This document shows, piece after piece, positions 1 through 64,000 of a stretch of 64,000 nt of DNA. A program made the translations under genes and the position numbers. The DNA comes from Acidimicrobiales bacterium (GTDB lineage: Bacteria; Actinomycetota; Acidimicrobiia; Acidimicrobiales; Acidimicrobilacustridaceae). Location of the stretch: contig JALOLR010000008.1 of NCBI GenBank assembly GCA_025455885.1, positions 186,001 through 250,000 of the forward strand. The letters are read 5' to 3'. Below the pieces are notes generated by a model, which made no database searches, was not told where the DNA came from, and saw only the letters and a list, made by a program, of their open reading frames with translations. Position 1 is the stretch's first letter, and the number at the start of each line of letters is the position of its first letter.

Positions 1-2
1 AG

Positions 3-578
3 CGGTCAGTACGAACGCTCGTTCGCGCAGCCGCTGCTTGTGCTTCCTTCTGTGAGCACGTCGAACACAACGAGCCCGGCACCACCTACGGGGTCACAAT
101 GGCCGCCGATGAGATGCGGACCATGGCCGCAAGCCTCGCCTCCGCATCCGGGCTCTCGCTGCGCAGGGCCTACGCCGAGCGACTCCGACAAGTCGAGACA
201 TCAAGCCTTCTGCGGTTCGCAGATGAGCGCCAATCACCCGTGCTCGCCGGGGTCAACGCACTTGCTGACGCCCAGAACTGGGACGAGGTGCAGGTTGCCC
301 AGATGATGCACGACCGACAGTTCCACCCAGACGTGTTTGGACTGTCGAAGATCGACCAGCTCCGCCACTACACCTTCCACGTCACGAAGCTGGCAGGCCT
401 GTTTGTGGACGCAATTGACACTGGTACGTGGAGTGATTTCCAGAGTAAGAGGCTGCCAGACATAGCTATCTTCGGCGTGAAGTTGTCGACCGTTTGCAAC
501 GAGAGACTCCCATCCTCGCCCGTGGATGAGCTGCAAGTTAGTCACTCGATCGCGTCTGTGACGCCGGCGCGAGGCTAA
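3..578 (+). CDS. Hypothetical protein, 5' end probably beyond the window
   Basis: I do not recognise this protein. The reading frame is open to the left window edge; the first ATG in frame is at 99, but the codons before it read like normal protein, so the gene probably begins outside the window. The visible product is soluble and mostly helical, with no signal peptide or membrane segment. Its stop overlaps the start of the next gene (TAATG at 576-580), which suggests translational coupling with the dCTP-deaminase-like gene. Codon use is less GC-extreme than in the core genes, consistent with recent arrival. Function unknown. Confidence 0.5.
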   Translation, partial: RSVRTLVRAAAACASFCEHVEHNEPGTTYGVTMAADEMRTMAASLASASGLSLRRAYAERLRQVETSSLLRFADERQSPVLAGVNALADAQNWDEVQVAQMMHDRQFHPDVFGLSKIDQLRHYTFHVTKLAGLFVDAIDTGTWSDFQSKRLPDIAIFGVKLSTVCNERLPSSPVDELQVSHSIASVTPARG

Positions 579-1015
579 TGGCAGGGTTCTGGTCGACCGA
601 AACCCTAAAGCTCCGGCTGCCGGCCGAAGGCCTCGTTGATCCGTACGAAGCAAGGTTCGTCCAGAACTGCTCGTACGAGCTCCGGCTCGGCTCAGAGGTA
701 TACGTCACGGGGGAGGACTCCAAGACCAAGCGACGCGTTGAGCCGAGCGACCAAGTCAGAATTCCGCCAGGTCAGTTTGCGAATCTTCTAACTGAGGAAA
801 CGGTTCGGATCCCTTCTGATGCACTCGGCCTGATCTCTGCGCGATTCAAGTGGAAGCAGCGTGGTCTTGTAAACGTCTCAGGCTTTCACGTCGACCCTGG
901 GTACGAGGGAAACTCGACCGCCTCGACGACGCCACCGCCGCGCTGGACCGCGCCATCGAGTGCAGCACCAACGAATCCGAACGCTCCTTCCTCCGCCGCC
1001 GAGCCGAGGAACTGA
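578..1015 (+). pseudogene. dCTP deaminase / dUTPase-like protein, 3' truncated and run into foreign sequence
   Basis: The first ~110 residues look like the trimeric dCTP deaminase/dUTPase fold: a conserved segment around residues 85-110 (GLISARFKWKQRGL followed by VDPGYEG) matches the core of that family, which hydrolyses or deaminates pyrimidine deoxynucleotides. Normal members continue for another 60-80 residues with the nucleotide-binding and C-terminal lid parts. Here the similarity stops at about base 905 and the frame goes on into low-complexity Pro/Ser/Thr residues to a stop at 1013-1015. In another frame the same bases encode the end of a sigma factor, so this is a chimeric junction and the protein is probably inactive. 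dCTP deaminases can act in phage defence; that role here is only a guess. Confidence 0.6.
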
Positions 1016-1050
1016 ACGAGACCGTGACCCCGCCCGGCGATCGAACCTGA
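908..1050 (+). pseudogene. C-terminal remnant of an ECF sigma factor (DUF6596-type)
   Basis: In the frame ending at the TGA at 1048-1050 the sequence reads LDDATAALDRAIE, then NESERSFLRRRAEEL. This is the characteristic last helix pair of the ECF41/DUF6596-like sigma factors, whose C-termini repeat motifs of the form AYDRAI..t.N..ERaFL.rR..EL. Only about 45 codons survive; everything upstream has been replaced by the dCTP-deaminase-like gene, with the joint between about 890 and 910. It has no start of its own and cannot be functional. The family assignment rests on a short segment. Confidence 0.6.
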
Positions 1051-1097
1051 CGCCACCACCGGTCGCGCCCACGTCAGCACGGTCGAGGGCCGACTGG

Positions 1098-1475
1098 TCA
1101 GGCGGCCAGTCGAGTAGGGGATGGAGCGGTTCTGCTCTCGCGGAAGATGAGCACGAGTGTGGCGATGTGGACCACCGTGATGGCGAGGTTGCTGATGACG
1201 ACCGGGTTCTGGAGCGTGCCGACCGTGAACGGGGTCGTCACCTTGTACAGGACCTGGACGAGGAGGAGTGCGGCGGTCATCCGACGATTAGGCCGGATCA
1301 GAAGCACCAGCGAGAGCACGGCGATGGCCAGGTAGATGGACAGCAGGATGCCGCGAGCCTGGGTCGACTCGCCGTAGGCACGAGCGACCCATCCGGTGTC
1401 GAGCGCAAGTCCGAGGCAGATCGGGACGAGCACTGCGATGTTCAGTGACAGTGAGAGCGTGATCATTCGACGCAT
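1098..1475 (-). CDS. Small integral membrane protein
   Basis: A 125-aa protein with four predicted membrane helices separated by short loops and no recognised catalytic motif. I place the start at the ATG at 1475 because a GAGGAG ribosome-binding site sits about 6 bases upstream; an in-frame ATG at 1505 adds only ten residues lying in the GGT repeat. The layout resembles the small DUF-type four-helix membrane proteins common in actinobacteria. It lies downstream of and in the same direction as the TetR gene, with the microsatellite between them. Function unknown. Confidence 0.65.
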   Translation of the reverse strand: MRRMITLSLSLNIAVLVPICLGLALDTGWVARAYGESTQARGILLSIYLAIAVLSLVLLIRPNRRMTAALLLVQVLYKVTTPFTVGTLQNPVVISNLAITVVHIATLVLIFRESRTAPSPTRLAA

Positions 1476-1505
1476 GGCGTTCTCCTCGGCGGTGATGGTC
1501 CACAC

Positions 1506-1559
1506 GGTGGTGGTGGTGGTGGTGGTGGTGGTGGTGGTGGTGGTGGCGGCGGCGGTGGT
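1506..1559. repeat. (GGT)n microsatellite, ~13 perfect units then interrupted
   Basis: Thirteen GGT triplets run from 1506 to 1544, followed by GGC GGC GGC GGT GGT. The tract lies between the TetR gene and the downstream membrane-protein gene, just ahead of the latter's ribosome-binding site. On the minus strand it is a CCA/CAC-rich leader. Such tracts are prone to slippage, so length variation could change the leader of the membrane-protein gene. Confidence 0.85.
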
Positions 1560-1599
1560 CGTTGTCGTTGTTGATCTCGGTGGGGTGCGGCTCTCGGAG

Positions 1600-2190
1600 C
1601 TACACCGGGTCCAGGGCGATCGCGCGTGCCGCTCGTCCGGCAGCCGCGGCCAGCGCGTCGGCGTCGGCGGGGCCGCTGGGCAGTCCTTCCCACGGGCCCA
1701 TCTGGACGACGCCGTGAGCGAGCGACCAGGTCATCAACGCTCGTCGGGCGGCCTCCTCGGCGTTCAGCGTCGGGTTCGCTTCCGCGATGGATGCCGCAAG
1801 GGTGGCGAAGGTTCCCAGCGCGACTTCCTGCAGGGCGGCGGCGGTCGTGCCGGTCCGCTGGTGGGGCGGCATCGCGAACATCAGCCGGTAGTGGGTCGGG
1901 TGGGCCCAACCGAAGCGCACGTAGGCCGCCGTGATCGCTTCGAGACGGTCCGCGTCCGCGCCGGCGACGTCGGCCTGAGTGGCGGCGAGGGCCACGAAGC
2001 CCTGATGCGCGACCTCGGTGAGCAGATCGTCCTTCCCCGCGAAGTGGTGGTAGGCCGCGGCCGGCGATACGTCGGCTCGTCGTGCCACGGCTCGCAGGCT
2101 CGGCTCCGTACCCTCCTCGATCAGACCGAGCGCAGCCTCGATGAGGGCACCGGGGACATCTCCATGGTGTTGTCCGACCGCACGTGCCAT
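1600..2190 (-). CDS. TetR/AcrR family transcriptional regulator
   Basis: A 196-aa one-component repressor. The N-terminal helix-turn-helix is clear at residues 15-60 (ALIEAALGLIEEG, then LRAVARRADVSPAAAYHHF and the KDDLL turn). The C-terminal part carries the ligand-domain pattern seen in TetR proteins with a WHG domain (YRLMFAMPP near residue 100; ALMTWSLAHGVVQM near residue 150). The start at 2190 is an ATG in the strongly TetR-like frame. It likely controls itself and perhaps the membrane protein downstream; its ligand is unknown. Confidence 0.88.
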   Translation of the reverse strand: MARAVGQHHGDVPGALIEAALGLIEEGTEPSLRAVARRADVSPAAAYHHFAGKDDLLTEVAHQGFVALAATQADVAGADADRLEAITAAYVRFGWAHPTHYRLMFAMPPHQRTGTTAAALQEVALGTFATLAASIAEANPTLNAEEAARRALMTWSLAHGVVQMGPWEGLPSGPADADALAAAAGRAARAIALDPV

Positions 2191-2255
2191 GGGGAAAGTT
2201 TAACAGTGTTCAACTCGAACCGGACACACCTCTCGCACCGGGCCGGCCTCGGGGA

Positions 2256-2447
2256 AAGAGCGTGGACCGTGCGACCGGGCTGTTGTGTGGCCGTGCCGGC
2301 ACGGCCGACATCGTCGATGCGTCCGTCGCGCTCGTCGCCGCCGCCCGATCACAGAACGGCCCGGTCGCCCTCGTCACCTCCGACCCCACCGACCTCCAAC
2401 ACCTGCTGGCGACGCTCGACGCGCCAGTTCGCCTCGTCACCGTCTGA
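2256..2447 (+). pseudogene. C-terminal fragment of a PIN-domain (VapC-like) protein
   Basis: The frame encodes a typical PIN-domain tail: an acidic residue in VDASVALVAA, then VALVTSDPTDLQHLL with the conserved TSDP turn, ending 12 residues later. The first catalytic half (the LDT/DAS strand and middle Glu) is missing; upstream residues from the ATG at 2184 are not PIN-like and overlap the TetR start. It is best read as the remains of a toxin gene. It lies only 15 bp from the left island repeat, on the chromosome side, so it belonged to the original neighbourhood downstream of the tRNA. Confidence 0.6.
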
Positions 2448-2462
2448 CTGACCACGTCCCGA

Positions 2463-2556
2463 GAACGGCGAAGGCCCATCCTCTCGGATGGGCCCTGACC
2501 TGCATTTTCGTTGGTGGCGGGGGCAGGATTTGAACCTGCGACCTTCGGGTTATGAG
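2463..2556. repeat. Left attachment-site repeat (3' half of tRNA-fMet plus flank)
   Basis: Identical over 94 bp to 13982-14075. Positions 2512-2556 correspond to the tRNA from the anticodon loop to the encoded CCA end (minus strand); 2463-2511 is the tRNA 3' flank including a 9-bp hairpin at 2473-2494. Identity breaks exactly at the anticodon loop, the usual crossover place for tyrosine recombinases at tRNA genes. Confidence 0.93.
2473..2494 (-). terminator. Displaced copy of the tRNA-fMet terminator hairpin
   Basis: A perfect 9-bp inverted repeat (GGCCCATCC and GGATGGGCC) with a 4-base TCTC loop, the duplicate of the hairpin downstream of the intact tRNA at 13992-14013. In its present place it has no promoter-proximal RNA gene to terminate. 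Confidence 0.6.
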
Positions 2557-2673
2557 TTGGCTCACGACTGTGTCGCCTGGTGTCGAGTGGTGCCAGATCA
2601 TGCTCCTGAGCTGGGGTTTCGTGGGTCCTCGCCGAGAACCCAACTGCGTCGGTTCCGGTTCATGTCGGGCCGT

Positions 2674-2695
2674 CCGTTAGAAGATCCGTTAGAAG
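2674..2695. repeat. Tandem 12-mer CCGTTAGAAGAT near the left island end
   Basis: Nearly two copies of CCGTTAGAAGAT occur here and again at 13951-13972, in the same orientation and each inside the island close to an attachment repeat (118 bp from the left core, 10 bp from the right). The same short direct repeats at both ends are what recombinase arm sites or excisionase sites look like; that role is inferred. Confidence 0.65.
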
Positions 2696-2720
2696 ATCCA
2701 CGCCCTGGCATGGGTCGGAC

Positions 2721-5036
2721 TCACCGATCCCTCGTGCCAAACCAGCCGCGCCTAGGACGCCTTGCTCCTGTGGACTCCTCCGGAGGCGGGGGCAACGGCG
2801 CGGCGGCAGGCGGCGGAGGTGGCGGCGGCGGAGAGGGAGCCGTCTGCGGCGGCGGAGGTGGCGGCGGCGGCGGAGAGGGAGCCATCGGCGTGGCGAGCTG
2901 AGTTTCGACGACCGCACAGAAGCGGTCGAAGCCGGCTGCCTCGCCGCCGAGGTGAGTCCACTCGACCCCCGCACCCACTTCCTTCATGTCGGGGCGTTCA
3001 CCGGTGGCTTCCCAACGCTGGATGAACTCGCCACTCTGACGGGTGAGTCGCTGTATGGCCCATTGCTGCTCGGAAGCGTCTCGGTCCTTCCAGCTCGCGT
3101 CCTCGGGAAGCACCCGACCGCCCATCCCCTGCCAGACCCCAAGGAGAAGCGTGTGAGGCTCGCTCTTGAGCATCTGCACCCGCACTGGCGTCGCCGGCGC
3201 GACCTCGCCAAGTGCGGCGTAGAGAGCGGCGAGATCGCCTCCGAACCAGTGGTTCGCAGCGCCCAGTCCGAAAGACGCGAACTGCTTGAAGGTCGGGGGC
3301 TTCGTCCGGGCCGCCATCCGCCGGCTGTATTCGGTTGCCACAGCCCGCAGCTCACCTTCCCAACGCTGCCGCAGGTACGAGTCCAGGTAATCCGCGGCCC
3401 ACGCGCGTCGGTACGCGGTGACCACGTCGCGAACCTGGACGAATCCTCCGCGGGGCAGCTTCGTCGATGAGTGCCCGATGGTGATGCTGATGCCGTGGCT
3501 GAGCTCGCGCGTCGCTCCGGCGATCTCCACTTCCTGCGGCGGAGGGATTATCTCATCGAGGCGCTTGAGTTCAGCGAAGAAGGCCCGGTCGATCGGAAAT
3601 CCAGCATCGGTGAGGGCGGTGATCGACTCCCGCTCATGGTTGTCCAGACGAGCGAAGGAGGTTCTGGCTGAAGGGCCTTCCGAGATGAACCACGCAGCGA
3701 GGGCTGTGTTGTTCCAGAACTCCACTGCGGGTCCGAAGGCGTCGGCCATCAGGCGATGGGGCCAGAACTCGGTGACGATCTTGTCGGGCCAACGGCCCAA
3801 CGCGCAGCCGCCCCAAAGCCGGTCGATGCGGGCGATCAACTCCGGTGAGAGCAGATCCCGGTAGCGATAGGGAACGGGTGCGTTCTGGTTGTTGGGACTG
3901 AACCAGCCTTCATCAACCAGCCCCCAGAGCGACGGACTCCCGGGAGTCTGGCGGGCGTGGATCTCGTCGAACTCTGTCCACCAGTTGCGCATCGCCGCCA
4001 CCCGTTCCTCGATCGGGGACTGCGCGGAACTGCCGCCGTGCAAGGCGGCGAGCATGCGTTGTACCTCTTCGAGGGGAAGCCCCTTGTCCTCGGCCACTGC
4101 GGCTGCCCGATCGGCGGTCGGCGCATAGATGCGCGGTTCGGGAAGTGAGCCGGCAAGCTTCTCCCCCGGGTTGGGCGGTGCACCGATGTGATCGAGAAAG
4201 GCGAGCCAGTCGCCACCGAAGACCCATACGAGTATCGGCTGGAGTGCTTTGGTCATCACCTGTTCTGCGAGTGGCGGGCCGGACTTGGCCTTCCTGGCGT
4301 GGGCCCGGGCGAGGGTCTGGACGGCCCCGGCACGCCACAGCCGAGCGGTGTCCGACGAGGCCTGCGACGCGAGGGACTGAGCGAGCCTCTGTTCCGCGGC
4401 CATCTTCTCGGGGTGGGTGAGACGGGCCCATCCCGCACCGAAGCCGAACGGAGCGAACGCTTCCTCGACATCGAATCCGAGCGAGTCGAGAGTCTCCCGG
4501 GCAGAGTTCAACTGGGTGCGCACCTGGTCTGGCTTGGGTCGTTTGGTGCTAGCCGTGCGGATCTCAACGGGAGCGATCAGGGCGGCGGCGAGCGGCGAGA
4601 CCAACGCCCACACAGCCATCGCGTCAGCGCTCCCTCTGAATCGCACGCGGCCGGTCGTGGCCCGGGCTGCAGCCACAGCGAAGGCCTGCCCGGCGACCAA
4701 CGCCGACGGCAGGTTGCAGGCCCCGACCTTGAGCGTCGCCTCCTCGGGAAGGAACCACGCGCCCTTCGACTCCTGGCGGTTCAGATCGAACCGTTCGTCG
4801 ACAAGAGCCCGCGAGCGCTCCGAGAGCCCGGTGATCGTCACCGTGTCCGCGGGGTCCTTGGCCCTGGCCCGGCCGAGGGTCACGAACGGGTGGCCAGAGA
4901 GGCAGAGCGCAAGTAGCTCGGCAAGGAGCACGTCGAGGTCGACGAAACGGGCGGCCTGGTCCTCGGACGCCTCAGCAGCGAGGAGCTCTGCGGGCGACCC
5001 CTTGAGCAAAGCAGCGGTGAACCCGGGACTACTCAC
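2721..5036 (-). CDS. 771-aa protein of unknown function with polyproline C-terminal tail; third gene of nuclease-helicase cassette
   Basis: I do not recognise a known domain. The protein is large and soluble, with an Ala-rich helical N-terminal part (1-~230), a Trp/aromatic-rich middle (about 330-450, with several WW/WF pairs) and a region ending near residue 700. The tail has two runs of nine to ten prolines separated by QTAPS, then a basic end (RRPRRGWFGTRDR). The GTG start at 5036 overlaps the helicase stop by 8 bases, so the two are probably translationally coupled. In comparable defence operons a large unknown partner often senses or tethers the effector; that is inference. The proline runs come from CCG-type repeats and may vary in length. 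Confidence 0.8.
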   Translation of the reverse strand: MSSPGFTAALLKGSPAELLAAEASEDQAARFVDLDVLLAELLALCLSGHPFVTLGRARAKDPADTVTITGLSERSRALVDERFDLNRQESKGAWFLPEEATLKVGACNLPSALVAGQAFAVAAARATTGRVRFRGSADAMAVWALVSPLAAALIAPVEIRTASTKRPKPDQVRTQLNSARETLDSLGFDVEEAFAPFGFGAGWARLTHPEKMAAEQRLAQSLASQASSDTARLWRAGAVQTLARAHARKAKSGPPLAEQVMTKALQPILVWVFGGDWLAFLDHIGAPPNPGEKLAGSLPEPRIYAPTADRAAAVAEDKGLPLEEVQRMLAALHGGSSAQSPIEERVAAMRNWWTEFDEIHARQTPGSPSLWGLVDEGWFSPNNQNAPVPYRYRDLLSPELIARIDRLWGGCALGRWPDKIVTEFWPHRLMADAFGPAVEFWNNTALAAWFISEGPSARTSFARLDNHERESITALTDAGFPIDRAFFAELKRLDEIIPPPQEVEIAGATRELSHGISITIGHSSTKLPRGGFVQVRDVVTAYRRAWAADYLDSYLRQRWEGELRAVATEYSRRMAARTKPPTFKQFASFGLGAANHWFGGDLAALYAALGEVAPATPVRVQMLKSEPHTLLLGVWQGMGGRVLPEDASWKDRDASEQQWAIQRLTRQSGEFIQRWEATGERPDMKEVGAGVEWTHLGGEAAGFDRFCAVVETQLATPMAPSPPPPPPPPPQTAPSPPPPPPPPAAAPLPPPPEESTGARRPRRGWFGTRDR

Positions 5037-7095
5037 GGAACTCCCTCACCACATCGACGAACTGCTCGAAAGTGAGCGGACTGGCTGTAGTCGCGGCGTA
5101 CTCGGCGTAACGCTGCATCAAAGCGGCCCTCTCTCGTTCGTCACGTACGGCTTCGACGCGGTCCTGGTCGTGGATAACACGCTCTTCGATCGTCCCCTGC
5201 TCGAAGAGCACGAAGGCGTCCGGGTACATCTGGGCCCCTACGTCCTCGGCTCCGACGTCGGCGTCGCTACCAGCAATGATCGAGTCGCCTGCGTCAGGAA
5301 GCTCGTCGAGGGTGACCGGGTCCATGTCGTTCTCTAAGTAGATGGTCTCGACGTGCGCGTCGAGATCCATTTCGGCGTGGTAGACGACGTCCAGAAACTG
5401 GTCTGCGGGTGCCACACGGCCGACGAGAGACGGGTGTTGGATGACCCGGATGCCTCTCCCGATGAACTGGTAGAACTCGCTGAAACTCCCGTAGGGCCGC
5501 ATCGGGACGACCACGCCGATTGCGGGGAAGTCATAGCCCTGGCCGAGCATCTTGAGCTGCACGATGCCTTGAAGGTCTCCGTTGTCGGACTCGAACCGTT
5601 GGCGGACCTGCCGGATGTGGGCTTCGGACTGGGTGTGGTGAAGCGAGGCGCACGGGATCCCCTGCTCTTCGGCGATCGTCGCGAGTTGCTCGGCGTGACG
5701 CGCACCGAGCGCCGAGAACAGGACTCGAGGCTTCACCGGATGAAGCAGTTCGGCCTGGCTATCCAGAAGCTGGCGCACGAGGCGCATCACCTGACGGATC
5801 GGCTCGTCGGACTTGGCGGTGATGTTTGCCAGCTTGCGCTCGTTACCGATCACCTCGAGCAGAGAGTCCCGGCCGATGATCTGCTCTCGTGCGCCGTCGG
5901 GCCACACCGCCTGGTAAGTGGTGGCCGCCGGGTCGGGGGCGAAACGATGGACCCGGAGGTTCTTGGCGTTGCCGTCGACGATCGAGTCAATCAGCCGGTA
6001 TCGGTAGACGACGTCGGCGTCGATGGGTTTGCCGTCGACGCGCTGGAAGCATGCGGACATGAGCAGGGTCTTGCCGTCCGGAAACCTGCGAAACAGGCGC
6101 TGGTACGACTCCGAGGCAGCGATGTGGGCCTCGTCGATGACGATCATGTCGATGTCGTCGGGTCCCAGCTTGGCGAGCAGATCATCTGGGTCGTCGCCGG
6201 TTCCCAGGGAATGGAAGTTCGTGACGATGATGTCGGCGGCGAGAAGTTGCTCGCGGGTCACGGCCCGGATTGATCCGTCAGCCCGGTCGAGGGTCAGGGT
6301 CACCGGGGCGCGATGCCCGGGCAGCAGCGGTCCGCACGGCAGCCCGTAGAGGCTGTTGCCCACCGCCTGCGGATCGAGCGCCTTGTCGAACGTCCCACGA
6401 ATGACGGAGGCAGGGGTGACGATCAGCGCCCGCGTGGTGGTGAAGGCAACTGCGCTGAGCACCCCGAGGACCGTCTTGCCTGCGCCGACTGACATGACGG
6501 TGGCGGCGTTGCGCCCTCCGCTGCCGTAGTAGTTGCTCAACGCCGTGAACGCCTCGCGCTGGCACAGGCGGAGCGCGTCTCGGTTGATGGCGTGGCGGGC
6601 GGTTTCGAAGAAGCCCGACGGGGACGGTGGAACGGGTGGGGCCGCTGGCGATCGGGTGAGCGCGAAGAGCGGATCGGGCTCCATGTCGTCGGGGACAGCG
6701 ACAACCGGGTTCGCTACGAGGTGCGCTGCGAGTTGCGGGTCGCGGGCCAGCACAGCTTGGAGTTGGGCCACGCAGCGGGCCGTGTCGGTGCGGATCGAGT
6801 CGTAGGTGAAACGAACGACGGTCCGGCCGAGTGCGGCGAGATCGTTCTGGCGGAGCCGGTCATAAGTGAAGGCGTCACGGCTCGAGTGGTAGGCGAACCC
6901 GTCGAGCTCGACGGCGACCGCGAGCTGAGCACCGGCGATCTCGTAGTCGAGTCGGTAGGTGCGCTCCCCTGCCACGACCGGCTGTTGAGCCACCACGCTG
7001 CCAGCGAGCGACGTGGCTGCGGCGGGGTTGAGCACCCATTTCAAGAACGCCCATTCGAGGAACGACGCGGATTCGACCAGGGTCTCGAATCCCAC
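5029..7095 (-). CDS. DUF559-like PD-(D/E)XK nuclease fused to SF2 DEAH helicase
   Basis: Of 688 residues, about 1-115 resemble the DUF559/Vsr-type nuclease fold: YRLDYE with Asp50, then VELDGFAYH with Glu63 and His70, then DRLRQNDLAALG and VVRFTYDSI. The helicase follows: Walker A SVGAGKT at ~202-208, DEAH at 321-324, a SAC motif III at ~347-349, and motif VI QFIGRGIR at ~543-550. It should couple ATP-driven movement on nucleic acid to cleavage, like type I/III restriction subunits, but no methyltransferase or specificity gene is nearby. GTG start, 2 bp after the upstream gene's stop. It is the catalytic centre of a three-gene operon. Domain calls are confident; biological role is inferred. 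Confidence 0.85.
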   Translation of the reverse strand: MGFETLVESASFLEWAFLKWVLNPAAATSLAGSVVAQQPVVAGERTYRLDYEIAGAQLAVAVELDGFAYHSSRDAFTYDRLRQNDLAALGRTVVRFTYDSIRTDTARCVAQLQAVLARDPQLAAHLVANPVVAVPDDMEPDPLFALTRSPAAPPVPPSPSGFFETARHAINRDALRLCQREAFTALSNYYGSGGRNAATVMSVGAGKTVLGVLSAVAFTTTRALIVTPASVIRGTFDKALDPQAVGNSLYGLPCGPLLPGHRAPVTLTLDRADGSIRAVTREQLLAADIIVTNFHSLGTGDDPDDLLAKLGPDDIDMIVIDEAHIAASESYQRLFRRFPDGKTLLMSACFQRVDGKPIDADVVYRYRLIDSIVDGNAKNLRVHRFAPDPAATTYQAVWPDGAREQIIGRDSLLEVIGNERKLANITAKSDEPIRQVMRLVRQLLDSQAELLHPVKPRVLFSALGARHAEQLATIAEEQGIPCASLHHTQSEAHIRQVRQRFESDNGDLQGIVQLKMLGQGYDFPAIGVVVPMRPYGSFSEFYQFIGRGIRVIQHPSLVGRVAPADQFLDVVYHAEMDLDAHVETIYLENDMDPVTLDELPDAGDSIIAGSDADVGAEDVGAQMYPDAFVLFEQGTIEERVIHDQDRVEAVRDERERAALMQRYAEYAATTASPLTFEQFVDVVREFRE

Positions 7096-7097
7096 GC

Positions 7098-7727
7098 TCA
7101 GCCCCGGAACTCTGCTTCGAGGGCGGCTTGGCGTTCGAGGAGCTCGTCGAGCTTCTTGGGTTCGAACTGCTCGTGTTTCAGGCCGATCCGTGCCACCTGG
7201 ATCGCTTCGAGCAGAGCGCCTTCGTACTCGTAGATCGTGAGCAGATTCTGCATCGAGCTAACGCGGTAGTAGCTGGTCTCGTCCATCCGCGTGTAGGTGA
7301 AGGCTGACGGAAACGCTTCGAGGAAGGAAATGTCGAGCCAGGCGACGCGCTCGAGCAAGCCCAGAGCCTCAGGCTCCTCTCGACGACGCTTCCACGCGAC
7401 ACCGACGAACGCCTGTAGGGCGAAGTGATAGTCGGAGGCAACGCCCGGAAGCTCGAGGGCCTCAGCGAGTTTGCGGAGCACCGTGCCGGTCTTGAGCCCG
7501 TCGAGCTCCTCGTCGACGAAGTGATCGGCAGAAGGCGAGGCCGAGGAGCTCTCCTCGTCATCGCCCCACGTCAGATAGGTGACCACCCGGCCGTCGGTCG
7601 TGAACGACGAGACCTCAGGGCGCTCCGAGGCACGCTTGAGCTTTGAGCGATCCACAGGAACGATCGGCTCGTAAGCGACGCCCGGAATGTCCCCGAAGCG
7701 TGGGAACCAATTGATCTCGCCGAACAT
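7098..7727 (-). CDS. Unknown protein, first gene of the nuclease-helicase cassette
   Basis: A 209-aa soluble protein without a recognised domain. It begins with an aromatic and glycine-containing stretch (FGEINWFPRFGDIPG), has a Ser/Glu-rich segment near residues 55-75, and a helical second half with a leucine-rich C-terminal helix (PKKLDELLERQAALEAEF). The ATG at 7727 follows a GGGAGG only one base upstream, so a TTG at 7736 is an alternative start. It is separated from the helicase by 2 bp and shares its direction, so all three genes are almost certainly one transcript. It could be a sensor, inhibitor or assembly factor for the helicase; the sequence does not decide. Confidence 0.7.
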   Translation of the reverse strand: MFGEINWFPRFGDIPGVAYEPIVPVDRSKLKRASERPEVSSFTTDGRVVTYLTWGDDEESSSASPSADHFVDEELDGLKTGTVLRKLAEALELPGVASDYHFALQAFVGVAWKRRREEPEALGLLERVAWLDISFLEAFPSAFTYTRMDETSYYRVSSMQNLLTIYEYEGALLEAIQVARIGLKHEQFEPKKLDELLERQAALEAEFRG

Positions 7728-8017
7728 GCCTCCCAACCCCCAAGCAGCTCAGACCGTCGATCGGTCCGCGGAAGTCGTCCCAACCTCCGCCGCGGATCCG
7801 GACCACCGTCACCGTAGCTACTTGCAGCGACAGCGGCCGGCCAGACGATGGTCGAGCCCACAGGTACGGGGGTGAGGGCACGGGGCCGACGAACGAGGGC
7901 GCCAAGGCTTCCTGCTCACGGGGGACAATCCGGCGAGTGACACCCCAGGATGTAGGGGTCCCATCTCGGTCCCGGAAGTGGTCCCGGTTTCGGTCCCGAC
8001 AGTCTTCTCACCTGCGC

Positions 8018-8386
8018 TTATCGAGATGCGCCGTCGGGGTGGTTGATCTCCCAGAGCTGACGCTCGGCGATCCGGGCCCGTTGCTGCCAGAAGGCGATGG
8101 TGCCGTCTCGAAACTCGATCTCGGTCTCGAGTTCCTCCCGGGCCAAGATCTCCTTGGCTGCCTGTCGCTCCGCTCGGCCGACCACGGCCTCGAGCCGAGC
8201 GCACTGCTTCTCGAGCCGCCGGATCTCGGAGCGGGCGTCCCGCAGCTCCGAGCGAAGTCGCTCGGGCTCGGCCAGCTCGTCGGCCTTCCGTGCCCGGTAG
8301 GCACGTTTCCGCTCGGCCTCGGAGGACCACTTCCGCGGTCGCCCGCGGGGGGCCGGTGCATCGGCTTCCGAACTCTCCTCCGACAT
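8018..8386 (-). CDS. Coiled-coil protein with basic AT-hook-like N-terminus
   Basis: A 122-aa protein. The acidic N-terminal tip is followed by PRGRPRKWSSEAERKRAYRA, a basic segment with a GRPRK AT-hook-like core that could touch the DNA minor groove. Residues ~38-105 form a long charged helix likely to be a coiled coil (RSELRDARSEIRRLEKQ and onward). Proteins with this GRPRKW..EAERKRAYRAR start are frequent on actinobacterial mobile elements, often of unknown role; KfrA-like DNA-binding coiled coils are the nearest comparison I can make. It stands alone between the nuclease-helicase cassette and the HEPN gene. Confidence 0.7.
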   Translation of the reverse strand: MSEESSEADAPAPRGRPRKWSSEAERKRAYRARKADELAEPERLRSELRDARSEIRRLEKQCARLEAVVGRAERQAAKEILAREELETEIEFRDGTIAFWQQRARIAERQLWEINHPDGASR

Positions 8387-8586
8387 CAGCCAGATCCTAA
8401 ACGGACGCGACGAAAGTCAGGTGCACACCGCCGGTGATGATCTGTGTGAGTGAGTGTGTAGCTCAGAAGGCGGCTGGGCGAGCGAGGCTTCCGGCGAGAC
8501 GACCATGAGCTCAAACGCAATGTCAGTCCAGTGCGCGAGAGTGAGGGCGCTGAGCACGGGGGAACCTCGACGCGGGATCGGCGGGT

Positions 8587-9912
8587 ATGGCTGATAACAA
8601 GCTTGATCCGGGAGCGCCGAGGCTCGGCTGGCTAGTTGATGGAGACCCGACTACGCCCGAGGTCGCAGTCCTCCTCCACGACAATGGAGCGAACATCAGG
8701 CTCACGATTCCGTGGCCGGACGGGTGGGGAGACAGCCCCTACCGCAAGTGGTTCGATTCTATCGGGCAGAGCAGGCGCGCCGACGAGGCTGACACTTCCG
8801 GCGTACCGTCAGGCCTCCTCTTTCATGACGTTGATGGGCCCGTCTCCCTGGTCGGATGTCGGGCAGTCAGCACGAGAGCCACAGCTCCCGGATCTGGCGA
8901 GGGCGTCGTCGACGTGAGGTTCGCTCTGCTGGGCGGTCGCGAAAACTACGAAAAGATCAATGGCCTGCGGTCCGAGATGCCTGGCCTTGGCGACTGGATC
9001 GGCCTAAGGAGCATTACTGAGGCCCCGACCAGAGACGATCAGAGCCGGCTTCGCTCCCTTGACCTCCACCTCGAATCCCCGGGTCCGATCGCACTCGATC
9101 GAAGCCTGAACCTTCGACTTCGGCCGAACTTCCGATACGGCCTGGGGTCAGAGCCAGACACCCGAGTCTTGAAGGAGGCAATTGAGATCGAAACCCTTGT
9201 GACGAAGGCGCGCAGCTGGGGCGAGCACATTGCAAACCACGAGGCAGTTCGCCAGCTCTTGTGTCTCTCAGCTGGAAGGACACTCGGCTACGGGCAGCAA
9301 TGGGCGAATCGGGCAAGCGACCCGGAACGCACCATGTCAGGGCGTGTCGTATGCCCAAGGTGGGCTGAAGTCCGCTCGTACGAGCTGCGCAAGGCAGACA
9401 CCAGCACCACCAGGCCCCATTTCCTCTTCGGGTTTAGCGAAATCGGCGTGCGGGGCTTCAAGAGATGGCTTCGCGTGCGGTCAGACTTCGAGCGAGGCGT
9501 ACTCCCGCTCACCGACCTGCTCGAACAGCGAAGAACGCCAATAGAGACTGTCGTGGCCCAGGCGGGCATCGGATTCGAGGCCCTGGGGTACGCCATCGCA
9601 CTTGAGAGCGGAGTGAGTCGCGGGTCAGCGAAGGCTGAGAGCCACGAGGCCAGGCTCGAACGGATCTTCACCCAGATACCCGATGTCCTACCTGAGGATT
9701 GCGCCAACTGGGTCCAACGATCGGTGGCCACCTACAACGGCGTGAAGCACGCCAATCGGCCTCAGCCGAGCCTCATCGAACTGGCCGATACGCAACGCCT
9801 GAATCTGCTCATCTTCCGTCTCTGGGTTGCGGCGCGAATCGGCGTCCAGCCGAGCAGCCTCGCAGCGCACCTACGAACCGATCCGATGGCTCGACCACTA
9901 GTTCCGCTTTGA
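8587..9912 (+). CDS. ApeA-like HEPN-domain protein (predicted abortive-infection RNase)
   Basis: The 441-aa product has the layout of ApeA-type proteins: a beta-rich N-terminal half (1-~200) with a conserved-looking substrate or sensor domain, a middle part with aromatic strands (HFLFGFSEIG), and a helical C-terminal half with a HEPN-like motif. The motif is YNGVKHANRP at 383-392, preceded by Arg378; it resembles the N-x-x-K-H variant rather than the strict R-X4-6-H of active HEPN RNases. ApeA is an established single-gene anti-phage family. The gene stands alone with its own promoter space and ends 26 bp from the convergent excisionase gene. The family call is from pattern recognition only. 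Confidence 0.6.
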   Translation: MADNKLDPGAPRLGWLVDGDPTTPEVAVLLHDNGANIRLTIPWPDGWGDSPYRKWFDSIGQSRRADEADTSGVPSGLLFHDVDGPVSLVGCRAVSTRATAPGSGEGVVDVRFALLGGRENYEKINGLRSEMPGLGDWIGLRSITEAPTRDDQSRLRSLDLHLESPGPIALDRSLNLRLRPNFRYGLGSEPDTRVLKEAIEIETLVTKARSWGEHIANHEAVRQLLCLSAGRTLGYGQQWANRASDPERTMSGRVVCPRWAEVRSYELRKADTSTTRPHFLFGFSEIGVRGFKRWLRVRSDFERGVLPLTDLLEQRRTPIETVVAQAGIGFEALGYAIALESGVSRGSAKAESHEARLERIFTQIPDVLPEDCANWVQRSVATYNGVKHANRPQPSLIELADTQRLNLLIFRLWVAARIGVQPSSLAAHLRTDPMARPLVPL

Positions 9913-9938
9913 AATCACGCGGGTACTCCCAGATCTGA

Positions 9939-10274
9939 TCAGAGGGCTTCGAAGAGCAGCAACTGATCGGTTCGAGCTATCGGACTGCACCACGATCGCG
10001 ACGCGACGGCCTCGACCGAGTGGGGTTTGGAGGTATGGACCTTCTTCGCCTCGCGCCCGGTTGGAGGCGCCGTCAGTGGACCGCAGGCGTAGACCTCCAG
10101 CGCGGCGCGGGGCACGCGGAGCTGACGACCGAAGCGGACCACCGGGAGACCCTCGGCGCCGGCCGTCGCTCGCCACTGCCGGGTCAGTCCGTAGGCCGCG
10201 GTCCGGCCGATCCGGAGCACACGGGCGGCCTCCTCGACCGTGAGGAAGTCGGGCAGCGGCTGGCGCATCTCCAT
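9939..10274 (-). CDS. Excisionase-like helix-turn-helix protein
   Basis: A 111-aa DNA-binding protein. The start is the ATG at 10274, chosen because an AGGAGG lies 7 bases upstream; longer forms add unlikely residues. Residues ~8-55 (FLTVEEAARVLRIGRTAAYGL, read here as two pieces, then PVVRFGRQLRVPRAAL) match the MerR-like HTH_17/excisionase fold used by actinobacterial integrative elements to direct recombination towards excision. It is divergent from the integrase across a 324-bp gap, the usual xis/int arrangement in tRNA-integrating elements, and probably shares regulation with it. Confidence 0.82.
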   Translation of the reverse strand: MEMRQPLPDFLTVEEAARVLRIGRTAAYGLTRQWRATAGAEGLPVVRFGRQLRVPRAALEVYACGPLTAPPTGREAKKVHTSKPHSVEAVASRSWCSPIARTDQLLLFEAL

Positions 10275-10598
10275 GGGGGGGCCTCCTGGTGACCGTGACA
10301 ACGGCCGTCGACACACTCGACGACCCTCACTCCCTGACCCCACTGCCGACGGCCGTTCGCGTCGCGTCGCTTGGCTACCAAGGTCCGCTCCCACGTCTTT
10401 GGCGCTGGATCGTTCCGGGATGGTGAGACACAATCGTCTGACCGCCCGAGTGGACGGCCTCGAGCACGGGCCGGTGGCGGTGCGACGTGCTCCTCCAACC
10501 CGAACCGATCACGACCAGACATGCGCTGGCTCGGATCGGCGCCTCGGCCAGAGCCCGCCCATGTGCGGACTGGCTGCGGCAGCAGGCCAGGAGGAGCC
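10275..10598. promoter_or_regulatory. Divergent xis/int intergenic region
   Basis: This 324-bp gap separates the divergent excisionase and integrase starts and contains no convincing gene. It must carry both promoters. The sequence ACGGCCGT(C/T)GAC-like occurs near 10304 and an inverted-looking ACGGCCGTTCG near 10349, which could be binding sites for Xis or the integrase; I could not define a clean operator. An in-frame ATG at 10371 would extend the integrase but yields Arg/Ser-rich non-family sequence. Confidence 0.5.
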
Positions 10599-11747
10599 GT
10601 GAGAGGTCACATCGCCAAGAAGGGCAACCGCTACTACGCCGTCGTCTACGAAGGCACCGACCCGGCCACCGGCAAAGAACGTCGCCGCTGGTACCAGGGC
10701 GGCGTCACCCGCAAGGAAGCCGAGCGGGTGCTCACCGAGCTCGTGAAGCGGATGCACGACGGCGACTACCGCTCCCCCGAGCGGATCACCCTCGGCGACT
10801 ACCTCGTCGAGCGGTGGCTCCCCGTCCGCAAGACCCAGGTCGGCCACAGCACCTACGCCTCGTACCGCCAGACGATCAACTCCCACGTGCTCCCCCGCAT
10901 CGGGATGATCCCGCTACAGCGCCTCACCCCCGAGGACCTCGAAGGCTTCTACGCCGACCTGCTCACCGAGGGCCGGCTCAACGGCGGTGGCGGCGGGCTC
11001 GCCCCCAAGACCGTGCGGAACATCCACGGGATGCTGCACAAGGCGCTCGCCGATGCCTGCCGGAAGGGCAGCGTTCATCGCAACGTGGCTGGCATCGCCG
11101 ACGCGCCCCGGGTCCGCCGACGCTCGTCGATGACGGTGTGGGACGCCGCGCAGCTCCGACAGTTCCTCACCGAGATCGAGGGCCACCCGCTCGGCGTGGC
11201 GTTCCACCTCGCGGCCCACACCGGCATGCGCCGGGGTGAGGTGCTTGGTCTCCAGTGGCGAGATGTCGACCTCGACGCCGCCCGGCTCTCGGTCCATCAG
11301 GCGGTCACCAACGTCGCCTACGAGAAGCGCCTCGGCGACGTGAAGACCGAGACTGGCCGCCGCATGGTCGACCTCGACGCTCGAACAATCGAGGTCCTAC
11401 GAGGGTGGCGGGAGACGCAGCGCGCCGAGCACCGGCTGACCGGCCGTCGATGGACCATGGACGCCTTCGTGTTCGCCCGACCCGACGGGGAACCGATCCA
11501 CCCCGACTACGTCAGCCAGTGCTTTGAGCGGCACCTCGCCAAGTCGTCATTGCCGAGGATCCGACTCCACGACCTCCGTCACACTCATGCCACGATCCTG
11601 CTCAAGGCCGGCGTACCCGTGAAGGTCGTCAGCGAACGCCTCGGCCACAGCAGCCCCGCCTTCACCATGACCGTTTACCAACACGTCCTCCCCGGCATGC
11701 AAGCCGACGCCGCCCGGCTGTTCGGCGACACCGTATACGGGGCGTAG
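10599..11747 (+). CDS. int: Tyrosine recombinase (site-specific integrase)
   Basis: A 382-aa phage-type integrase. The start is the GTG at 10599, with a GGAGGAG just upstream and a first strand (RGHIAKKGNRYYAVVYEG) that matches the N-terminal arm-binding domain. A SAM-like core-binding domain follows (~60-165), then the catalytic domain with Arg in HTGMRRGEVLGLQWRD, HDLRHTHAT (His-x-x-Arg), LGHSS and the nucleophile Tyr in MTVYQHVLPGM. All five catalytic positions are present, so it should be active. It very likely integrated this island into the tRNA-fMet gene, whose halves flank it. Confidence 0.95.
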   Translation: MRGHIAKKGNRYYAVVYEGTDPATGKERRRWYQGGVTRKEAERVLTELVKRMHDGDYRSPERITLGDYLVERWLPVRKTQVGHSTYASYRQTINSHVLPRIGMIPLQRLTPEDLEGFYADLLTEGRLNGGGGGLAPKTVRNIHGMLHKALADACRKGSVHRNVAGIADAPRVRRRSSMTVWDAAQLRQFLTEIEGHPLGVAFHLAAHTGMRRGEVLGLQWRDVDLDAARLSVHQAVTNVAYEKRLGDVKTETGRRMVDLDARTIEVLRGWRETQRAEHRLTGRRWTMDAFVFARPDGEPIHPDYVSQCFERHLAKSSLPRIRLHDLRHTHATILLKAGVPVKVVSERLGHSSPAFTMTVYQHVLPGMQADAARLFGDTVYGA

Positions 11748-11754
11748 GCGCGAA

Positions 11755-11781
11755 GATGGCCGGCCCAATGGGCCGGCCATC
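11755..11781 (+). terminator. Strong hairpin after the integrase
   Basis: A perfect 12-bp inverted repeat with a 3-base AAT loop begins 7 bases after the integrase stop (arms GATGGCCGGCCC and GGGCCGGCCATC). It has no long T run, as is common for terminators in GC-rich actinobacteria. Confidence 0.75.
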
Positions 11782-12093
11782 TCGACATCGATGCGGAGCT
11801 AAGGACCCCATGGGGTCCTCGCGCCGCCTACTTAGGATAGACGTGACGAGGGAGCCAAGCGACTTCGCGAGAGCTCGTAGGCCCGGAAAGGCCACCCGCG
11901 CTTGACCCAGTCATTCGGATTCCTTCGCGCATTCCTGTCGCGCCTCTCCTAGGCCAACAAAATCCCAGGTCCGCGCCCTCTCGGACGCAGGAGGACCCGC
12001 GAACCTATCTGACTTATCCTCTCGGCAACGTTGCTAGGAGAATCACACGGGTGTAATCTTCTGGTCCTCGACGTCTCACCGGAGAAGCCCCAA
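11782..12093. other. Non-coding gap between integrase terminator and TIR-like gene, with an 18-bp palindrome
   Basis: No gene is supported here. A perfect palindrome spans 11802-11819 (AGGACCCCA and TGGGGTCCT halves) and could be an operator or a second terminator. The last part, near 12000-12060, is relatively AT-rich for this replicon and should contain the promoter of the TIR-like gene; a possible upstream in-frame ATG at 12031 lies in it. Confidence 0.5.
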
Positions 12094-13179
12094 ATGGCCT
12101 CGGCACCGCGCAACTACCCCAAGGACTCCCTCCAGCAATCGTTGGTGATCTCCCAGAAGATCGCAGACGAGAACGCGGGAGCGCCGATGAACCGGCTTCT
12201 CGTGGCTGACGCTCTCGGCATCAAGCCAGCCAGCTCGAACTTCAAGTACCTGCTGAGTTCGTCGCGAATGTACGGCCTGACCGAGGGGACCGAGAAGGCC
12301 ACCGAAGTCAGCCTGACCCCTCTTGGGAAGCGAGTCACTCGGTCGTCAGGACCAGAGCGGATGGCGGCCCTCCGACAGGCAGCGCTAACCATCCCGCTGT
12401 ATCGAGAATTCTTTGAGCGCTTCAACGGCAACAAGCTGCCGTCCCCCGACATGCTCAGGAAGATCCTCGTCGCCGACTTCGGCGTGCCTGCCGATCGTGC
12501 TGAGGAGGCTGCCGGGCTCGTGGTCGAGACCGGCGAGTTCATCGGCGTGCTACGCCAGATCAGTGGGTCGACCCACGTCCTGATGGATGCGGTGCCCGAC
12601 TCGGAGGTCGCCGGAAGCGTGGACGGCGCAGATGACGCCGAGAGCGCGGAGGACGGTTTACAGACGGACGAGCCCGTCGGAAACGTCGAGAACGAGGGCC
12701 CTGGTAGCGAGCCTCCGACCGACGTCACCAGAGCACGCCCGAAGCCGATCTTCGTGGGGCATGGAAAGAACACTGGTCCGCTCGAGAAGCTGGAGAAAAT
12801 CCTCGCGGGATTCCAGATCCCTTACAAAGTCGCCGTTAGCGAGCCCAACTTAGGCCGCCCTATCCCCGCCAAGGTGCGCGACATCATGCTCGAGTGCGGC
12901 TCGGCCATCCTGATCTTCACGAAGGACCAGCGATTCACGAACGACGAGGGTGCGGAGATTTGGCGACCGAGCGAGAACGTTGCCCATGAGCTCGGTGCCT
13001 GCTCGTTCGCGTACGAGGATCGAGTCGTCATCTTCAAAGAGCAGGGCATCGACCTGCCGACGAACTTTTCGAGCATCGGCTACATCGAGTTCGAGGAGAA
13101 TGGCATCGCTGCCAAGACTGCCGAGTTGCTCCAGGAGCTCATCGGGTTCGGGCTCGTGAAGATCACGCCCACGACCTGA
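12094..13179 (+). CDS. TIR-like (CAP12/Pycsar-effector type) domain protein with winged-helix-like N-terminus
   Basis: A 361-aa protein. I chose the ATG at 12094 (GGAG 10 bases upstream) over the ATG at 12031. Residues ~5-150 look like a DUF5343-type winged-helix region (NFKYLLSSSRMYGLTEG, LTPLGKRV). An acidic linker follows (~165-210). Residues 217-361 form the predicted nucleotide-binding TIR-like domain (PF10137 type): PKPIFVGHGKN, LEKLEKIL, GRPIPAKVRDIMLECGSAIL, RPSENVAHELGA with candidate catalytic Glu294/299, and RVVIFKEQGIDLPTNFS. Such domains cleave NAD+ and act as effectors in anti-phage signalling. No cyclase gene is nearby, so the trigger is unknown. The DUF3800 gene follows 8 bp downstream. 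Confidence 0.82.
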   Translation: MASAPRNYPKDSLQQSLVISQKIADENAGAPMNRLLVADALGIKPASSNFKYLLSSSRMYGLTEGTEKATEVSLTPLGKRVTRSSGPERMAALRQAALTIPLYREFFERFNGNKLPSPDMLRKILVADFGVPADRAEEAAGLVVETGEFIGVLRQISGSTHVLMDAVPDSEVAGSVDGADDAESAEDGLQTDEPVGNVENEGPGSEPPTDVTRARPKPIFVGHGKNTGPLEKLEKILAGFQIPYKVAVSEPNLGRPIPAKVRDIMLECGSAILIFTKDQRFTNDEGAEIWRPSENVAHELGACSFAYEDRVVIFKEQGIDLPTNFSSIGYIEFEENGIAAKTAELLQELIGFGLVKITPTT

Positions 13180-13187
13180 TCTGCCCG

Positions 13188-13901
13188 ATGGCCAGCGGCA
13201 TGCCCACCCTCCCGAAGACGACTCCGACTGCGGTTGCCTTCGTCGACGAGAGCGGAGCGATCGCCCAGGACCGCCATTTCACAGTCGGCTGCCTCAAGCT
13301 GAGTGACCCAGACGTCCTGCTCCGAGCGTTGATGAAGTTGCGGGACCGGCGACGGTGGTACAACGAGATCCACTTCGCCGAGATGAAGCCGAGGTCGTTG
13401 GCCCTCTACAAGGAGGTCGTCGACCTGATCGTGGCGAACGACTTCACCTTCTCCTGCTTCGTGGTGGACCGCACCCAGGGCGACCCCGTAGCTCGCTTCG
13501 GAGGACCATGGATCGCGTACGAGCGCCTGGCCACGCAGCTCCTCATTGCCAGCGTTCGGCCGGGTGAACTGATCACCGTCCTCGCCGATGAATACTCGAG
13601 CCCCGACACGGTGCACTTCGAACGAGACGTGTGCATGGCGGTCAACGACCGACTCAATCGTCTCGCGATCACGAAGGTGCTCCGACTGCGCTCCAACGCG
13701 GCGGACGGGCTCCAGCTCGCCGACCTGTTGACATCAGCGGCGACGTTCGAGTTTCGGCAATCCGTGGGTCATGCGGGACAGAACTCACCGAAGGCGCAGC
13801 TAGCGCAGTACCTGCGACGTGAGTTCGGCGTGCAGTCCTTCCTCGGAGGACACCGCGACGCTCGACTCAACGTTGCGCTCTACCGCCATCCGCAATCCTG
13901 A
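13188..13901 (+). CDS. DUF3800 protein (RNase H-like fold)
   Basis: A 237-aa protein with DUF3800 hallmarks: AFVDESGAIAQDRHFTVG near residues 17-34 (first Asp), NEIHFAEMKP, a central Asp in VLADEYSS, and DGLQLADLLTSAA with a late Asp. The family is predicted to adopt an RNase H-like nuclease fold and is common in defence and mobile contexts. It starts 8 bp after the TIR-like gene and is probably co-transcribed with it; a second ATG at 13200 is also possible. Whether it is a nuclease partner of the TIR protein or an independent cargo gene cannot be told. Confidence 0.82.
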   Translation: MASGMPTLPKTTPTAVAFVDESGAIAQDRHFTVGCLKLSDPDVLLRALMKLRDRRRWYNEIHFAEMKPRSLALYKEVVDLIVANDFTFSCFVVDRTQGDPVARFGGPWIAYERLATQLLIASVRPGELITVLADEYSSPDTVHFERDVCMAVNDRLNRLAITKVLRLRSNAADGLQLADLLTSAATFEFRQSVGHAGQNSPKAQLAQYLRREFGVQSFLGGHRDARLNVALYRHPQS

Positions 13902-13950
13902 CCGGGCTGCCCGATCTAGTTGGACCGAACAGGCGTCTCCGGCCGGAGAC

Positions 13951-13972
13951 CCGTTAGAAGATCCGTTAGAAG
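13951..13972. repeat. Tandem 12-mer CCGTTAGAAGAT near the right island end
   Basis: Right-hand counterpart of 2674-2695: CCGTTAGAAGAT followed by CCGTTAGAAG, ending 10 bp before the attachment repeat. Same orientation at both ends. Probable recombinase or excisionase arm sites. Confidence 0.65.
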
Positions 13973-13981
13973 TCGGCCCGG

Positions 13982-14107
<126 letters not shown>

Positions 14108-14389
14108 GCGTGGGGACGAATGTACCGGCACCACCCCGCCGCCGCCAACCCGCTGCACCGAGCACCGCCCACCCGGTCGTGGTGCGCGGACGAAACCCTT
14201 CGCGCCGTTTGCTCGTGCTCGCCCACCCCACCACCTGACCCGAAGAGCCGACCAGGCGAACCGGCCCGCAGCAGGGGCCCTGCGGGGAACAATCCGGTCC
14301 GAGCGGTGTTGGCGAAAGGGCCGGAACCCTCACGACAGTCGTGAGTCCTCGTGCCCGTCCAGGCACGAACAGCAGTGAAGGAGCAGCCC

Positions 14390-14875
14390 ATGCAATCCAA
14401 GCCCGCCCCGATGATCGACATCGGCATCCCCGAGGCCGACCGAGTCACCATCTCCACCGACCTGGGCCGCGTCCTCGCCGACACCTACACGCTCTACCTC
14501 AAGACCCACAACTACCACTGGAACGTCACCGGTCCGATGTTCAACACCCTGCACCTCATGTTCGAGGAGCAGTACAACGAGCTCTGGGTGGCCGTCGACC
14601 TGCTCGCCGAGCGCATCCGCTCCCTCGGCGCGTTCGCCCCGGGCAGCTACGCCCAGTTCGCCGCCCTGACCTCGATCACCGAGGCCGACGGGGTCCCGAC
14701 CGCCGAAGAGATGCTCGCCGACCTCGTCGCCGGCCACGAAGCGGTGGTCCGCACCGCCCGGACGGTGTTCGCCGCCGCCGAAGCCGCCGGTGACCAGTCC
14801 ACCGCCGACCTGCTCACCCAGCGCATCCAGATCCACGAGAAGACGGCCTGGATGCTGCGCTCGATGCTCGCCTGA
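14390..14875 (+). CDS. dps: Dps family DNA-protection / ferritin-like protein
   Basis: A 161-aa protein of the usual Dps length. The ferroxidase signature is present at ~35-60: [20 protein letters not shown] followed by EEQYNELW, giving the His-Asp/Glu iron ligands, then [11 protein letters not shown]. It should form a dodecamer that oxidises and stores iron with peroxide and shields DNA. The ATG at 14390 has AAGGAG 7 bases upstream, which excludes the longer in-frame start at 14351. It is the first chromosomal gene beyond the tRNA and has its own ~280-bp upstream region. Confidence 0.93.
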
Positions 14876-14912
14876 ACACTCCGGAGCACCGCAAAGAGCA
14901 CCGGCACCCGTC

Positions 14913-15905
14913 TCAGTCGCCCCCGGCCACCTCGAGCACCACCTTGCCGATCGTGGCCCGCGACTCCAGCGCCGCCTGCGCGGCGCCGGCCTCGGCCAAC
15001 GGGAGCCGGTGCTCGACGACCGGCACCAGCCACCCCTCACGCCGCGCCGCCCACAGGTCGTCGGCCTTGGCCACCACCTCGGCCCGGGTGCGCACGAAGT
15101 TGGTGAGCGACCCGCTGGTCACCGTCAGCGACCGGGGGAACAGCTCCATCGGCGAGAACGCCTCGGGCAGCCCGCCGGCCACCCCGAACACGCACACCGT
15201 GCCCCGGTCGGCCAACGCCCGCAGGTCGCCCCGGAACGTGCCGCCGGCCACCCCGTCGACGATGTAGTCCACCCCCGCCCCGGCGGTGAGGCGCAGCACC
15301 TCGTCGGCGAAGTCGCCCTCGTCGTAGCGGATCACTTCGTGCGCCCCCGCCGCCCGGGCGCTGGCCGCCTTGGCGTCGCTCGACACGGTGGCGAACACCG
15401 TCGCCCCCAGGTGCGCCGCCCACTGCACGACCAGCCGGCCGGTGCCCCCGGCCCCGGCGTGCACCAACACCGTGGTGCCCGGCCCGATGGGCGCCCGCTC
15501 GGTGACCAGGTAGTGGGCGGTCAGGCCCTGCAACGCCAGCGCGGCGGCGTCGAGCAGCGACACGTCGTCGGGCAACGGCAGCACCTGGCCCACCGGCAGC
15601 GCGACCGACTCGGCGTAGGCCCCCAGCGTGGTGGCCGCCGCGGTGGGGCACCACGCCACCCGGTCGCCGACGGCGACGTCGTCGACCCCGGCCCCGACCG
15701 CCACCACCCGCCCCGAGCCCTCCAGGCCCGGCACGAACGGGAACGCCACCCCGGCCAGCCCCACCCGCATGGCGATGTCGGCGAAGTTCACCCCGGCGTA
15801 GGCCACCGCCACCACCACCTCACCCGCCCCGGGCGTGGGGTCCTCCGCCGCCTCCACCGACAGGACCGACGCATCCCCGGCTTCGGAGCAGCGCACGACC
15901 CTCAT
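14913..15905 (-). CDS. NADPH:quinone oxidoreductase (zinc-less MDR family)
   Basis: A 330-aa medium-chain dehydrogenase/reductase of the quinone oxidoreductase branch. The N-terminal GroES-like half has NFADIAMRVG and GLEGSGRVVAVG; the nucleotide-binding half has VLVHAGAGGTGRLVVQWA and DYIVDGVAGG. Structural and catalytic zinc cysteines are absent. It reduces quinones or unsaturated carbonyls with NADPH in the cytosol. The ATG at 15905, preceded by a purine-rich GAGGGGG, fits the family start; longer forms are non-family. Convergent with dps. Confidence 0.9.
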   Translation of the reverse strand: MRVVRCSEAGDASVLSVEAAEDPTPGAGEVVVAVAYAGVNFADIAMRVGLAGVAFPFVPGLEGSGRVVAVGAGVDDVAVGDRVAWCPTAAATTLGAYAESVALPVGQVLPLPDDVSLLDAAALALQGLTAHYLVTERAPIGPGTTVLVHAGAGGTGRLVVQWAAHLGATVFATVSSDAKAASARAAGAHEVIRYDEGDFADEVLRLTAGAGVDYIVDGVAGGTFRGDLRALADRGTVCVFGVAGGLPEAFSPMELFPRSLTVTSGSLTNFVRTRAEVVAKADDLWAARREGWLVPVVEHRLPLAEAGAAQAALESRATIGKVVLEVAGGD

Positions 15906-16020
15906 CGCCGCGCCCCCTCGTCGCCGGGATCGGGTGAGGCGGAACCCATCGGAGCAGTCATGTCCCCATCCTGCCCCGCCGGCCCGGGACCGGAGGCCGG
16001 CGGTCTGCGAAGGTGGGCGG

Positions 16021-16641
16021 ATGGCACCCGACGGCGACTTCCCCCCGTGGTTCTTCGATCGCCACGACCCCACCCCCGACGACCGGTTCTACGTCCCCGA
16101 CCGCCTGGTGACCCACATCGACCCCGGCGCCGTCGCCGCCGTCGGGGCGCTCTACGACCAGCTCGGGGTCGACGGCGAGGTCCTCGACCTCATGTCGTCG
16201 TGGGTGTCGCACTTCTCCGCCGCCCCCCGCCGTCTGGTGGTCCTCGGCATGAACGACCGCGAGCTGGCCGCCAACCCCCAGGCGGCGGCCCGCGTCGTGC
16301 ACGACCTCAACGCCGACCCCCGCCTCCCGTTCGACGACGCCGCCTTCGACGACGCCACCTGCTGCGTGTCCGTCGACTACCTCGTGCGCCCCGTCGAGGT
16401 GTTCGCCGAGGTGGCCCGGGTGCTGCGCCCCGGCGGCCGGTTCGTGGTCACCTTCTCCAACCGGTGCTTCCCCACCAAGGTCATCCGGGGATGGGCGCTG
16501 GCCGGCCTCGACGGCTGCGTGGACATCGTGCGCCGCTACTTCGAGCTCAGCGGCGGCTTCGCCGAACCCACCGCCGAGCTGCGCACCCCACGGAGCGCCC
16601 CGGGCGACCCCCTCTGGGCGGTGTGGGCCACCACGGTGTGA
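16021..16641 (+). CDS. SAM-dependent methyltransferase (Methyltransf_11-like)
   Basis: A 206-aa class I methyltransferase-like protein. Visible elements are VLDLMSSWVSHF (motif I position, but lacking the usual GxGxG), LVVLGMNDREL, LPFDDAAFDDATCCVSVDYL (motif IV/V) and VARVLRPGGRFVVTFSNRCF (motif VI). The glycine loop is replaced by a Ser/Trp segment, as seen in a subgroup of actinobacterial proteins, so SAM binding should be checked. The ATG at 16021 is the start that matches this domain. Substrate unknown. Confidence 0.82.
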   Translation: MAPDGDFPPWFFDRHDPTPDDRFYVPDRLVTHIDPGAVAAVGALYDQLGVDGEVLDLMSSWVSHFSAAPRRLVVLGMNDRELAANPQAAARVVHDLNADPRLPFDDAAFDDATCCVSVDYLVRPVEVFAEVARVLRPGGRFVVTFSNRCFPTKVIRGWALAGLDGCVDIVRRYFELSGGFAEPTAELRTPRSAPGDPLWAVWATTV

Positions 16642-16682
16642 CCGACGCTCAGCCCCGCGAAGCCAGCACCGAAGCACGAATG

Positions 16683-16707
16683 TGGTCTGGTCTGGTCTGG
16701 TCTGGTC
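16683..16707. repeat. Five tandem TGGTC pentamers upstream of the toxin-antitoxin pair
   Basis: Five exact TGGTC units end 14 bases before the antitoxin start. The position overlaps the expected promoter and autoregulatory operator. Copy-number change would alter spacing there. Confidence 0.8.
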
Positions 16708-16721
16708 GGTAGTCTGAAGCC

Positions 16722-16958
16722 ATGCGCACCGTGAACGTGTCCGAGGCCAAGGCCAGCCTCAGCCAGCTTCTGGAACAGGTCCTCGCCGGCGAGAGCATCG
16801 CCATCGGCCGGCGGGGCCGGGCCGAGGTCCGGCTGGTGGCCATCGACCGGGAGGCCGAACCTCGGCCCCTCGGCGCCCTCGCCGTGCCCGACTACTGGAT
16901 GAGCGCCGACTTCGACGAACCCCTCGACGACGTCGAGAATGACTTCGACCCGTCGTGA
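16722..16958 (+). CDS. Type II antitoxin, Phd/YefM (prevent-host-death) family
   Basis: A 78-aa antitoxin. The first ~45 residues show the Phd/YefM fold (VNVSEAKASLSQLLEQVLAG, then IAIGRRGRAEVRLV), which dimerises and binds its operator. The acidic C-terminus (SADFDEPLDDVENDFDPS) is the unstructured part that should cover the toxin's active site. It overlaps the downstream PIN gene by four bases, the classic order of antitoxin then toxin. Likely autorepressed together with the toxin. Confidence 0.9.
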   Translation: MRTVNVSEAKASLSQLLEQVLAGESIAIGRRGRAEVRLVAIDREAEPRPLGALAVPDYWMSADFDEPLDDVENDFDPS

Positions 16959-17329
16959 AGCTGCTCCTCGACACCCACACCCTGATCTGGATGGCCACCG
17001 ACCCCGGGCAGCTCTCGGAACCGGCGGCCACGGCCATCACCGACCCGACCCACGACGTCTACGTGAGCGCAGTGAGCGGCTGGGAGATCTCCATCAAGCG
17101 AGCCCGAGGCCGGCTCCGGTTCCCCGACGTCAACCGCGAGATGCTGCGCGCCCTGCGCCTGACCGAGCTTCCGGTCACACTCCGCCACACCGCCGGGATC
17201 GCCGCGCTGCCCGACCACCACCGCGACCCGTTCGACCGGATGCTCGTCGCCCAGGCCCGCACCGACGACCTCACCATCGTCACCCGAGACCCGGCCATCG
17301 CCAGCTACGACGTCGCCGTCCACTGGTGA
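16955..17329 (+). CDS. VapC-type PIN-domain ribonuclease toxin
   Basis: A 124-aa PIN protein of normal length. Catalytic acidic residues are in place: Asp6 in LLLDTHTLIW, Glu in SGWEISIK (~residue 43), Asp in HHRDPFDRMLVAQA and Asp in TRDPAI. PIN toxins cleave tRNA or rRNA when the antitoxin is degraded. The GTG start overlaps the antitoxin stop (GTGA), so translation is coupled. It appears intact, unlike the PIN fragment at 2256-2447. Confidence 0.92.
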   Translation: MKLLLDTHTLIWMATDPGQLSEPAATAITDPTHDVYVSAVSGWEISIKRARGRLRFPDVNREMLRALRLTELPVTLRHTAGIAALPDHHRDPFDRMLVAQARTDDLTIVTRDPAIASYDVAVHW

Positions 17330-17533
17330 GCCCGCCGTCCGGCCGGCCGACGCCGGGATCCTCGGCGGCCGCCGTTCGACGACGACGCGCACCCTGACCG
17401 GTCGGGACGGGAGCGGGGCCTGGTCGAGGTGCGTGCCCCCCTCGACCCGAGCGACCGCACGCACTCAGGTCGCGCCACCCGCCGACGCAGTAGCGTCCGG
17501 CTCGCAGTCGCTGCTGACCCGGGGGGGAACGCG

Positions 17534-18907
17534 ATGACGCGACATCGAGTGCTGGTGGCCATCGCCGCGCTGGGCGTGCTGGCCGTGCTGGCCGCGTCGT
17601 GCAGCCGCACCGGTGACGAGGCCGCCGACACGACGGCGACCACCGCCGCGCCCGCCGCCGACGAACGCTGCGAGGGCCAGCAGCTCGAGGCCACCGAGGT
17701 AGGGGTCACGGCCGACACCATCACCATCACGGTGATGGCCGACACCGGCTCCCCGCTGGCGCCCGGGCTGTTCCAGGGCAACATCGACGCCGTCGAGGCC
17801 TTCGCCCGCAACATCAACGCCAACGGCGGCATCGCCTGTCGCCGACTGGTCGTCGCGACCTGGGACTCCAAGCTCACCCCCGAGGAGGCCAAGAACGGGC
17901 TCATCGTGGCCTGCGAGAGCAGCCTGGCCATGGTCGGCAACAACGCCCTGTTCAACCCCGACGTCACCCCGCTCACCGACTGCCCCGACCAGACCGGCGC
18001 CGTCACCGGCCTCCCCGACCTCGCCGCGTTCACCGCCGACCCCAACGAGCTGTGCGCCCCCACCATGTACACGGTGCAGGCCAAGGCCGAGCAGTGCCCC
18101 ATCCAACCCGGCGTGCGGCCCATCCAGTCCAACCTCAACTACTGGAAGTTCCTCGAGGGCCTCGACCCCGATCAGCGCGAGCTCTTCATGGTGCCCGGCG
18201 ACCTGCCCACCACCGTGCAGGCGGCCATGCCGCTCATCGAAGGGCAGCGCATGGCCGGGATCGACGTCGTCGAGACCCCCAAGGTCTCCGGTCGCGACGA
18301 ACAGGCCGCGTTCACCCCCCGGGTGCAGGAGACCACCACCAGCGGCGCCAACGCCGTGTTCAACAGCTCCAACGACGTGGCCATGATCAACATGCGCCGC
18401 GAGTACGACGCCCAGGGCGCCCGCGGCGTGGAGATCTGGGCCTGCACCCAGGCCTGCTACACGGAGACCTTCCGCTCCCAGGGCGCCGCCATGGACGGGA
18501 CCTACGTGGCGCTGCCGTTCCTGCCGTTCGAGGAGCGCGACGAGAACGCGGAGCTGGCCGCCTTCCTCGACAACGTCGGCGACCCCGACGCCTGGGGTGC
18601 GCAGGCCTGGCAGGCCGCGGTGCTCTTCCAGCAGACCATCGACCGGATCGTGGAACGCGACGGCCCCAACGGCATCACCCGGGCCAGGATGCTCGACACC
18701 CTCGCCTCCTTCGGCACCTTCGACGCCAACGGGTGGCTGGCGCCCAAACCGCTGGGCGGCATCTCCGACTGCGGGCTCGTGGTGCAGTTCACCGACGGGG
18801 AGTTCACCCGGGTCCAACCCACCACGCCGGGCACGTTCGAGTGCCACCCGGAGAACACGGTGACCATCGAGATCGACCCCGTCGCCGCCGCCGCCGCCCT
18901 CGACTGA
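17534..18907 (+). CDS. Substrate-binding lipoprotein, branched-chain amino acid ABC type (orphan)
   Basis: A 457-aa Peripla_BP_6-like protein. A lipoprotein signal ends at LAASC (Cys near residue 23). After a Thr/Ala linker come the LivK-like features: VGVTADTITITVMADTGSPL, AFARNINANGGIACRRL, and a late C-terminal lobe (LDTLASFGTFDANGWL). It would bind a small molecule outside the membrane. No permease or ATPase gene is adjacent, so it may use another transporter or serve in sensing. The ATG at 17534 gives the signal peptide directly. Confidence 0.87.
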   Translation: MTRHRVLVAIAALGVLAVLAASCSRTGDEAADTTATTAAPAADERCEGQQLEATEVGVTADTITITVMADTGSPLAPGLFQGNIDAVEAFARNINANGGIACRRLVVATWDSKLTPEEAKNGLIVACESSLAMVGNNALFNPDVTPLTDCPDQTGAVTGLPDLAAFTADPNELCAPTMYTVQAKAEQCPIQPGVRPIQSNLNYWKFLEGLDPDQRELFMVPGDLPTTVQAAMPLIEGQRMAGIDVVETPKVSGRDEQAAFTPRVQETTTSGANAVFNSSNDVAMINMRREYDAQGARGVEIWACTQACYTETFRSQGAAMDGTYVALPFLPFEERDENAELAAFLDNVGDPDAWGAQAWQAAVLFQQTIDRIVERDGPNGITRARMLDTLASFGTFDANGWLAPKPLGGISDCGLVVQFTDGEFTRVQPTTPGTFECHPENTVTIEIDPVAAAAALD

Positions 18908-19034
18908 GACCCCCGGACAGGGCGCCACCGCCCACCACCGGCGCACGACGGCCGGCTGGCCGGGCCGGGAAGGGACGGCGAGGGTCCACCCGATGGCACC
19001 ATGGATGACGAGACACGACGAACGGGGGCCCTCC

Positions 19035-19145
19035 ATGACCACAGCCGACGCGCCACACGAGGCGACGGGACCATCGGCGGGCGTGAAGGTGCTCGGCCCG
19101 GCCGACCGCACCGCCGAGCACCGCGCCACCGGCGTCGTGGCCTGA
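19035..19145 (+). CDS. Possible 36-aa peptide or gene remnant
   Basis: A short frame from an ATG at 19035, preceded by a GGGGGCCCTCC stretch, to TGA at 19143-19145. The product (ending KVLGPADRTAEHRATGVVA) has no recognised motif. It may be a decayed gene start or leader of the cupin gene, or nothing. Reported with low confidence because the 250-bp gap otherwise has no content. Confidence 0.2.
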   Translation: MTTADAPHEATGPSAGVKVLGPADRTAEHRATGVVA

Positions 19146-19160
19146 GCGCCGGACTCGTCC

Positions 19161-19514
19161 ATGCGCTACCTCCACCTCGTCGACGCCGCCGACGGCTCGG
19201 CCTTCGCCCCCGACGGCGAACTCGACTTCGACCAGGGCGACTTCGCCCCGCCCGGCCCACCGATGGGCATCGCCACCGACACCGGGGTGCCCAACCTGAT
19301 GTTCATCCGCATGGAAGCCGGGTGGAGCGACGCCGCCCACCCCGCCCCGGCCCGCCAGTGGATGCTCGTGATGTCCGGCCGGGGGGAGACCACCGCCGGC
19401 GGCGAGACCCGCCAGTGGCAGGCCGGCGACGTGGTGCTCGTCGAGGACACCTCGGCGCCCGGCCACGCCACCACCGTGTTTGAAGACGCCGTCCTCGCCG
19501 TCGTGCGCTTCTGA
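19161..19514 (+). CDS. Cupin-domain protein
   Basis: A 117-aa single-domain protein with a small beta-barrel pattern: GVPNLMFIRMEAGW, then HPAPARQWMLVMSGRGETTAGG (read as two short strands), QWQAGDVVLVEDTSAPGHAT. The His and Gln positions of cupin motif 1 are partly kept, and motif 2 has GHAT. It is probably a metal-binding or sugar-type cupin of unknown substrate. It converges with the next gene, leaving only 7 bp between stops. Confidence 0.8.
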   Translation: MRYLHLVDAADGSAFAPDGELDFDQGDFAPPGPPMGIATDTGVPNLMFIRMEAGWSDAAHPAPARQWMLVMSGRGETTAGGETRQWQAGDVVLVEDTSAPGHATTVFEDAVLAVVRF

Positions 19515-19521
19515 CCGACGC

Positions 19522-21072
19522 TCAGCGCCGGGCGCCGAGCACCGCCTTGGCGCACCGGGGACCGCCGGCCAGCGCCCCGCCGATCCCGTGGCCCGTCGTC
19601 GTGCTGGCCCCCACCAGGAACAGCCCCGGCAACGCCGTCGTGTACCCGGGCCGGTTCAACCCGAACTGCTCCGGCGTCGCCGCGATCCCGTACGACGTGC
19701 CGCCCGTCGAGCGCACGAAGCGCTCGTGGGTGACCGGCGTGGCGCACTCCTCGTGGACGATCGACGCCTCGAGTCCCGGGATCACCCGCTCCGCCCGGGC
19801 GATCAGCAGGTCACGCACCTCCTGCTTGCGGGCCCGGTAGGCCTCGTTGGTGCGGTACCGCTCCCCCGCCGCCGGGCCGCCGCCGTGCAGACCCCACCAG
19901 GCGTGGTCGGCGGGCACCAGCGTCATCACCTGCACGTTGGTCTGGCCCGGCGCGCACAACCGGGTGTTGGTCGGGTCCTTCAACGACGCCGAGGTGATGT
20001 AGGTCATCGGTCGGTCCGACAGCTCCCCGGCGAAGAGCCGCTCGTACTCGGCCTCCACGTCGTCGCCCAACATCCACAGGTTGGTGTTGGGCATCTCGTC
20101 GGCCAGGTCACGATCCAGGATCAGGTAGACGACGAACAACGGCAGGGTCATCTCGTAGCCCTCGGCGGCGGCCACCACCTCGTCGGGCAGCACCCCCGGC
20201 GGCACCAGGCGGGTGAGTGTGGCCTTCAGGTCGGCGTTGGACACCACCGCCGGGGCCCGGATCACCTCCGGCACCCCCGCCGCCCGCTTCGACGACGGCA
20301 CGTGCAGGCGCACCCCGGCCACCGCCGGACCGTCCGGCCCGGGCTCGACGAGGATCTCCTCCACCGGGGTCTGCAACAGGATCGTGCCCCCGTGGGCGGT
20401 CACCACCTCGGCCAGGCGGTCGGCGATCACCTGCCCCCCGCCCTCGGGGTAGTACGCGCCCTTCAGGTAGTGCATCACCAACACGGCGTGCAACAGCAAC
20501 GACACCCTCGACGGGGGCAGCGCGTACGTGCCGTGCTGGCCCGACAGCACGGTGCGCAACCGGGGTGACAGCGCCAGCTCGTCGAACACCTCGCCGAGCG
20601 TGGTCGACAGGTGCGCGACCACCACCGGCCCAGGGCCCCGGCCGGTCAGCTCGGCGTCGATGCCCACCACCACGTCGAGGTAGCCGTCGATGCCCGCCCC
20701 CTCGTCGGGGAACGTCTCGTGCAGCCGCGCCCGGAACGCGTCCACATCCTTCGGCACCGCGAAGCGGGTGCCGTCGTCGAACACGAACGTGTCGAACCCG
20801 TCGGGGTCCATCTCCCGGTAGGTGAGCTCGATGCCGAGCGACCCCAGCACCCGGGGGATGGAACCGCCCGGCCCGCAGTCGCCGATGTAGTGCAGGCCCA
20901 CGTCGAACTCGTAGCCGTCGTGGGTGAACACCGTCCCGTTGCCGCCCGCCACCGAGTGGCGGTCGACGACCACCACCCGCTCGCCGGCCATCGCCAGGTG
21001 GGCGGCGGTGCACAACCCGCCGAGCCCCGCACCGACGACCACCACGTCGACCTCATCGGGGTAGTCGGTCAC
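19522..21072 (-). CDS. FAD-dependent phytoene-desaturase/carotenoid-isomerase-like oxidoreductase
   Basis: A 516-aa flavoprotein. The FAD-binding fold is at the N-terminus: VVVVGAGLGGLCTAAHLAMAG then VVVVDRH, followed by AGGNGTVFTHDGYEFDVGLHYIG, a CrtI/retinol-saturase signature. The C-terminal GLFLVGASTTTGHGIGGALAGG is the second FAD motif. It acts on polyprenyl or retinoid-like chains. The GTG at 21072 starts two residues before the first strand; upstream residues are Arg/Pro-rich and not protein-like. No other carotenoid genes are near. Confidence 0.87.
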   Translation of the reverse strand: MTDYPDEVDVVVVGAGLGGLCTAAHLAMAGERVVVVDRHSVAGGNGTVFTHDGYEFDVGLHYIGDCGPGGSIPRVLGSLGIELTYREMDPDGFDTFVFDDGTRFAVPKDVDAFRARLHETFPDEGAGIDGYLDVVVGIDAELTGRGPGPVVVAHLSTTLGEVFDELALSPRLRTVLSGQHGTYALPPSRVSLLLHAVLVMHYLKGAYYPEGGGQVIADRLAEVVTAHGGTILLQTPVEEILVEPGPDGPAVAGVRLHVPSSKRAAGVPEVIRAPAVVSNADLKATLTRLVPPGVLPDEVVAAAEGYEMTLPLFVVYLILDRDLADEMPNTNLWMLGDDVEAEYERLFAGELSDRPMTYITSASLKDPTNTRLCAPGQTNVQVMTLVPADHAWWGLHGGGPAAGERYRTNEAYRARKQEVRDLLIARAERVIPGLEASIVHEECATPVTHERFVRSTGGTSYGIAATPEQFGLNRPGYTTALPGLFLVGASTTTGHGIGGALAGGPRCAKAVLGARR

Positions 21073-21209
21073 GTCCGGAACTGTACGCACGATCCCGGCG
21101 ACCAGCCCGACGCCAGCCGGCCAGTCCTGGCCGTCGCCGGGGAAAGCCACGACTCCCCTCGGCGACGACCACGCGGTCGCCGAAGCCACGAGCCGTGGCT
21201 CCGGCGGTC

Positions 21210-21824
21210 TCAGCCGAGGCGCTCCTCGACGAGCTGACCGACGGCCACCAGCTCGGCGCCGGTCACGAGGCGGGAGGTTGCAGCATCGATCTCGACACCT
21301 TGCAGCACACTCCACGCCTGATCGCCGACGACGAGATCCAGCACGCCGTCCTGGTCGTAGATGATGGCCTGGCCCAGCTCGGGCACCTCGGACACGTCGT
21401 CGTACTGTCCCCGCCGGACCGGCTCGGTGGACTCGAAGAGTGCACGGTCGCCGAGATAGGTGATGGACACGATCGCGGGCTCCATCGTGATCGTCGGTCC
21501 GGCGATGGTGATCGTGTAGTCACAGTTGGGGACCGGGACGACGTCGTTCGGGGTCGCGGTGATCGGGTCGGCCCCGGTGATGACCGCCTGGACGTCGGCG
21601 GCGGGGATCTCCTTGCACACGTCGACCTCCGGGATGCCGTCGCTCCCATCGGAGCTCTCCGACGCACCGGCGGCGGAGGAGCCGGCCCCGGACGCAGGAG
21701 CCTCCACGGCCTGGCCGGCCGAGTCGGACGTGTCGTTGCTGCTCCCCCCACCGCACGCCGTGACGGCGACGGCGAGAGCGGTGGCCAGCGACATCCCAAG
21801 AAGGCGAACGCAGAGTCGGTTCAT
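21210..21824 (-). CDS. DUF3558-like lipoprotein (paralogue A)
   Basis: A 204-aa secreted lipoprotein. The signal peptide ends in AVTAC (Cys24), followed by a Gly/Ser/Ala linker to ~65. The mature domain starts VDVCKEIPAADVQAVITGADP and contains NCDYTI, typical of DUF3558-like actinobacterial lipoproteins with one disulphide. A closely similar gene sits directly upstream (21875-22486), so this is a tandem duplication. GGAG precedes the ATG by about 10 bases. Role unknown; DUF3558 proteins are mostly envelope-associated. Confidence 0.8.
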   Translation of the reverse strand: MNRLCVRLLGMSLATALAVAVTACGGGSSNDTSDSAGQAVEAPASGAGSSAAGASESSDGSDGIPEVDVCKEIPAADVQAVITGADPITATPNDVVPVPNCDYTITIAGPTITMEPAIVSITYLGDRALFESTEPVRRGQYDDVSEVPELGQAIIYDQDGVLDLVVGDQAWSVLQGVEIDAATSRLVTGAELVAVGQLVEERLG

Positions 21825-21874
21825 GATGGTCTCTCCAGTGGTCGGTGGTGTCGTGAACTCGGACGGGTCGGAAC

Positions 21875-22486
21875 TCAGGTCAGGCGTTGCTCGACGAGGG
21901 CGGCCAGCGCCACCATCTCGTCCGAGGTCACGGGGCGCGTCGTGTCGCCCGGGACATCGTTCATGGCGATCAGTCGCCAGCTGTCGGAGCCCACCATCAG
22001 CTCGACTGTGCTGTTGGCCTCGTACCCGTAGGCCTTCGCGAATCCCGGGAGGTCGGCGGTGTCGGGCCAGGTCCTGACGGCGTTCTCCCGCTGGATGTCG
22101 TAGGAGGCCTCGTCACCCGCGTAGGTCAGATAGATCACCGTCTGCTGGCCGGCACCGTCGGCGACGTACTCGCAGTGCGGGACCTTGATCAGCTCGGGCC
22201 GGGAGATCGCGGTGAGCGGCCCGGCGTCCGCGAGGAGGGCCCGCACGTCGGCCGCCGGGACCAACCGGCACACGTCGACCTCGGTTGCTCCGGCCGAGGA
22301 CCCACCCGTCGTCCCCACGGGCACGCTGGTGCCCGAGCCGAGGGCCCCGGAACCCGAGTCCGCATCCACGGCAACGGGCTGGGTTCCACCGGGGTCAGCC
22401 TGGTCGGCGCTCTCGCCCCCGCACGCGGCCACGCTCGCGGCGAGGGCGAGGGCCACACCGGTCATCACGATCCGACGGCGGCTCAC
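21875..22486 (-). CDS. DUF3558-like lipoprotein (paralogue B)
   Basis: A 203-aa lipoprotein with signal peptide ending SVAAC (Cys near 21), a Gly/Ser linker and a domain starting VDVCRLVPAADVRALLADAGP with HCEYVA, clearly paralogous to the protein encoded just downstream. The GTG at 22486 overlaps the stop of the small upstream gene by four bases (GTGA), so those two are coupled. The last residues (MVALAALVEQRLT) match the paralogue's (LVAVGQLVEERLG). Confidence 0.8.
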   Translation of the reverse strand: MSRRRIVMTGVALALAASVAACGGESADQADPGGTQPVAVDADSGSGALGSGTSVPVGTTGGSSAGATEVDVCRLVPAADVRALLADAGPLTAISRPELIKVPHCEYVADGAGQQTVIYLTYAGDEASYDIQRENAVRTWPDTADLPGFAKAYGYEANSTVELMVGSDSWRLIAMNDVPGDTTRPVTSDEMVALAALVEQRLT

Positions 22487-22731
22487 GACGCCCCCTCGGG
22501 CGAGGGACCGCGATCGGCGGCGTCGGGGAGACCTCGCTCCGGATCCGATCGGACCGGCGAGAAGAACGTGTCCATCGCGTCCGACGGTGTCCGCAGCGCC
22601 GCATCGACCCGCACCAGGTCGGCGTCCCCCAGGTCGTAGGCCTCCAACGCCGCTGCCGGGTCCTGCTCCACCGCACGGCGGAAGTCGTCGTCGACCGCCA
22701 GTCGCTCGAGAAGGTCGTCGATCTTCGCCAC
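22483..22731 (-). CDS. Small helical protein resembling Os1348/Nif11-type NHLP leaders
   Basis: An 82-aa protein starting at GTG 22731. Residues ~2-46 (IDDLLERLAVDDDFRRAV, then DPAAALEAYDLGDADLVRVDAAL) follow the pattern of Os1348/Nif11-type domains: a short helix, fR..l..DP..aL..y.L...dl. Such domains are leaders of RiPP precursors, but here no Gly-Gly cleavage site or modifying enzyme is seen; the Pro/Ser-rich tail ([18 protein letters not shown]) is not an obvious core peptide. It is coupled to the lipoprotein genes. The similarity is short and the role uncertain. Confidence 0.55.
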   Translation of the reverse strand: MAKIDDLLERLAVDDDFRRAVEQDPAAALEAYDLGDADLVRVDAALRTPSDAMDTFFSPVRSDPERGLPDAADRGPSPEGAS

Positions 22732-22825
22732 GCAGACGAGCCTGAAGACCGAACCGCACGGACGCAATGGACGTGGGTACTCAACTCTGCGTGAGCACTA
22801 CCCAATCTCCCGAGGGGGTCACGGA

Positions 22826-25447
22826 TCAGAGCGCCCCGTCGAGCTGGTCCCGCGACGAGATGGCCAGTTTGGAGAACGCCCGGTAGAGATGGTTCTCGAC
22901 CGTGCGTTCCGACAGCACGAGATGGGTCGAGATCTTCCGGTTGGACCAGCCCTGACCCGCGAGCTCTGCGATCTCCCGCTCCCGTGACGTCAGCGCCGAC
23001 CGCTCGAGGACCGGCCGCACCAACGGGGTCACCAGCCCCTGGCAGCGCCGCAGCTCGGCGCGCAGGGCGGTGAGGGATCTCTGCGCCGCGTCGCCGGCCC
23101 CGGCGCCCTCGCGGGCGGACCACGCCAACGCGAACCAGTCCGCGGCGATGGGCGCCCAGCCCTCGGCCGACGCCTCGCCGGCGGCCGCCTCGATGGCCTC
23201 GCCGTCTCCGGCGACGGCAACCTCGATCAGGCGGCGGCGACGCTCCACGACCGGGTCGAGTCCGCGGGGAACCCCGGCCATCGCCGCCTCCGCCTCGGCC
23301 GAGGAGCCGAGGCGTACGAGGTCGACGGCCCCGGCGCTGACCTCGCACCACCGGTGGTCCGTCGCCGCCCGCACGAGGGCGTCGGGCAGACAGGCGTGGT
23401 CGGCGAGACGATCACCGATCCCCGAGGCACCCACGAGGGATTCGGCCCAGGCCAGGGCCCGAGCGACGATGATGTTCTGTCCTTCGAAACCATCAGCCCG
23501 GTAGTCGGCGAGACGGTCGATGGCCGCGATCGTCGAGAAGGCGTCGCCCCGGAATGCCGCCGCCAACACGACGCGGGCCCCGGCCCGACGGGCCATCCCC
23601 GGCAGATCGAGGTCGGACCAGATCAGCTCCGCCTCGGTCAGATCGGCCATCGCGTCGTCGAAACGACCCTGCTCCACCCGGACCTGACCCCGGATGAGCG
23701 AGGCCCAACCACGGGGTTGCGGCGCGGGTGCGCCGAGGGCCAACTGGTACAGCAGCTCCGCCAGCTCGTCGGCGGACGCGAGCTGGCCGGCGGCGATCCG
23801 GCACGCAGTGTGAGCGACCAGGTGGATGCCGGCATCCCCGATGAAGCGCACCGGGGACTCGAGGGCGTCGAGCAGCGCAGCCTCGGCCAGCTCGGCGCCA
23901 CTCGACGGTCGACCGGTCTCGCATCGGGCCATCTCGACCGCCAGGGCAGCGGTGGTGCGGACCGCCGGTTCCTCGTGGTCCAGCAGCGGCGCGACGGCGG
24001 CCTCCACCCCGGCCACCTCGCCCGCGAGGTAGTCGAACACCCCTCGCTGGGCCACCATGAGATCAGCCCACGGACTGCCGGCCAGACGATCACGCGTCGA
24101 CGACAGGACGGCACGCGCCTCGTCGACCCCTCCGTCCGCCCACCAGATCTGCTCGGCTTCGCGATGAGCCAGCGCGGCCACGTCACGGTCGGACGCCGCG
24201 ACGTGGGCGTACCGACGCAGCACAGCCCGCGCCGTGGCCTGGTCGCCCGACCCTGTCGAGCTCCACGAGGCGAGGAGCACCGCCTCGGGCGTGACGACGC
24301 GAGCACATGACGCCAAGGCCAGCTGCGCCGAGCGGACGAGATCACCGCCGGTGCGGAGGAAGTCGGCCGAAGCCAGGAGGCGGTCCGCGGAAAGGTCGTC
24401 ACCGCTCTCGAAGCGCCACAACGTGGCCCGGGTCTTCGTCTCGGGGCGCTGATCCGACCCGCGCTCGACGAGCTCCGCCAATCGACGGGAATGGCGCAGC
24501 CTGGCCACCCTCGGCATCTGCGAACCCAGCACCTCGGAATGGATCGGGTGCGCGCACTCCACGATCAGGTCGGCGGCTTCGCCCCGAACGGTCACCAACC
24601 CGACGCGCTCGAGATCCTCGACCGGCGCGAGCGCGTCGAGCTCGACGAGCTCGGCCAGGCCGAGAGGCCCGGCGAGGGCCAGCAACTCGAGCGTGTCCCG
24701 GGCACGCTGATCGAGAGCCGCCAGCCGCGCCGCGACGAGATCGAGGAGCGCCGGGTCCACCACGAGCTCGCGTTCGAGCCGCCAGAGGCCGATCCGCTGG
24801 ACCAGGATCCCGGCGTCGATCGCTCCCTCGGTGAGCTCTCGCAGCACCAACGGGTTCCCGCCGGCCGACACCGCGAGTCGTCGGGCGGTGGCGCCGTCGA
24901 CCGGCCCGTCGAGCGCGGCCTGGAGCAGGTCGATGGAGACCTCCACGGGAAGCGGTTCGAGCACGATCCGATCGATCTCGACATCCCTGGCGAGGGACGC
25001 AACGGCACGCGGCAGGGACTCCCCGGCACGAACGGTGAGCGCCAGACGCACCCGACCATCGAGGGCCAACTGGCAGAGCAGCGAGGACGATCCGTCGTCG
25101 AGGAGGTGGACATCGTCGACCTGGAGCACCGGTGGAGCCACGGTCCCGCTCCGGTTCGACGCATCGCCGACCAGCGCGGCCACGACCGACGTGACCGACG
25201 GGGCCGCCTCGTTCCCGGAGCGGAATCCCAGAAAGGGCGCGAAGGGGAGCGACACCGCGGCGGCGGCACCCGCCACCCGGCCGGTGCGAACGCCGGAACC
25301 ATCCAGCGCCGCGACCACCTCGCTCACCAGCCTCGTCTTGCCGATGCCCGCGTCGCCGACGACCAGCTGGACCCGATCCGCCTCCAGCCCCTCGAGGATG
25401 CGCTGTCGCTGTCGATCACGCCCCCGCAGCGGCCAGACCCGGCTCAC
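22826..25447 (-). CDS. Large ATP-binding LuxR-family regulator (LAL/MalT type)
   Basis: An 873-aa STAND-type regulator. The N-terminal ATPase has Walker A VVGDAGIGKTRLVSEV at ~30-45 and Walker B LQVDDVHLLDD; a long helical-repeat middle follows; the last 60 residues are a LuxR helix-turn-helix (LTSREREIAELAGQGWSNRK, then LSERTVENHLYRAFSKL). It would activate transcription after binding an inducer and ATP. It heads the leftward group with the NHLP-like and lipoprotein genes (95 bp gap) and is divergent from the acyl-CoA ligase gene, so either could be its target. GTG start at 25447; in-frame upstream start at 25492 is possible. Confidence 0.88.
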   Translation of the reverse strand: MSRVWPLRGRDRQRQRILEGLEADRVQLVVGDAGIGKTRLVSEVVAALDGSGVRTGRVAGAAAAVSLPFAPFLGFRSGNEAAPSVTSVVAALVGDASNRSGTVAPPVLQVDDVHLLDDGSSSLLCQLALDGRVRLALTVRAGESLPRAVASLARDVEIDRIVLEPLPVEVSIDLLQAALDGPVDGATARRLAVSAGGNPLVLRELTEGAIDAGILVQRIGLWRLERELVVDPALLDLVAARLAALDQRARDTLELLALAGPLGLAELVELDALAPVEDLERVGLVTVRGEAADLIVECAHPIHSEVLGSQMPRVARLRHSRRLAELVERGSDQRPETKTRATLWRFESGDDLSADRLLASADFLRTGGDLVRSAQLALASCARVVTPEAVLLASWSSTGSGDQATARAVLRRYAHVAASDRDVAALAHREAEQIWWADGGVDEARAVLSSTRDRLAGSPWADLMVAQRGVFDYLAGEVAGVEAAVAPLLDHEEPAVRTTAALAVEMARCETGRPSSGAELAEAALLDALESPVRFIGDAGIHLVAHTACRIAAGQLASADELAELLYQLALGAPAPQPRGWASLIRGQVRVEQGRFDDAMADLTEAELIWSDLDLPGMARRAGARVVLAAAFRGDAFSTIAAIDRLADYRADGFEGQNIIVARALAWAESLVGASGIGDRLADHACLPDALVRAATDHRWCEVSAGAVDLVRLGSSAEAEAAMAGVPRGLDPVVERRRRLIEVAVAGDGEAIEAAAGEASAEGWAPIAADWFALAWSAREGAGAGDAAQRSLTALRAELRRCQGLVTPLVRPVLERSALTSREREIAELAGQGWSNRKISTHLVLSERTVENHLYRAFSKLAISSRDQLDGAL

Positions 25448-25650
25448 GGGCCGAACGTAGCACCCGGTCGCCGACGCCAGCCCAGCCCGCAAGGCACGGT
25501 GAGCGTCGGCACGACATCTCGATCTCGCCCGCGGCGCGACCTCGTCGCCTGAAGGCCTCGCAGTGCATCCTCGACGACGAACGGCCGTCGGGTCGCGAAA
25601 CTACGCTCACCGGACGAGGCCGGGGGGCCTCGACACCCACGGAGGCGACG

Positions 25651-27348
25651 TTGCCCGACACCACCACGCCCGCCCACGCCCTGCCCCAGGTCGCCGAGTT
25701 CCTGGCCGCCGGCGAGCGCCTCACCGGGCCCGGCTCGCCGTTCGAGGTCGTCACCGAGGACGTGCGGGGCGAGACCATGGAGGTCTTCGCCCATCGCCCC
25801 CGGTCGCTGCGCGACGTGCTCGTCGCCTCCCTCGTCCACGGGGAGCGCGACAACTGGGTGTTCGGCGACGGCCGCCGGGTCACCTTCGCCGACACCGAGC
25901 GCCAGGTGGCGTCGGTGGCCGCCTACCTGCGCGACGTCCACGGGGTGGGCCCCGGCGACCGCGTCGCCGTCTGCGGGCCCAACAGCGCCGGGTGGCTGGT
26001 CACGTTCTGGGCATGCCTCTCGATGGGAGCGGTCACCGTGGCCATGAACGGCTGGTGGACCGAGGCCGAGATGCACCACGCCCTCGACCTCACCGAACCG
26101 AAGGTGCTGCTCCTCGACGCCAAACGGGCCGAACGCCTCGGCCCCACCCCCGGGCTCACCCAGGTCGACCTCGACACCGACCTCGACACGATGCTGGCCC
26201 ACTCCCCCGACGCCACGATCCCCACCGTCGGCATCGACGAGGACGACCCGGCCATTCTCATCTTCACGTCCGGCACCACCGGGCGCCCCAAGGCGGCGGT
26301 GCTCAGCCACCGCAGCGTCATCGCCTACGGCATGCTCCAGTCGTTCATCGGTGCCCGGGCCCTGATGCTCAGCGGCCGGGCGATGCCGAGCGGCCCGCCC
26401 CCGGTGCGCCTGGCCGTGTTCCCGCTGTTCCACGTCTCCGGTCTCGGCGGCACCGTGTCGGGCATCATGACCGGCTCCACCACGGTGTGGCCCCTCGGGC
26501 GCTTCGAACCCGAGGCGGTCATCGAGCTCACCGTCAAGGAGGGCATCAACACCTGGGGCGGCACCGGCACCCACGTCATCCGCCTCCTCGAGCACCCCCA
26601 CATCGACAGGATCGACCCCGCCCAGCTCGTCCAGGTCGGCATGGGCGGCTCGGCCACCACCCCCGAGATCATCCGCCGCGTCGACACCAAGCTCCCCCAC
26701 CTCGCCGGCACCATGAGCACCGGCTACGGCTCCACCGAGACCGGCTCGCTCGTCTCCTACGCCCCCAACTGGATGCTCACCGCGTCACCCGAGTGCGTCG
26801 GCCCGCCGCTGCCCACCGTGCAGGTCAAGATCACCGACCCCCTCGGCGACGAGCTCCCCGACGGCGAGGAGGGCAACATCTGCGTGCGCAGCCCCCTGCT
26901 GATGAACGGCTACTGGCGCAACCCCGAGGCCGACGCCGACGCCTTCCTCCCCGGGCGCTGGTACATCACCGGCGACTTCGGGCGCATGGAGGGCGGGCTG
27001 CTGTACATGGCCACCCGCCGCCGCGACCTCATCATCCGCGGCGGCGAGAACATCTACCCCTACGAGGTCGAGAACCGCCTCGACGAGCACCCCGACGTCA
27101 CCGAGGCGGCCGTCATCGGCATCGACCACGACGTGCTCGGCCAGGAGGTCGGCGCCGTGGTCGTGGTGCGCGACGGCGCCACCGTCACCGCCGACGAGCT
27201 CCGGTCGTTCTGCGCCGAGACGCTCGCCTCGTACAAGGTGCCGGTGTCCATCGACATCCGCACCGAGGCCCTGCCCCGCAACCCCAGCGGCAAGATCCTC
27301 AAGCACGTCCTGGCCGGCTCGGGCGAGCACTCCTTCGTCGAGGAGTGA
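25651..27348 (+). CDS. AMP-dependent acyl-CoA synthetase / ligase (FadD-like)
   Basis: A 565-aa ANL-superfamily enzyme that activates a carboxylic acid as acyl-AMP and transfers it to CoA. The phosphate loop is ILIFTSGTTGRPKAAVLSH (~203-221), the A5 motif YGSTETGS (~352), A7 YITGDFGRM, A8 RRRDLIIRGGENIYPYEVE, and the C-terminal catalytic Lys is in NPSGKILK. The start is TTG at 25651 with GGAGG 7 bases upstream. Chain specificity cannot be read. It is divergent from the LuxR regulator. Confidence 0.92.
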   Translation: MPDTTTPAHALPQVAEFLAAGERLTGPGSPFEVVTEDVRGETMEVFAHRPRSLRDVLVASLVHGERDNWVFGDGRRVTFADTERQVASVAAYLRDVHGVGPGDRVAVCGPNSAGWLVTFWACLSMGAVTVAMNGWWTEAEMHHALDLTEPKVLLLDAKRAERLGPTPGLTQVDLDTDLDTMLAHSPDATIPTVGIDEDDPAILIFTSGTTGRPKAAVLSHRSVIAYGMLQSFIGARALMLSGRAMPSGPPPVRLAVFPLFHVSGLGGTVSGIMTGSTTVWPLGRFEPEAVIELTVKEGINTWGGTGTHVIRLLEHPHIDRIDPAQLVQVGMGGSATTPEIIRRVDTKLPHLAGTMSTGYGSTETGSLVSYAPNWMLTASPECVGPPLPTVQVKITDPLGDELPDGEEGNICVRSPLLMNGYWRNPEADADAFLPGRWYITGDFGRMEGGLLYMATRRRDLIIRGGENIYPYEVENRLDEHPDVTEAAVIGIDHDVLGQEVGAVVVVRDGATVTADELRSFCAETLASYKVPVSIDIRTEALPRNPSGKILKHVLAGSGEHSFVEE

Positions 27349-27374
27349 CGCCCGAGCCGACCGCGGACGACGGC

Positions 27375-28097
27375 TCAGACCCCGAGCCGGGCCCCGAGCG
27401 CCTCCAGATCACCCGGCGCCAGCACCTGACCGGCGAGGGCCCACACACCGGCGAACACCTCCGGCGGTGCACCGGCCTGCATGCCGCCGAGCAGCTCGGC
27501 GCGATCGTCGACGTTCATGGCCGGCAGCATCACCGCCAGCGACGCCGCCATCTTCTCCGGCGGGATCGACCCCACGATCGCCTCGTTGATGGCCACCGTC
27601 GCCGGCACCCCGATGGCCTGCTCCAGCGCCGGCATGACCACCCACTCCTCGGCGTCCTGGTGCAGCAGGTAGACGCCGGTCAGCTCCGCGAACTGCAGGT
27701 AGAGCCGGTCGGCGACGAGCCGGACCTCGGGGACCGGCACCGATGCGACGAGCAGCGCCAGGTCGCGCAGAGCGTCGAAGCGGGCCTCGATGGCCTCGTG
27801 GTCCTCGGCCATCTGCGCCGCCAGGTCGGGCCGCACGTCGGTCAGCACGGGGTGGATGTGGGTGTCCTCGTGCTCGGCGTGGTCGACCAACAGGTCGAGG
27901 AGGGCGTTCATCCGCCCGCCGAGGGCGACCCACCCCGGCCGGTCGGCCGGGTCGAGCGAGCCGGCGGCCGCGTCGACCGCGAACAGCTCGGCGCGGATCC
28001 CCTTGTGGATGTCGCGGTACAGGTCGACCGCGATCGGGCCCCGCTCGCGGAGGCGGGCGTCGGGCGTCGCGATCGGCTGGGTCTGGGTGATGGTCAT
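27375..28097 (-). CDS. Hemerythrin HHE cation-binding domain protein
   Basis: A 240-aa protein with the four-helix hemerythrin iron-ligand pattern: DIHKGIRAEL (~29), LVDHAEHEDTHIHP (~70), EDHEAIEARF (~98) and LLHQDAEEWVVMPAL (~145). It would hold a di-iron site that binds O2, NO or oxidants. GGAGG lies 8 bases before the ATG. The neighbours across the divergent gap are two PNPOx-fold proteins, one with GAF, suggesting a redox or nitrosative sensing theme. Confidence 0.88.
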   Translation of the reverse strand: MTITQTQPIATPDARLRERGPIAVDLYRDIHKGIRAELFAVDAAAGSLDPADRPGWVALGGRMNALLDLLVDHAEHEDTHIHPVLTDVRPDLAAQMAEDHEAIEARFDALRDLALLVASVPVPEVRLVADRLYLQFAELTGVYLLHQDAEEWVVMPALEQAIGVPATVAINEAIVGSIPPEKMAASLAVMLPAMNVDDRAELLGGMQAGAPPEVFAGVWALAGQVLAPGDLEALGARLGV

Positions 28098-28243
28098 CGG
28101 GTTTCCTCCCGTGTTCGGCCACCGAGAGGGTCGGCGGCGCGGTCGGGTCCCACGATGAACGACACCGCCGAGCGGCGCTCCTGAAAGACTCGTACGCGAA
28201 TGCTAAGAACTCGCTCATCGGGCACGAGACGAGGAGCGGAGCG

Positions 28244-28743
28244 GTGTTGAGCGACGAGAACCTGGCCCTGCTCGAATCGGGCTGCGCTCTCGTCATCGGC
28301 ACCACCACCCCCGACGACAGCTCCGACTCCACCCCCGTGGCCCTACGCGGCTGGGGGCTGCGGGTGCTCGCCGACCACGTCCACGGCCACGACTGCGCCC
28401 TGACGGTCCGACTCGTCGTCGACGCCATCGACGTGGCCGAGGGACACCTGCGCGAAGGGGCGGCGATCGCCGTGACCGGAGCCGACGTGCGCACCCTGCG
28501 GTCCGTGCAGCTCAAAGGACGCCTGCGCACGCTCGGACCCGCCGACGCCGACGACCAGCACACGGTCGAGCTCTTCCTCGACGACTTCACCCAGGCCATC
28601 GAGGACACCGACGGCATGCCCCCCAGCCTCACGCGGCGCCTGACCCCCGCCGGCTACGCCGCCGCCGTCCTCGACATCACCGAGCTCTACGACCAGACCC
28701 CGGGGCCGTCCGCGGGCGCCGTGCTCGACGACGGGGTCACGCC

Positions 28744-28747
<4 letters not shown>
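28244..28747 (+). CDS. PNPOx-like flavin split-barrel protein
   Basis: A 167-aa protein of the pyridoxamine-5'-phosphate-oxidase-like split-barrel type: LALLESGCALVIGT, PVALRGWGLRVLADH, EGAAIAVTGADVRTLRSVQLKG. It may bind FMN or F420 and reduce small molecules, or only bind a cofactor. The start is GTG 28244 (TTG 28247 also possible) with GGAG upstream. Its stop overlaps the next start (GTGA at 28744), so it is coupled to the PNPOx-GAF gene. Confidence 0.72.
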
Positions 28748-30219
<1,472 letters not shown>

Positions 30220-30225
30220 CCTCCG

Positions 30226-30908
30226 TCAGCCCAGCGCCGCGACACTCAGCTGGAACGGGCCCTCCTGCCCGTCGACCAGGTAGATCGCCACCGCCTCCAC
30301 GTCGGCCGGGTCGAGGGGACCCGGCGCGGGGATCGGGTCGAGGAACCGGCTGACCGGCTCGAACCCCGCCCACGGGAGCACCAGGCGCGCCGTCACGCCG
30401 GCCGTCGTCGGGAACGGCTGGATCCAGAAGCCCGACGTCGTCGACCGCACCTGCACCGTGTACGTGCGCCCGTCGCCGGTCACGTCGAGGGTCACCCCGT
30501 CAGGCGACGCCCACACGGGGCCGGCGATCACCGGGCTCACCACCGACGCGAACCCCCCGTCGTTGGCGAGGGACAGCTCGCCGGCGAAGACCATCGCCCG
30601 TCGGCCCACGCCACCCCGCCGACGGACACCCCGCCCATCACCGTGTCGTTCGTGACCCGCCACCCGTCCACCGAGGCCGGGTCGGCGAACACGAAAACCG
30701 GGGCGGGCGGCGGAGGCGACGGCGGGACGGGCGTGGTCGGAGGGACAGCCGTCACCACCGCCGTGGCCGCCGCCGAGTCGGCGCTCGTGTCGGACGACGC
30801 CGGCGTCGATCCGTCGGTGGAGGATCCGCACGCCGCCACCGACCCCATCGCGGTCACCGTCACCGCGGCGACGGCCCACGTCCCCGCCCGTCGCCGCACC
30901 CGCGCCAC
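30226..30908 (-). pseudogene. CIA30-like lipoprotein interrupted by a frameshift
   Basis: The N-terminal part (start ATG 30908) has a lipoprotein signal ending SVAAC and then FADPASVDGWRVTNDTVMGG, the start of a CIA30 domain. Near 30600 this frame leaves the family; a second frame takes over exactly where expected with MVFAGELSLANDGGFASVVS and runs to the end (AVAIYLVDGQEGPFQLSV). The two halves fit together with one base lost around 30598-30606. Either the gene is broken or the base is a sequence error. CIA30-like domains in bacteria bind sugar-like ligands; role unknown. Confidence 0.8.
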
Positions 30909-30918
30909 CGCCGTCGCG

Positions 30919-33900
30919 TCAGCCCGAGGCGAGGAAGCCGGCCGGGATGCGGTCGCCCCCGACCGTCGCCCCGAACGCGGTGGTGGTCGCCTCCGGGACG
31001 GTGGTCGTCGGGTCCGGTGGCACCGGCGACGGCGGCGTGGTCTGGGGCGCCGTGGCGCCGCTGAGCTCCTGGGCCCGGCTCAACAGCTCGGCGGCCTGGG
31101 TCACCGCCTCCTGATAGGCCCCCAGGTCACCGGTGGCCCGCAGCTCGCTTTCGGCGTTCGACAACAACGCCGACGCCTGCGCCACCAGGCTCTCGACGGT
31201 CTCGCCCTCGGGCGGCGTCGGCGTCGTGGGCGGGGCCAGCGGGTCGGTCGGATCGATCGGCGTCTCGGGCGTGGTCGGCGTCCCCGACTGGTTCTCCTCG
31301 AACGTCTCGGGGTTCGCCCCCGGGAACAGCACCTTCAGCGCCTCGTTCAGGGTCGGGCGCATCACGACCCGGGAGCCGAACACCACGATCACCTCGCGCA
31401 GCTCGGGCACCTGGGCGTTGCCCGACGAGGCCACGTAGAACGGGCGCACGTACAGGATCGAGCTGTTGATGGGCACCAACAGCATGTTCCCGAGACGCAC
31501 CTCCGAACCCTGGGTGTTCAGCAGCGAGATGCGCGCCGACACCTGCTGGTCGGCGAGGATGGCGGCGTTGGCGATCGACGGCCCGTCGATGTTGGTGCCG
31601 TCGGGCATCTGGAAGACCGTGATCTTGCCGTAGTCCTCGGGATCGCTGCTGGCCACCATGAACGCGGTCAGCACCCGTCTCGAGTCGTCCTCGGAGAACG
31701 GGACGAACGGCCGCAGCGACACGAACTTCTCGCGGTCCTCGCCGGGCAGCTTCAACAACATGTAGTACGGGTCGATGCGCGACTCCCGGGTGCGCACCAC
31801 GCCCTGCCCGGGGATGATCTGGGTGGTCCCGCCCGTCACCCCGGTGGGAGCCGACCCGGGGTCCTGGGCGACCAGCCAGGCGGTGTTGCGCTCGTAGAAC
31901 GCCGCCGGCTCCTCGATGTGGTAGCGGCTCCAGGCGTTGGTCTGCACCCGGAACAGGTCCTCGGGGAAGCGCCAGTGCGCCCGGAGCTCCTGGGGGAAGT
32001 CGTCCCCGTCCTTCAACAGGTCGGGGAACGCCTTCTGGTAGGCGGCCGCCACCGGGTCGCCGTCGTCGATCACGTACAGGTCGACGGTGCCGTCGTAGGT
32101 GTCGACGACGCCCTTGATCGAGTTGCGCACGTAGTTGAAGCGCTGGTCGGCCAGACCGCCCACCTGGGGGATGTTCCCGGTGTCGGCCTGCTGGGCGTTC
32201 GGGTAGCGAGCCGAGGTGGTGTAGGCGTCGAAGATGTAGACGATGCGCCCGTTGGTGATCACCGGGTACGGGTCGGCGTCGAAGCTGAGGAACGGCGCCA
32301 CCTCACGCACCCGCTCGTTCACGTCGCGCTGGAACACGATGCGCGACTCGGGGGTCACGAAGTTCGAGATCAACAGGTTCCAGTCGCCGAAGCGGGCCGC
32401 GAACGCCGCCTTGCGCAGCCACGAGCTCATGACCACCCCGCCGCTGCCGTCGTACACCGTCGACTGGGTCTCGCCGTCGATCGAGAAGTCGATCTCCTCA
32501 CGGTCGGCGTTGGTGATCGCGTAGCCCGGCAACGCCTCGCCGTAGTACATCTGCGGCCGGTCGAGCGTGACGTTGATCCCGTCGGGCGGCGTGAACTCCG
32601 TCGGCACGTTCTGGATGAGGAAGCTCGGCCGCCCCTCCGGGGTGGTGGCATTGGCCGGGGCCAGCGCCACGCCGTAGCCGTGGGTGAAGGCCAGGTGGCG
32701 GCCCTCCCACGACTGCTGGGGGATGCCGGCGACGCTGAGGTCGCGGGCACCGAGCACCACCTGGGTCTCGGCGAAGGACCCGTCGGGCGACTGGACCTGG
32801 TACCGGTCGACGTCGAGGTCGTTGAACTGGTACGACGCCACCTGGCTCTGGAGGCGCTGGTAGGTCGGCAGCACGATCTGGGGGTCGAGCAGGCGGATGT
32901 TGCGGATGGTGCCCGGGTTCTCGTTGATGGCGTCGGTCGCCGCCGCCTGGTCCTGGGTGTAGTCGAAGGCCTCGGTGGTCACCTGGTCGAGGCCGAGCGC
33001 CTGGCGGGTGGCGTCGATGTTGTTGCGGATGTACGGCGACTCGACGCTCGACTCGGCCGGCTCGACGGTGAAGCGCTGGATGAACGCCGGGTAGGCGACC
33101 CCCGCCACCACCGACACCAGCGCCCACAGGCCCACCGCCACCACCGGCAGCACCCAGCCCCGCCGCCAGATGTTGTAGATGAACAGGAAGAAGCTGAGCA
33201 CGGCGATGAACATCAACAGGTAGATCGCCGGGAGCTGCGCGTTGACGTCGGTGTAGGTGGCCCCGTCGACCGTGCCCCTGGTGGAGGTCGTGAGCTCGTA
33301 GCGCTGGAGCCAGTAGTCGACCGCCCGCACCAGCGCCAACAGGCCGAGCAGCACCGAGATGTGCGCCTTCACCTGCGGGGTGACCCGCTGGACCGGGGCC
33401 TGGAGGCGGATGCCGCCGTTCAGGTAGTGCGCCACCACCGTCACCACGAGGATGACGACGCCCGACGCGAACAGCCACCCCACGACGGTGGAGTAGAAGG
33501 GCAGCTTGAAGACATAGAAGCCGACGTCGGTGTCGAAGGTGGCGTCGGTGACGCCGAAGTCGCCGCCGTTGCGGAACAACAACCACTGGTTCCACTCCGC
33601 CGACATCCCCACGCCGGCCACGAGGGCCAGCACCAGCGACACGCCGGCGCGCAACAGGCCTCCCCGCCGGCCCACGGTGTCGTGGTAGCGGTTCAACATC
33701 TCGTCCTCGGGCCCCTGGGGCCGGAACTTCGGCGCCAACCGGTCGGCCACGGTGAGGCTGGCGAAGCACAACACGAAGAAGGCCACGGTGAAGATGGCGG
33801 CCAGCGCGATCTTCGCCCCGAGGATGCCGGTGAAGACCGACGTCAGGTCGAGGGAGTCGAACCACAGGTAGTCGGTCCAGAACCCGGCGATGCCGCGCAG

Positions 33901-34008
33901 CGACAGGGCGAGGGCGAAGAACACCAGGACGACGACGACGAAGATGATCCGACCCCGCCCCGAGGTGCTCCGGCGGCGGCGGTTCGGCATGTCGGTGGGG
34001 ACGCGCAT
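30919..34008 (-). CDS. UPF0182 family membrane protein
   Basis: A ~1029-aa protein matching the actinobacterial UPF0182 family in length and layout: a basic N-terminus, about seven membrane helices in the first ~310 residues (IIFVVVVLVFFALALSL first), then a large extracellular domain (VTTEAFDYTQDQAAA, TFTHGYG-like AFTHGYGVALAPANATTP) and a Pro/Thr-rich helical tail. Function is unknown. In mycobacteria its gene lies next to a PDZ-Lon protease and a DUF2342 gene, both also in this window. Start 34008 or 33990; neither has a clear ribosome-binding site. Confidence 0.9.
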   Translation of the reverse strand: MRVPTDMPNRRRRSTSGRGRIIFVVVVLVFFALALSLRGIAGFWTDYLWFDSLDLTSVFTGILGAKIALAAIFTVAFFVLCFASLTVADRLAPKFRPQGPEDEMLNRYHDTVGRRGGLLRAGVSLVLALVAGVGMSAEWNQWLLFRNGGDFGVTDATFDTDVGFYVFKLPFYSTVVGWLFASGVVILVVTVVAHYLNGGIRLQAPVQRVTPQVKAHISVLLGLLALVRAVDYWLQRYELTTSTRGTVDGATYTDVNAQLPAIYLLMFIAVLSFFLFIYNIWRRGWVLPVVAVGLWALVSVVAGVAYPAFIQRFTVEPAESSVESPYIRNNIDATRQALGLDQVTTEAFDYTQDQAAATDAINENPGTIRNIRLLDPQIVLPTYQRLQSQVASYQFNDLDVDRYQVQSPDGSFAETQVVLGARDLSVAGIPQQSWEGRHLAFTHGYGVALAPANATTPEGRPSFLIQNVPTEFTPPDGINVTLDRPQMYYGEALPGYAITNADREEIDFSIDGETQSTVYDGSGGVVMSSWLRKAAFAARFGDWNLLISNFVTPESRIVFQRDVNERVREVAPFLSFDADPYPVITNGRIVYIFDAYTTSARYPNAQQADTGNIPQVGGLADQRFNYVRNSIKGVVDTYDGTVDLYVIDDGDPVAAAYQKAFPDLLKDGDDFPQELRAHWRFPEDLFRVQTNAWSRYHIEEPAAFYERNTAWLVAQDPGSAPTGVTGGTTQIIPGQGVVRTRESRIDPYYMLLKLPGEDREKFVSLRPFVPFSEDDSRRVLTAFMVASSDPEDYGKITVFQMPDGTNIDGPSIANAAILADQQVSARISLLNTQGSEVRLGNMLLVPINSSILYVRPFYVASSGNAQVPELREVIVVFGSRVVMRPTLNEALKVLFPGANPETFEENQSGTPTTPETPIDPTDPLAPPTTPTPPEGETVESLVAQASALLSNAESELRATGDLGAYQEAVTQAAELLSRAQELSGATAPQTTPPSPVPPDPTTTVPEATTTAFGATVGGDRIPAGFLASG

Positions 34009-34155
34009 CGGAGGGCAGCCTACGGGGTGTCGCGGTCGACGGACGATCGGGGGCCCCGATCCCGGGCGACGGGCCACGGGCGGACCGCCCGGCGCCACCG
34101 GTTCAGGGAGCGGTCAGCGGGGCTCCGGGGCCCGCTCGGCCGGCGCCCCGGGCGG

Positions 34156-35970
34156 CTATCCGACCCGACCGGTGCCCGCGCCCCGTGACGCCGCCGCCAG
34201 CACCGCCGCGGCGACGGGCAGGTCGACGTGTTGGGCCTTGCTCTCGCGGTAGGTGGCCCGGATCCGGTCGGCCAGGTCGTCACGGTCGCCGACCGCCTCG
34301 TCGAAGCACCGCTCGAGCTGCTCGCGCAACGCCAGGACGAGCTCCTCGGCCAGACCCGTGGCCAGGTCGTCGACCGGGGCGTCGACCGCACCGGCGGCCG
34401 CACCGGCGGCCCGCTCGGCGCCCGCCTCGGCGGCGTCGGCCAGCACCGGCAGGGCCAGGGCCCGGTACCGCTCGACCTGGTCACGCAGCGGCGGGAGCGT
34501 GCCGGCCGCCATCGGGGTGCCCTTCTGGCGGCGGACGGCGTCGAGCAGCTCGTTCTGCTCGTCGGACAGGTCACGCTTGAACCTACGGGTCAGCGATTTC
34601 TCGAGCTCGGCGAGGACCTCGTCGCCCGCCGTCGCCTCGTCGTCGGCCTCGTCGTGAGCCTCCGTCGACGCGTCCCCGCCGTCGGCGGCGACGGCCTCCT
34701 CGGCGGCGACCCCGGCGGCCCCGGTGGTCTCGGAGGTGTCGGCCGGCCCGGCGGCCTCGGCGTCCTCGTCGTCGTCGCGCAACCGGGCGAAGATGGCCGC
34801 GGTGCGCTCGGCGCTCGGGGTCCGCACGACCTTCACCGAGCTCGACATGCGCCCGTCGGGGGGGTCGGGCGCCCGCCGCGTGGGACCCGACGCGGACGGG
34901 GGGACGTCGGTGTCGGGCTCGACCGCGGCCTCGTCGACCTCGTCGACCTCGTCGACGAGGTCGACGGCCTCCTCCCCTTCGATCCCCTCCGTCCCGTCCT
35001 CGACCGCCGTGTCGCCCACCGGGCCCTCGGCGGCCTCGTCGCCGGGGACATCAGGGGCATCGCCGGGCTCGGCGTCGTCGTGGGCGAGCGCGGCGGCGGC
35101 CTCGACCTCGGCGGCGAACACCGCCTCGTCGTCCTCGGTGGCGCGCAGCGCCGCCGACTCGGCGGCCAGCTTCGCCTCCGGCAGGGACACCTCGAGCTCC
35201 TCGGTGGCCTGGTCGAGGGTCTCGCGCACCACGTCGTAGGCCGCGGCCAGACGGTCACGTCCGGCCTGGAGCTGCTCGATCTGCTGGCGCAACAGCTTGC
35301 GGCGGCGGGCGAGGTCGTCGAGCATCCGCTGACGCACCCGCTGCGCCTCGGCCACCATCTCCCGACCCTCCTGGCGACCCTTCTCCACCTCGGCGGCGGC
35401 GTCGACCCCCGCCTGCTCGAGCACGCCGGCGGCCACGGCCCGGATGGCGTCGGCGTCGGCCTCGGCCTCCTCGCGACGGGCGGTGGCCTGGGCCCGGATG
35501 CCCTCGGCATCGAGCTCGGCCTGCTCGCGCACCCCGTCGGCCGACGCCCGGATGCGGGCCACCTCGGCCTCGGCCTCCTCGCTGCGCCGCACCAGCACCG
35601 ACTCGGCCTCGTTGCGCATCTCCTGGGCCTCATCCCGGGCCTCGCGCAGCATGCGGGCCACGCTCTCCTCGGCGTTGGCCCGGATCTCGGCCGCCGCCGA
35701 ACGGGCCGCGTCGAGCACCCGGGCGGTCTCCTCACCGAGCAGCGCCGTCAACCGGCTCGGGTCGAGCTGGTCGACCGGGGTGGCGCGCTGCTCGGCGTCG
35801 CGGAGCTGGGCGGCCAGGTCGGCCTCGCGCTCCCGGCCGGCCCGCAGCTGGTTGGCCAGCTCCAGCAGATAGCGCTGCACCTCGAGCGGGTCCGCCCCAC
35901 GACGCACCGTGGAGAACGAACGCTTGATGACGTCGTCGGGGTCGACGGGCGAAACCGGATCCTTGGCCAC
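34156..35970 (-). CDS. DivIVA-domain long coiled-coil protein
   Basis: A 604-aa protein. Residues 12-45 (VIKRSFSTVRRGADPLEVQR and LLELANQL) match the DivIVA/GpsB N-terminal membrane-curvature module. A coiled coil rich in Ala/Glu/Arg continues to ~270, followed by an acidic disordered segment (Glu/Asp/Val runs), and a folded C-terminal part (~440-604) with SLTRRFKRDLSDEQNELLD. DivIVA-like proteins mark cell poles or septa and organise growth. The GTG at 35970 begins VAKDPVSP directly before the module. It lies between the UPF0182 and PDZ-protease genes. Confidence 0.83.
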   Translation of the reverse strand: MAKDPVSPVDPDDVIKRSFSTVRRGADPLEVQRYLLELANQLRAGREREADLAAQLRDAEQRATPVDQLDPSRLTALLGEETARVLDAARSAAAEIRANAEESVARMLREARDEAQEMRNEAESVLVRRSEEAEAEVARIRASADGVREQAELDAEGIRAQATARREEAEADADAIRAVAAGVLEQAGVDAAAEVEKGRQEGREMVAEAQRVRQRMLDDLARRRKLLRQQIEQLQAGRDRLAAAYDVVRETLDQATEELEVSLPEAKLAAESAALRATEDDEAVFAAEVEAAAALAHDDAEPGDAPDVPGDEAAEGPVGDTAVEDGTEGIEGEEAVDLVDEVDEVDEAAVEPDTDVPPSASGPTRRAPDPPDGRMSSSVKVVRTPSAERTAAIFARLRDDDEDAEAAGPADTSETTGAAGVAAEEAVAADGGDASTEAHDEADDEATAGDEVLAELEKSLTRRFKRDLSDEQNELLDAVRRQKGTPMAAGTLPPLRDQVERYRALALPVLADAAEAGAERAAGAAAGAVDAPVDDLATGLAEELVLALREQLERCFDEAVGDRDDLADRIRATYRESKAQHVDLPVAAAVLAAASRGAGTGRVG

Positions 35971-36043
35971 GGGCGGATGGTACCGAGGTCGACGCCGCCG
36001 CCCGGGGACTGCTCCCGGCCCCGCCGAAGGACCGTCGGTCACG

Positions 36044-37204
36044 TCAACCGACGGGGACGGCCTCGGTGGGTGCGGGGAGCACGGCGTCGCCACCGCCCAT
36101 CGTGGCGAGCACCGCGAGAGCGTCGTCGAGATCGTCGACCGGCTCGATGCGCAGGTCGCCGCCGTAGCGGCGGGCCTCCTCGAGCTCCGCGGACGGGACC
36201 AGCATCAGGTCGACGCCCTCCCGTGACGCCGCCACCACCTTCTGGTGCACGCCCCCCACCGGCCCCACCGTCCCGTCGAGCTCCATGGTGCCGGTGGTGG
36301 CCACCCGCGCCCCCCCGGTGATGCTCTCGGGGGTGAGCGCGTCGAGGATGCCGAGCGTGAAGGCCAGGCCCGCCGACGGCCCGCCCACCTGACCCGAATC
36401 GATGGTCACCTGCACCGGGAAGTCGAAGGTGAGATCACGGGTGAAGGTCGACACGCCGATCATCGACCGGGTCGGGTCGTCCGGGCGGACCACGAGCTCG
36501 ACGCTCACGACGCGGGTGTCGCCCCCCTCGAAGGGCTGCACCCCGAGCTCGATCACCGCCCCGGGCGGCAGCGCGGCCACCTGGCCACTGAGGTCCTGGC
36601 TCACCGCCACCGGCCGGCCGTCGACGCTCACCACGGTGTCGCCCCGCTCGAGCACCGCGGCGGCGGGCACGTCGGCGGCCACCGAGGCGATCACCGCCCC
36701 CGTGCCCGAGATGGGGATCTCATAGCCCAACCGCTGCAGCGCCTGGTAGGTGGCGGAGTCCTTCGAGCTGGCCATCAGCTGCAGGTTCAGCTCCCGGTTC
36801 TCCGACGGGGTCTGCGAGCCGAGGACCAGCTCGGCGTCGACGATGTCGATCGCCGGGTCGATCCAGGCGAGGAACGCGTCGGCCGGGGTGGCCTGCTTCA
36901 CCGACACCGTCAGGTAGTCGACCATCCCCTCCTGGTCGGGGAAGGTGGGCGCGCCCTCGATCTGGATGAACGGCGCGGTCTCACGAGCCGAACCCGGCGA
37001 CAGCGTGTAGTAGTCGAGCTTCCACAGGAACACGATCAGCGCCGCCGCGGTGAGCAGCGACAGCGAGATCACCGCGGCGACGGCGCGCCGCCGCGTCCAC
37101 CACCGCTGCGGACCGACCGATTCGTCCGGTGGGGCACCGGGAGGCCCCTCGTCGCCCCCGGACGGCGGGTACGGCGGCAGTACAGTCGGTTCTGCGGTGT
37201 CCAT
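36044..37204 (-). CDS. Membrane-anchored PDZ / Lon-like (S16) protease, YlbL type
   Basis: A 386-aa protein: Pro-rich cytosolic start, one membrane helix (AVAAVISLSLLTAAALIVFL, ~40-60), a PDZ domain (AAVLERGDTVVSVDGRPV, ~200-225) and a Lon-type proteolytic domain. The catalytic Ser is in GQVGGPSAGLAFTLG and the Lys in GGVHQKVVAASREGVD, giving a Ser-Lys dyad. It should cleave envelope-facing substrates. The ATG is at 37204 with GGAG ~14 bases upstream. Confidence 0.9.
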   Translation of the reverse strand: MDTAEPTVLPPYPPSGGDEGPPGAPPDESVGPQRWWTRRRAVAAVISLSLLTAAALIVFLWKLDYYTLSPGSARETAPFIQIEGAPTFPDQEGMVDYLTVSVKQATPADAFLAWIDPAIDIVDAELVLGSQTPSENRELNLQLMASSKDSATYQALQRLGYEIPISGTGAVIASVAADVPAAAVLERGDTVVSVDGRPVAVSQDLSGQVAALPPGAVIELGVQPFEGGDTRVVSVELVVRPDDPTRSMIGVSTFTRDLTFDFPVQVTIDSGQVGGPSAGLAFTLGILDALTPESITGGARVATTGTMELDGTVGPVGGVHQKVVAASREGVDLMLVPSAELEEARRYGGDLRIEPVDDLDDALAVLATMGGGDAVLPAPTEAVPVG

Positions 37205-37297
37205 GACGGTCAACTGCTCCGGACGGGGGCGAGGGGCGCTCAAGCCTGCCACGGACCGACCGGAGAACGACCGCACGCAGCACCCCGAGGAGCCCAC

Positions 37298-37474
37298 GTG
37301 AGCGCTGACGAGTCCTTCGAGCCGGTGATCGACGCCATCCGCCCCACCGCCTCGCGCCGCGCCCGCTCCGCGGTCGGCCTCGTCATCCTGTTGTCCGTCC
37401 TCGGCGTCGTGACCGCCGTCGTCATCACCGTCCTCGTCATCGGCGGCGTCATCGTCCTCAACAACGCCCTGTGA
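37298..37474 (+). CDS. Small single-pass membrane protein (58 aa)
   Basis: A GTG start at 37298 has GAGGAG 6 bases upstream. The product has a charged N-terminus (SADESFEPVIDAIRPTASRR) and one long hydrophobic helix (VGLVILLSVLGVVTAVVITV and onward), ending VLNNAL. It is divergent from the PDZ protease gene (93-bp gap). Good ribosome-binding site and clean membrane segment support it; function unknown. Confidence 0.75.
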   Translation: MSADESFEPVIDAIRPTASRRARSAVGLVILLSVLGVVTAVVITVLVIGGVIVLNNAL

Positions 37475-37503
37475 TCATGGCGGCGCTCTGCGCCGCGGTG
37501 TGT

Positions 37504-37598
37504 CTCGGTCGCTGGCGCTTCCCCTCGCCGTGCCCACTGCGTCCTCCTCGGCTCCGCCTCGTCGGAACGCGATGTGGCTCGGTCGCTGGCGCTTCCCC
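37504..37598. repeat. Direct repeat CTCGGTCGCTGGCGCTTCCC(C), two copies
   Basis: A 21-bp sequence occurs exactly at 37504-37524 and 37578-37598, in the non-coding stretch between the small membrane gene and the convergent TetR gene. The two lie 74 bp apart. Origin unknown; short dispersed repeats of this kind often number many per genome. Confidence 0.7.
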
Positions 37599-37651
37599 GA
37601 GCCACCTGGGACGAACCTCCGAGCAGTGAGACCACCCGTCCCGCTCGTCCG

Positions 37652-38272
37652 TCAGTCGGGGCCCCAGGTGGCGCGGCTCCAGAGGTCGGTCACGGTGTCG
37701 ATCGCCGTCTCGATCTCCTCGCCGGTCGGTACCCGGTGGCCGAGGCCCAGCGCCACGAACGCGTGCCACTCGCACATCGACACCAGCGCCCGAGCGGCCT
37801 GCTGGCTGTCAGGCAGCGGCCGCATCTCGCCACGAGCCACCACCCGGTCGATGCCGTCCACGATGCGCCGCACGAACGTCTCGCGCAGCACCAGCCACAG
37901 CTCCTCGATGGCCGGGCTCTGCAACATCCCCTCGAGCAGGGCCCGGTACAACCCGGGGTACCTCCCGAGCGCACCGATGTAGCTGCGCACCATCGCCTCG
38001 GTGCGCTCCCGCCGTGACGCGTCCGGTCCGACCTCGGGGCGGGTCAGGATCTGGGCGGTGACCGCCTCGATCACCTGGCTGAACGCCTCGTCCTTGTTGC
38101 GGAAGTACAGGTAGAAGGTGCCGTGGGCGGTGCCGGCGGCGTCGGTGATGGCCCCCACCGTCGCCCCCCGGTAGCCCAGCTCGGCGAACACGTCGGCCGC
38201 CGCCGTCAGCATCCGCTCCCTGGTCTCGGCCGCCTGACGCTGACGCTTGGTGGGTGGGCGGGTCTCGGTCAT
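37652..38272 (-). CDS. TetR family transcriptional regulator
   Basis: A 206-aa TetR protein. The helix-turn-helix is at ~12-57 (RERMLTAAADVFAELGYRGA, TVGAITDAAGTAHGTFYLYF, NKDEAF). The C-terminal ligand domain is helical (EAMVRSYIGALGRYPGLYRA). Start ATG 38272; an upstream in-frame ATG at 38305 is less likely. It is divergent from the HEAT-repeat gene with only 18 bp between starts, so its operator probably overlaps that gene's translation start. Ligand unknown. Confidence 0.88.
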   Translation of the reverse strand: MTETRPPTKRQRQAAETRERMLTAAADVFAELGYRGATVGAITDAAGTAHGTFYLYFRNKDEAFSQVIEAVTAQILTRPEVGPDASRRERTEAMVRSYIGALGRYPGLYRALLEGMLQSPAIEELWLVLRETFVRRIVDGIDRVVARGEMRPLPDSQQAARALVSMCEWHAFVALGLGHRVPTGEEIETAIDTVTDLWSRATWGPD

Positions 38273-38290
38273 TCGTGGTCCACTACGACG

Positions 38291-38947
38291 ATGTCCGACA
38301 CCCACGACCAGGCGGGGCCGGCCGGGGCCGCCCCGGTCGCACGGACGCTAGCCGACCACCTGGCGCGCCGACGGGGGGCCGCGCTGGCCGGCCACCGCGG
38401 CGACAGCGCCACGGCCCGCTCGTACCTCCACGACCCCGACCCCGCGGTGCGCGCCACGGCGCTCGGCGCGCTCGTGCGCACCGGCGACCTCCACGTCGAC
38501 GAGCTCGTCGCCGCACTGATCGACCCGGTGAGCACCGTCCGCCGGCGGGCCGTCGAGGAGGCGGCCGCCCACCACGTCGGCGACCCCGAGGTCGACGCCG
38601 CCGTCCTCGCCCTGCTCGACGACCCCGACGCCACCGTCGTCGAGACGGCGGCCTTCGCGTGCGGTGAGCGCACCCCGCCCGGTGCCGTCGACCGGCTGGC
38701 CGCCCTCGCCACCGGCCACGACGACGCCCTCTGCCGCGAAGCGGCTGTCGCTGCCCTCGGCGCCATCGGCGATCCCGCCGGCCTCCCCGCCATCCTGGCG
38801 GCCACCCACGACAAGGCGACCGTGCGCCGCCGGGCCGTCATCGCCCTCGCCCCCTTCGACGGCCCCGAGGTCGACGACGCCCTCCAGCGGGCGGCGTCGG
38901 ACCGCGACTGGCAGGTGCGCCAGGCCGCCGAGGACCTCACCGCCTGA
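38291..38947 (+). CDS. HEAT-repeat protein
   Basis: A 218-aa protein built of about five HEAT/PBS-lyase-like repeats of ~31 residues, each with DPdaaVR..A..AL pattern: DPDPAVRATALGALVRTG, DPVSTVRRRAVEEAAAHHVG, DPDATVVETAAFACGER, DDALCREAAVAALGAIGDP, HDKATVRRRAVIALAPFD. Such repeats form superhelical scaffolds for protein binding or lyase-type cofactors. It ends 64 bp before the convergent LivK stop. Confidence 0.85.
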   Translation: MSDTHDQAGPAGAAPVARTLADHLARRRGAALAGHRGDSATARSYLHDPDPAVRATALGALVRTGDLHVDELVAALIDPVSTVRRRAVEEAAAHHVGDPEVDAAVLALLDDPDATVVETAAFACGERTPPGAVDRLAALATGHDDALCREAAVAALGAIGDPAGLPAILAATHDKATVRRRAVIALAPFDGPEVDDALQRAASDRDWQVRQAAEDLTA

Positions 38948-39010
38948 GCCCCCGGGGCGCGACGACGGGGTGGCCGGCCCGGCGAGGACCGACCACCCCG
39001 CAGTCGAGGG

Positions 39011-40291
39011 CTACTCCGCGAAGGTGAACGACTCCGCGGCCGACGACGTGAAGTTGGTCTCGATGGGCGAGAGCCCGCCGGGAGTGGCGGGATCGATCGA
39101 GAACACCGACGACGTCCGCGGCGGGTTCCGGTCGGCGGTCGGACCGTAGGTGTAGTTGCCGCTCAGGTCCTCGAACGTCAGCTCGGGGATCTTCTGGGCG
39201 GCCGCCACGATGCCGGCCGGCGAGAGGTCGCCGTCGGTCACGGCCTGCTCGAGGATCTGGGCCATGGCCCAGGCCTGCGCGTACCCGAACTGGAAGTAGA
39301 TGTCGGGCTGCTGGTCGGGGGCGTACTTGGCGATGTCGTCCATCATCTTCGCCATGCCCGGCACCGAGGTGTCGCCCCACGCGGGGCCCTCGGCGATCAG
39401 CGTGAAGTTCGTCTGCAGGTAGGGCGCCAGACCGGACTGGGCGAAGACGCTCACCCAGGTCGGCGACACCGCCAGCCACTGCGGGGCGAACGCCTGGGCG
39501 ACGGCCTCGGACAGGATCGGGCTGGTCTCGTTGGGCAGCGCCACGAGGAGCGTGAGCTCGCACCCGGCGCTCTTCAGCTGGCTGATCGGCGCGGTGTAGT
39601 TCGTCTCACCGGTCTTGAAGGTGGCCTCGGCCACGATCTCGTAGCCCTCCTCCTCCGCGGAGTACTCGAGGCCCTCGAGGCCGGTCTCGCCGTAGGGGTC
39701 GTCCTTGGTGAGGGCGCACACCTTCTTGTTCTTGGCGTCGAGCGTGCGGATGGCGTAGTCCATGCCGTTGATCACCTGGACCTGGTACGGCCCGCCGATC
39801 GGCATGAGGTTCGTCTCGCGCACCCAGAAGGCGTCGAGCGACGCCGGCCCGGCCAGCACGTTGTCGGAGGTGAGCTGCGGGAGCAGCGCGTCGACGGTCG
39901 GGGTGCCCAGCACCTGCTGGTAGGCGGCCACCGACGCCTTCGACGCCTGGTACTGCTGCACCGCGGTCTGCGGCTCGTACTTGGTGTCGAGGATGTTCAG
40001 CTTCACCTGGTACTTGCCGGCCACGCCACCGGCCTCGTTGTAGGACGACCAGAACACCTCGTTGCCCTTGGTGAGCGGGTTGCCGAGGACGGCCGCCGCG
40101 CCGGTCTGGGGGGTCAGCACCCCGAGGGTGATGTTGGTCCCGTCGAAGCCGACGCCGGGCGTCACCTCCTGGGTGGAGCCCGGATCGCTGGTGGTCCCGC
40201 TGGACTCGTCATCGGAGCCTCGGCAGCCGGCAGCCACGAGCCCCAGGGCCATGGCCACCGCCGCGAGGCGAACGGTGCGGCGATATCGCAT
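39011..40291 (-). CDS. livK: Branched-chain-amino-acid-type substrate-binding lipoprotein
   Basis: A 426-aa lipoprotein, last gene of the liv-type operon. Signal ends LVAAGC (Cys ~23). The mature part is a Peripla_BP_6 protein: ITLGVLTPQTGAAAVLGNPL, SSYNEAGGVAGKYQVKL, NKKVCALTKDDPYGETGLEG. It delivers a ligand to LivHM. Because an acyl-CoA ligase is inside the operon, the ligand may be an organic acid rather than an amino acid. A GAAGGGAAG precedes the ATG. It is 103 bp after livM, leaving room for its own promoter or an attenuating structure. Confidence 0.9.
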   Translation of the reverse strand: MRYRRTVRLAAVAMALGLVAAGCRGSDDESSGTTSDPGSTQEVTPGVGFDGTNITLGVLTPQTGAAAVLGNPLTKGNEVFWSSYNEAGGVAGKYQVKLNILDTKYEPQTAVQQYQASKASVAAYQQVLGTPTVDALLPQLTSDNVLAGPASLDAFWVRETNLMPIGGPYQVQVINGMDYAIRTLDAKNKKVCALTKDDPYGETGLEGLEYSAEEEGYEIVAEATFKTGETNYTAPISQLKSAGCELTLLVALPNETSPILSEAVAQAFAPQWLAVSPTWVSVFAQSGLAPYLQTNFTLIAEGPAWGDTSVPGMAKMMDDIAKYAPDQQPDIYFQFGYAQAWAMAQILEQAVTDGDLSPAGIVAAAQKIPELTFEDLSGNYTYGPTADRNPPRTSSVFSIDPATPGGLSPIETNFTSSAAESFTFAE

Positions 40292-40394
40292 GTTGCTTCC
40301 CTTCGTTGTCGGTGGATCGGGCCCGACCCCGAGGGGTCGAGCGGTTGATGGCCGCCGGAGCGACCGGATGGGATCAGTGGGAATCAGTCGGACA

Positions 40395-41513
40395 TCAATA
40401 GGAGAACGGCCAGAACTTGAGCCACGCCTTGGCCCGCAACCAGAGCGCGGCCAGGCCCCTCGGCTCGACGAGCAGGAACACCACGATGAGCGCCCCGAAC
40501 AGCATGTTGTTGAACGACGCCACCGACACGATGCCGTCGTCGGTGGGCGAGGTGGACAGGAACGGGATGTCCCCCGAGAAGTTCTGGATGACCCGCGGGA
40601 GAGCACCCACCACCAGCGCACCGAGGATGGACCCGAACACCGTGCCCATCCCGCCGACGATGATGACCGCCACGAACGTGATCGACAGGACCAGCCCGAG
40701 GGTGCCGCCGAACTCGACGGGCGACACGAACCGCTGGATGGCCGCCCCGTAGAACGCACCGGCCACGGCGGCCATGGCGCTCGACACCGCGAAGGCCCCG
40801 ACCTTGTAGCGCAGCAGCGAGACGCCCACGACCTCGGCGGCCACGTCGCGGTCGCGGATGGCCTGCATGGCCCGCCCGGGCCGCGTGCGGACCATGTTCT
40901 TGGCGATCAGCGCGGTGATCGCCACGACGGCCCACAACAGGAAGAACAGGCTCTGGTCCCGGCTGAACGTGGTGCCGAACAGCTCGAGCTTGGTGAAGTC
41001 CAGCGGACCGAGGGCCAGGCTGGCGTCGACGGCGGTGCCCCGCCCGCCCCCGGTCACGGCGTCCCACTCGGTGAAGATGTGCTCGCCGAGGAACAGCAAC
41101 CCGATGGTCACGATGGCCAGGTAGTTGCCGTGCAGGCGCAGGGCCACCGGCCCGATCACCGCCCCGAGCACGCCGCCGACGATGGCCGCCATCGGCAGCC
41201 ACAGGATCATCGGCCAACCCTGCTCCCCGCCGAACCACGCCGCCGCGTACGCGCCGCACCCGATGAAGAAGGCGTGACCGAGCGACACCTGGCCCGTGTA
41301 GCCGGTGAGCAGGTTCAGGCCGATGCCGCCGATGGCGAAGATGGCGCAGTAGTTGAGGACCCCGATCCAGAAGTCGTCGAGGCTGTTCGGGATCAACAGG
41401 TACAGCACGAGCAACAGGAGCATCCCGACCTGCATGCCCCGGGAACGGAACAGGCCGACGTCGTCGGAGTAGTCGACGACCATCTCCGGGCTGCGGCGAC
41501 GGGTGAGAGCCAT
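40395..41513 (-). CDS. livM: Branched-chain-type ABC transporter permease LivM
   Basis: A 372-aa permease with about ten membrane helices. The LivM signature is visible: GIGLNLLTGYTGQVSLGHAF (~60-80), then LVRTRPGRAMQAIRDRD-type EAA loop (NMVRTRPGRAMQAIRDRDVA, ~210) and GMGTVFGSILGALVVG. The start ATG overlaps the LivH stop (ATGA at 41510-41513 region), so LivH and LivM are translationally coupled. C-terminal end WPFSY. Confidence 0.92.
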   Translation of the reverse strand: MALTRRRSPEMVVDYSDDVGLFRSRGMQVGMLLLLVLYLLIPNSLDDFWIGVLNYCAIFAIGGIGLNLLTGYTGQVSLGHAFFIGCGAYAAAWFGGEQGWPMILWLPMAAIVGGVLGAVIGPVALRLHGNYLAIVTIGLLFLGEHIFTEWDAVTGGGRGTAVDASLALGPLDFTKLELFGTTFSRDQSLFFLLWAVVAITALIAKNMVRTRPGRAMQAIRDRDVAAEVVGVSLLRYKVGAFAVSSAMAAVAGAFYGAAIQRFVSPVEFGGTLGLVLSITFVAVIIVGGMGTVFGSILGALVVGALPRVIQNFSGDIPFLSTSPTDDGIVSVASFNNMLFGALIVVFLLVEPRGLAALWLRAKAWLKFWPFSY

Positions 41514-42409
41514 CAGACCCGCTTCACCTCCTTGGTCCCGAACAGACCGTAGGGACGGAACAGGAGGATCAACAGCATGACCACGTAGGGCATGACCGAC
41601 TGAAAGCCGGTGCCCACCCAGGAGAAGTAGTCCTCCTGGTAGCCCGCGGTCAGCGACTGGACGACCCCGATGATGATGCCGCCGAGCACCGCGCCGCCGG
41701 GCGAGTCGAGGCCCCCGAGGATGATCGCCGGGAAGGCCAGCAGGGCGATGAACTGCACCTGCGGGGTGAGGTTGCCGGACCCCGAGGCGATGGTCACCCC
41801 GGCGATGGCCGCCACCGCACCGGCGATCCCCCACGACGCCGCCCACACCCGCTTGGCGCTCATGCCCTGGGCGAGCGCCGCCTCCTGGTCGAGGGCCGTG
41901 GCCCGCATGGCCAGGCCGAGCGCCGAGAAGCGGAAGAAGAGGAAGAAGGCGCTCACCACGACGGCGGTGAGGATCATGCTCCAGATGTTGGCGACCGTGA
42001 TGACGATGTCACCGACGTTCACCACGTCGACGCCCCACGGGTCGCCGAGGTTGAGGGCGTCGAAGCCCCAGATGGTGGTCACGACCTCCTGGATGATGAA
42101 CAAGAGCCCGACCGTGATCATGATCAACGCGAACGCCGGTCGACCCACCATGCGCCGCAGCACGAGGCGCTCGAGCAGCATGCCCACCAGCGCGGTGGCG
42201 AGCATCGCCACGATCACCGCCAGCCAGAACGGCAAGCCCCAGGTGGTGCCGGCGTTGTAGGTCAGGTAGGCGCCGAGCATCACGAAGCCGCCCTGGGCGA
42301 AGTTGATGACCCCCGTGGCCTTGAAGATGATGACGAACCCGAGGGCCACGAGGGCGTACTTGCACCCCACCGCCACCCCCGAGACGACGAACTGGAGGAA
42401 CTCGGTCAC
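41513..42409 (-). CDS. livH: Branched-chain-type ABC transporter permease LivH
   Basis: A 298-aa permease with about eight membrane helices: GVAVGCKYALVALGFVIIFK, ATGVINFAQGGFVMLGAYL (the LivH INFAqG motif), AMRATALDQEAALAQGMSAK (ATPase-contact loop), LGGLDSPGGAVLGGIIIGVV. The GTG start at 42409 overlaps the stop of the acyl-CoA ligase by four bases, and its own stop overlaps LivM. Confidence 0.92.
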   Translation of the reverse strand: MTEFLQFVVSGVAVGCKYALVALGFVIIFKATGVINFAQGGFVMLGAYLTYNAGTTWGLPFWLAVIVAMLATALVGMLLERLVLRRMVGRPAFALIMITVGLLFIIQEVVTTIWGFDALNLGDPWGVDVVNVGDIVITVANIWSMILTAVVVSAFFLFFRFSALGLAMRATALDQEAALAQGMSAKRVWAASWGIAGAVAAIAGVTIASGSGNLTPQVQFIALLAFPAIILGGLDSPGGAVLGGIIIGVVQSLTAGYQEDYFSWVGTGFQSVMPYVVMLLILLFRPYGLFGTKEVKRV

Positions 42410-44256
42410 GAGGCCCCCTCGTACATCGACTCGATCACGTCGGAGAACTCCGCGGCCACCGCGGTGCGCTTCACCTTCGCCGTCGCCGTGATCTCCCCGT
42501 CCTCCTGGTCGAGCTCCTTGCGGAGCAGCCGGAACGCCTTGATCGTCTCGACCTGGGCGAGGTCGCGGTTGACCTCGTCGACCCACTCGCGCACGAGGTC
42601 CACGACCTCCGGCTTCGACGACAGGTCCTCGTAGGTGGTGAACACCAGCCGGCGCTGCTGCGCCCAGTTGGCCACCGTGTCGAGCTCGATGCCGATGAGG
42701 GCCGAGAGGTACTTGCGCCGGTCACCGATCACGATGGCCTCCCGCACGTACGGCGACACCTTGAGGCGGTTCTCGATCTCCGACGGGGAGATGTTCTTGC
42801 CCCCGGCGGTGATGATGATGTCCTTCTTGCGGTCCGAGATCGTGAGGTACCCGTCGGCGTCGAGGTCGCCGACGTCGCCGGTGTGCAGCCACCCGTCGGC
42901 GTCGAGGGTGGACGCCGTCGCGTCGGGGTCGGCGTAGTAACCCATGAAGGTGCCCGGGCCCCGGGTGAGGATCTCGCCGTCGTCGGCGATGCGGATCTCG
43001 CTGCCGGGCACCGGCCGCCCGACCTTGCCGATGCGCACGTCGCCCTCGGGGGTGAGGGTGGCCTGCGCGGTGTTCTCGGTCTGGCCGTACCCCTCGCGCA
43101 CCGGCACACCGAGCGACCAGAAGAACTCGAGGACCTGCGGGGCGATCGGCGCCGCCCCGGACAGCGCGTCCTTGATGCGCAACAGCCCCAGCTTCTGGCG
43201 CAACGGCCGGTAGAGCAGCACCCACCCGATGGCGTAGCTGATGGAACCGCCGAACCCGAGGCCGCCCCGGCGGCGCTTGGCCCCGAGCTTGGCGCCCCGC
43301 TTGGTGAAGTGCCGGTAGACGGCCCGCTTGAGCCAGGTGGCGTCGGCCATGCGGATCTCGACCGACGCCATCATCTTCTCCCACACCCGCGGGACCCCGA
43401 GGAAGAAGGTGGGCTGGACCTCGCGCAGCTCGCCGGCGAAGGCGTCACCGCCCTCGCCGAAGTTGACGACGTAACCCGACCCCAGGGCGCCCATCACCGA
43501 GATGAGCCGCTCGGCCACGTGGCACAGCGGCAGGTAGGAGAGCACCTCGGAACGGCCGTCGACGGCGAACTGCTCGCGAGCGGCCACCGCGGCGGCGGTG
43601 AGGTTGGCGTGGGAGAGCATCGCTCCCTTGGCGGGGCCGGTCGTCCCGGACGTGTAGACGATGATCGCCGCGGAGGCGGGGTCGACGGCCGCGGCGCGTC
43701 GGTCGAGGTCGTCGAGCGTGGCGTCCTCGCCGAGGGCGTTCAGCGCCGCGAAGGTCAGCAGCTGGCCGTCGGTCGACATGGTGCGGATGCCCCGGGGGTC
43801 GAGGACGACGACCTTCTCGACACTCGGCACCCGGTCACGGATCTCGACGAACTTGTCGACCTGCTCCTCGTCCTCGGCGACCAGCACCTTGGCGCCGCAG
43901 TGGTTGAGCAGGTACTCGAGCTCCGCCGGCGGCGAGGTGGGGTAGACGCCGACGGTGACGCCACCGAGGGCCTGCACCGCGAGGTCGACGAACACCCATC
44001 CCGGGCGGTTCTCCGACAGCACCGCCACCCGGTCGCCCGGGCCGACCCCGAGCTTCTCGAGCCCCGATGCGACCGCCGCCGTGCGCCGGGCGTAGTCGGA
44101 CCACGAGTACGGCTTCCAGCGCCCGAGCGTCTTCTTGCGCAGCGCCAGCGCGTCGGGCGTGTCACGGGCCCGACGCACCAACACGGCGGGCAGCGTGGGC
44201 TCGAGCTCGCCCTCGAGCGCCGGGCCGGCGACGCCGGTGACGGCGATGTCGGTCAC
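42406..44256 (-). CDS. Long-chain acyl-CoA synthetase / AMP-binding ligase embedded in the liv operon
   Basis: A 616-aa ANL enzyme. Motifs: AIIVYTSGTTGPAKGAMLSH (A3), EGYGQTENTAQ (A5), GWLHTGDVGDLDADGYLTI (A7), RKKDIIITAGGKNISPSEIE (A8). It resembles FAA1/FadD15-type long-chain ligases, including the C-terminal segment before the end. Four-base overlaps with LivG upstream and LivH downstream put it in the same translational chain. Known clusters of this kind take up aromatic or fatty acids and activate them on entry; that use here is inferred. Confidence 0.9.
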   Translation of the reverse strand: MTDIAVTGVAGPALEGELEPTLPAVLVRRARDTPDALALRKKTLGRWKPYSWSDYARRTAAVASGLEKLGVGPGDRVAVLSENRPGWVFVDLAVQALGGVTVGVYPTSPPAELEYLLNHCGAKVLVAEDEEQVDKFVEIRDRVPSVEKVVVLDPRGIRTMSTDGQLLTFAALNALGEDATLDDLDRRAAAVDPASAAIIVYTSGTTGPAKGAMLSHANLTAAAVAAREQFAVDGRSEVLSYLPLCHVAERLISVMGALGSGYVVNFGEGGDAFAGELREVQPTFFLGVPRVWEKMMASVEIRMADATWLKRAVYRHFTKRGAKLGAKRRRGGLGFGGSISYAIGWVLLYRPLRQKLGLLRIKDALSGAAPIAPQVLEFFWSLGVPVREGYGQTENTAQATLTPEGDVRIGKVGRPVPGSEIRIADDGEILTRGPGTFMGYYADPDATASTLDADGWLHTGDVGDLDADGYLTISDRKKDIIITAGGKNISPSEIENRLKVSPYVREAIVIGDRRKYLSALIGIELDTVANWAQQRRLVFTTYEDLSSKPEVVDLVREWVDEVNRDLAQVETIKAFRLLRKELDQEDGEITATAKVKRTAVAAEFSDVIESMYEGAS

Positions 44257-45050
44257 GAGCCCACCCCCAGGTAGGCGTCGATGACGCGCTGGTCGGACTG
44301 GATCTCGGCGGGGGTGCCGGTGGCGATGGGCACGCCGAAGTCGAGGGCCATCACCCGATCGGCGAGGTCCATGACCATGTGCATGTCGTGCTCCACGAGG
44401 ATCATGGCGAGGTCGAGGGCCTCCCGGATCTCGAGGATGTAGCGGGCCATGTCCTCGGTCTCCTCGAGGTTCATGCCGGCCACCGGCTCGTCGAGCAGCA
44501 ACAGGGCCGGCTCCATGGCCAGGGCCCGACCCAGCTCGATCCGCTTCTGGATGCCGTAGGGCAACAGCCCCACCGGCCGGTAGCGATAGGCCTGCAGCTC
44601 GAGGAGCTGGATGATCTCCTCGACGGCGAGCCGGTTGTCGATCTCCTCGCGCCGGGCCCGCCCGAACCACAGCGCACCGGAGAAGAAGCCGGTCCGCATC
44701 AGGTGGTGGCGACCCAGCATCAGGTTGTCGATCACGTTGAGGTTGGTGAACAACCCGAGGTTCTGGAACGTGCGGGCGATCCCGAGCTCGGCGATCCGAC
44801 GCGAGCCGGTGCCGACGAGCTCCCTCCCGCGCAGGCGGATCGAGCCCTCCTGGGGCCGGTACACACCGTTCAGGCAGTTGAAGATCGACGTCTTGCCGGC
44901 GCCGTTCGGGCCGATCACCGCGAAGAGCTCGCCCCGACGCACGTCGAAGCTCACCCCGGTCAGGGCGTTCACGCCACCGAAGCGCAACGACACCCGCTCG
45001 ACCGACAGCAGCGTCTCCTCGGGGGCCGCGGCCCCGCCCACGTCGGACAT
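44253..45050 (-). CDS. livG: ABC transporter ATPase LivG
   Basis: A 265-aa ATPase: Walker A VIGPNGAGKTSIFNCL (~44), Q-loop ARTFQNLGLFTNLNV, a signature segment LPYGIQKRIELGRALAMEP (LSGGQ diverged to LPYGI), Walker B ALLLLDEPVAGMN, H-loop ILVEHDMHMVMD. The diverged signature is usual for LivG. The ATG at 45050 overlaps the LivF stop; a start at 45062 is possible but less well placed. Confidence 0.92.
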   Translation of the reverse strand: MSDVGGAAAPEETLLSVERVSLRFGGVNALTGVSFDVRRGELFAVIGPNGAGKTSIFNCLNGVYRPQEGSIRLRGRELVGTGSRRIAELGIARTFQNLGLFTNLNVIDNLMLGRHHLMRTGFFSGALWFGRARREEIDNRLAVEEIIQLLELQAYRYRPVGLLPYGIQKRIELGRALAMEPALLLLDEPVAGMNLEETEDMARYILEIREALDLAMILVEHDMHMVMDLADRVMALDFGVPIATGTPAEIQSDQRVIDAYLGVGS

Positions 45051-45877
45051 CAGGCGCTCCACCGCTTCCGGCGACGGTAGGTCTTCACGTCGCGGAACGA
45101 CTTGCGGCCGGCGTCACCGACACCCAGGTAGAACTCCTGGATGTCCTTGTCGTCGCGGAGGACGGCGGCCGGCCCGTCCTTCACCACCCGCCCGTTCTCG
45201 ATCACGTACCCGTGGTCGGCCACGCCGAGGGCCATCGCCGCGTTCTGCTCGACGAGCAACACGCTGGTGCCCTGACGGTTGACCTCCTGGATGATCCGGC
45301 CGATCTGCTCGACGATCAGCGGGGCCAGCCCGAGCGAGGGCTCGTCGAGCAGCAACACGTCGGGCGAGGCCATGAGCGCCCGGCCCATGGCCACCATCTG
45401 CTGCTCGCCGCCCGACAGGTAGCCGGCGATCGACTTGCGCCGCTCGCCCAGGACCGGGAACAGCTCGAGCACCCGGTCGTAGCTCGCCGAGATCTCGGCC
45501 TTGGACCGACGGGTGTAGGCACCGGCCCGCAGGTTCTCGTCCACGGTCAGCGCCGCGAAGACCCGCCGGCCCTCCATCACCTGGGCGATGCCGGCACGGA
45601 CGATGTCCGCCGGGTCGTCACGGTCGATGCGCCGGCCGTCGAGCTCGACGGACCCCTTCGTCACCTTCGCCCGGTGCACACCCAGCAGACCGGTGACGGC
45701 CCGCAGCACCGTGGTCTTGCCGGCGCCGTTGGCGCCGAGCACCGCGACGATCGTGCCGCGGGGCACCTGCAGCGAGACGCCCCGCACCGCCAGCACGACG
45801 TCGTTGTAGACGACCTCGAGGTTGCTCACCCCCAGCACGACGTCGGTCGTGCTCGGCGCGGTCGTCGTCTGGGCCAT
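45050..45877 (-). CDS. livF: ABC transporter ATPase LivF, first gene of the operon
   Basis: A 275-aa ATPase: LEVVYNDVVLAVRGVSLQV, Walker A VLGANGAGKTTVLRAV, signature YLSGGEQQMVAMGRALM, Walker B VLLLDEPSLGLAP, H-loop LLVEQNAAMAL, with a basic C-terminal tail (KSFRDVKTYRRRKRWSA). It heads the operon livF-livG-ligase-livH-livM-livK. The 91-bp upstream gap contains two inverted repeats that may control the operon. Confidence 0.93.
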   Translation of the reverse strand: MAQTTTAPSTTDVVLGVSNLEVVYNDVVLAVRGVSLQVPRGTIVAVLGANGAGKTTVLRAVTGLLGVHRAKVTKGSVELDGRRIDRDDPADIVRAGIAQVMEGRRVFAALTVDENLRAGAYTRRSKAEISASYDRVLELFPVLGERRKSIAGYLSGGEQQMVAMGRALMASPDVLLLDEPSLGLAPLIVEQIGRIIQEVNRQGTSVLLVEQNAAMALGVADHGYVIENGRVVKDGPAAVLRDDKDIQEFYLGVGDAGRKSFRDVKTYRRRKRWSA

Positions 45878-45907
45878 CGTCCCCCCGGAGCACTACGTGG
45901 ATCGGCC

Positions 45908-45921
45908 GTGACTGTAGTCAC
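45908..45921. promoter_or_regulatory. Inverted repeat GTGACTGTAGTCAC upstream of livF
   Basis: Perfect 6-bp arms (GTGACT / AGTCAC) around a 2-base centre, 31 bp upstream of the LivF start. Size and symmetry fit a TetR/GntR-type operator. No regulator gene is adjacent, so the binding protein is unknown. Confidence 0.5.
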
Positions 45922-45942
45922 AGATCACGGCGGCGACGACAT

Positions 45943-45966
45943 CTCGATGACGGATCCGTCATCGAG
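45943..45966. promoter_or_regulatory. 24-bp perfect palindrome between mreB stop and livF
   Basis: A complete palindrome with arm CTCGATGACGGA and its complement. It begins 2 bases after the mreB stop on that strand and lies 66 bp upstream of livF. It could act as operator for the liv operon or as an RNA hairpin ending mreB transcription; the unbroken dyad favours a protein site. Confidence 0.55.
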
Positions 45967-45968
45967 CG

Positions 45969-46964
45969 TCACTCCATGAACATCACCCGGAGGTGATCGA
46001 ACGACTCGATGCAGTGCCCGGCACCGAGCACCACCGACTCCAAGGGGAGCTCGACGAGGTGCACCGGGATGTCGGTCTCGGCCTCGAGGCGCAGGTCGAG
46101 GCCGCGCAGCATGCCACCGCCGCCGACGAGGTGGATGCCCTGGCCGATGAGGTCCTGGGCCAACTCCGGCGGCGCGTGGCCGAGGCAGGCGATGACGGCG
46201 TCGACCATCGCCGACACCGGCTCCTCGATGGCGTCGCGCACCTCCTCGGCGGTGAGGATCACCGTCTTGGGCAGGCCGCTCATCAGTTCCCGCCCCCGCA
46301 CCTCGGCGGCGAACTCGTTCTCCGTCGGCCACGCCGAACCGATGGTGACCTTGATCTCCTCGGCCGTGCGCTCCCCGATGGCGATCCCGTACTCACGACG
46401 GATGTAGGTCTGGATGGCGGCGTCGATGTCGAAGCTGCCCACCCGCACGGCCTCGAGGGCGACGACGCCCCCGAGGGAGATGAGCGCCACCTCCGACGTG
46501 CCGCCGCCGATGTCGATGACCATGTTGCCGAGCGGCTCGTTGATGGGCAGGCCCGATCCGATGGCGGCCGCCATGGGCTGCTCGATGAGGTGGGCCTCCG
46601 CGGCCCCCGCCCGCCGGGCGGCCTCCGTCACGGCCCGCTGCTCGACGGCGGTGATCGCCGACGGCACGCAGATCACCACCCGGGGACGGTTGAACCGGTT
46701 CACCCCGACGCGCTGCAACAGCAGGCGGATCATCCGCTGCGTCACCTCGAAGTCGGTGATCGCGCCCTTGCGCAGCGGCCGCACAGCGACGATGTAGCTG
46801 GGGGTCCGCCCGATCATCTGCCACGCCTCGTGGCCCATGGCCAGGACGTCCTGGGTGCGGCTGTTGAGGGCGATCACCGAGGGCTCGTTCAACACGATGC
46901 CCTCGCCGCGCACGTAGACGAGCGTGTTCGCCGTCCCGAGGTCGATGGCGAGGTCGCGGGCCAG
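45969..46964 (-). CDS. mreB: Rod-shape actin homologue MreB, apparent CTG start
   Basis: A 331-aa MreB. The family N-terminus ARDLAIDLGTANTLVYVRGE (phosphate 1 loop) is encoded, then IALNSRTQDVLAMGHEA, PSAITAVEQRAV, MVIDIGGGTSEVALISLGG (phosphate 2) and IHLVGGGGMLRGL (adenosine). No ATG, GTG or TTG lies in frame between the previous in-frame stop and this N-terminus; the codon at the family start is CTG (46964-46962), with GGAGG 9 bases upstream. The first GTG (46913) would delete the phosphate loop. It polymerises under the membrane to direct wall growth. No mreC/mreD nearby. Confidence 0.9.
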   Translation of the reverse strand: MARDLAIDLGTANTLVYVRGEGIVLNEPSVIALNSRTQDVLAMGHEAWQMIGRTPSYIVAVRPLRKGAITDFEVTQRMIRLLLQRVGVNRFNRPRVVICVPSAITAVEQRAVTEAARRAGAAEAHLIEQPMAAAIGSGLPINEPLGNMVIDIGGGTSEVALISLGGVVALEAVRVGSFDIDAAIQTYIRREYGIAIGERTAEEIKVTIGSAWPTENEFAAEVRGRELMSGLPKTVILTAEEVRDAIEEPVSAMVDAVIACLGHAPPELAQDLIGQGIHLVGGGGMLRGLDLRLEAETDIPVHLVELPLESVVLGAGHCIESFDHLRVMFME

Positions 46965-46966
46965 GG

Positions 46967-47242
46967 CTACCGCCCTCCGCCCTGCTCGTCGGCGCCCTCA
47001 GGGGCCCGACGACGCGACGAGGGCGGGGGGACGCGACTGGGAGGGGGCCCCACCGGCCGCGGCCGGCCGGTCCGGCGGCCGCTCCCCGGTTCCTGGGGAT
47101 CACGGCCGAGCGCCCGCATCTCCTCCTGGAACTCGTCGACGCTCGACATGAACGTGGTCGGCTTGCGGTGACGGAGCCACAGCACGAGCGAGCCGAGCAC
47201 GGTGATCACCACCACGATCAGGAGGAAGGCGACGTTGCTCAC
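46967..47242 (-). CDS. Small single-pass membrane protein with disordered basic tail
   Basis: A 91-aa protein: GTG start at 47242, one membrane helix (NVAFLLIVVVITVLGSLVLW), a conserved-looking FMSSVDEFQEEMRAL segment, then a Pro/Arg-rich tail. The FxxSVDeFrrem pattern occurs in small actinobacterial proteins next to cell-shape genes. Its start overlaps the moaE stop (GTGA) and its stop lies 2 bases before the mreB CTG codon, so mreB may be translated by coupling to it. Confidence 0.75.
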   Translation of the reverse strand: MSNVAFLLIVVVITVLGSLVLWLRHRKPTTFMSSVDEFQEEMRALGRDPQEPGSGRRTGRPRPVGPPPSRVPPPSSRRRAPEGADEQGGGR

Positions 47243-47724
47243 CGAGGCTCCCCCACCGCGGCCACCGAGGGGACTTCGGTGATGTGCTGCGCGGCCCGGG
47301 CCCACGACGAGCCCCCCGCCCAGTGCTCCTTCTTCCAGATCGGCACGGTGGCCTTGAGCGTGTCGATGCAGAACTCGGCGGCCGCGAAGGCGGCACCACG
47401 GTGAGGCGCGGAGACGGCGACCACCACCGACGACTCGCTGAGGGCGACGGTCCCCTCACGGTGCCACAACACGACCCGCCCGAGGTCGGGCCACCGCGTC
47501 CGCGCCTCGGCGGCCACCGCGGCCAGGCGCGGCTCGACCTGCTCGGCCCACGCCTCGTAGTCGATGTGGGTGACATCGACGGTGCCCTCGGCGTGGTCGC
47601 GCACCAGGCCGCTGAACACCACCACGGCACCGCAGTCCGGGCGGGCGACCCACCCCGTCGCGGCGGCCACGTCGAGGTCCTCGGCGGTGAGCGCCACCCA
47701 GTCGTCGGCGTCGGGGGTCGGCAT
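47239..47724 (-). CDS. moaE: Molybdopterin synthase catalytic subunit MoaE
   Basis: A 161-aa MoaE. It transfers sulphur to precursor Z to make molybdopterin, with MoaD as donor. Visible motifs: GAVVVFSGLVRDHAEG (~33), LDYEAW-type HIDYEAWAEQVEPRL, VVLWHREGTVALSESSVVVA, SAPHRGAAFAAAEFCIDTLK, and VPIWKKEHW with the catalytic lysines. ATG 47724. It converges on nothing; it is divergent from the HtrA-like gene. No moaD or other moa gene is present in the window. Confidence 0.92.
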   Translation of the reverse strand: MPTPDADDWVALTAEDLDVAAATGWVARPDCGAVVVFSGLVRDHAEGTVDVTHIDYEAWAEQVEPRLAAVAAEARTRWPDLGRVVLWHREGTVALSESSVVVAVSAPHRGAAFAAAEFCIDTLKATVPIWKKEHWAGGSSWARAAQHITEVPSVAAVGEPR

Positions 47725-47789
47725 CGGCACGAGCGCATCGTAGTGGGGCGCGTCCAACGATCCGGGTGTCACCGGTACGCTCCGCGCCC

Positions 47790-48977
47790 ATGTCGCCCGA
47801 GGACGAGCCCGAGGACGCGGACGGGTTCCAACCTCCCCTCCCCGCGGAGGACCGGCTCTGGCGACACCCCTCCGAGCTGGGTTCCCCCGCCGTCGCGTCG
47901 CCCGCACCGACGACCCGGACCGGCCGGCGCCGCCCCCGCGCCGCCCTGGTCGCCTCCGGGCTGGTCGTCGTCCTGGGCGCCCTCGCCGCCGCCGGGGCGC
48001 TGGCGACGAGCGGGTCGCCGGGCACCACGACGGGCGTCGCCGCTTCCCCACGCGACGAGGCCATCGCCGCGCTCGGCCCGGCCGTCGCCCGCCTCGACGC
48101 CCGGCGCGACGGCGTGCCCACCACGGCCACCGCCGTCGTGTACCGCGCCGACGGCCACCTGCTCACCGCCGCCGAGGCGGTGGAGGAGGTCACCGACCCG
48201 ACCGTCACCCTGGCCGACGGTCGCGTCCTCCCCGCGACCGTCGTCGGCGCCGACCCGGTGAGCGGCATCGCCGTCGTCCGCGTCGAGGCCACCGACCTCG
48301 TCCCCGCCCCGCTGCAGACCGACGAGCCGGTCGAGGCCGGCGCCCCGGCGCTCGCCGTCGCCCATCGCCCCGACGACGTCGAGTCGCCCGCCTCGGGCCA
48401 GGGCCGCATCACCGGCACCGGATGGAAGGTGGGCAGCGGCGACGCCGCCCGTCACGACCTCATCCGCACGGTCCTCGGCACCCCCGCCGACACCTCGGGG
48501 GCCCTGCTGTGCGACGAGACCGGCGCCGTCCTCGGGGTGTTCCTCCCCGAAGGTGACGTCACCCCCGCGTCGACCGACCCGTCCGGTGACCCGCCGACCA
48601 CGACCCGGGTCACCTCGACCGACGAGCACTTCGCCGTGCCGATCGCCATGGCCGTCCGGGCCGCCGACGACCTGGTGACCACCGGCCGGGCCCGCTACGG
48701 GTGGCTGGGGCTGAGCGGCACCGACCTCGGGGTCGCGGCCGAGGCACCCGGTCCGGCCGGGACCCGGGTGACGGCGGTGTCGCCCGGAGGTCCCGCCGAC
48801 GTCGCCGGTCTGCGCCCCGGCGACGTCGTGACGACCGTCGACGGCGCCGCGGTGCGATCGATGTCGGAGCTGGCCTCGACCATCCGCCACCACCGTCCGG
48901 GCGACACCGTCACGATCACGGTCCGCCGCGACGGCGAGGACCTCCGCGTCGCGGTCGTCCTCTCCGACCGGCCCTGA
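47790..48977 (+). CDS. HtrA-like membrane-anchored PDZ protein lacking a normal catalytic triad
   Basis: A 395-aa protein: disordered cytosolic segment (with LWRHPSELG), one membrane helix (~52-70), a chymotrypsin-like domain (~90-290) and a C-terminal PDZ domain (RVTAVSPGGPADVAGLRPGD). The trypsin-like core is degenerate: where HtrA has T(N)AHV this protein has LLTAAEAVEEV (no His), the DPxxDLAV strand reads DPVSGIAVV (no Asp), and the GNSGGP loop reads ADTSGALL. It is therefore probably a pseudoprotease that binds peptides. ATG 47790. Confidence 0.85.
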   Translation: MSPEDEPEDADGFQPPLPAEDRLWRHPSELGSPAVASPAPTTRTGRRRPRAALVASGLVVVLGALAAAGALATSGSPGTTTGVAASPRDEAIAALGPAVARLDARRDGVPTTATAVVYRADGHLLTAAEAVEEVTDPTVTLADGRVLPATVVGADPVSGIAVVRVEATDLVPAPLQTDEPVEAGAPALAVAHRPDDVESPASGQGRITGTGWKVGSGDAARHDLIRTVLGTPADTSGALLCDETGAVLGVFLPEGDVTPASTDPSGDPPTTTRVTSTDEHFAVPIAMAVRAADDLVTTGRARYGWLGLSGTDLGVAAEAPGPAGTRVTAVSPGGPADVAGLRPGDVVTTVDGAAVRSMSELASTIRHHRPGDTVTITVRRDGEDLRVAVVLSDRP

Positions 48978-48999
48978 TCCGCGGATCGCACCCGGACGC

Positions 49000-50067
49000 T
49001 CAGCGCCGACGGCGGCGGCGCAGGACCAGCACGGCAGCCACCGCCACGACCGAACCCACTGCGGCGACGATGCCGCCCAGGGCGAGGCTCTGACGGTGGC
49101 GAGGGGTGAGGCGGGTCCACGGCCCTCCCGGGTCGGCGGCCACGAACGCCTCGGCGCTGGTGTGGCGCGGCAGCCAGCCGGTCTCGCGGAGGCGGTCGTT
49201 GGCCACGACGCACGGCCCCGAGGCGGCCACCACCGCCGCCGGACTGCCCCGCCCCGAGCCGAGCACCGCCCCCAGCCGGGCGAGGCGGTACGCGACCCGC
49301 CAGGGCAGCCGGATCCGGATCGTGGGGCCCTTCAGCGCCCTCACCTGTTCTCCGGGTAACCATCCGTCGGGCGCCACGTTGACCACACCGTCGAGACGCT
49401 GTTCGACGGCGACCCGCACGGCCGACGCCAGGTCGTCGACGTGGAGGAACTGCACGGGGGGCTCGGCCCGGCGCACCACGATCCCCGAGGTCGACCACGG
49501 CGACCGGGCCAACCACCGTCCGTTCCCCGGACCCACGACCACGGCTGTGCGCAGCACCGTGCACGTGGCGCCGTGCTCGTCGGCCCAAGCCCGGGCCATC
49601 ACCTCCAGCCGGGCCTTGTCACCGGCGAAGCGCACCCTCGGATCGGGCCGGAGCGGCGCGTCCTCGGTGAGCGGCACCGGGTTGTCCTCGCTGGAGCCGT
49701 ACACCAGCGCAGTCGAGAGCACCACGAGGTGGGACACCTGCCCGACCACCTCGAGCGTGTCGAGGAAGGAACCGAACCCGTCGAGGTCCACGGTGTCGCC
49801 GCCCGTGCCGTCGAGCTCGGGGCCCGACGCCGGCCCCAGGTGCACGACGACGTCGGCCCCGGCGACGGCCGAGGCCAGCCGTGCGTCACCGAGGGCGAAG
49901 GGCGCGACCCGGACCGACGAGCCCCGACCGCCCCGCGAGGAAGGGTCGAGCGCGGCGTCGACCGCCACCCGCCGTTCGGCGAGGCCACCCAGCTCCTCGA
50001 GGACCCGTCGACCGAGCGGCCCGGCCACCCCGGTCACGACGACGGTGTGCTCCACCCGGCCCATCAT
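49000..50067 (-). CDS. NAD-dependent epimerase/dehydratase-like protein with C-terminal membrane anchor
   Basis: A 355-aa extended-SDR protein. N-terminal Rossmann motif VVVTGVAGPLGRRVLEELGG, then ADVVVHLGPAS, and the active-site region LVVLSTALVYGSSEDN; the YxxxK tyrosine-lysine pair is not obvious, with FAGDKARLEVMA in its place. A C-terminal hydrophobic helix (GGIVAAVGSVVAVAAVLVL) ends in a poly-Arg tail. It probably binds NAD(P) at the membrane; substrate unknown. Start ATG 50067 or 50064. Confidence 0.82.
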   Translation of the reverse strand: MMGRVEHTVVVTGVAGPLGRRVLEELGGLAERRVAVDAALDPSSRGGRGSSVRVAPFALGDARLASAVAGADVVVHLGPASGPELDGTGGDTVDLDGFGSFLDTLEVVGQVSHLVVLSTALVYGSSEDNPVPLTEDAPLRPDPRVRFAGDKARLEVMARAWADEHGATCTVLRTAVVVGPGNGRWLARSPWSTSGIVVRRAEPPVQFLHVDDLASAVRVAVEQRLDGVVNVAPDGWLPGEQVRALKGPTIRIRLPWRVAYRLARLGAVLGSGRGSPAAVVAASGPCVVANDRLRETGWLPRHTSAEAFVAADPGGPWTRLTPRHRQSLALGGIVAAVGSVVAVAAVLVLRRRRRR

Positions 50068-50178
50068 GCCCGCCGCCGACCGACGCCCGCACCCTCGGTC
50101 CCCGGGGTGCTCGGCGGACCGCAGGGTCGGGCCGCGACGCGCCTCGGGGAATCCGCGAGGCACCACTAGCCTGACACG

Positions 50179-51390
50179 GTGAGTCCGGAACCCCCCGACG
50201 ACGACCCGTTCGGTCGCTCCAGCGGCAACCCGTTCGAGGGTATGCCGATCTTCGGGGACCTCGCCCGGCTCTTCTCCCAGCAGGGACCGGTCGGCTGGGA
50301 CGCCGCCCGGCAGCTCGCCTTCACGGTGGCCACCGACGGCACTCCCGAAGCCAACGTCGACCCGCTCGAACGCATCAAGATCGAGCAGCTGGCCCGGGTC
50401 GCCGAGCTGCACGTGAGCGCCGCGACCGGCCTGCCCGCCTCGACCAGCGGGCTCGGGGTCACCGTCACCCCGGTCACCCGCGGCCAGTGGGTGACCGCCA
50501 CCCTCGACGCCTGGCGCCCGCTCTTCGAGACCCTCGCCCGGTCGCTGCACGATCCCGACGAGCCCCCACCCACCCCCGACGAGGCCGACCCGATGGGGTT
50601 CATGGCCCCGCTGCTGCGCATGGTGGGACCGATGATGCTCGGCATGACCGCCGGCTCGATGGTCGGGCACCTGGCCCGTCGGTCCTTCGGCCAGTACGAC
50701 CTGCCCATCCCCCGGTCCCCGTCCGACGAGTTGATGCTCGTCGTCGCCAACCTCGACGAGTTCGGGCGCGAGTGGTCGCTGCCCCCCGACGACCTGCGGC
50801 TGTGGGTGTGCCTCCAGGAGATCGCCACCCACACCATCGTGCGCATCCCCCACGTACGGGCCCGGCTCGACGAGCTGATCTCGGCCTACACCGGCGGCTT
50901 CCAGCCCGATGCCGGCGCGCTCGAGAGCCGGCTCGGGTCGCTCGACATCGCCGACCCCACGAACATGGGCGACATCCAACAGTCCCTCTTCGGCGACCCC
51001 GAGGTGCTGCTCGGCGCCATCCAGTCCCCCGAGCAACGGGCGCTGCTCCCCCGGCTCGAGGCGCTGGTGTGCGCCGTCGTGGGCTACGTCGACCACGTGA
51101 TGGACCAGGTCGCGCCGGGGCTCATCGGCGACGGCAGGATGCTCGGCGAGGCGCTGCGCCGCCGCCGGGTCGACGCCCACCCCTCGGACCGGTTCGTCGA
51201 GCGGCTCTTCGGTCTGGAGCTCACCCAGGCCGCCTACGACCGCGGCTCGGCGTTCGTGGCCGGCGTCCACGAGCGCGCCGGCGCCGACGGGCTGGTCCGC
51301 CTCTGGGAGTCCGAACGCACCCTGCCCACCCCCGCCGAGATCGACGCCCCCGGGCTCTGGCTGGCCCGCATCGACCTGCCCGAGGGCTAG
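50179..51390 (+). CDS. DUF2342 zinc-dependent metalloprotease-like protein
   Basis: A 403-aa protein of the actinobacterial DUF2342 family. Typical segments: GNPFEGMPIFGDLARLFSQQ near the start, MTAGSMVGHLARRSFGQYDL, LWVCLQEIATHTIVRIPHVR (the metal-site-like helix with E..TH), AVVGYVDHVMD and SDRFVERLFGLEL. It is described as a zinc metalloprotease-like hydrolase. The GTG start is at 50179. Its stop shares a CTAG with the convergent MFS gene's stop, so the two ends overlap by four bases. Confidence 0.88.
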   Translation: MSPEPPDDDPFGRSSGNPFEGMPIFGDLARLFSQQGPVGWDAARQLAFTVATDGTPEANVDPLERIKIEQLARVAELHVSAATGLPASTSGLGVTVTPVTRGQWVTATLDAWRPLFETLARSLHDPDEPPPTPDEADPMGFMAPLLRMVGPMMLGMTAGSMVGHLARRSFGQYDLPIPRSPSDELMLVVANLDEFGREWSLPPDDLRLWVCLQEIATHTIVRIPHVRARLDELISAYTGGFQPDAGALESRLGSLDIADPTNMGDIQQSLFGDPEVLLGAIQSPEQRALLPRLEALVCAVVGYVDHVMDQVAPGLIGDGRMLGEALRRRRVDAHPSDRFVERLFGLELTQAAYDRGSAFVAGVHERAGADGLVRLWESERTLPTPAEIDAPGLWLARIDLPEG

Positions 51391-53123
51391 GTCGGGTCGG
51401 TCGGGTCGGTCGGGTCGGTCCGCTCGGTCGGGTCGTCCTCGGCGGTGGCGAGATCGTCGGGCGAGAACAGCAGTCCCTGGCCCTCGAGCGTGGGCTCCTC
51501 GTGCGGCGGCGGGGGCGACGCCGGCATCCAGCGCCGGGCGGGGTCGACGAGCGTGGCGACGCGAGGCGGGGTCCGGTCCGGCCGGTCGGGCAGGAGGGAC
51601 GTCGGGTCCGGGTCGTCGACGACCACGGTGCGGTCCGGGTCGAGGGTCACGGTGCGGTCCTCGTCGACGACCGTCGGGTCGGTCCCGAACAGCGACGAAC
51701 GGCCGAGGTGGTCGGCCGGGGGCGGAGCAGCCTGGGCGCGCCCCGCGAACGGCGGGGGCGGAGGCGGGGTCGAGGGAGGGGGCGGCCCGACGGCGGGCTC
51801 GGCCACCGGGCGCGTCGCCGCCGCGGGGTCGGGTTCGGCGTCGGGCCCGTAGATCGGGTGACGACGCCACCCCCGCCGCCGGACCGGCACCCGTCCCTGA
51901 CGGACGCGCCGCATCCCCACGAGGTACCAGACGACCGTCACGGTCGACGCCAACCCGATCATCGCGAAGCCGACCGTCGCCGGCACGGGGATGACGATGG
52001 GGACCAGGGCCCCGAGCACCCAGACCAGCTGGAAGCGAGTCTCGAACCGGGCGAACGACCGGCCCCGGTTGGCGTCGGGGGCGTCGCGCTGGACGATGGA
52101 GTCGAAGGCCTGCTTCGCCGAGCTCCCCGTGGCCCCCACCACCATCGAGAGGATCGCCGCGCCGGGCAGGCCCCCCACCATCGCCGTCAGCGCACCTCCG
52201 ACCGCCGTCACGACGAGGGCCCCCACGAGGATGCGCTCCTCGCTCAGCAGCCGGCGCAGACGGGGAGCCACCACTGCGCCGACGAAGAACCCGAGCTGCG
52301 CGGTGGCCGCCACCACACCGAGCTGCCACAGCGGCGCGCCCGCGTTCTTGAACGCGAACGCCAGCATGAACGACAGGAAGCCGACGATGCCGCGGATCAC
52401 CGCCATCGACGTGCCGGCGAGGAAGATGCCGGCGCTGCGCAGCTCTTCGCGCTCCGCCTCCCCCTCGGGCTCGACGGCCACCTGCGTGGGCGGGAGCTTC
52501 AGGGCGAGACCCGTCGCCACCGCGAAGACGATGGCGGCCAGGCCGAGGGCCCACTGCGCCCCCCCGAGGGCCAGCAGGATCCCGCCGGGCACGACCGCCA
52601 CCACGACGGCCAGCGCCGACAGGACGGTCAGCTTCGAGTTGGCCTCGACCAGCTCGGTGTCGTTGCGCACGGTCCCCGGCACCACGGCGCTCTTGGAGAT
52701 CGTGTACACCTTCGCCAGCACCAGCATCCCGAAGGCCTCGGGGTAGAAGAGCAGGCTGTCGAGGTGCAGCACCACCAGCACGCACAGCACCGCCCGCATT
52801 CCCATCGACCCGACGATGATCCAGCGTCGGCCCCCCCTGATCCGGTCGAGGGCCGGCCCGATGAGCGGCGCGGCCACCGCGAACGGGGCGATCGTCAACA
52901 CCAGGTAGAGGGCGACGCGCCACCGGGCGGAGTCGAAGTCCAGCGAGAAGAAGACCGTCCCGGCCAGCCCCATGGCGAACAGGGCGTCACCGGCCACCCC
53001 CGCGGCGTGGGCCCGCGCCAGGCGGGAGAACGCCGACGGCGACCACGGCTTTCGAGGATCCCGTTCGGTCGACGCGCCGAACCCCGGCCGCAGCGGGGAC
53101 GGGGGGGAACTCACCCGGCCCAT
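51387..53123 (-). CDS. MFS transporter with long Pro/Asp-rich cytosolic tail
   Basis: A 578-aa protein with about 11-12 membrane helices in the first ~420 residues (VFFSLDFDSARWRVALYLVL, AVLCVLVVLHLDSLLF, GIVGFLSFMLAFAF). The last ~160 residues are Pro/Asp/Thr-rich and disordered, ending in DPT repeats from a GGTCGG-type tandem sequence (51391-51420). MFS fold of drug-efflux or permease type; substrate unknown. Convergent with the DUF2342 gene. Confidence 0.85.
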   Translation of the reverse strand: MGRVSSPPSPLRPGFGASTERDPRKPWSPSAFSRLARAHAAGVAGDALFAMGLAGTVFFSLDFDSARWRVALYLVLTIAPFAVAAPLIGPALDRIRGGRRWIIVGSMGMRAVLCVLVVLHLDSLLFYPEAFGMLVLAKVYTISKSAVVPGTVRNDTELVEANSKLTVLSALAVVVAVVPGGILLALGGAQWALGLAAIVFAVATGLALKLPPTQVAVEPEGEAEREELRSAGIFLAGTSMAVIRGIVGFLSFMLAFAFKNAGAPLWQLGVVAATAQLGFFVGAVVAPRLRRLLSEERILVGALVVTAVGGALTAMVGGLPGAAILSMVVGATGSSAKQAFDSIVQRDAPDANRGRSFARFETRFQLVWVLGALVPIVIPVPATVGFAMIGLASTVTVVWYLVGMRRVRQGRVPVRRRGWRRHPIYGPDAEPDPAAATRPVAEPAVGPPPPSTPPPPPPFAGRAQAAPPPADHLGRSSLFGTDPTVVDEDRTVTLDPDRTVVVDDPDPTSLLPDRPDRTPPRVATLVDPARRWMPASPPPPHEEPTLEGQGLLFSPDDLATAEDDPTERTDPTDPTDPT

Positions 53124-53162
53124 GCTAGGAGGGGCGCCGGGCCCCGCGACCGAGGCCCGCGG

Positions 53163-53879
53163 TCAGCCCCGGGGGGCGTCGTACTTGTACCCGAGGCCCC
53201 GGATCGTGACGATCCGGGAGGGGGCGGCAGGGTCGGGCTCGACCTTGGCCCGGAGGCGCTTGACGTGGACGTCGAGCGTCTTGGTGTCGCCCACGTAGTC
53301 GCTGCCCCACACGCGGTCGATGAGCGTGTCCCGGGTGAGGACCCGCCCGGCGTTCTCGAGGAGGATGGCCAGGAGCTCGAACTCCTTCAACGGGAGCCGC
53401 ACCTCCTCGCCGCGGATCACCACCTCGTGGCGCTCGTGGTCGAGGCTCACGTCGCCGACCGACACCACGTCACCGGTACCGACGGCCACCACTGCCGGGA
53501 CCGGCTCGGGCGAGTGGCGCCGCAACGCCGCCCGCATCCGGGCGACCAGCTCGCGCAGGCGGTACGGCTTGGTGACGTAGTCGTCGGCGCCGACCTCCAG
53601 GCCCACCACGGTGTCGATCTCGGCCCCCTTGGCGGTGACCATGATGATCGGCACGCTCGACCGCAGCCGCAGCTCCCGACACACGTCGAGCCCGGACAAC
53701 TTCGGGAGCATCACGTCGAGCAGGACGAGGTCGGGCTGGACGTCGTCGAAGATGTCGAGCGCCTCCGCGCCGTCACGGGCGATGCTCACCTCGAAGCCCT
53801 CCCTGACGAGCCCGACGGTGAGGGCGTCGACGAAGGAGTCCTCGTCCTCGACGACGAGAACGGACGGCATGCTGGTCAT
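53163..53879 (-). CDS. regX3: Response regulator RegX3/PhoB family
   Basis: A 238-aa OmpR-type regulator. Receiver: acidic pair E11-D12, phospho-acceptor Asp55 in VLLDVMLPKLSG, Thr in MVTAKG and Lys104 in YVTKPY. DNA-binding winged helix ~135-235 (LPLKEFELLAILLENAGRVL, TKTLDVHVKRLRAKVEPDP, IRGLGYKYD). It overlaps the kinase gene (ATGA) and would bind the Pho box at 60655-60681 to drive pst under phosphate starvation. Confidence 0.93.
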   Translation of the reverse strand: MTSMPSVLVVEDEDSFVDALTVGLVREGFEVSIARDGAEALDIFDDVQPDLVLLDVMLPKLSGLDVCRELRLRSSVPIIMVTAKGAEIDTVVGLEVGADDYVTKPYRLRELVARMRAALRRHSPEPVPAVVAVGTGDVVSVGDVSLDHERHEVVIRGEEVRLPLKEFELLAILLENAGRVLTRDTLIDRVWGSDYVGDTKTLDVHVKRLRAKVEPDPAAPSRIVTIRGLGYKYDAPRG

Positions 53880-55156
53880 CGGACGAGCTCCTCATGGGAC
53901 GACGGGACGGCCACGGTCGCGGTGGCCGGGACGCGCAGTGTGAAGACGGACCCCTCGCCGAGGCGGGATTCCACCTCGACCGTGCCGTGGTGGTTGACCG
54001 CCACGTGCCGGACGATCGCCAGACCCAGGCCCGTGCCGCCGGTCTCGCGGCTGCGGCCCTGGTCGACGCGGTAGAAGCGCTCGAAGATGCGCTCGAGGTC
54101 GCGCGCGGGGATGCCGATTCCGTGGTCGGCGACGGTGAGCGACACACGACCGTCCTCGCCGAGCTCGGCTCCCACCTCGACCGTCGAACCGGGGTCGGAG
54201 TACTTCACGGCGTTGTCGAGCAGGTTGCTGACCGCCGAGGTGAGCTGGCGGGCGTCGCCCGGGACCTCGATGGCGTGGTCGACGCCGCTGACGTCGATCG
54301 AGATGCCGGCCTGCTCGGCGGCGGGATGGATGCGGCTGACCGCCTCTCCGATGATGCCGTCGAGGGCCACCGAGTCGGGATGGTCGACCGAGGAGGTCTC
54401 GATGCGCGACAGGTCGAGCAGGTCGTCGATGGTTCGTCCGACGCGCAGCGACTCGGACTGGATGCGCCCGGCGAGGCGTGACGCCACCGCCGGATCGTCC
54501 TCGCCGAGCAGCGTCTCGGCGAGGAGGCCGATGGCACCCACCGGCGTCTTGAGCTCGTGGCTGATGTTGGCGACGAAGTCGCGCCGGACCGCCTCGAGGC
54601 GGCGGTGCTCGGTGATGTCGTCGATCACCGCGACGGCGGCGTTGCCCCCCGTGGCGGTGATCGGCGCCACCTCCACGACGAGCACCCGGCGGGGCGGGCC
54701 GTAGAGCTCGAGCTCTCGCCGGTCGGGGAGACCACCGAGGGCGCTCGTCACCAGCTCCCCGACGGCCGCCTCGACGAGCGCATCGGCGTGGCGGGCCCGG
54801 GCGAAGGTCTCGGCGGCGGCGTTGCGGTGCACCACCGCGCCGGTGGCGTCGATGATCAGCACGCCCTGGGGGAGACCGTCGAGGGCGTCCTCGAGCAGGT
54901 GGCGCATCGAGCGCACAGCGGTCAGCTCGTCGGCGCAGTCGGCGACCGTACGCTCGAACGTGGCCAGCCCGGCGGCCACCGGGTCGGGCCCCTCGTCGAG
55001 CGTGAGGCCCGCTCGCTCGACCGACTCGATGATCGTCTCGGTGATGCGCCGGCGCTCCGCGGCCCGCGCCCACAGACCGGCCGCGACACCGACCGCGACG
55101 ATGAGGGCGACGACGACGACGAGCTGGACCTGCACCACCGCCAGCGTCGGGGTCAC
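53876..55156 (-). CDS. senX3: Sensor histidine kinase SenX3/PhoR type
   Basis: A 426-aa kinase: membrane helix ~8-30, a PAS-like region (~90-185, LEDALDGLPQGVLIIDATGA), HisKA with DFVANISHELKTPVGAIG (His200), and the ATPase domain with N-box QLTSAVSNLLDNAVKYS, G-boxes VADHGIGIPARD, FERFYRVD, GGTGLGLAIVRHVA. It lacks a large periplasmic loop, as in SenX3, where the PhoU/Pst complex conveys phosphate status. The GTG start overlaps the second phoU stop. Confidence 0.93.
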   Translation of the reverse strand: MTPTLAVVQVQLVVVVALIVAVGVAAGLWARAAERRRITETIIESVERAGLTLDEGPDPVAAGLATFERTVADCADELTAVRSMRHLLEDALDGLPQGVLIIDATGAVVHRNAAAETFARARHADALVEAAVGELVTSALGGLPDRRELELYGPPRRVLVVEVAPITATGGNAAVAVIDDITEHRRLEAVRRDFVANISHELKTPVGAIGLLAETLLGEDDPAVASRLAGRIQSESLRVGRTIDDLLDLSRIETSSVDHPDSVALDGIIGEAVSRIHPAAEQAGISIDVSGVDHAIEVPGDARQLTSAVSNLLDNAVKYSDPGSTVEVGAELGEDGRVSLTVADHGIGIPARDLERIFERFYRVDQGRSRETGGTGLGLAIVRHVAVNHHGTVEVESRLGEGSVFTLRVPATATVAVPSSHEELVR

Positions 55157-55938
55157 CCGTCGGCCCCGGGCTCCAGCAATCGGCGGATCTCGTACTCGTC
55201 GTCCTCGAGCTTCATGGCCGCCCGGGCCTCGAGGCGCGCCGCCCCGCTGCGCTCGGGGAGCCAGCCGGTGACCATGTACTCCACCCGTTGGCCGGTGTTC
55301 ACGGCGTGGTCGCCGATGCGCTCGTAGTAGCGGCCGATGAGCGCCAGCTGCACGGCCTGTTGCAGGTCGAGGGTGGCCACCGCGTGCGACTGGAAGATGG
55401 CCTCGATGTAGTCGTTGTGCAGCCCGTCGAGGGTGTCGTCGATGTCGTCGAGGGCGGCGGCGAGCGCGTCGTCACGCTCGACGTACGCGTCGATGGCGAG
55501 CTTGTAGAGCCGGGCGGCCTCCTCGGCCATCCGCTCGATCAGGCCTCGCACCCTCGGGTCGAGCGAGGCGCCGTAGATGCGCCGTGCCCCCTTGGCGACG
55601 TTGACCATGAGGTCGGCCGACCGCTCGATCTCGGCCGTGAGCCAGAGGGCGGTGACGATGCTGCGCAGGTCGGTGGCCATGGGCTGTTGGAGGGCGAGCA
55701 CGTGGTAGCACTCCTCCTCGATCTTCAGCGTCAACGAGTCGACCTCGTCGTCGGCCTCGATCAACCGCTGCGCGGCGTGCATGTCGTTGGTCAGCAACGC
55801 CTCGGTGCCCCGGGGGATGAACTCACCGAGCATGGCGGCCAGCCGGACGATGCCATCACGAATCTGGTCGAGCTCGCTGTGGAACGACTTGCGCTGCTCG
55901 GGCACGGTGTCTCCTGGTGGCCCGTCGGTCGGTGACAT
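55153..55938 (-). CDS. phoU: PhoU phosphate-signalling protein (second copy)
   Basis: A 261-aa PhoU with two three-helix repeats: FHSELDQIRDGIVRLAAMLG, ADDEVDSLTLKIEEECYHVL, ALWLTAEIERSADLMVNVAK, and LIGRYYERIGDHAVNTGQRV. The E/D..ER.gD motifs bind metals. It is longer than the first copy because of an N-terminal leader and C-terminal tail. Four-base overlaps with both neighbours. It should connect the Pst transporter to the SenX3 kinase. Confidence 0.92.
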   Translation of the reverse strand: MSPTDGPPGDTVPEQRKSFHSELDQIRDGIVRLAAMLGEFIPRGTEALLTNDMHAAQRLIEADDEVDSLTLKIEEECYHVLALQQPMATDLRSIVTALWLTAEIERSADLMVNVAKGARRIYGASLDPRVRGLIERMAEEAARLYKLAIDAYVERDDALAAALDDIDDTLDGLHNDYIEAIFQSHAVATLDLQQAVQLALIGRYYERIGDHAVNTGQRVEYMVTGWLPERSGAARLEARAAMKLEDDEYEIRRLLEPGADG

Positions 55939-56627
55939 CAACGGACCTCGGCGGCGAGGTGGGCTGGGTCCCCGGTGATCAGGTAGCGGACCCGGGCACC
56001 GAGGATGGCCGAGTGGTCGATGATGCGATCGAGAGCTTGGCCGACCACCATCGTACGCAGGGCGGCCGACACGGCGTCGGGCCGGTCGTTGGCCAGGAGC
56101 GCAGCCACCAGCCCGTCGACGAGCTCGGCCCTCACCGCCGAGGAGGCGACCGAGGCGGCCCGCTCGGCGTCGAGGGTGGACCACGCCTGGAGCGCCTCGC
56201 GGTAGAGCGCCACCGCGTCGTCGGCGAGGGTGCACAAGGTGGCGAAGGCCTCGGGGACCGAACGCAGCTCGTCGTGGTGGGGGGCCTGCTTGACGACCCG
56301 GAGGCACAGGTCGCCGATGCGCTCGAACTCGGCGATGACGCGCAGCACCGAGACGATGAGGCGCAGGTCGGCGGCCACCGGGGCCTCCCGGCGCAACAGC
56401 TCGTAGCACCGCTCGGTGAGCGACACGTTCATGGCGTCGATGCGGTCGTCGGCGGCGAGCGCCCGCTCGGCGAGCGCCGTGTCGCCGGTGACGAGGACCT
56501 CGCGCATGAGCTGGAGGTTCTCGTCGACGACGATGCCCATCATCTCGGCCTGGAGCGAGAGCTGCTCCAGCTCCGCCCCGTACTGCAGGCGGAGGGGCGT
56601 GCCGTCAGCCGAATCGGCCGGTGACAT
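55938..56627 (-). CDS. phoU: PhoU phosphate-signalling protein (first copy)
   Basis: A 229-aa Pho[61 protein letters not shown], and [20 protein letters not shown], the last being a weaker second metal motif (D-R-I-I-D-H). It overlaps the pstB end by 23 bases and the second phoU by 4. Two different PhoU proteins in one operon suggest division of labour between transport inhibition and kinase signalling. Confidence 0.9.
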
Positions 56628-57477
56628 AGTTCTCCGTGCGCTCGTCGGCCGGGGCCGAGAAGATCTTGTCGGTGAAGTCGTACTCGACGAGCAGTCCGGT
56701 GCGGGTGTCGCTCTCGGGGTTCACCTCGGTGGTGAAGAACGCCGTGCGATCGCTCACCCGGGCGGCCTGTTGCATGTTGTGGGTCACGATGATGATCGTG
56801 TACTCCGACTTGATCTCCTGCATCAGGTCCTCGATGCGGGCGGTGGCGATGGGGTCGAGCGCCGAGCACGGCTCGTCCATCAGCACCACCTCCGGGTCCA
56901 CGGCGATGGCCCGGGCGATGCAGAGACGCTGCTGCTGCCCGCCCGAGAGGCCCATGGCCGACTTCTTCAGCCGGTCCTTCACCTCGTCCCACAGCGCCGC
57001 GCCCCGCAGCGCCTTCTCGACGACGTCGTCGAGGTCCTTCTTGACGCCGTTCAGACGGGGACCGAAGGCGACGTTGTCGAAGATCGACTTGGGGAACGGG
57101 TTCGGCTTCTGGAAGACCATCCCGATGCGCTTGCGCACCTCGACCGGGTCGACGCGGCTGTCGTAGAGGTCGACGCCGTGGTACATCACCCGTCCCTCGA
57201 CGCGGGCGCCCTCGATGAGGTCGTTCATGCGGTCGAAGCAGCGCAGCACGGTGGACTTGCCGCAGCCCGACGGCCCGATGAACGCCGTGATCTCATGACG
57301 GTGGACCTGCACGTCGACGTCGCGCACCGCCCGGAACGGCCCGTAGTACACGTTGAGACCCTCGACGTCGAAGACGACCTCGGGTTCGCCGCTGCGTTCC
57401 TGACGAGGGGCGGCCACGGCGCGGGCCACGGTGGCGGCACCACCGGCGGGAGGTGCGGTCGGGGCATCGGCAGACAT
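56605..57477 (-). CDS. pstB: Phosphate ABC transporter ATPase PstB
   Basis: A 290-aa ATPase. After a ~30-residue Ala/Pro-rich extension comes the PstB domain: [20 protein letters not shown], Walker [22 protein letters not shown]-loop [20 protein letters not shown], signature [20 protein letters not shown], Walker [22 protein letters not shown]-loop [20 protein letters not shown]. All are diagnostic for PstB. ATG at 57477. Confidence 0.95.
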
Positions 57478-57521
57478 CGTGGGGCTCTCTCCGGGTAGGG
57501 GGGGATCGAGGGTCGACACGG

Positions 57522-58433
57522 TCAGGCGGCGTGGCGCCGGGCCACGCGGGCGGACACGACTCGGGCGGCGATCGTGAAGATGAACACGATGACCACCAGG
57601 GTGAGCGCCGACGCCCACGCCCGGTCGATGGCGGGCTGGAAGGGGGACTGCGCGTTGGTGAAGATCTGCACCGAGAGCGCGGTGGTGGCGCCGCCGAACA
57701 CGTCGAGGTTCACGGCGCGGGCGGCCCCGATGGTGAACAGCAGCGGGGCGGTCTCGCCGGCGGCGCGGGCGACGGCCAACATGGCCCCCGAGACGATCCC
57801 GCCGAACGCCGCGGGCAGCACGACGGTCATGATGGTGCGCCACTTCCGGTTGCCGAGGGCGTAGCTACCGTGGCGCAGCTCCTCGGGGACCAGCCGCAGC
57901 ATCTCCTCGGTCGAGCGGATCACGATCGGCAGCATCAGGCAGCCCAGCGCCAGCGCGCCGCCGAAGGCCGAGAGGCCGAAGGTGAGGGTCCACACGGTGT
58001 AGACGAACAGGCCCATCACGATGGACGGCACGCCGGTCATCACGTCGGACATGAAGCGGATGATGCTGGCCATCCGGCCCTTGCCGCCGTACTCGTTGAG
58101 GTAGATCGCGCCGAGGATGCCGAGCGGCACCGACATGAGCGTGGCCAGGCCGGTGATCACGAGCGTGCCCACGATGGCCGGCGCCATGCCCCCGCCGGCC
58201 TCGCGGGTCCGGGCCTGGATGTCCTCGGTGAACCACGCCCAGTCGATGACCCCGATGCCCTTCGCCACGACGTAGTAGATGACGAAGGCGAGGGGGATGA
58301 CGGCCACCACCAGCGAACCGGCCATCCAGACGCTGGCCACCCGGTTCTTGACGCTGCGCGAACGCGACGTGGTCGCCTCGAGCAGGAGCCGATCGCTCTC
58401 CTGGCGAAGTTCGGGCGAGTCGAGACCGGCCAC
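57522..58433 (-). CDS. pstA: Phosphate ABC transporter permease PstA
   Basis: A 303-aa permease with six membrane helices: [20 protein letters not shown] first, then [20 protein letters not shown], the loop [20 protein letters not shown] (ATPase contact) and [20 protein letters not shown], typical PstA features. GTG start 1 base after the pstC stop. Confidence 0.94.
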
Positions 58434-58434
58434 C

Positions 58435-59445
58435 TCAGGCTCCTGACAGCTTCTTGTCGAACCGCCCGACGATGCCGCGAGCGGTCACGTTCACGATGAT
58501 GGTCACGCCGAACAGCACGACGCCGAGCCCGATGAGGGCGGCACGATGGATCCCCCCGGCCTCGCCGAACTGGTTGGCGATGACCGCGGCCATGGCGTCA
58601 CCCGGGGCGAAGAGGTCGGCGGTGATCTGGGCGTTGGAACCGATGACCAGGGCCACGGCGATGGTCTCACCCATCGCCCGGCCCAACCCGAGCATGACCG
58701 ACCCGACGATGCCGCCCTGGCTCCACGGGAGTACGGCGGAGCGGATCATCTCCCAGCGGGTGGCGCCCATCCCGTAGGCCGCCTCGCGCTGGGCGCTCGG
58801 GACGGTCGCGATGACCTCGCGTGACAGCGACGTGATGATGGGGGTGATCATGACGGCCAGGATGATCCCGGCGGTCATGAAGGCCCGTCCACTCGAGGTG
58901 GGACCGAAGATCGTGCCGAGCACCGGCCAGCCCTCGACCGCGCCCCCGATGGCCTCGTAGACGCCCTTCACGTTGGGGGCGAAGACCAGGATCCCCCACA
59001 GCCCGTAGACCACCGACGGGATGGCGGCGAGCAGGTCCATGACGTACACGACGACCTTCTTGAGCCGTTGCGGGGCGGCTTCGTTCGTGTACAGCGCGAT
59101 GCCCAGGCTCACGGGCACGGAGATCACCAAGGCGAGGAACGACACCAGGACCGTGCCGTAGATGAAGGCCAGCGCCCCGAACTTGCCCTCGGCGGGGATC
59201 CAGTCGTTGGTGGTGACGAACGAGATGCCCTGCTGCTCGAACGCCGGCCAGGCCTCCCGGGTGGTGGAGACCGCGATGAGGGCCAGGATGGCGAGGACCA
59301 GGAGGCCCGCCGCCAGCGCCACTCCCCGGAAGACCTGGTCGCCGATGTTGACGCGACCGGCGGCGATCAGTTCCGCCCCCGACCCCTCGGTGGGGTCGAG
59401 GACGGCAACCGATCCGGGGGATGGATCCTCGGGGAGTGGCGCCAT
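58435..59445 (-). CDS. pstC: Phosphate ABC transporter permease PstC
   Basis: A 336-aa permease with six membrane helices. Signatures: FIYGTVLVSFLALVISVPVS, AIPSVVYGLWGILVFAPNVK, AQREAAYGMGATRWEMIRSA (contact loop) and LGRAMGETIAVALVIGSNAQ. It pairs with PstA in the membrane. It begins 12 bp after the pstS stop. Confidence 0.94.
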   Translation of the reverse strand: MAPLPEDPSPGSVAVLDPTEGSGAELIAAGRVNIGDQVFRGVALAAGLLVLAILALIAVSTTREAWPAFEQQGISFVTTNDWIPAEGKFGALAFIYGTVLVSFLALVISVPVSLGIALYTNEAAPQRLKKVVVYVMDLLAAIPSVVYGLWGILVFAPNVKGVYEAIGGAVEGWPVLGTIFGPTSSGRAFMTAGIILAVMITPIITSLSREVIATVPSAQREAAYGMGATRWEMIRSAVLPWSQGGIVGSVMLGLGRAMGETIAVALVIGSNAQITADLFAPGDAMAAVIANQFGEAGGIHRAALIGLGVVLFGVTIIVNVTARGIVGRFDKKLSGA

Positions 59446-59457
59446 GGGTGACGCTGG

Positions 59458-60558
59458 CTAACCGACCGTGATCTGGTCGATCTGGGCGAGGGCCTTGGAC
59501 TGGAGGCCCTCCGGCAGGTTGGCGAAGTCCACCGAGTTGGCGAGCTGCTCACCCTCGGTCAGCACGAACGTGAGCCAGCCCTTCAGGTTCTCGACCGTCG
59601 TCTCGTCGGAGTAGGTCACGAAGGTGAGGATGTAGGTCGGTGCCGTGATCGGGTACGACTCGGCGCCCGGGGCGTTGAGAGGGTTGTAGGTGAGATTCTC
59701 CTCGACGGTCACGCCGTCGAGCGCCGCGGTGGCCCCTTCGAGGCTGGCCGGCACGAACTCGCCTTCGGCATTCTCGATGGCCGCGAAGGTGAGGCCCAGT
59801 GCGTTGGCGTCGGAGTAGTCGACGTAGCCGATCGCACCGGCGGTGTCCTTCACCAGCTGGGCGACGCCGGCGTTGCCGTTGGCGGCCTGGGCCGAGGGCC
59901 AGGCCACGGTGTCACCGGAGGCAATGGTGAAGACGTCGGGTGCGGCCGTCGCCAGGAACTTGGAGAAGTTCGACGTCGTGCCGGAGCCGTCGGAGCGGAC
60001 CACGACCGTGATGGCGGTGGACGGGAGGGTGACGCCCTCGTTGTCAGCGGCGATCTCCGGGGCGTCCCAGGAGGTGATCTGGCCCATGAAGATGCCGGCC
60101 AGGGTGGACTGCGAGAGGTTGATCTCCTCCACGCCGCTCAGGTTGTACGACACCGTGATCGGCGCCGCGACCGTCGGGAAGTAGAGCCAGGGCTTGCCGT
60201 TCAGGGCGAGGTCCTCGTCGTCCTTCACCAGGCTGTCGGAGCCGGCCCAGATGGAGATCCCTGCGGCGAGGTCCTTCTTGCCCTGGCCCGAGCCGCCACC
60301 GGGGTACGTCACGACCAGCGGGGACACGTTCTCGAACTCGGCGATGACCTCTTCGTAGAAGGCCTTGGGGAACGTGGCGCCCGTGCCGGGAAGGTCGCCG
60401 GAGAGTGCACCGAAGTCGATCTCGGACGAACCTCCGGTCGCGGCGGTGGTGTCGGACGAGCTGGATTCGTCGTCGCTCCCGCAGGCGGCGGCGACGAGGC
60501 CGACGCTGGCCAGGAGGGCGACGAGCCACACGAGGTGGCGACGCGGGGTGGTACGCAA
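59458..60558 (-). CDS. pstS: Phosphate-binding lipoprotein PstS
   Basis: A 366-aa lipoprotein. Signal ends LVAAACGSD (Cys ~26), then a Ser/Thr linker and the phosphate-binding fold: LPGTGATFPKAFYEEVI, TYPGGGSGQGKKDLAAG (phosphate loop), VVVRSDGSGTTSNFSKFLAT, GYVDYSDANALGL. The start is TTG at 60558 with GAGGAG 9 bases upstream. It is first in the operon, ~97 bp downstream of the Pho box. Confidence 0.95.
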   Translation of the reverse strand: MRTTPRRHLVWLVALLASVGLVAAACGSDDESSSSDTTAATGGSSEIDFGALSGDLPGTGATFPKAFYEEVIAEFENVSPLVVTYPGGGSGQGKKDLAAGISIWAGSDSLVKDDEDLALNGKPWLYFPTVAAPITVSYNLSGVEEINLSQSTLAGIFMGQITSWDAPEIAADNEGVTLPSTAITVVVRSDGSGTTSNFSKFLATAAPDVFTIASGDTVAWPSAQAANGNAGVAQLVKDTAGAIGYVDYSDANALGLTFAAIENAEGEFVPASLEGATAALDGVTVEENLTYNPLNAPGAESYPITAPTYILTFVTYSDETTVENLKGWLTFVLTEGEQLANSVDFANLPEGLQSKALAQIDQITVG

Positions 60559-60654
60559 GAGTGGACTCTCCTCGAGAGGGGGAAACGGGCGCGGGAACGG
60601 ACTCCCGCGTCGGGGACCGTAGGGAGCCAGTGTGGCGAGCGAACGTAAACCGGG

Positions 60655-60681
60655 TGAACGAGAGATGAACCGGCCCTGAAC
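60655..60681 (-). promoter_or_regulatory. Pho box: three GTTCA direct repeats at 11-bp spacing
   Basis: On the minus strand GTTCA occurs at 60681, 60670 and 60659 (complement TGAAC at 60677, 60666, 60655), spaced exactly 11 bp, one helical turn. This is the PhoB/PhoP/RegX3 box design of actinobacteria (GTTCACC-type repeats). It sits ~97 bp upstream of the pstS start and faces the pst operon. Confidence 0.88.
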
Positions 60682-60708
60682 ACTCGCGCAACAGGACGCG
60701 CCGGCGAC

Positions 60709-61158
60709 CTAGCCCGGATCGCCCGACGCGAAGCGCAGGAAGGCGTCGAGCACCTCGGCGTCGTGGTCGTAGGTGAGTCGCCGGCGGGCGCCGTCGAGCG
60801 GGCACCAGTCCATCTCGTCGACCTCGTCGTTGGCGGTGAACGTGCCCGCCGCCACGGTCATCTCCCAGTAGCGGACCTGCTTGTGGCGGCCCTTGGCGTC
60901 CCGATACGTGACGGTGGGCAGCTCACGGCCGAGCACGCACTCGAGGCCGGTCTCCTCGCGGACCTCGCGCAACGCCGCCTGCTCGTCGGTCTCTCCGGGG
61001 TCGAGCTTGCCCTTCGGGAACGTCCAGTCGCGGTACTTGGGTCGATGCACGAGGACGACCTCGGGCCCCGCGGCGGCGACCCGCCACACGACACCCCCGG
61101 CGGCGCGCACCTCGGGCTCGCCGCCCGCCGGGCCCGGTGACCGGCCGCCCGCCGACAT
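60709..61158 (-). CDS. NUDIX hydrolase
   Basis: A 149-aa NUDIX enzyme. After VRAAGGVVWRVAAAGPEVVL comes the Nudix box at ~48-70: GKLDPGE, then REVREETGL, with all metal-binding glutamates. It hydrolyses nucleoside-diphosphate-linked compounds or (in some family members) diphosphoinositol/dinucleotide polyphosphates; the WTFPKGKLDPGE context resembles MutT1-type actinobacterial enzymes. ATG 61158 lies 6 bp after the CHAD gene's stop, so it is probably co-transcribed with the polyphosphate genes. Confidence 0.9.
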   Translation of the reverse strand: MSAGGRSPGPAGGEPEVRAAGGVVWRVAAAGPEVVLVHRPKYRDWTFPKGKLDPGETDEQAALREVREETGLECVLGRELPTVTYRDAKGRHKQVRYWEMTVAAGTFTANDEVDEMDWCPLDGARRRLTYDHDAEVLDAFLRFASGDPG

Positions 61159-61163
61159 CGCGT

Positions 61164-62687
61164 TCAACCCAGCCACCTGACGTTGGCCTTCCGTTCGCAC
61201 GCCGCCCACGCCTGCGGCCAGAGCTCCCCTGCCGCACGTGACCGTCGACGCTGGTCACCGACGAGCTGGCCGACGACCATCGCCTGGGCGGGGGGCACCG
61301 ACGGCGTGAGCGCCCGCAGCCACTCCTGCGCCACCGCCGCGTCGCTGAGCTCCCCGAGCTCGCGCTGGAGCACGTCGAGCGCATCGGCGAGCCGTCGCGC
61401 CGGTTGGCCGACGACGGGCACGACGACCTCGACGGCGTCACGCGCCTTCTTGACCAGGATGCGCACCTCGTGCAGGTCGTCCTCGGCCGGCTGCGGGCCG
61501 AGCCCTGCGACCGCCCGCCGCAGCCCGATCCACCGGGGACGGACCAGCGCGGCGACCGCCTCCGCGGCAGGGCCGCGTGCGGCCCGCGTCAGCGGGGGCT
61601 CGAGCGCGGTGGCGACGACCCGATCGAGGAGCTCGACGTAGCGCGCCGTGCGCATCTCGCCGAGCAGGGACGCGAACCGCTCGGCACGCTCGCGCTCCAG
61701 TCGCGCGAGCACCGCGGCGACGGCGCCCCGGTCGACGGCGTCGAGCGTCGACGCCGCGTCCCGGAGCCGCTCGAGCAGCACATCGGTGTCGCGGACCACG
61801 CCCAGCAGACCCGCCAGCCAGCCCAGCTCGGCGCGGAGGCCCTCGACCACGTCGCCGTCGAGGACGGGGCCGAAGGTCGCCAGCACGGTCCGCAGCCGAC
61901 GGGTGGCGACACGGGCCTGGTGGACGCCCTCGACGTCGTCGTCCAGGCGGACGACGTGATCGCGTTCGACGAGCCGGCGCGCCGCCTCCGCCAACGCCGC
62001 CCTGACCACCTCGGCGGTCGTGGCCCTCGGCCCCACCTCGGCGACGGTGAGATCCGGCGGGGCAAGGGCACGCGGCCCCAACGCCCGCACGACCTTGGTG
62101 GTCCGGTCGGGCGCCCCCGCCCCCGCCCGCTCCAGCGCCCCCGCGACGAGAGCCAGGAGGTCCGACGAGGCCCCGTCGGCCAGCTCCACCTCGATCTCCC
62201 GGAAGCGGGCGGCCACCTCGTCGCCCTCGACGACCGTGACGACGTCGTCGTCGACCTCGGCCAACCGCCGCCCGTCGCGGAGGAGGTCCACCCGGTGCCG
62301 GGTGGTGCGGATGGTGGCCACCGGCGCGAGGGCCGCACCCCGCACCCAGCCGACCACCAGGTCGGCCAGCTCTGGAGGCACCGAGCCGACGTCGGTCTCG
62401 ACGTCGAACTCCCGCCGGCGCAGCGCGTCACCGTCGCCCCCGGTACTCGGCAACTTCAACGTCCAGCGCGTCGCTCCCTCACCCGTCCGCCGTCGCAGCG
62501 ACACGCCGTTGCGCACGAGGCGCAGGTCCTCGGTGTCGACGTAGATGGCGTCGAGGTCGAACGTCGTCGGCTCGCCGACGGTGACCCCGGGGACCACGTC
62601 GTGCAGGTCGGGGAGCGTGAACCCGGGCCACGCCCCGAACTTCATCTCCGTCTCGAGCTTCCCCGCCGCGGCCACCGCTGCGATCAC
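61164..62687 (-). CDS. CYTH–CHAD domain protein
   Basis: A 507-aa protein. The N-terminal CYTH (triphosphate tunnel) domain starts with the ExExK motif in LETEMKFGAW, then YVDTEDLRLVRNGVSLRRRT, WTLKLPS and FREIEVELADG. The C-terminal CHAD domain (~280-505) is helical with conserved His/Arg: VHQARVATRRLRTVLATFG, LHEVRILVKKARDAVEVV. CHAD binds polyphosphate granules. The GTG at 62687 overlaps the ppk stop and must be the start because the ExExK motif begins only a few residues later. Confidence 0.92.
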   Translation of the reverse strand: MIAAVAAAGKLETEMKFGAWPGFTLPDLHDVVPGVTVGEPTTFDLDAIYVDTEDLRLVRNGVSLRRRTGEGATRWTLKLPSTGGDGDALRRREFDVETDVGSVPPELADLVVGWVRGAALAPVATIRTTRHRVDLLRDGRRLAEVDDDVVTVVEGDEVAARFREIEVELADGASSDLLALVAGALERAGAGAPDRTTKVVRALGPRALAPPDLTVAEVGPRATTAEVVRAALAEAARRLVERDHVVRLDDDVEGVHQARVATRRLRTVLATFGPVLDGDVVEGLRAELGWLAGLLGVVRDTDVLLERLRDAASTLDAVDRGAVAAVLARLERERAERFASLLGEMRTARYVELLDRVVATALEPPLTRAARGPAAEAVAALVRPRWIGLRRAVAGLGPQPAEDDLHEVRILVKKARDAVEVVVPVVGQPARRLADALDVLQRELGELSDAAVAQEWLRALTPSVPPAQAMVVGQLVGDQRRRSRAAGELWPQAWAACERKANVRWLG

Positions 62688-64000
62688 CTGTGATCGCGTC
62701 GTTCGAGGGCGAGGTCCTGGAGTCGGCGGTGCGTCTCCACGCCCTCGGTCCCTCGCCGGTGCCACCAGGTGCTGTCGGCGTCGAGCGTCCACGCCAGGGT
62801 GTCGTCGGCCAGACCGACGTCGATCACCTCGGCCAGCCGGGCCTGCAGCGAAGGGTCCTCGACCGGCACGAGCGCCTCGACCCGCCGGTCGAGGTTGCGG
62901 GGCATCAGGTCGGCCGAACCGATGTAGTACGCCGGACCGCCGTCGGGCGCACCGTGGGCGAAGTGGTAGATCCGCGAGTGCTCGAGGTACCGGCCCACGA
63001 TCGAGCGGACCCGGATGTTCTCGGAGAGCCCGGGCACCCCCGGGCGCAGGCAGCAGATCCCCCGGATCAACAGCTCGACGGGGGTGCCGGCCGACGACGC
63101 CGCGTAGAGCTCGTCGATGATCCCGGCGTCCACGAGGCTGTTCATCTTCAGCACGATCCGCCCGTCCGGGCCGAGACCCGCTTCGTTGCGGATCAGCTCG
63201 GTGATCCCCGAGCGCACCGTCCGCGGTGAGACCAGGAGCTTGGCGAAGTGGGGCTCGCGGGCGAAGCCGGTGAGGAGGTTGAACAGCTGGGTGAGGTCCG
63301 ACCCGATGGCGGGATCGCAGGTGAGCAGGCCGACGTCCTCGTAGAGCCCGGCGGTCTTCGGGTTGTAGTTGCCGGTGCCGATGTGGCAGTAGCGCTGCAT
63401 GCCGTCGTCGTCCTCGCGGACCACCAGCGTGGTCTTGGTGTGGATCTTCAGGCCCATCAGCCCGTAGACGACGTGCACGCCGGCCTTCTCGAGCTCACGG
63501 GCCCAGCCGATGTTCTTCTTCTCGTCGAAGCGGGCCTTCAGCTCGACCAGCGCGGCGACCTGCTTGCCCCGCTCGGCGGCGCGGACCAGCGACGTGATGA
63601 TCGACGTGTCGCTCGAGGTGCGGTACAAGGTGAGCTTGATGGCGAGGACCTTCGGGTCGATCGACGCCTGGTGGATGAAGTCCTCCACCGACGTGGAGAA
63701 CGACTCGTAGGGGTGGTGCACGAGCACGTCGCCCTTGCGGATGACCGAGAAGAGGTCGACCGGCTCGTCGTCGACGGGCCGCAGGCGGGGCTGGGTGATG
63801 GGGCTCCAGGGAGGGTCCTCGAGATCGGGGCGATCGAGGCCGCGGACCGCCCAGAGCCCGCCGAGGTCGACCGGTCCGTCGCAGCGGTAGACGTCGGCGT
63901 CGACGAGGTCGAGCTCGCGCTTCAGGAGGTCGAGCACCTCGTCGGACACCCCCGCCTCGACCTCGAGGCGGACCGCCCGGCCGAACCGGCGGCGACGCAG
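62684..64000 (-). CDS. ppk1: Polyphosphate kinase PPK1 (C-terminal part; 5' end beyond window)
   Basis: The last ~440 residues of PPK1 are visible; the frame stays open to the right window edge. It makes polyphosphate from ATP by an autophosphorylated His. Motifs: DVLVHHPYESFSTSVEDFIH, KLTLYRTSSDTSIITSLVRA, ELKARFDEKKNIGWARELEK, GLKIHTKTTLVVRE (phospho-His), HIGTGNYNPKTAGLYEDVGL, RYLEHSRIYHFAHG (second conserved His). Its stop overlaps the CYTH-CHAD start. It reads leftwards towards the pst operon. Confidence 0.95.
   Translation of the reverse strand: MRRRRFGRAVRLEVEAGVSDEVLDLLKRELDLVDADVYRCDGPVDLGGLWAVRGLDRPDLEDPPWSPITQPRLRPVDDEPVDLFSVIRKGDVLVHHPYESFSTSVEDFIHQASIDPKVLAIKLTLYRTSSDTSIITSLVRAAERGKQVAALVELKARFDEKKNIGWARELEKAGVHVVYGLMGLKIHTKTTLVVREDDDGMQRYCHIGTGNYNPKTAGLYEDVGLLTCDPAIGSDLTQLFNLLTGFAREPHFAKLLVSPRTVRSGITELIRNEAGLGPDGRIVLKMNSLVDAGIIDELYAASSAGTPVELLIRGICCLRPGVPGLSENIRVRSIVGRYLEHSRIYHFAHGAPDGGPAYYIGSADLMPRNLDRRVEALVPVEDPSLQARLAEVIDVGLADDTLAWTLDADSTWWHRRGTEGVETHRRLQDLALERRDHR

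Follow-up and report, generated by a model that had tools for sequence, protein, structure and literature searches.

A probable CTG start codon in an orphan mreB paralogue recurs across the Acidimicrobiales

The window analysed here, a stretch of 64,000 nucleotides (contig 8, positions 186001–250000) from an Acidimicrobiales genome of 33 contigs and 3.29 Mb, carries on its minus strand a gene of the MreB family preceded by a small gene and a moaE frame (Table 1). The MreB-family gene has no mreC or mreD after it and sits between the small gene and a frame that resembles an ABC transporter by eye. A second full-length MreB, 58% identical to the window protein, is encoded on contig 1 in the order ndk-mreB-mreC-mreD (the ndk-, mreC- and mreD-like frames were recognised by eye), with ATG and GTG codons available in its start region. 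Since the canonical mreB therefore lies elsewhere in the genome, the window gene is an orphan paralogue, which we call mreB2, and the first-pass annotation, which took it for mreB, an essential gene, is not supported in this respect. That annotation had placed the gene at 45969–46985; the gene was rightly recognised and its end was not, the coding sequence being 45969–46964.

Table 1. Positions in the window of the features discussed in the text
Feature	Position	Strand	Remarks
mreB2, MreB-family paralogue	45969..46964	-	331 codons from the predicted CTG start, then stop codon
Predicted CTG start codon of mreB2	46962..46964	-	From the sequence and the start column in relatives
TAG, stop of upstream small gene	46967..46969	-	2 nt 5' of the mreB2 CTG
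GGAGG, Shine-Dalgarno-like	46974..46978	-	9 nt 5' of the mreB2 CTG
In-frame TGA closing the mreB2 frame upstream	46998..47000	-	12 codons 5' of the CTG
GTG, residue 18	46911..46913	-	First in-frame ATG/GTG/TTG downstream of the mreB2 CTG
Gln129 codon CAG	46578..46580	-	Place of catalytic Glu140 of Caulobacter MreB
Small single-pass membrane protein, ~91 aa	46967..47242	-	Probably starts at GTG 47242, sharing GTGA with the moaE stop
moaE frame, molybdopterin synthase catalytic subunit	47239..48051	-	PF02391, E 1.3e-34, scanned from 47949 down
Single initiator tRNA identified in the genome	14031-14107	-	CAU, GGG/CCC anticodon stem; inside the window

The MreB2 protein matched the families NF010539 (E 1.2e-133), PF06723 (E 1.9e-128, 428.4 bits) and TIGR00904 (415.8 bits, cut-off 365.75). 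It resembles Caulobacter MreB (4CZE/4CZJ) over its whole length and shares with it the phosphate loop DLGTANT and the T-X-E part of the active site. Unlike canonical MreB, it is encoded at an orphan locus behind the genes for MoaE and a small membrane protein, is without an N-terminal extension before the first strand, and has Gln129 where Caulobacter MreB has Glu140, a placement consistent with the spacing of 27 to the active-site Thr. Glu140 positions the attacking water, according to PMC4051119. Gln occupies this place in all 104 MreB2 proteins of the order examined (94 by pattern, 10 by eye), and the canonical copies of the window's genome and of its genus mate keep Glu. PMC9597168 puts the E...T-X-[D/E] catalytic motif in 95.8% of non-Spiroplasma MreBs and describes a Gln (Q137) at the catalytic-Glu place of actin, so that ATPase activity of MreB2 is uncertain and not excluded. 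Judged from its sequence, MreB2 is thus a member of the MreB/Mbl family with an incomplete catalytic motif, from which canonical function does not follow. Spiroplasma MreB3 is likewise a paralogue with a changed catalytic Glu position; according to PMC9597168 it has Asp there and has also lost T167 and E169, whereas MreB2 has Gln and keeps the T and the E.

Translation of mreB2 almost certainly starts at CTG, as far as can be read from DNA. This CTG is the codon directly before the conserved ARDLAIDLGTANTLVY, and, as had been proposed from the window's letters alone, it lies 9 nt behind a GGAGG in a frame that holds no ATG, GTG or TTG between the closing TGA (47000–46998) and the GTG at 46913–46911. 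Both points stand, the CTG being borne out also by the start column in relatives. A start at GTG 46913, which sits past the phosphate loop, would remove residues 1–17 including DLGTANT.

The recurrence of the codon in relatives, which the first-pass annotation had named as a check, is broad. We read 222 mreB2 loci and retained 172 that were distinct by 120 bases around the start, the window's locus included; they were pooled from three overlapping draws with genomes shared between two collections, and kinship among them is uneven. Their start column holds CTG in 75, ATG in 60, GTG in 27 and TTG in 7, with ATA, ATC and ACG once each. All 172 thus have a start or near-cognate start codon there; CTG is the commonest among the loci read, and ordinary starts make up 94. 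CTC, CTT, CTA and TTA were found in none of the 172, and because no leucine synonyms besides TTG appear, the column is not an internal leucine codon. The ATA and ATC genomes start mreB2 with the very codons that infC uses in this order (see below).

Among the nearest genomes (62 loci from 59 of 61 genomes, no mreB2 locus having been taken from G057 and G058), CTG was found in 21 of 62, including the other genome of the genus, in which the leader differs. A set of 80 named loci, drawn partly from the same genomes and consisting of metagenome bins titled mostly Acidimicrobiales, Acidimicrobiia, Acidimicrobiaceae or Actinomycetota, with a few Microthrixaceae/Candidatus Microthrix, yielded ATG 32, CTG 30, GTG 13, TTG 4 and ATA 1. 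The further draw took the best-scoring matches listed for the order, from 67 new genera and 13 more species of sampled genera; 79 of its 80 loci were readable by pattern (CTG 35, ATG 24, GTG 15, TTG 3, ATC 1, ACG 1), and the remaining one (L191), ATG by eye, is counted among the 172. CTG starts occurred in 32 of the 67 new genera. Elsewhere in the class, 4 of 16 readable mreB2-type loci have CTG (L328, L332, L345, L348) and the other 12 have ATG, GTG and TTG four times each, all by eye; a locus cut at its start (L347) and one of canonical type (L353) stand outside these 16. No CTG was seen by eye in 8 mreB2-like loci from outside the class.

Translation might instead begin elsewhere: further upstream, or downstream at GTG 46913, which would yield a truncated protein. 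No ordinary start codon of the window gene comes earlier in frame than this GTG, and some relatives do offer upstream candidates: among the 78 near-cognate loci, 53 have a closing stop and, from there to the phosphate loop, no ATG, GTG or TTG, and 6 show no ordinary start codon up to the sequence edge, while 19 have some in-frame ATG, GTG or TTG, 18 of them upstream. These upstream codons are scattered, however, from 3 to 171 codons away, and the window's own frame closes 12 codons upstream. In the downstream column 21 of the 172 loci have GTG and 4 have ATG, so it cannot be a conserved start, quite apart from the loss of DLGTANT that it would entail. We regard a start at either place as very improbable. 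In a draft of 33 contigs one could suspect gene decay or a mistake in base calling or assembly, and a sequencing error had been named at the outset as an alternative that would undo the CTG. The genus mate has CTG behind its different leader, CTG recurs across the order in many families from other assemblies, among them two single-contig genomes (G111 and G152), and MreB2 is 97% identical to the genus mate's protein with its frame open over the full length; this excludes a sequencing error and leaves error or decay in general with a negligible chance. Equally far-fetched is a dedicated initiator tRNA that reads CTG through a CAG anticodon: among 43 tRNA matches in the genome we found none, and nothing else to support one. 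The sole CAG tRNA found is an ordinary tRNA-Leu, and only one of the three CAU tRNAs has the initiator GGG/CCC stem. With one CAU initiator and no CAG initiator among these matches, we infer that the ordinary initiator would start on CUG by mismatch.

Well-characterised bacterial genes whose conserved start is none of ATG, GTG and TTG are, to our knowledge, few, namely infC and Streptomyces sigR. We compared the mreB2 start column with the starts of four ordinary genes of the order and, as a positive control for conserved near-cognate starts, with infC, a gene that uses noncanonical starts; the loci read were 30 of 39 DnaK matches, 30 of 40 RuvC, 30 of 43 CoaE matches over the cut-off and 30 of 39 infC genomes. 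DnaK starts with ATG in 30 of 30. For canonical mreB the start region and not the exact start was read; in all 41 readable loci an ATG, GTG or TTG precedes the motif by no more than 30 codons, one of the 42 (L313) having missed the pattern. An ordinary codon stands at the usual start place of RuvC in 28 of 29 loci (a wrong-frame match, L395, was left out of the 30 rows) and of CoaE in 29 of 30, the exception (L424) having GTT there and an ATG 3 codons upstream; neither gene has CTG. All 29 readable infC loci show ATA or ATC at the start place, although 7 of them also offer an ordinary in-frame start codon further up (L273 of the 30 missed the pattern). In the window's genome the infC codon (L275, G000:C25:17820-18326) is ATA. 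These codons are apparently the classical IF3 autoregulatory start. CTG in 75 of 172 mreB2 loci against 0 of 130 in the four control genes gives a Fisher p of 9e-23, with kinship ignored. mreB2 thus stands apart from the four ordinary genes and beside infC. Separately, one ruvC locus (L398, in G042) carries ATC where the start is usually found, and a GTG lies 10 codons upstream of it; this ATC may be another near-cognate start.

The surroundings of the start are also conserved. The idea that mreB2 is translationally coupled to the gene before it, raised for the window from the 2-base spacing, fits the relatives: in 153 of 172 loci an open upstream frame ends no more than 10 nt from the start, although the test is a mechanical one and DNA of this kind often has long open frames. 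Such stops accompany 66 of 75 CTG, 53 of 60 ATG, 25 of 27 GTG, 6 of 7 TTG and 3 of 3 other starts, and are thus as common with ATG as with CTG. The conserved small protein is stronger evidence for the context. Scanned from 47230 down, the window's copy has no match in Pfam or NCBIfam; a profile seeded from twelve of the same 131 loci to which it was applied, these being the loci with enough upstream sequence (some of them from outside the order), matches with E below 1e-3 in 115 of them. The profile describes one hydrophobic segment and, after it, a short pattern around R-x-R-x-P...S-I-x-x-F...A-L. Of the 131 loci, 109 have the C-terminal motif of MoaE no more than 1.6 kb upstream of mreB2. 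The small protein is a possible membrane partner of MreB2.

We propose that a weak, coupled, IF3-sensitive CUG start keeps MreB2 scarce, a reading to which we assign a probability of roughly 0.6. mreB2 would be the downstream one of two coupled cistrons: after finishing the small-protein gene a few bases away, ribosomes would initiate at CUG with the ordinary CAU initiator tRNA, helped by the Shine-Dalgarno sequence. CUG would pair poorly with this tRNA and belong to the kind of codon that IF3 rejects. Initiator tRNA complexes are less stable on CUG than on AUG, GUG or UUG, according to PMC11497404. MreB2 output would consequently be low relative to that of the membrane partner and of the main MreB, and might rise when IF3 is scarce.

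A reading that competes with this proposal accepts CTG as the true start and denies it any regulatory role, coupled reinitiation and a fair Shine-Dalgarno sequence making the first base matter little; we hold this possible, though on balance doubtful. Neutral drift among CTG, GTG, ATG and TTG in GC-rich genomes is a serious explanation and the main rival to regulation, and several observations favour it. Upstream stops within 10 nt are similarly frequent across CTG, ATG, GTG and TTG loci. CTG is commoner in GC-rich mreB2 genes (33 of 61 at a GC of 0.66 or more, against 11 of 43 below), and those 11 of 43 weaken GC content as the only driver of CTG. In a quick tree of 104 mreB2 proteins, in which 41 of 96 inner branches are poorly supported and the direction of changes is not readable, near-cognate and ordinary starts interchanged at least 16 times. 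On the other side, the same tree gives a mean of 34 changes (minimum 28) over 200 label shuffles, so the near-cognate state clings to clades and appears to have been inherited over long spans, yet flipped repeatedly. Moreover, RuvC and CoaE, genes of the same order with a fixed start, show no CTG, and canonical mreB needs none; as the control genes were chosen without regard to coupling, this answers drift only in part. Shine-Dalgarno strength had seemed a further argument for compensation. A match of at least 5 nt precedes 41 of 75 CTG starts and 17 of 94 ATG, GTG or TTG starts (Fisher p 7.7e-7, uncorrected for kinship), but under kinship control 6 independent pairs remain, with a median p of 1, too few to decide, and the stronger match is weakened as proof. 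Given ordinary starts in 94 of 172 loci and at least 16 interchanges, a weak start is not required everywhere.

Compared with the known systems, the proposed weak start of mreB2 shares with infC a codon outside ATG, GTG and TTG that is kept across a large clade. It differs in being mostly CTG, in alternating with ordinary starts and in belonging to a gene that encodes no translation factor, and IF3 control of mreB2 is what our proposal would add. Like mreB2, sigR is actinobacterial and has a conserved noncanonical start, and PMC5472188 describes a good Shine-Dalgarno sequence for it, repression of its GTC start by IF3, and a weak start by which the level of its product is set against that of the neighbouring gene. 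It differs from mreB2 in its codon, for which PMC5472188 gives no evidence in other actinobacterial genera, and in position, sigR being the first gene of its pair whereas mreB2 comes after its small neighbour. No ordinary start offers itself as an alternative to CTG in the window's mreB2, and the near-cognate state of mreB2 clusters on the tree without being universal.

A bolder version of the proposal would make the IF3-sensitive CUG start an order-wide device, by which a falling ratio of IF3 to ribosomes would raise MreB2 and change the rod machinery, MreB2 being a slow or stable, Gln-bearing MreB tied to the small membrane partner. We consider this version unlikely; if true, IF3-responsive MreB2 would link the fidelity of translation initiation directly to cell shape.

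The CTG start suggests that the dose of a bacterial actin is controlled, and mreB2 offers a natural series of CTG, ATG, GTG, TTG, ATA, ATC and ACG forms on which the choice of start codons can be studied. Gene finders limited to ATG, GTG and TTG may cut off the ATP-binding loop of MreB2. Searches of open-access PubMed Central found no earlier report of an mreB CTG start or of an Acidimicrobiia MreB, and among the 15 listed of 170 matches on MreB and noncanonical starts none contains the word MreB; this is weak evidence of absence. mreB2 itself may be dispensable, since a search of 298 genomes of the order gave matches with E 1e-140 or better in 222 and none at that level in 76.

Two further observations concern individual genomes. 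In one genome (G052) mreB2 is present twice, on separate contigs, and each copy (L058 and L059) has CTG in the start column. In five public metagenome bins, three titled Bifidobacterium breve (L085, L096, L100) and two Acidobacteria/Acidobacteriota (L089, L112), mreB2 is 81–94% identical to that of the window, so the labels of these bins look wrong.
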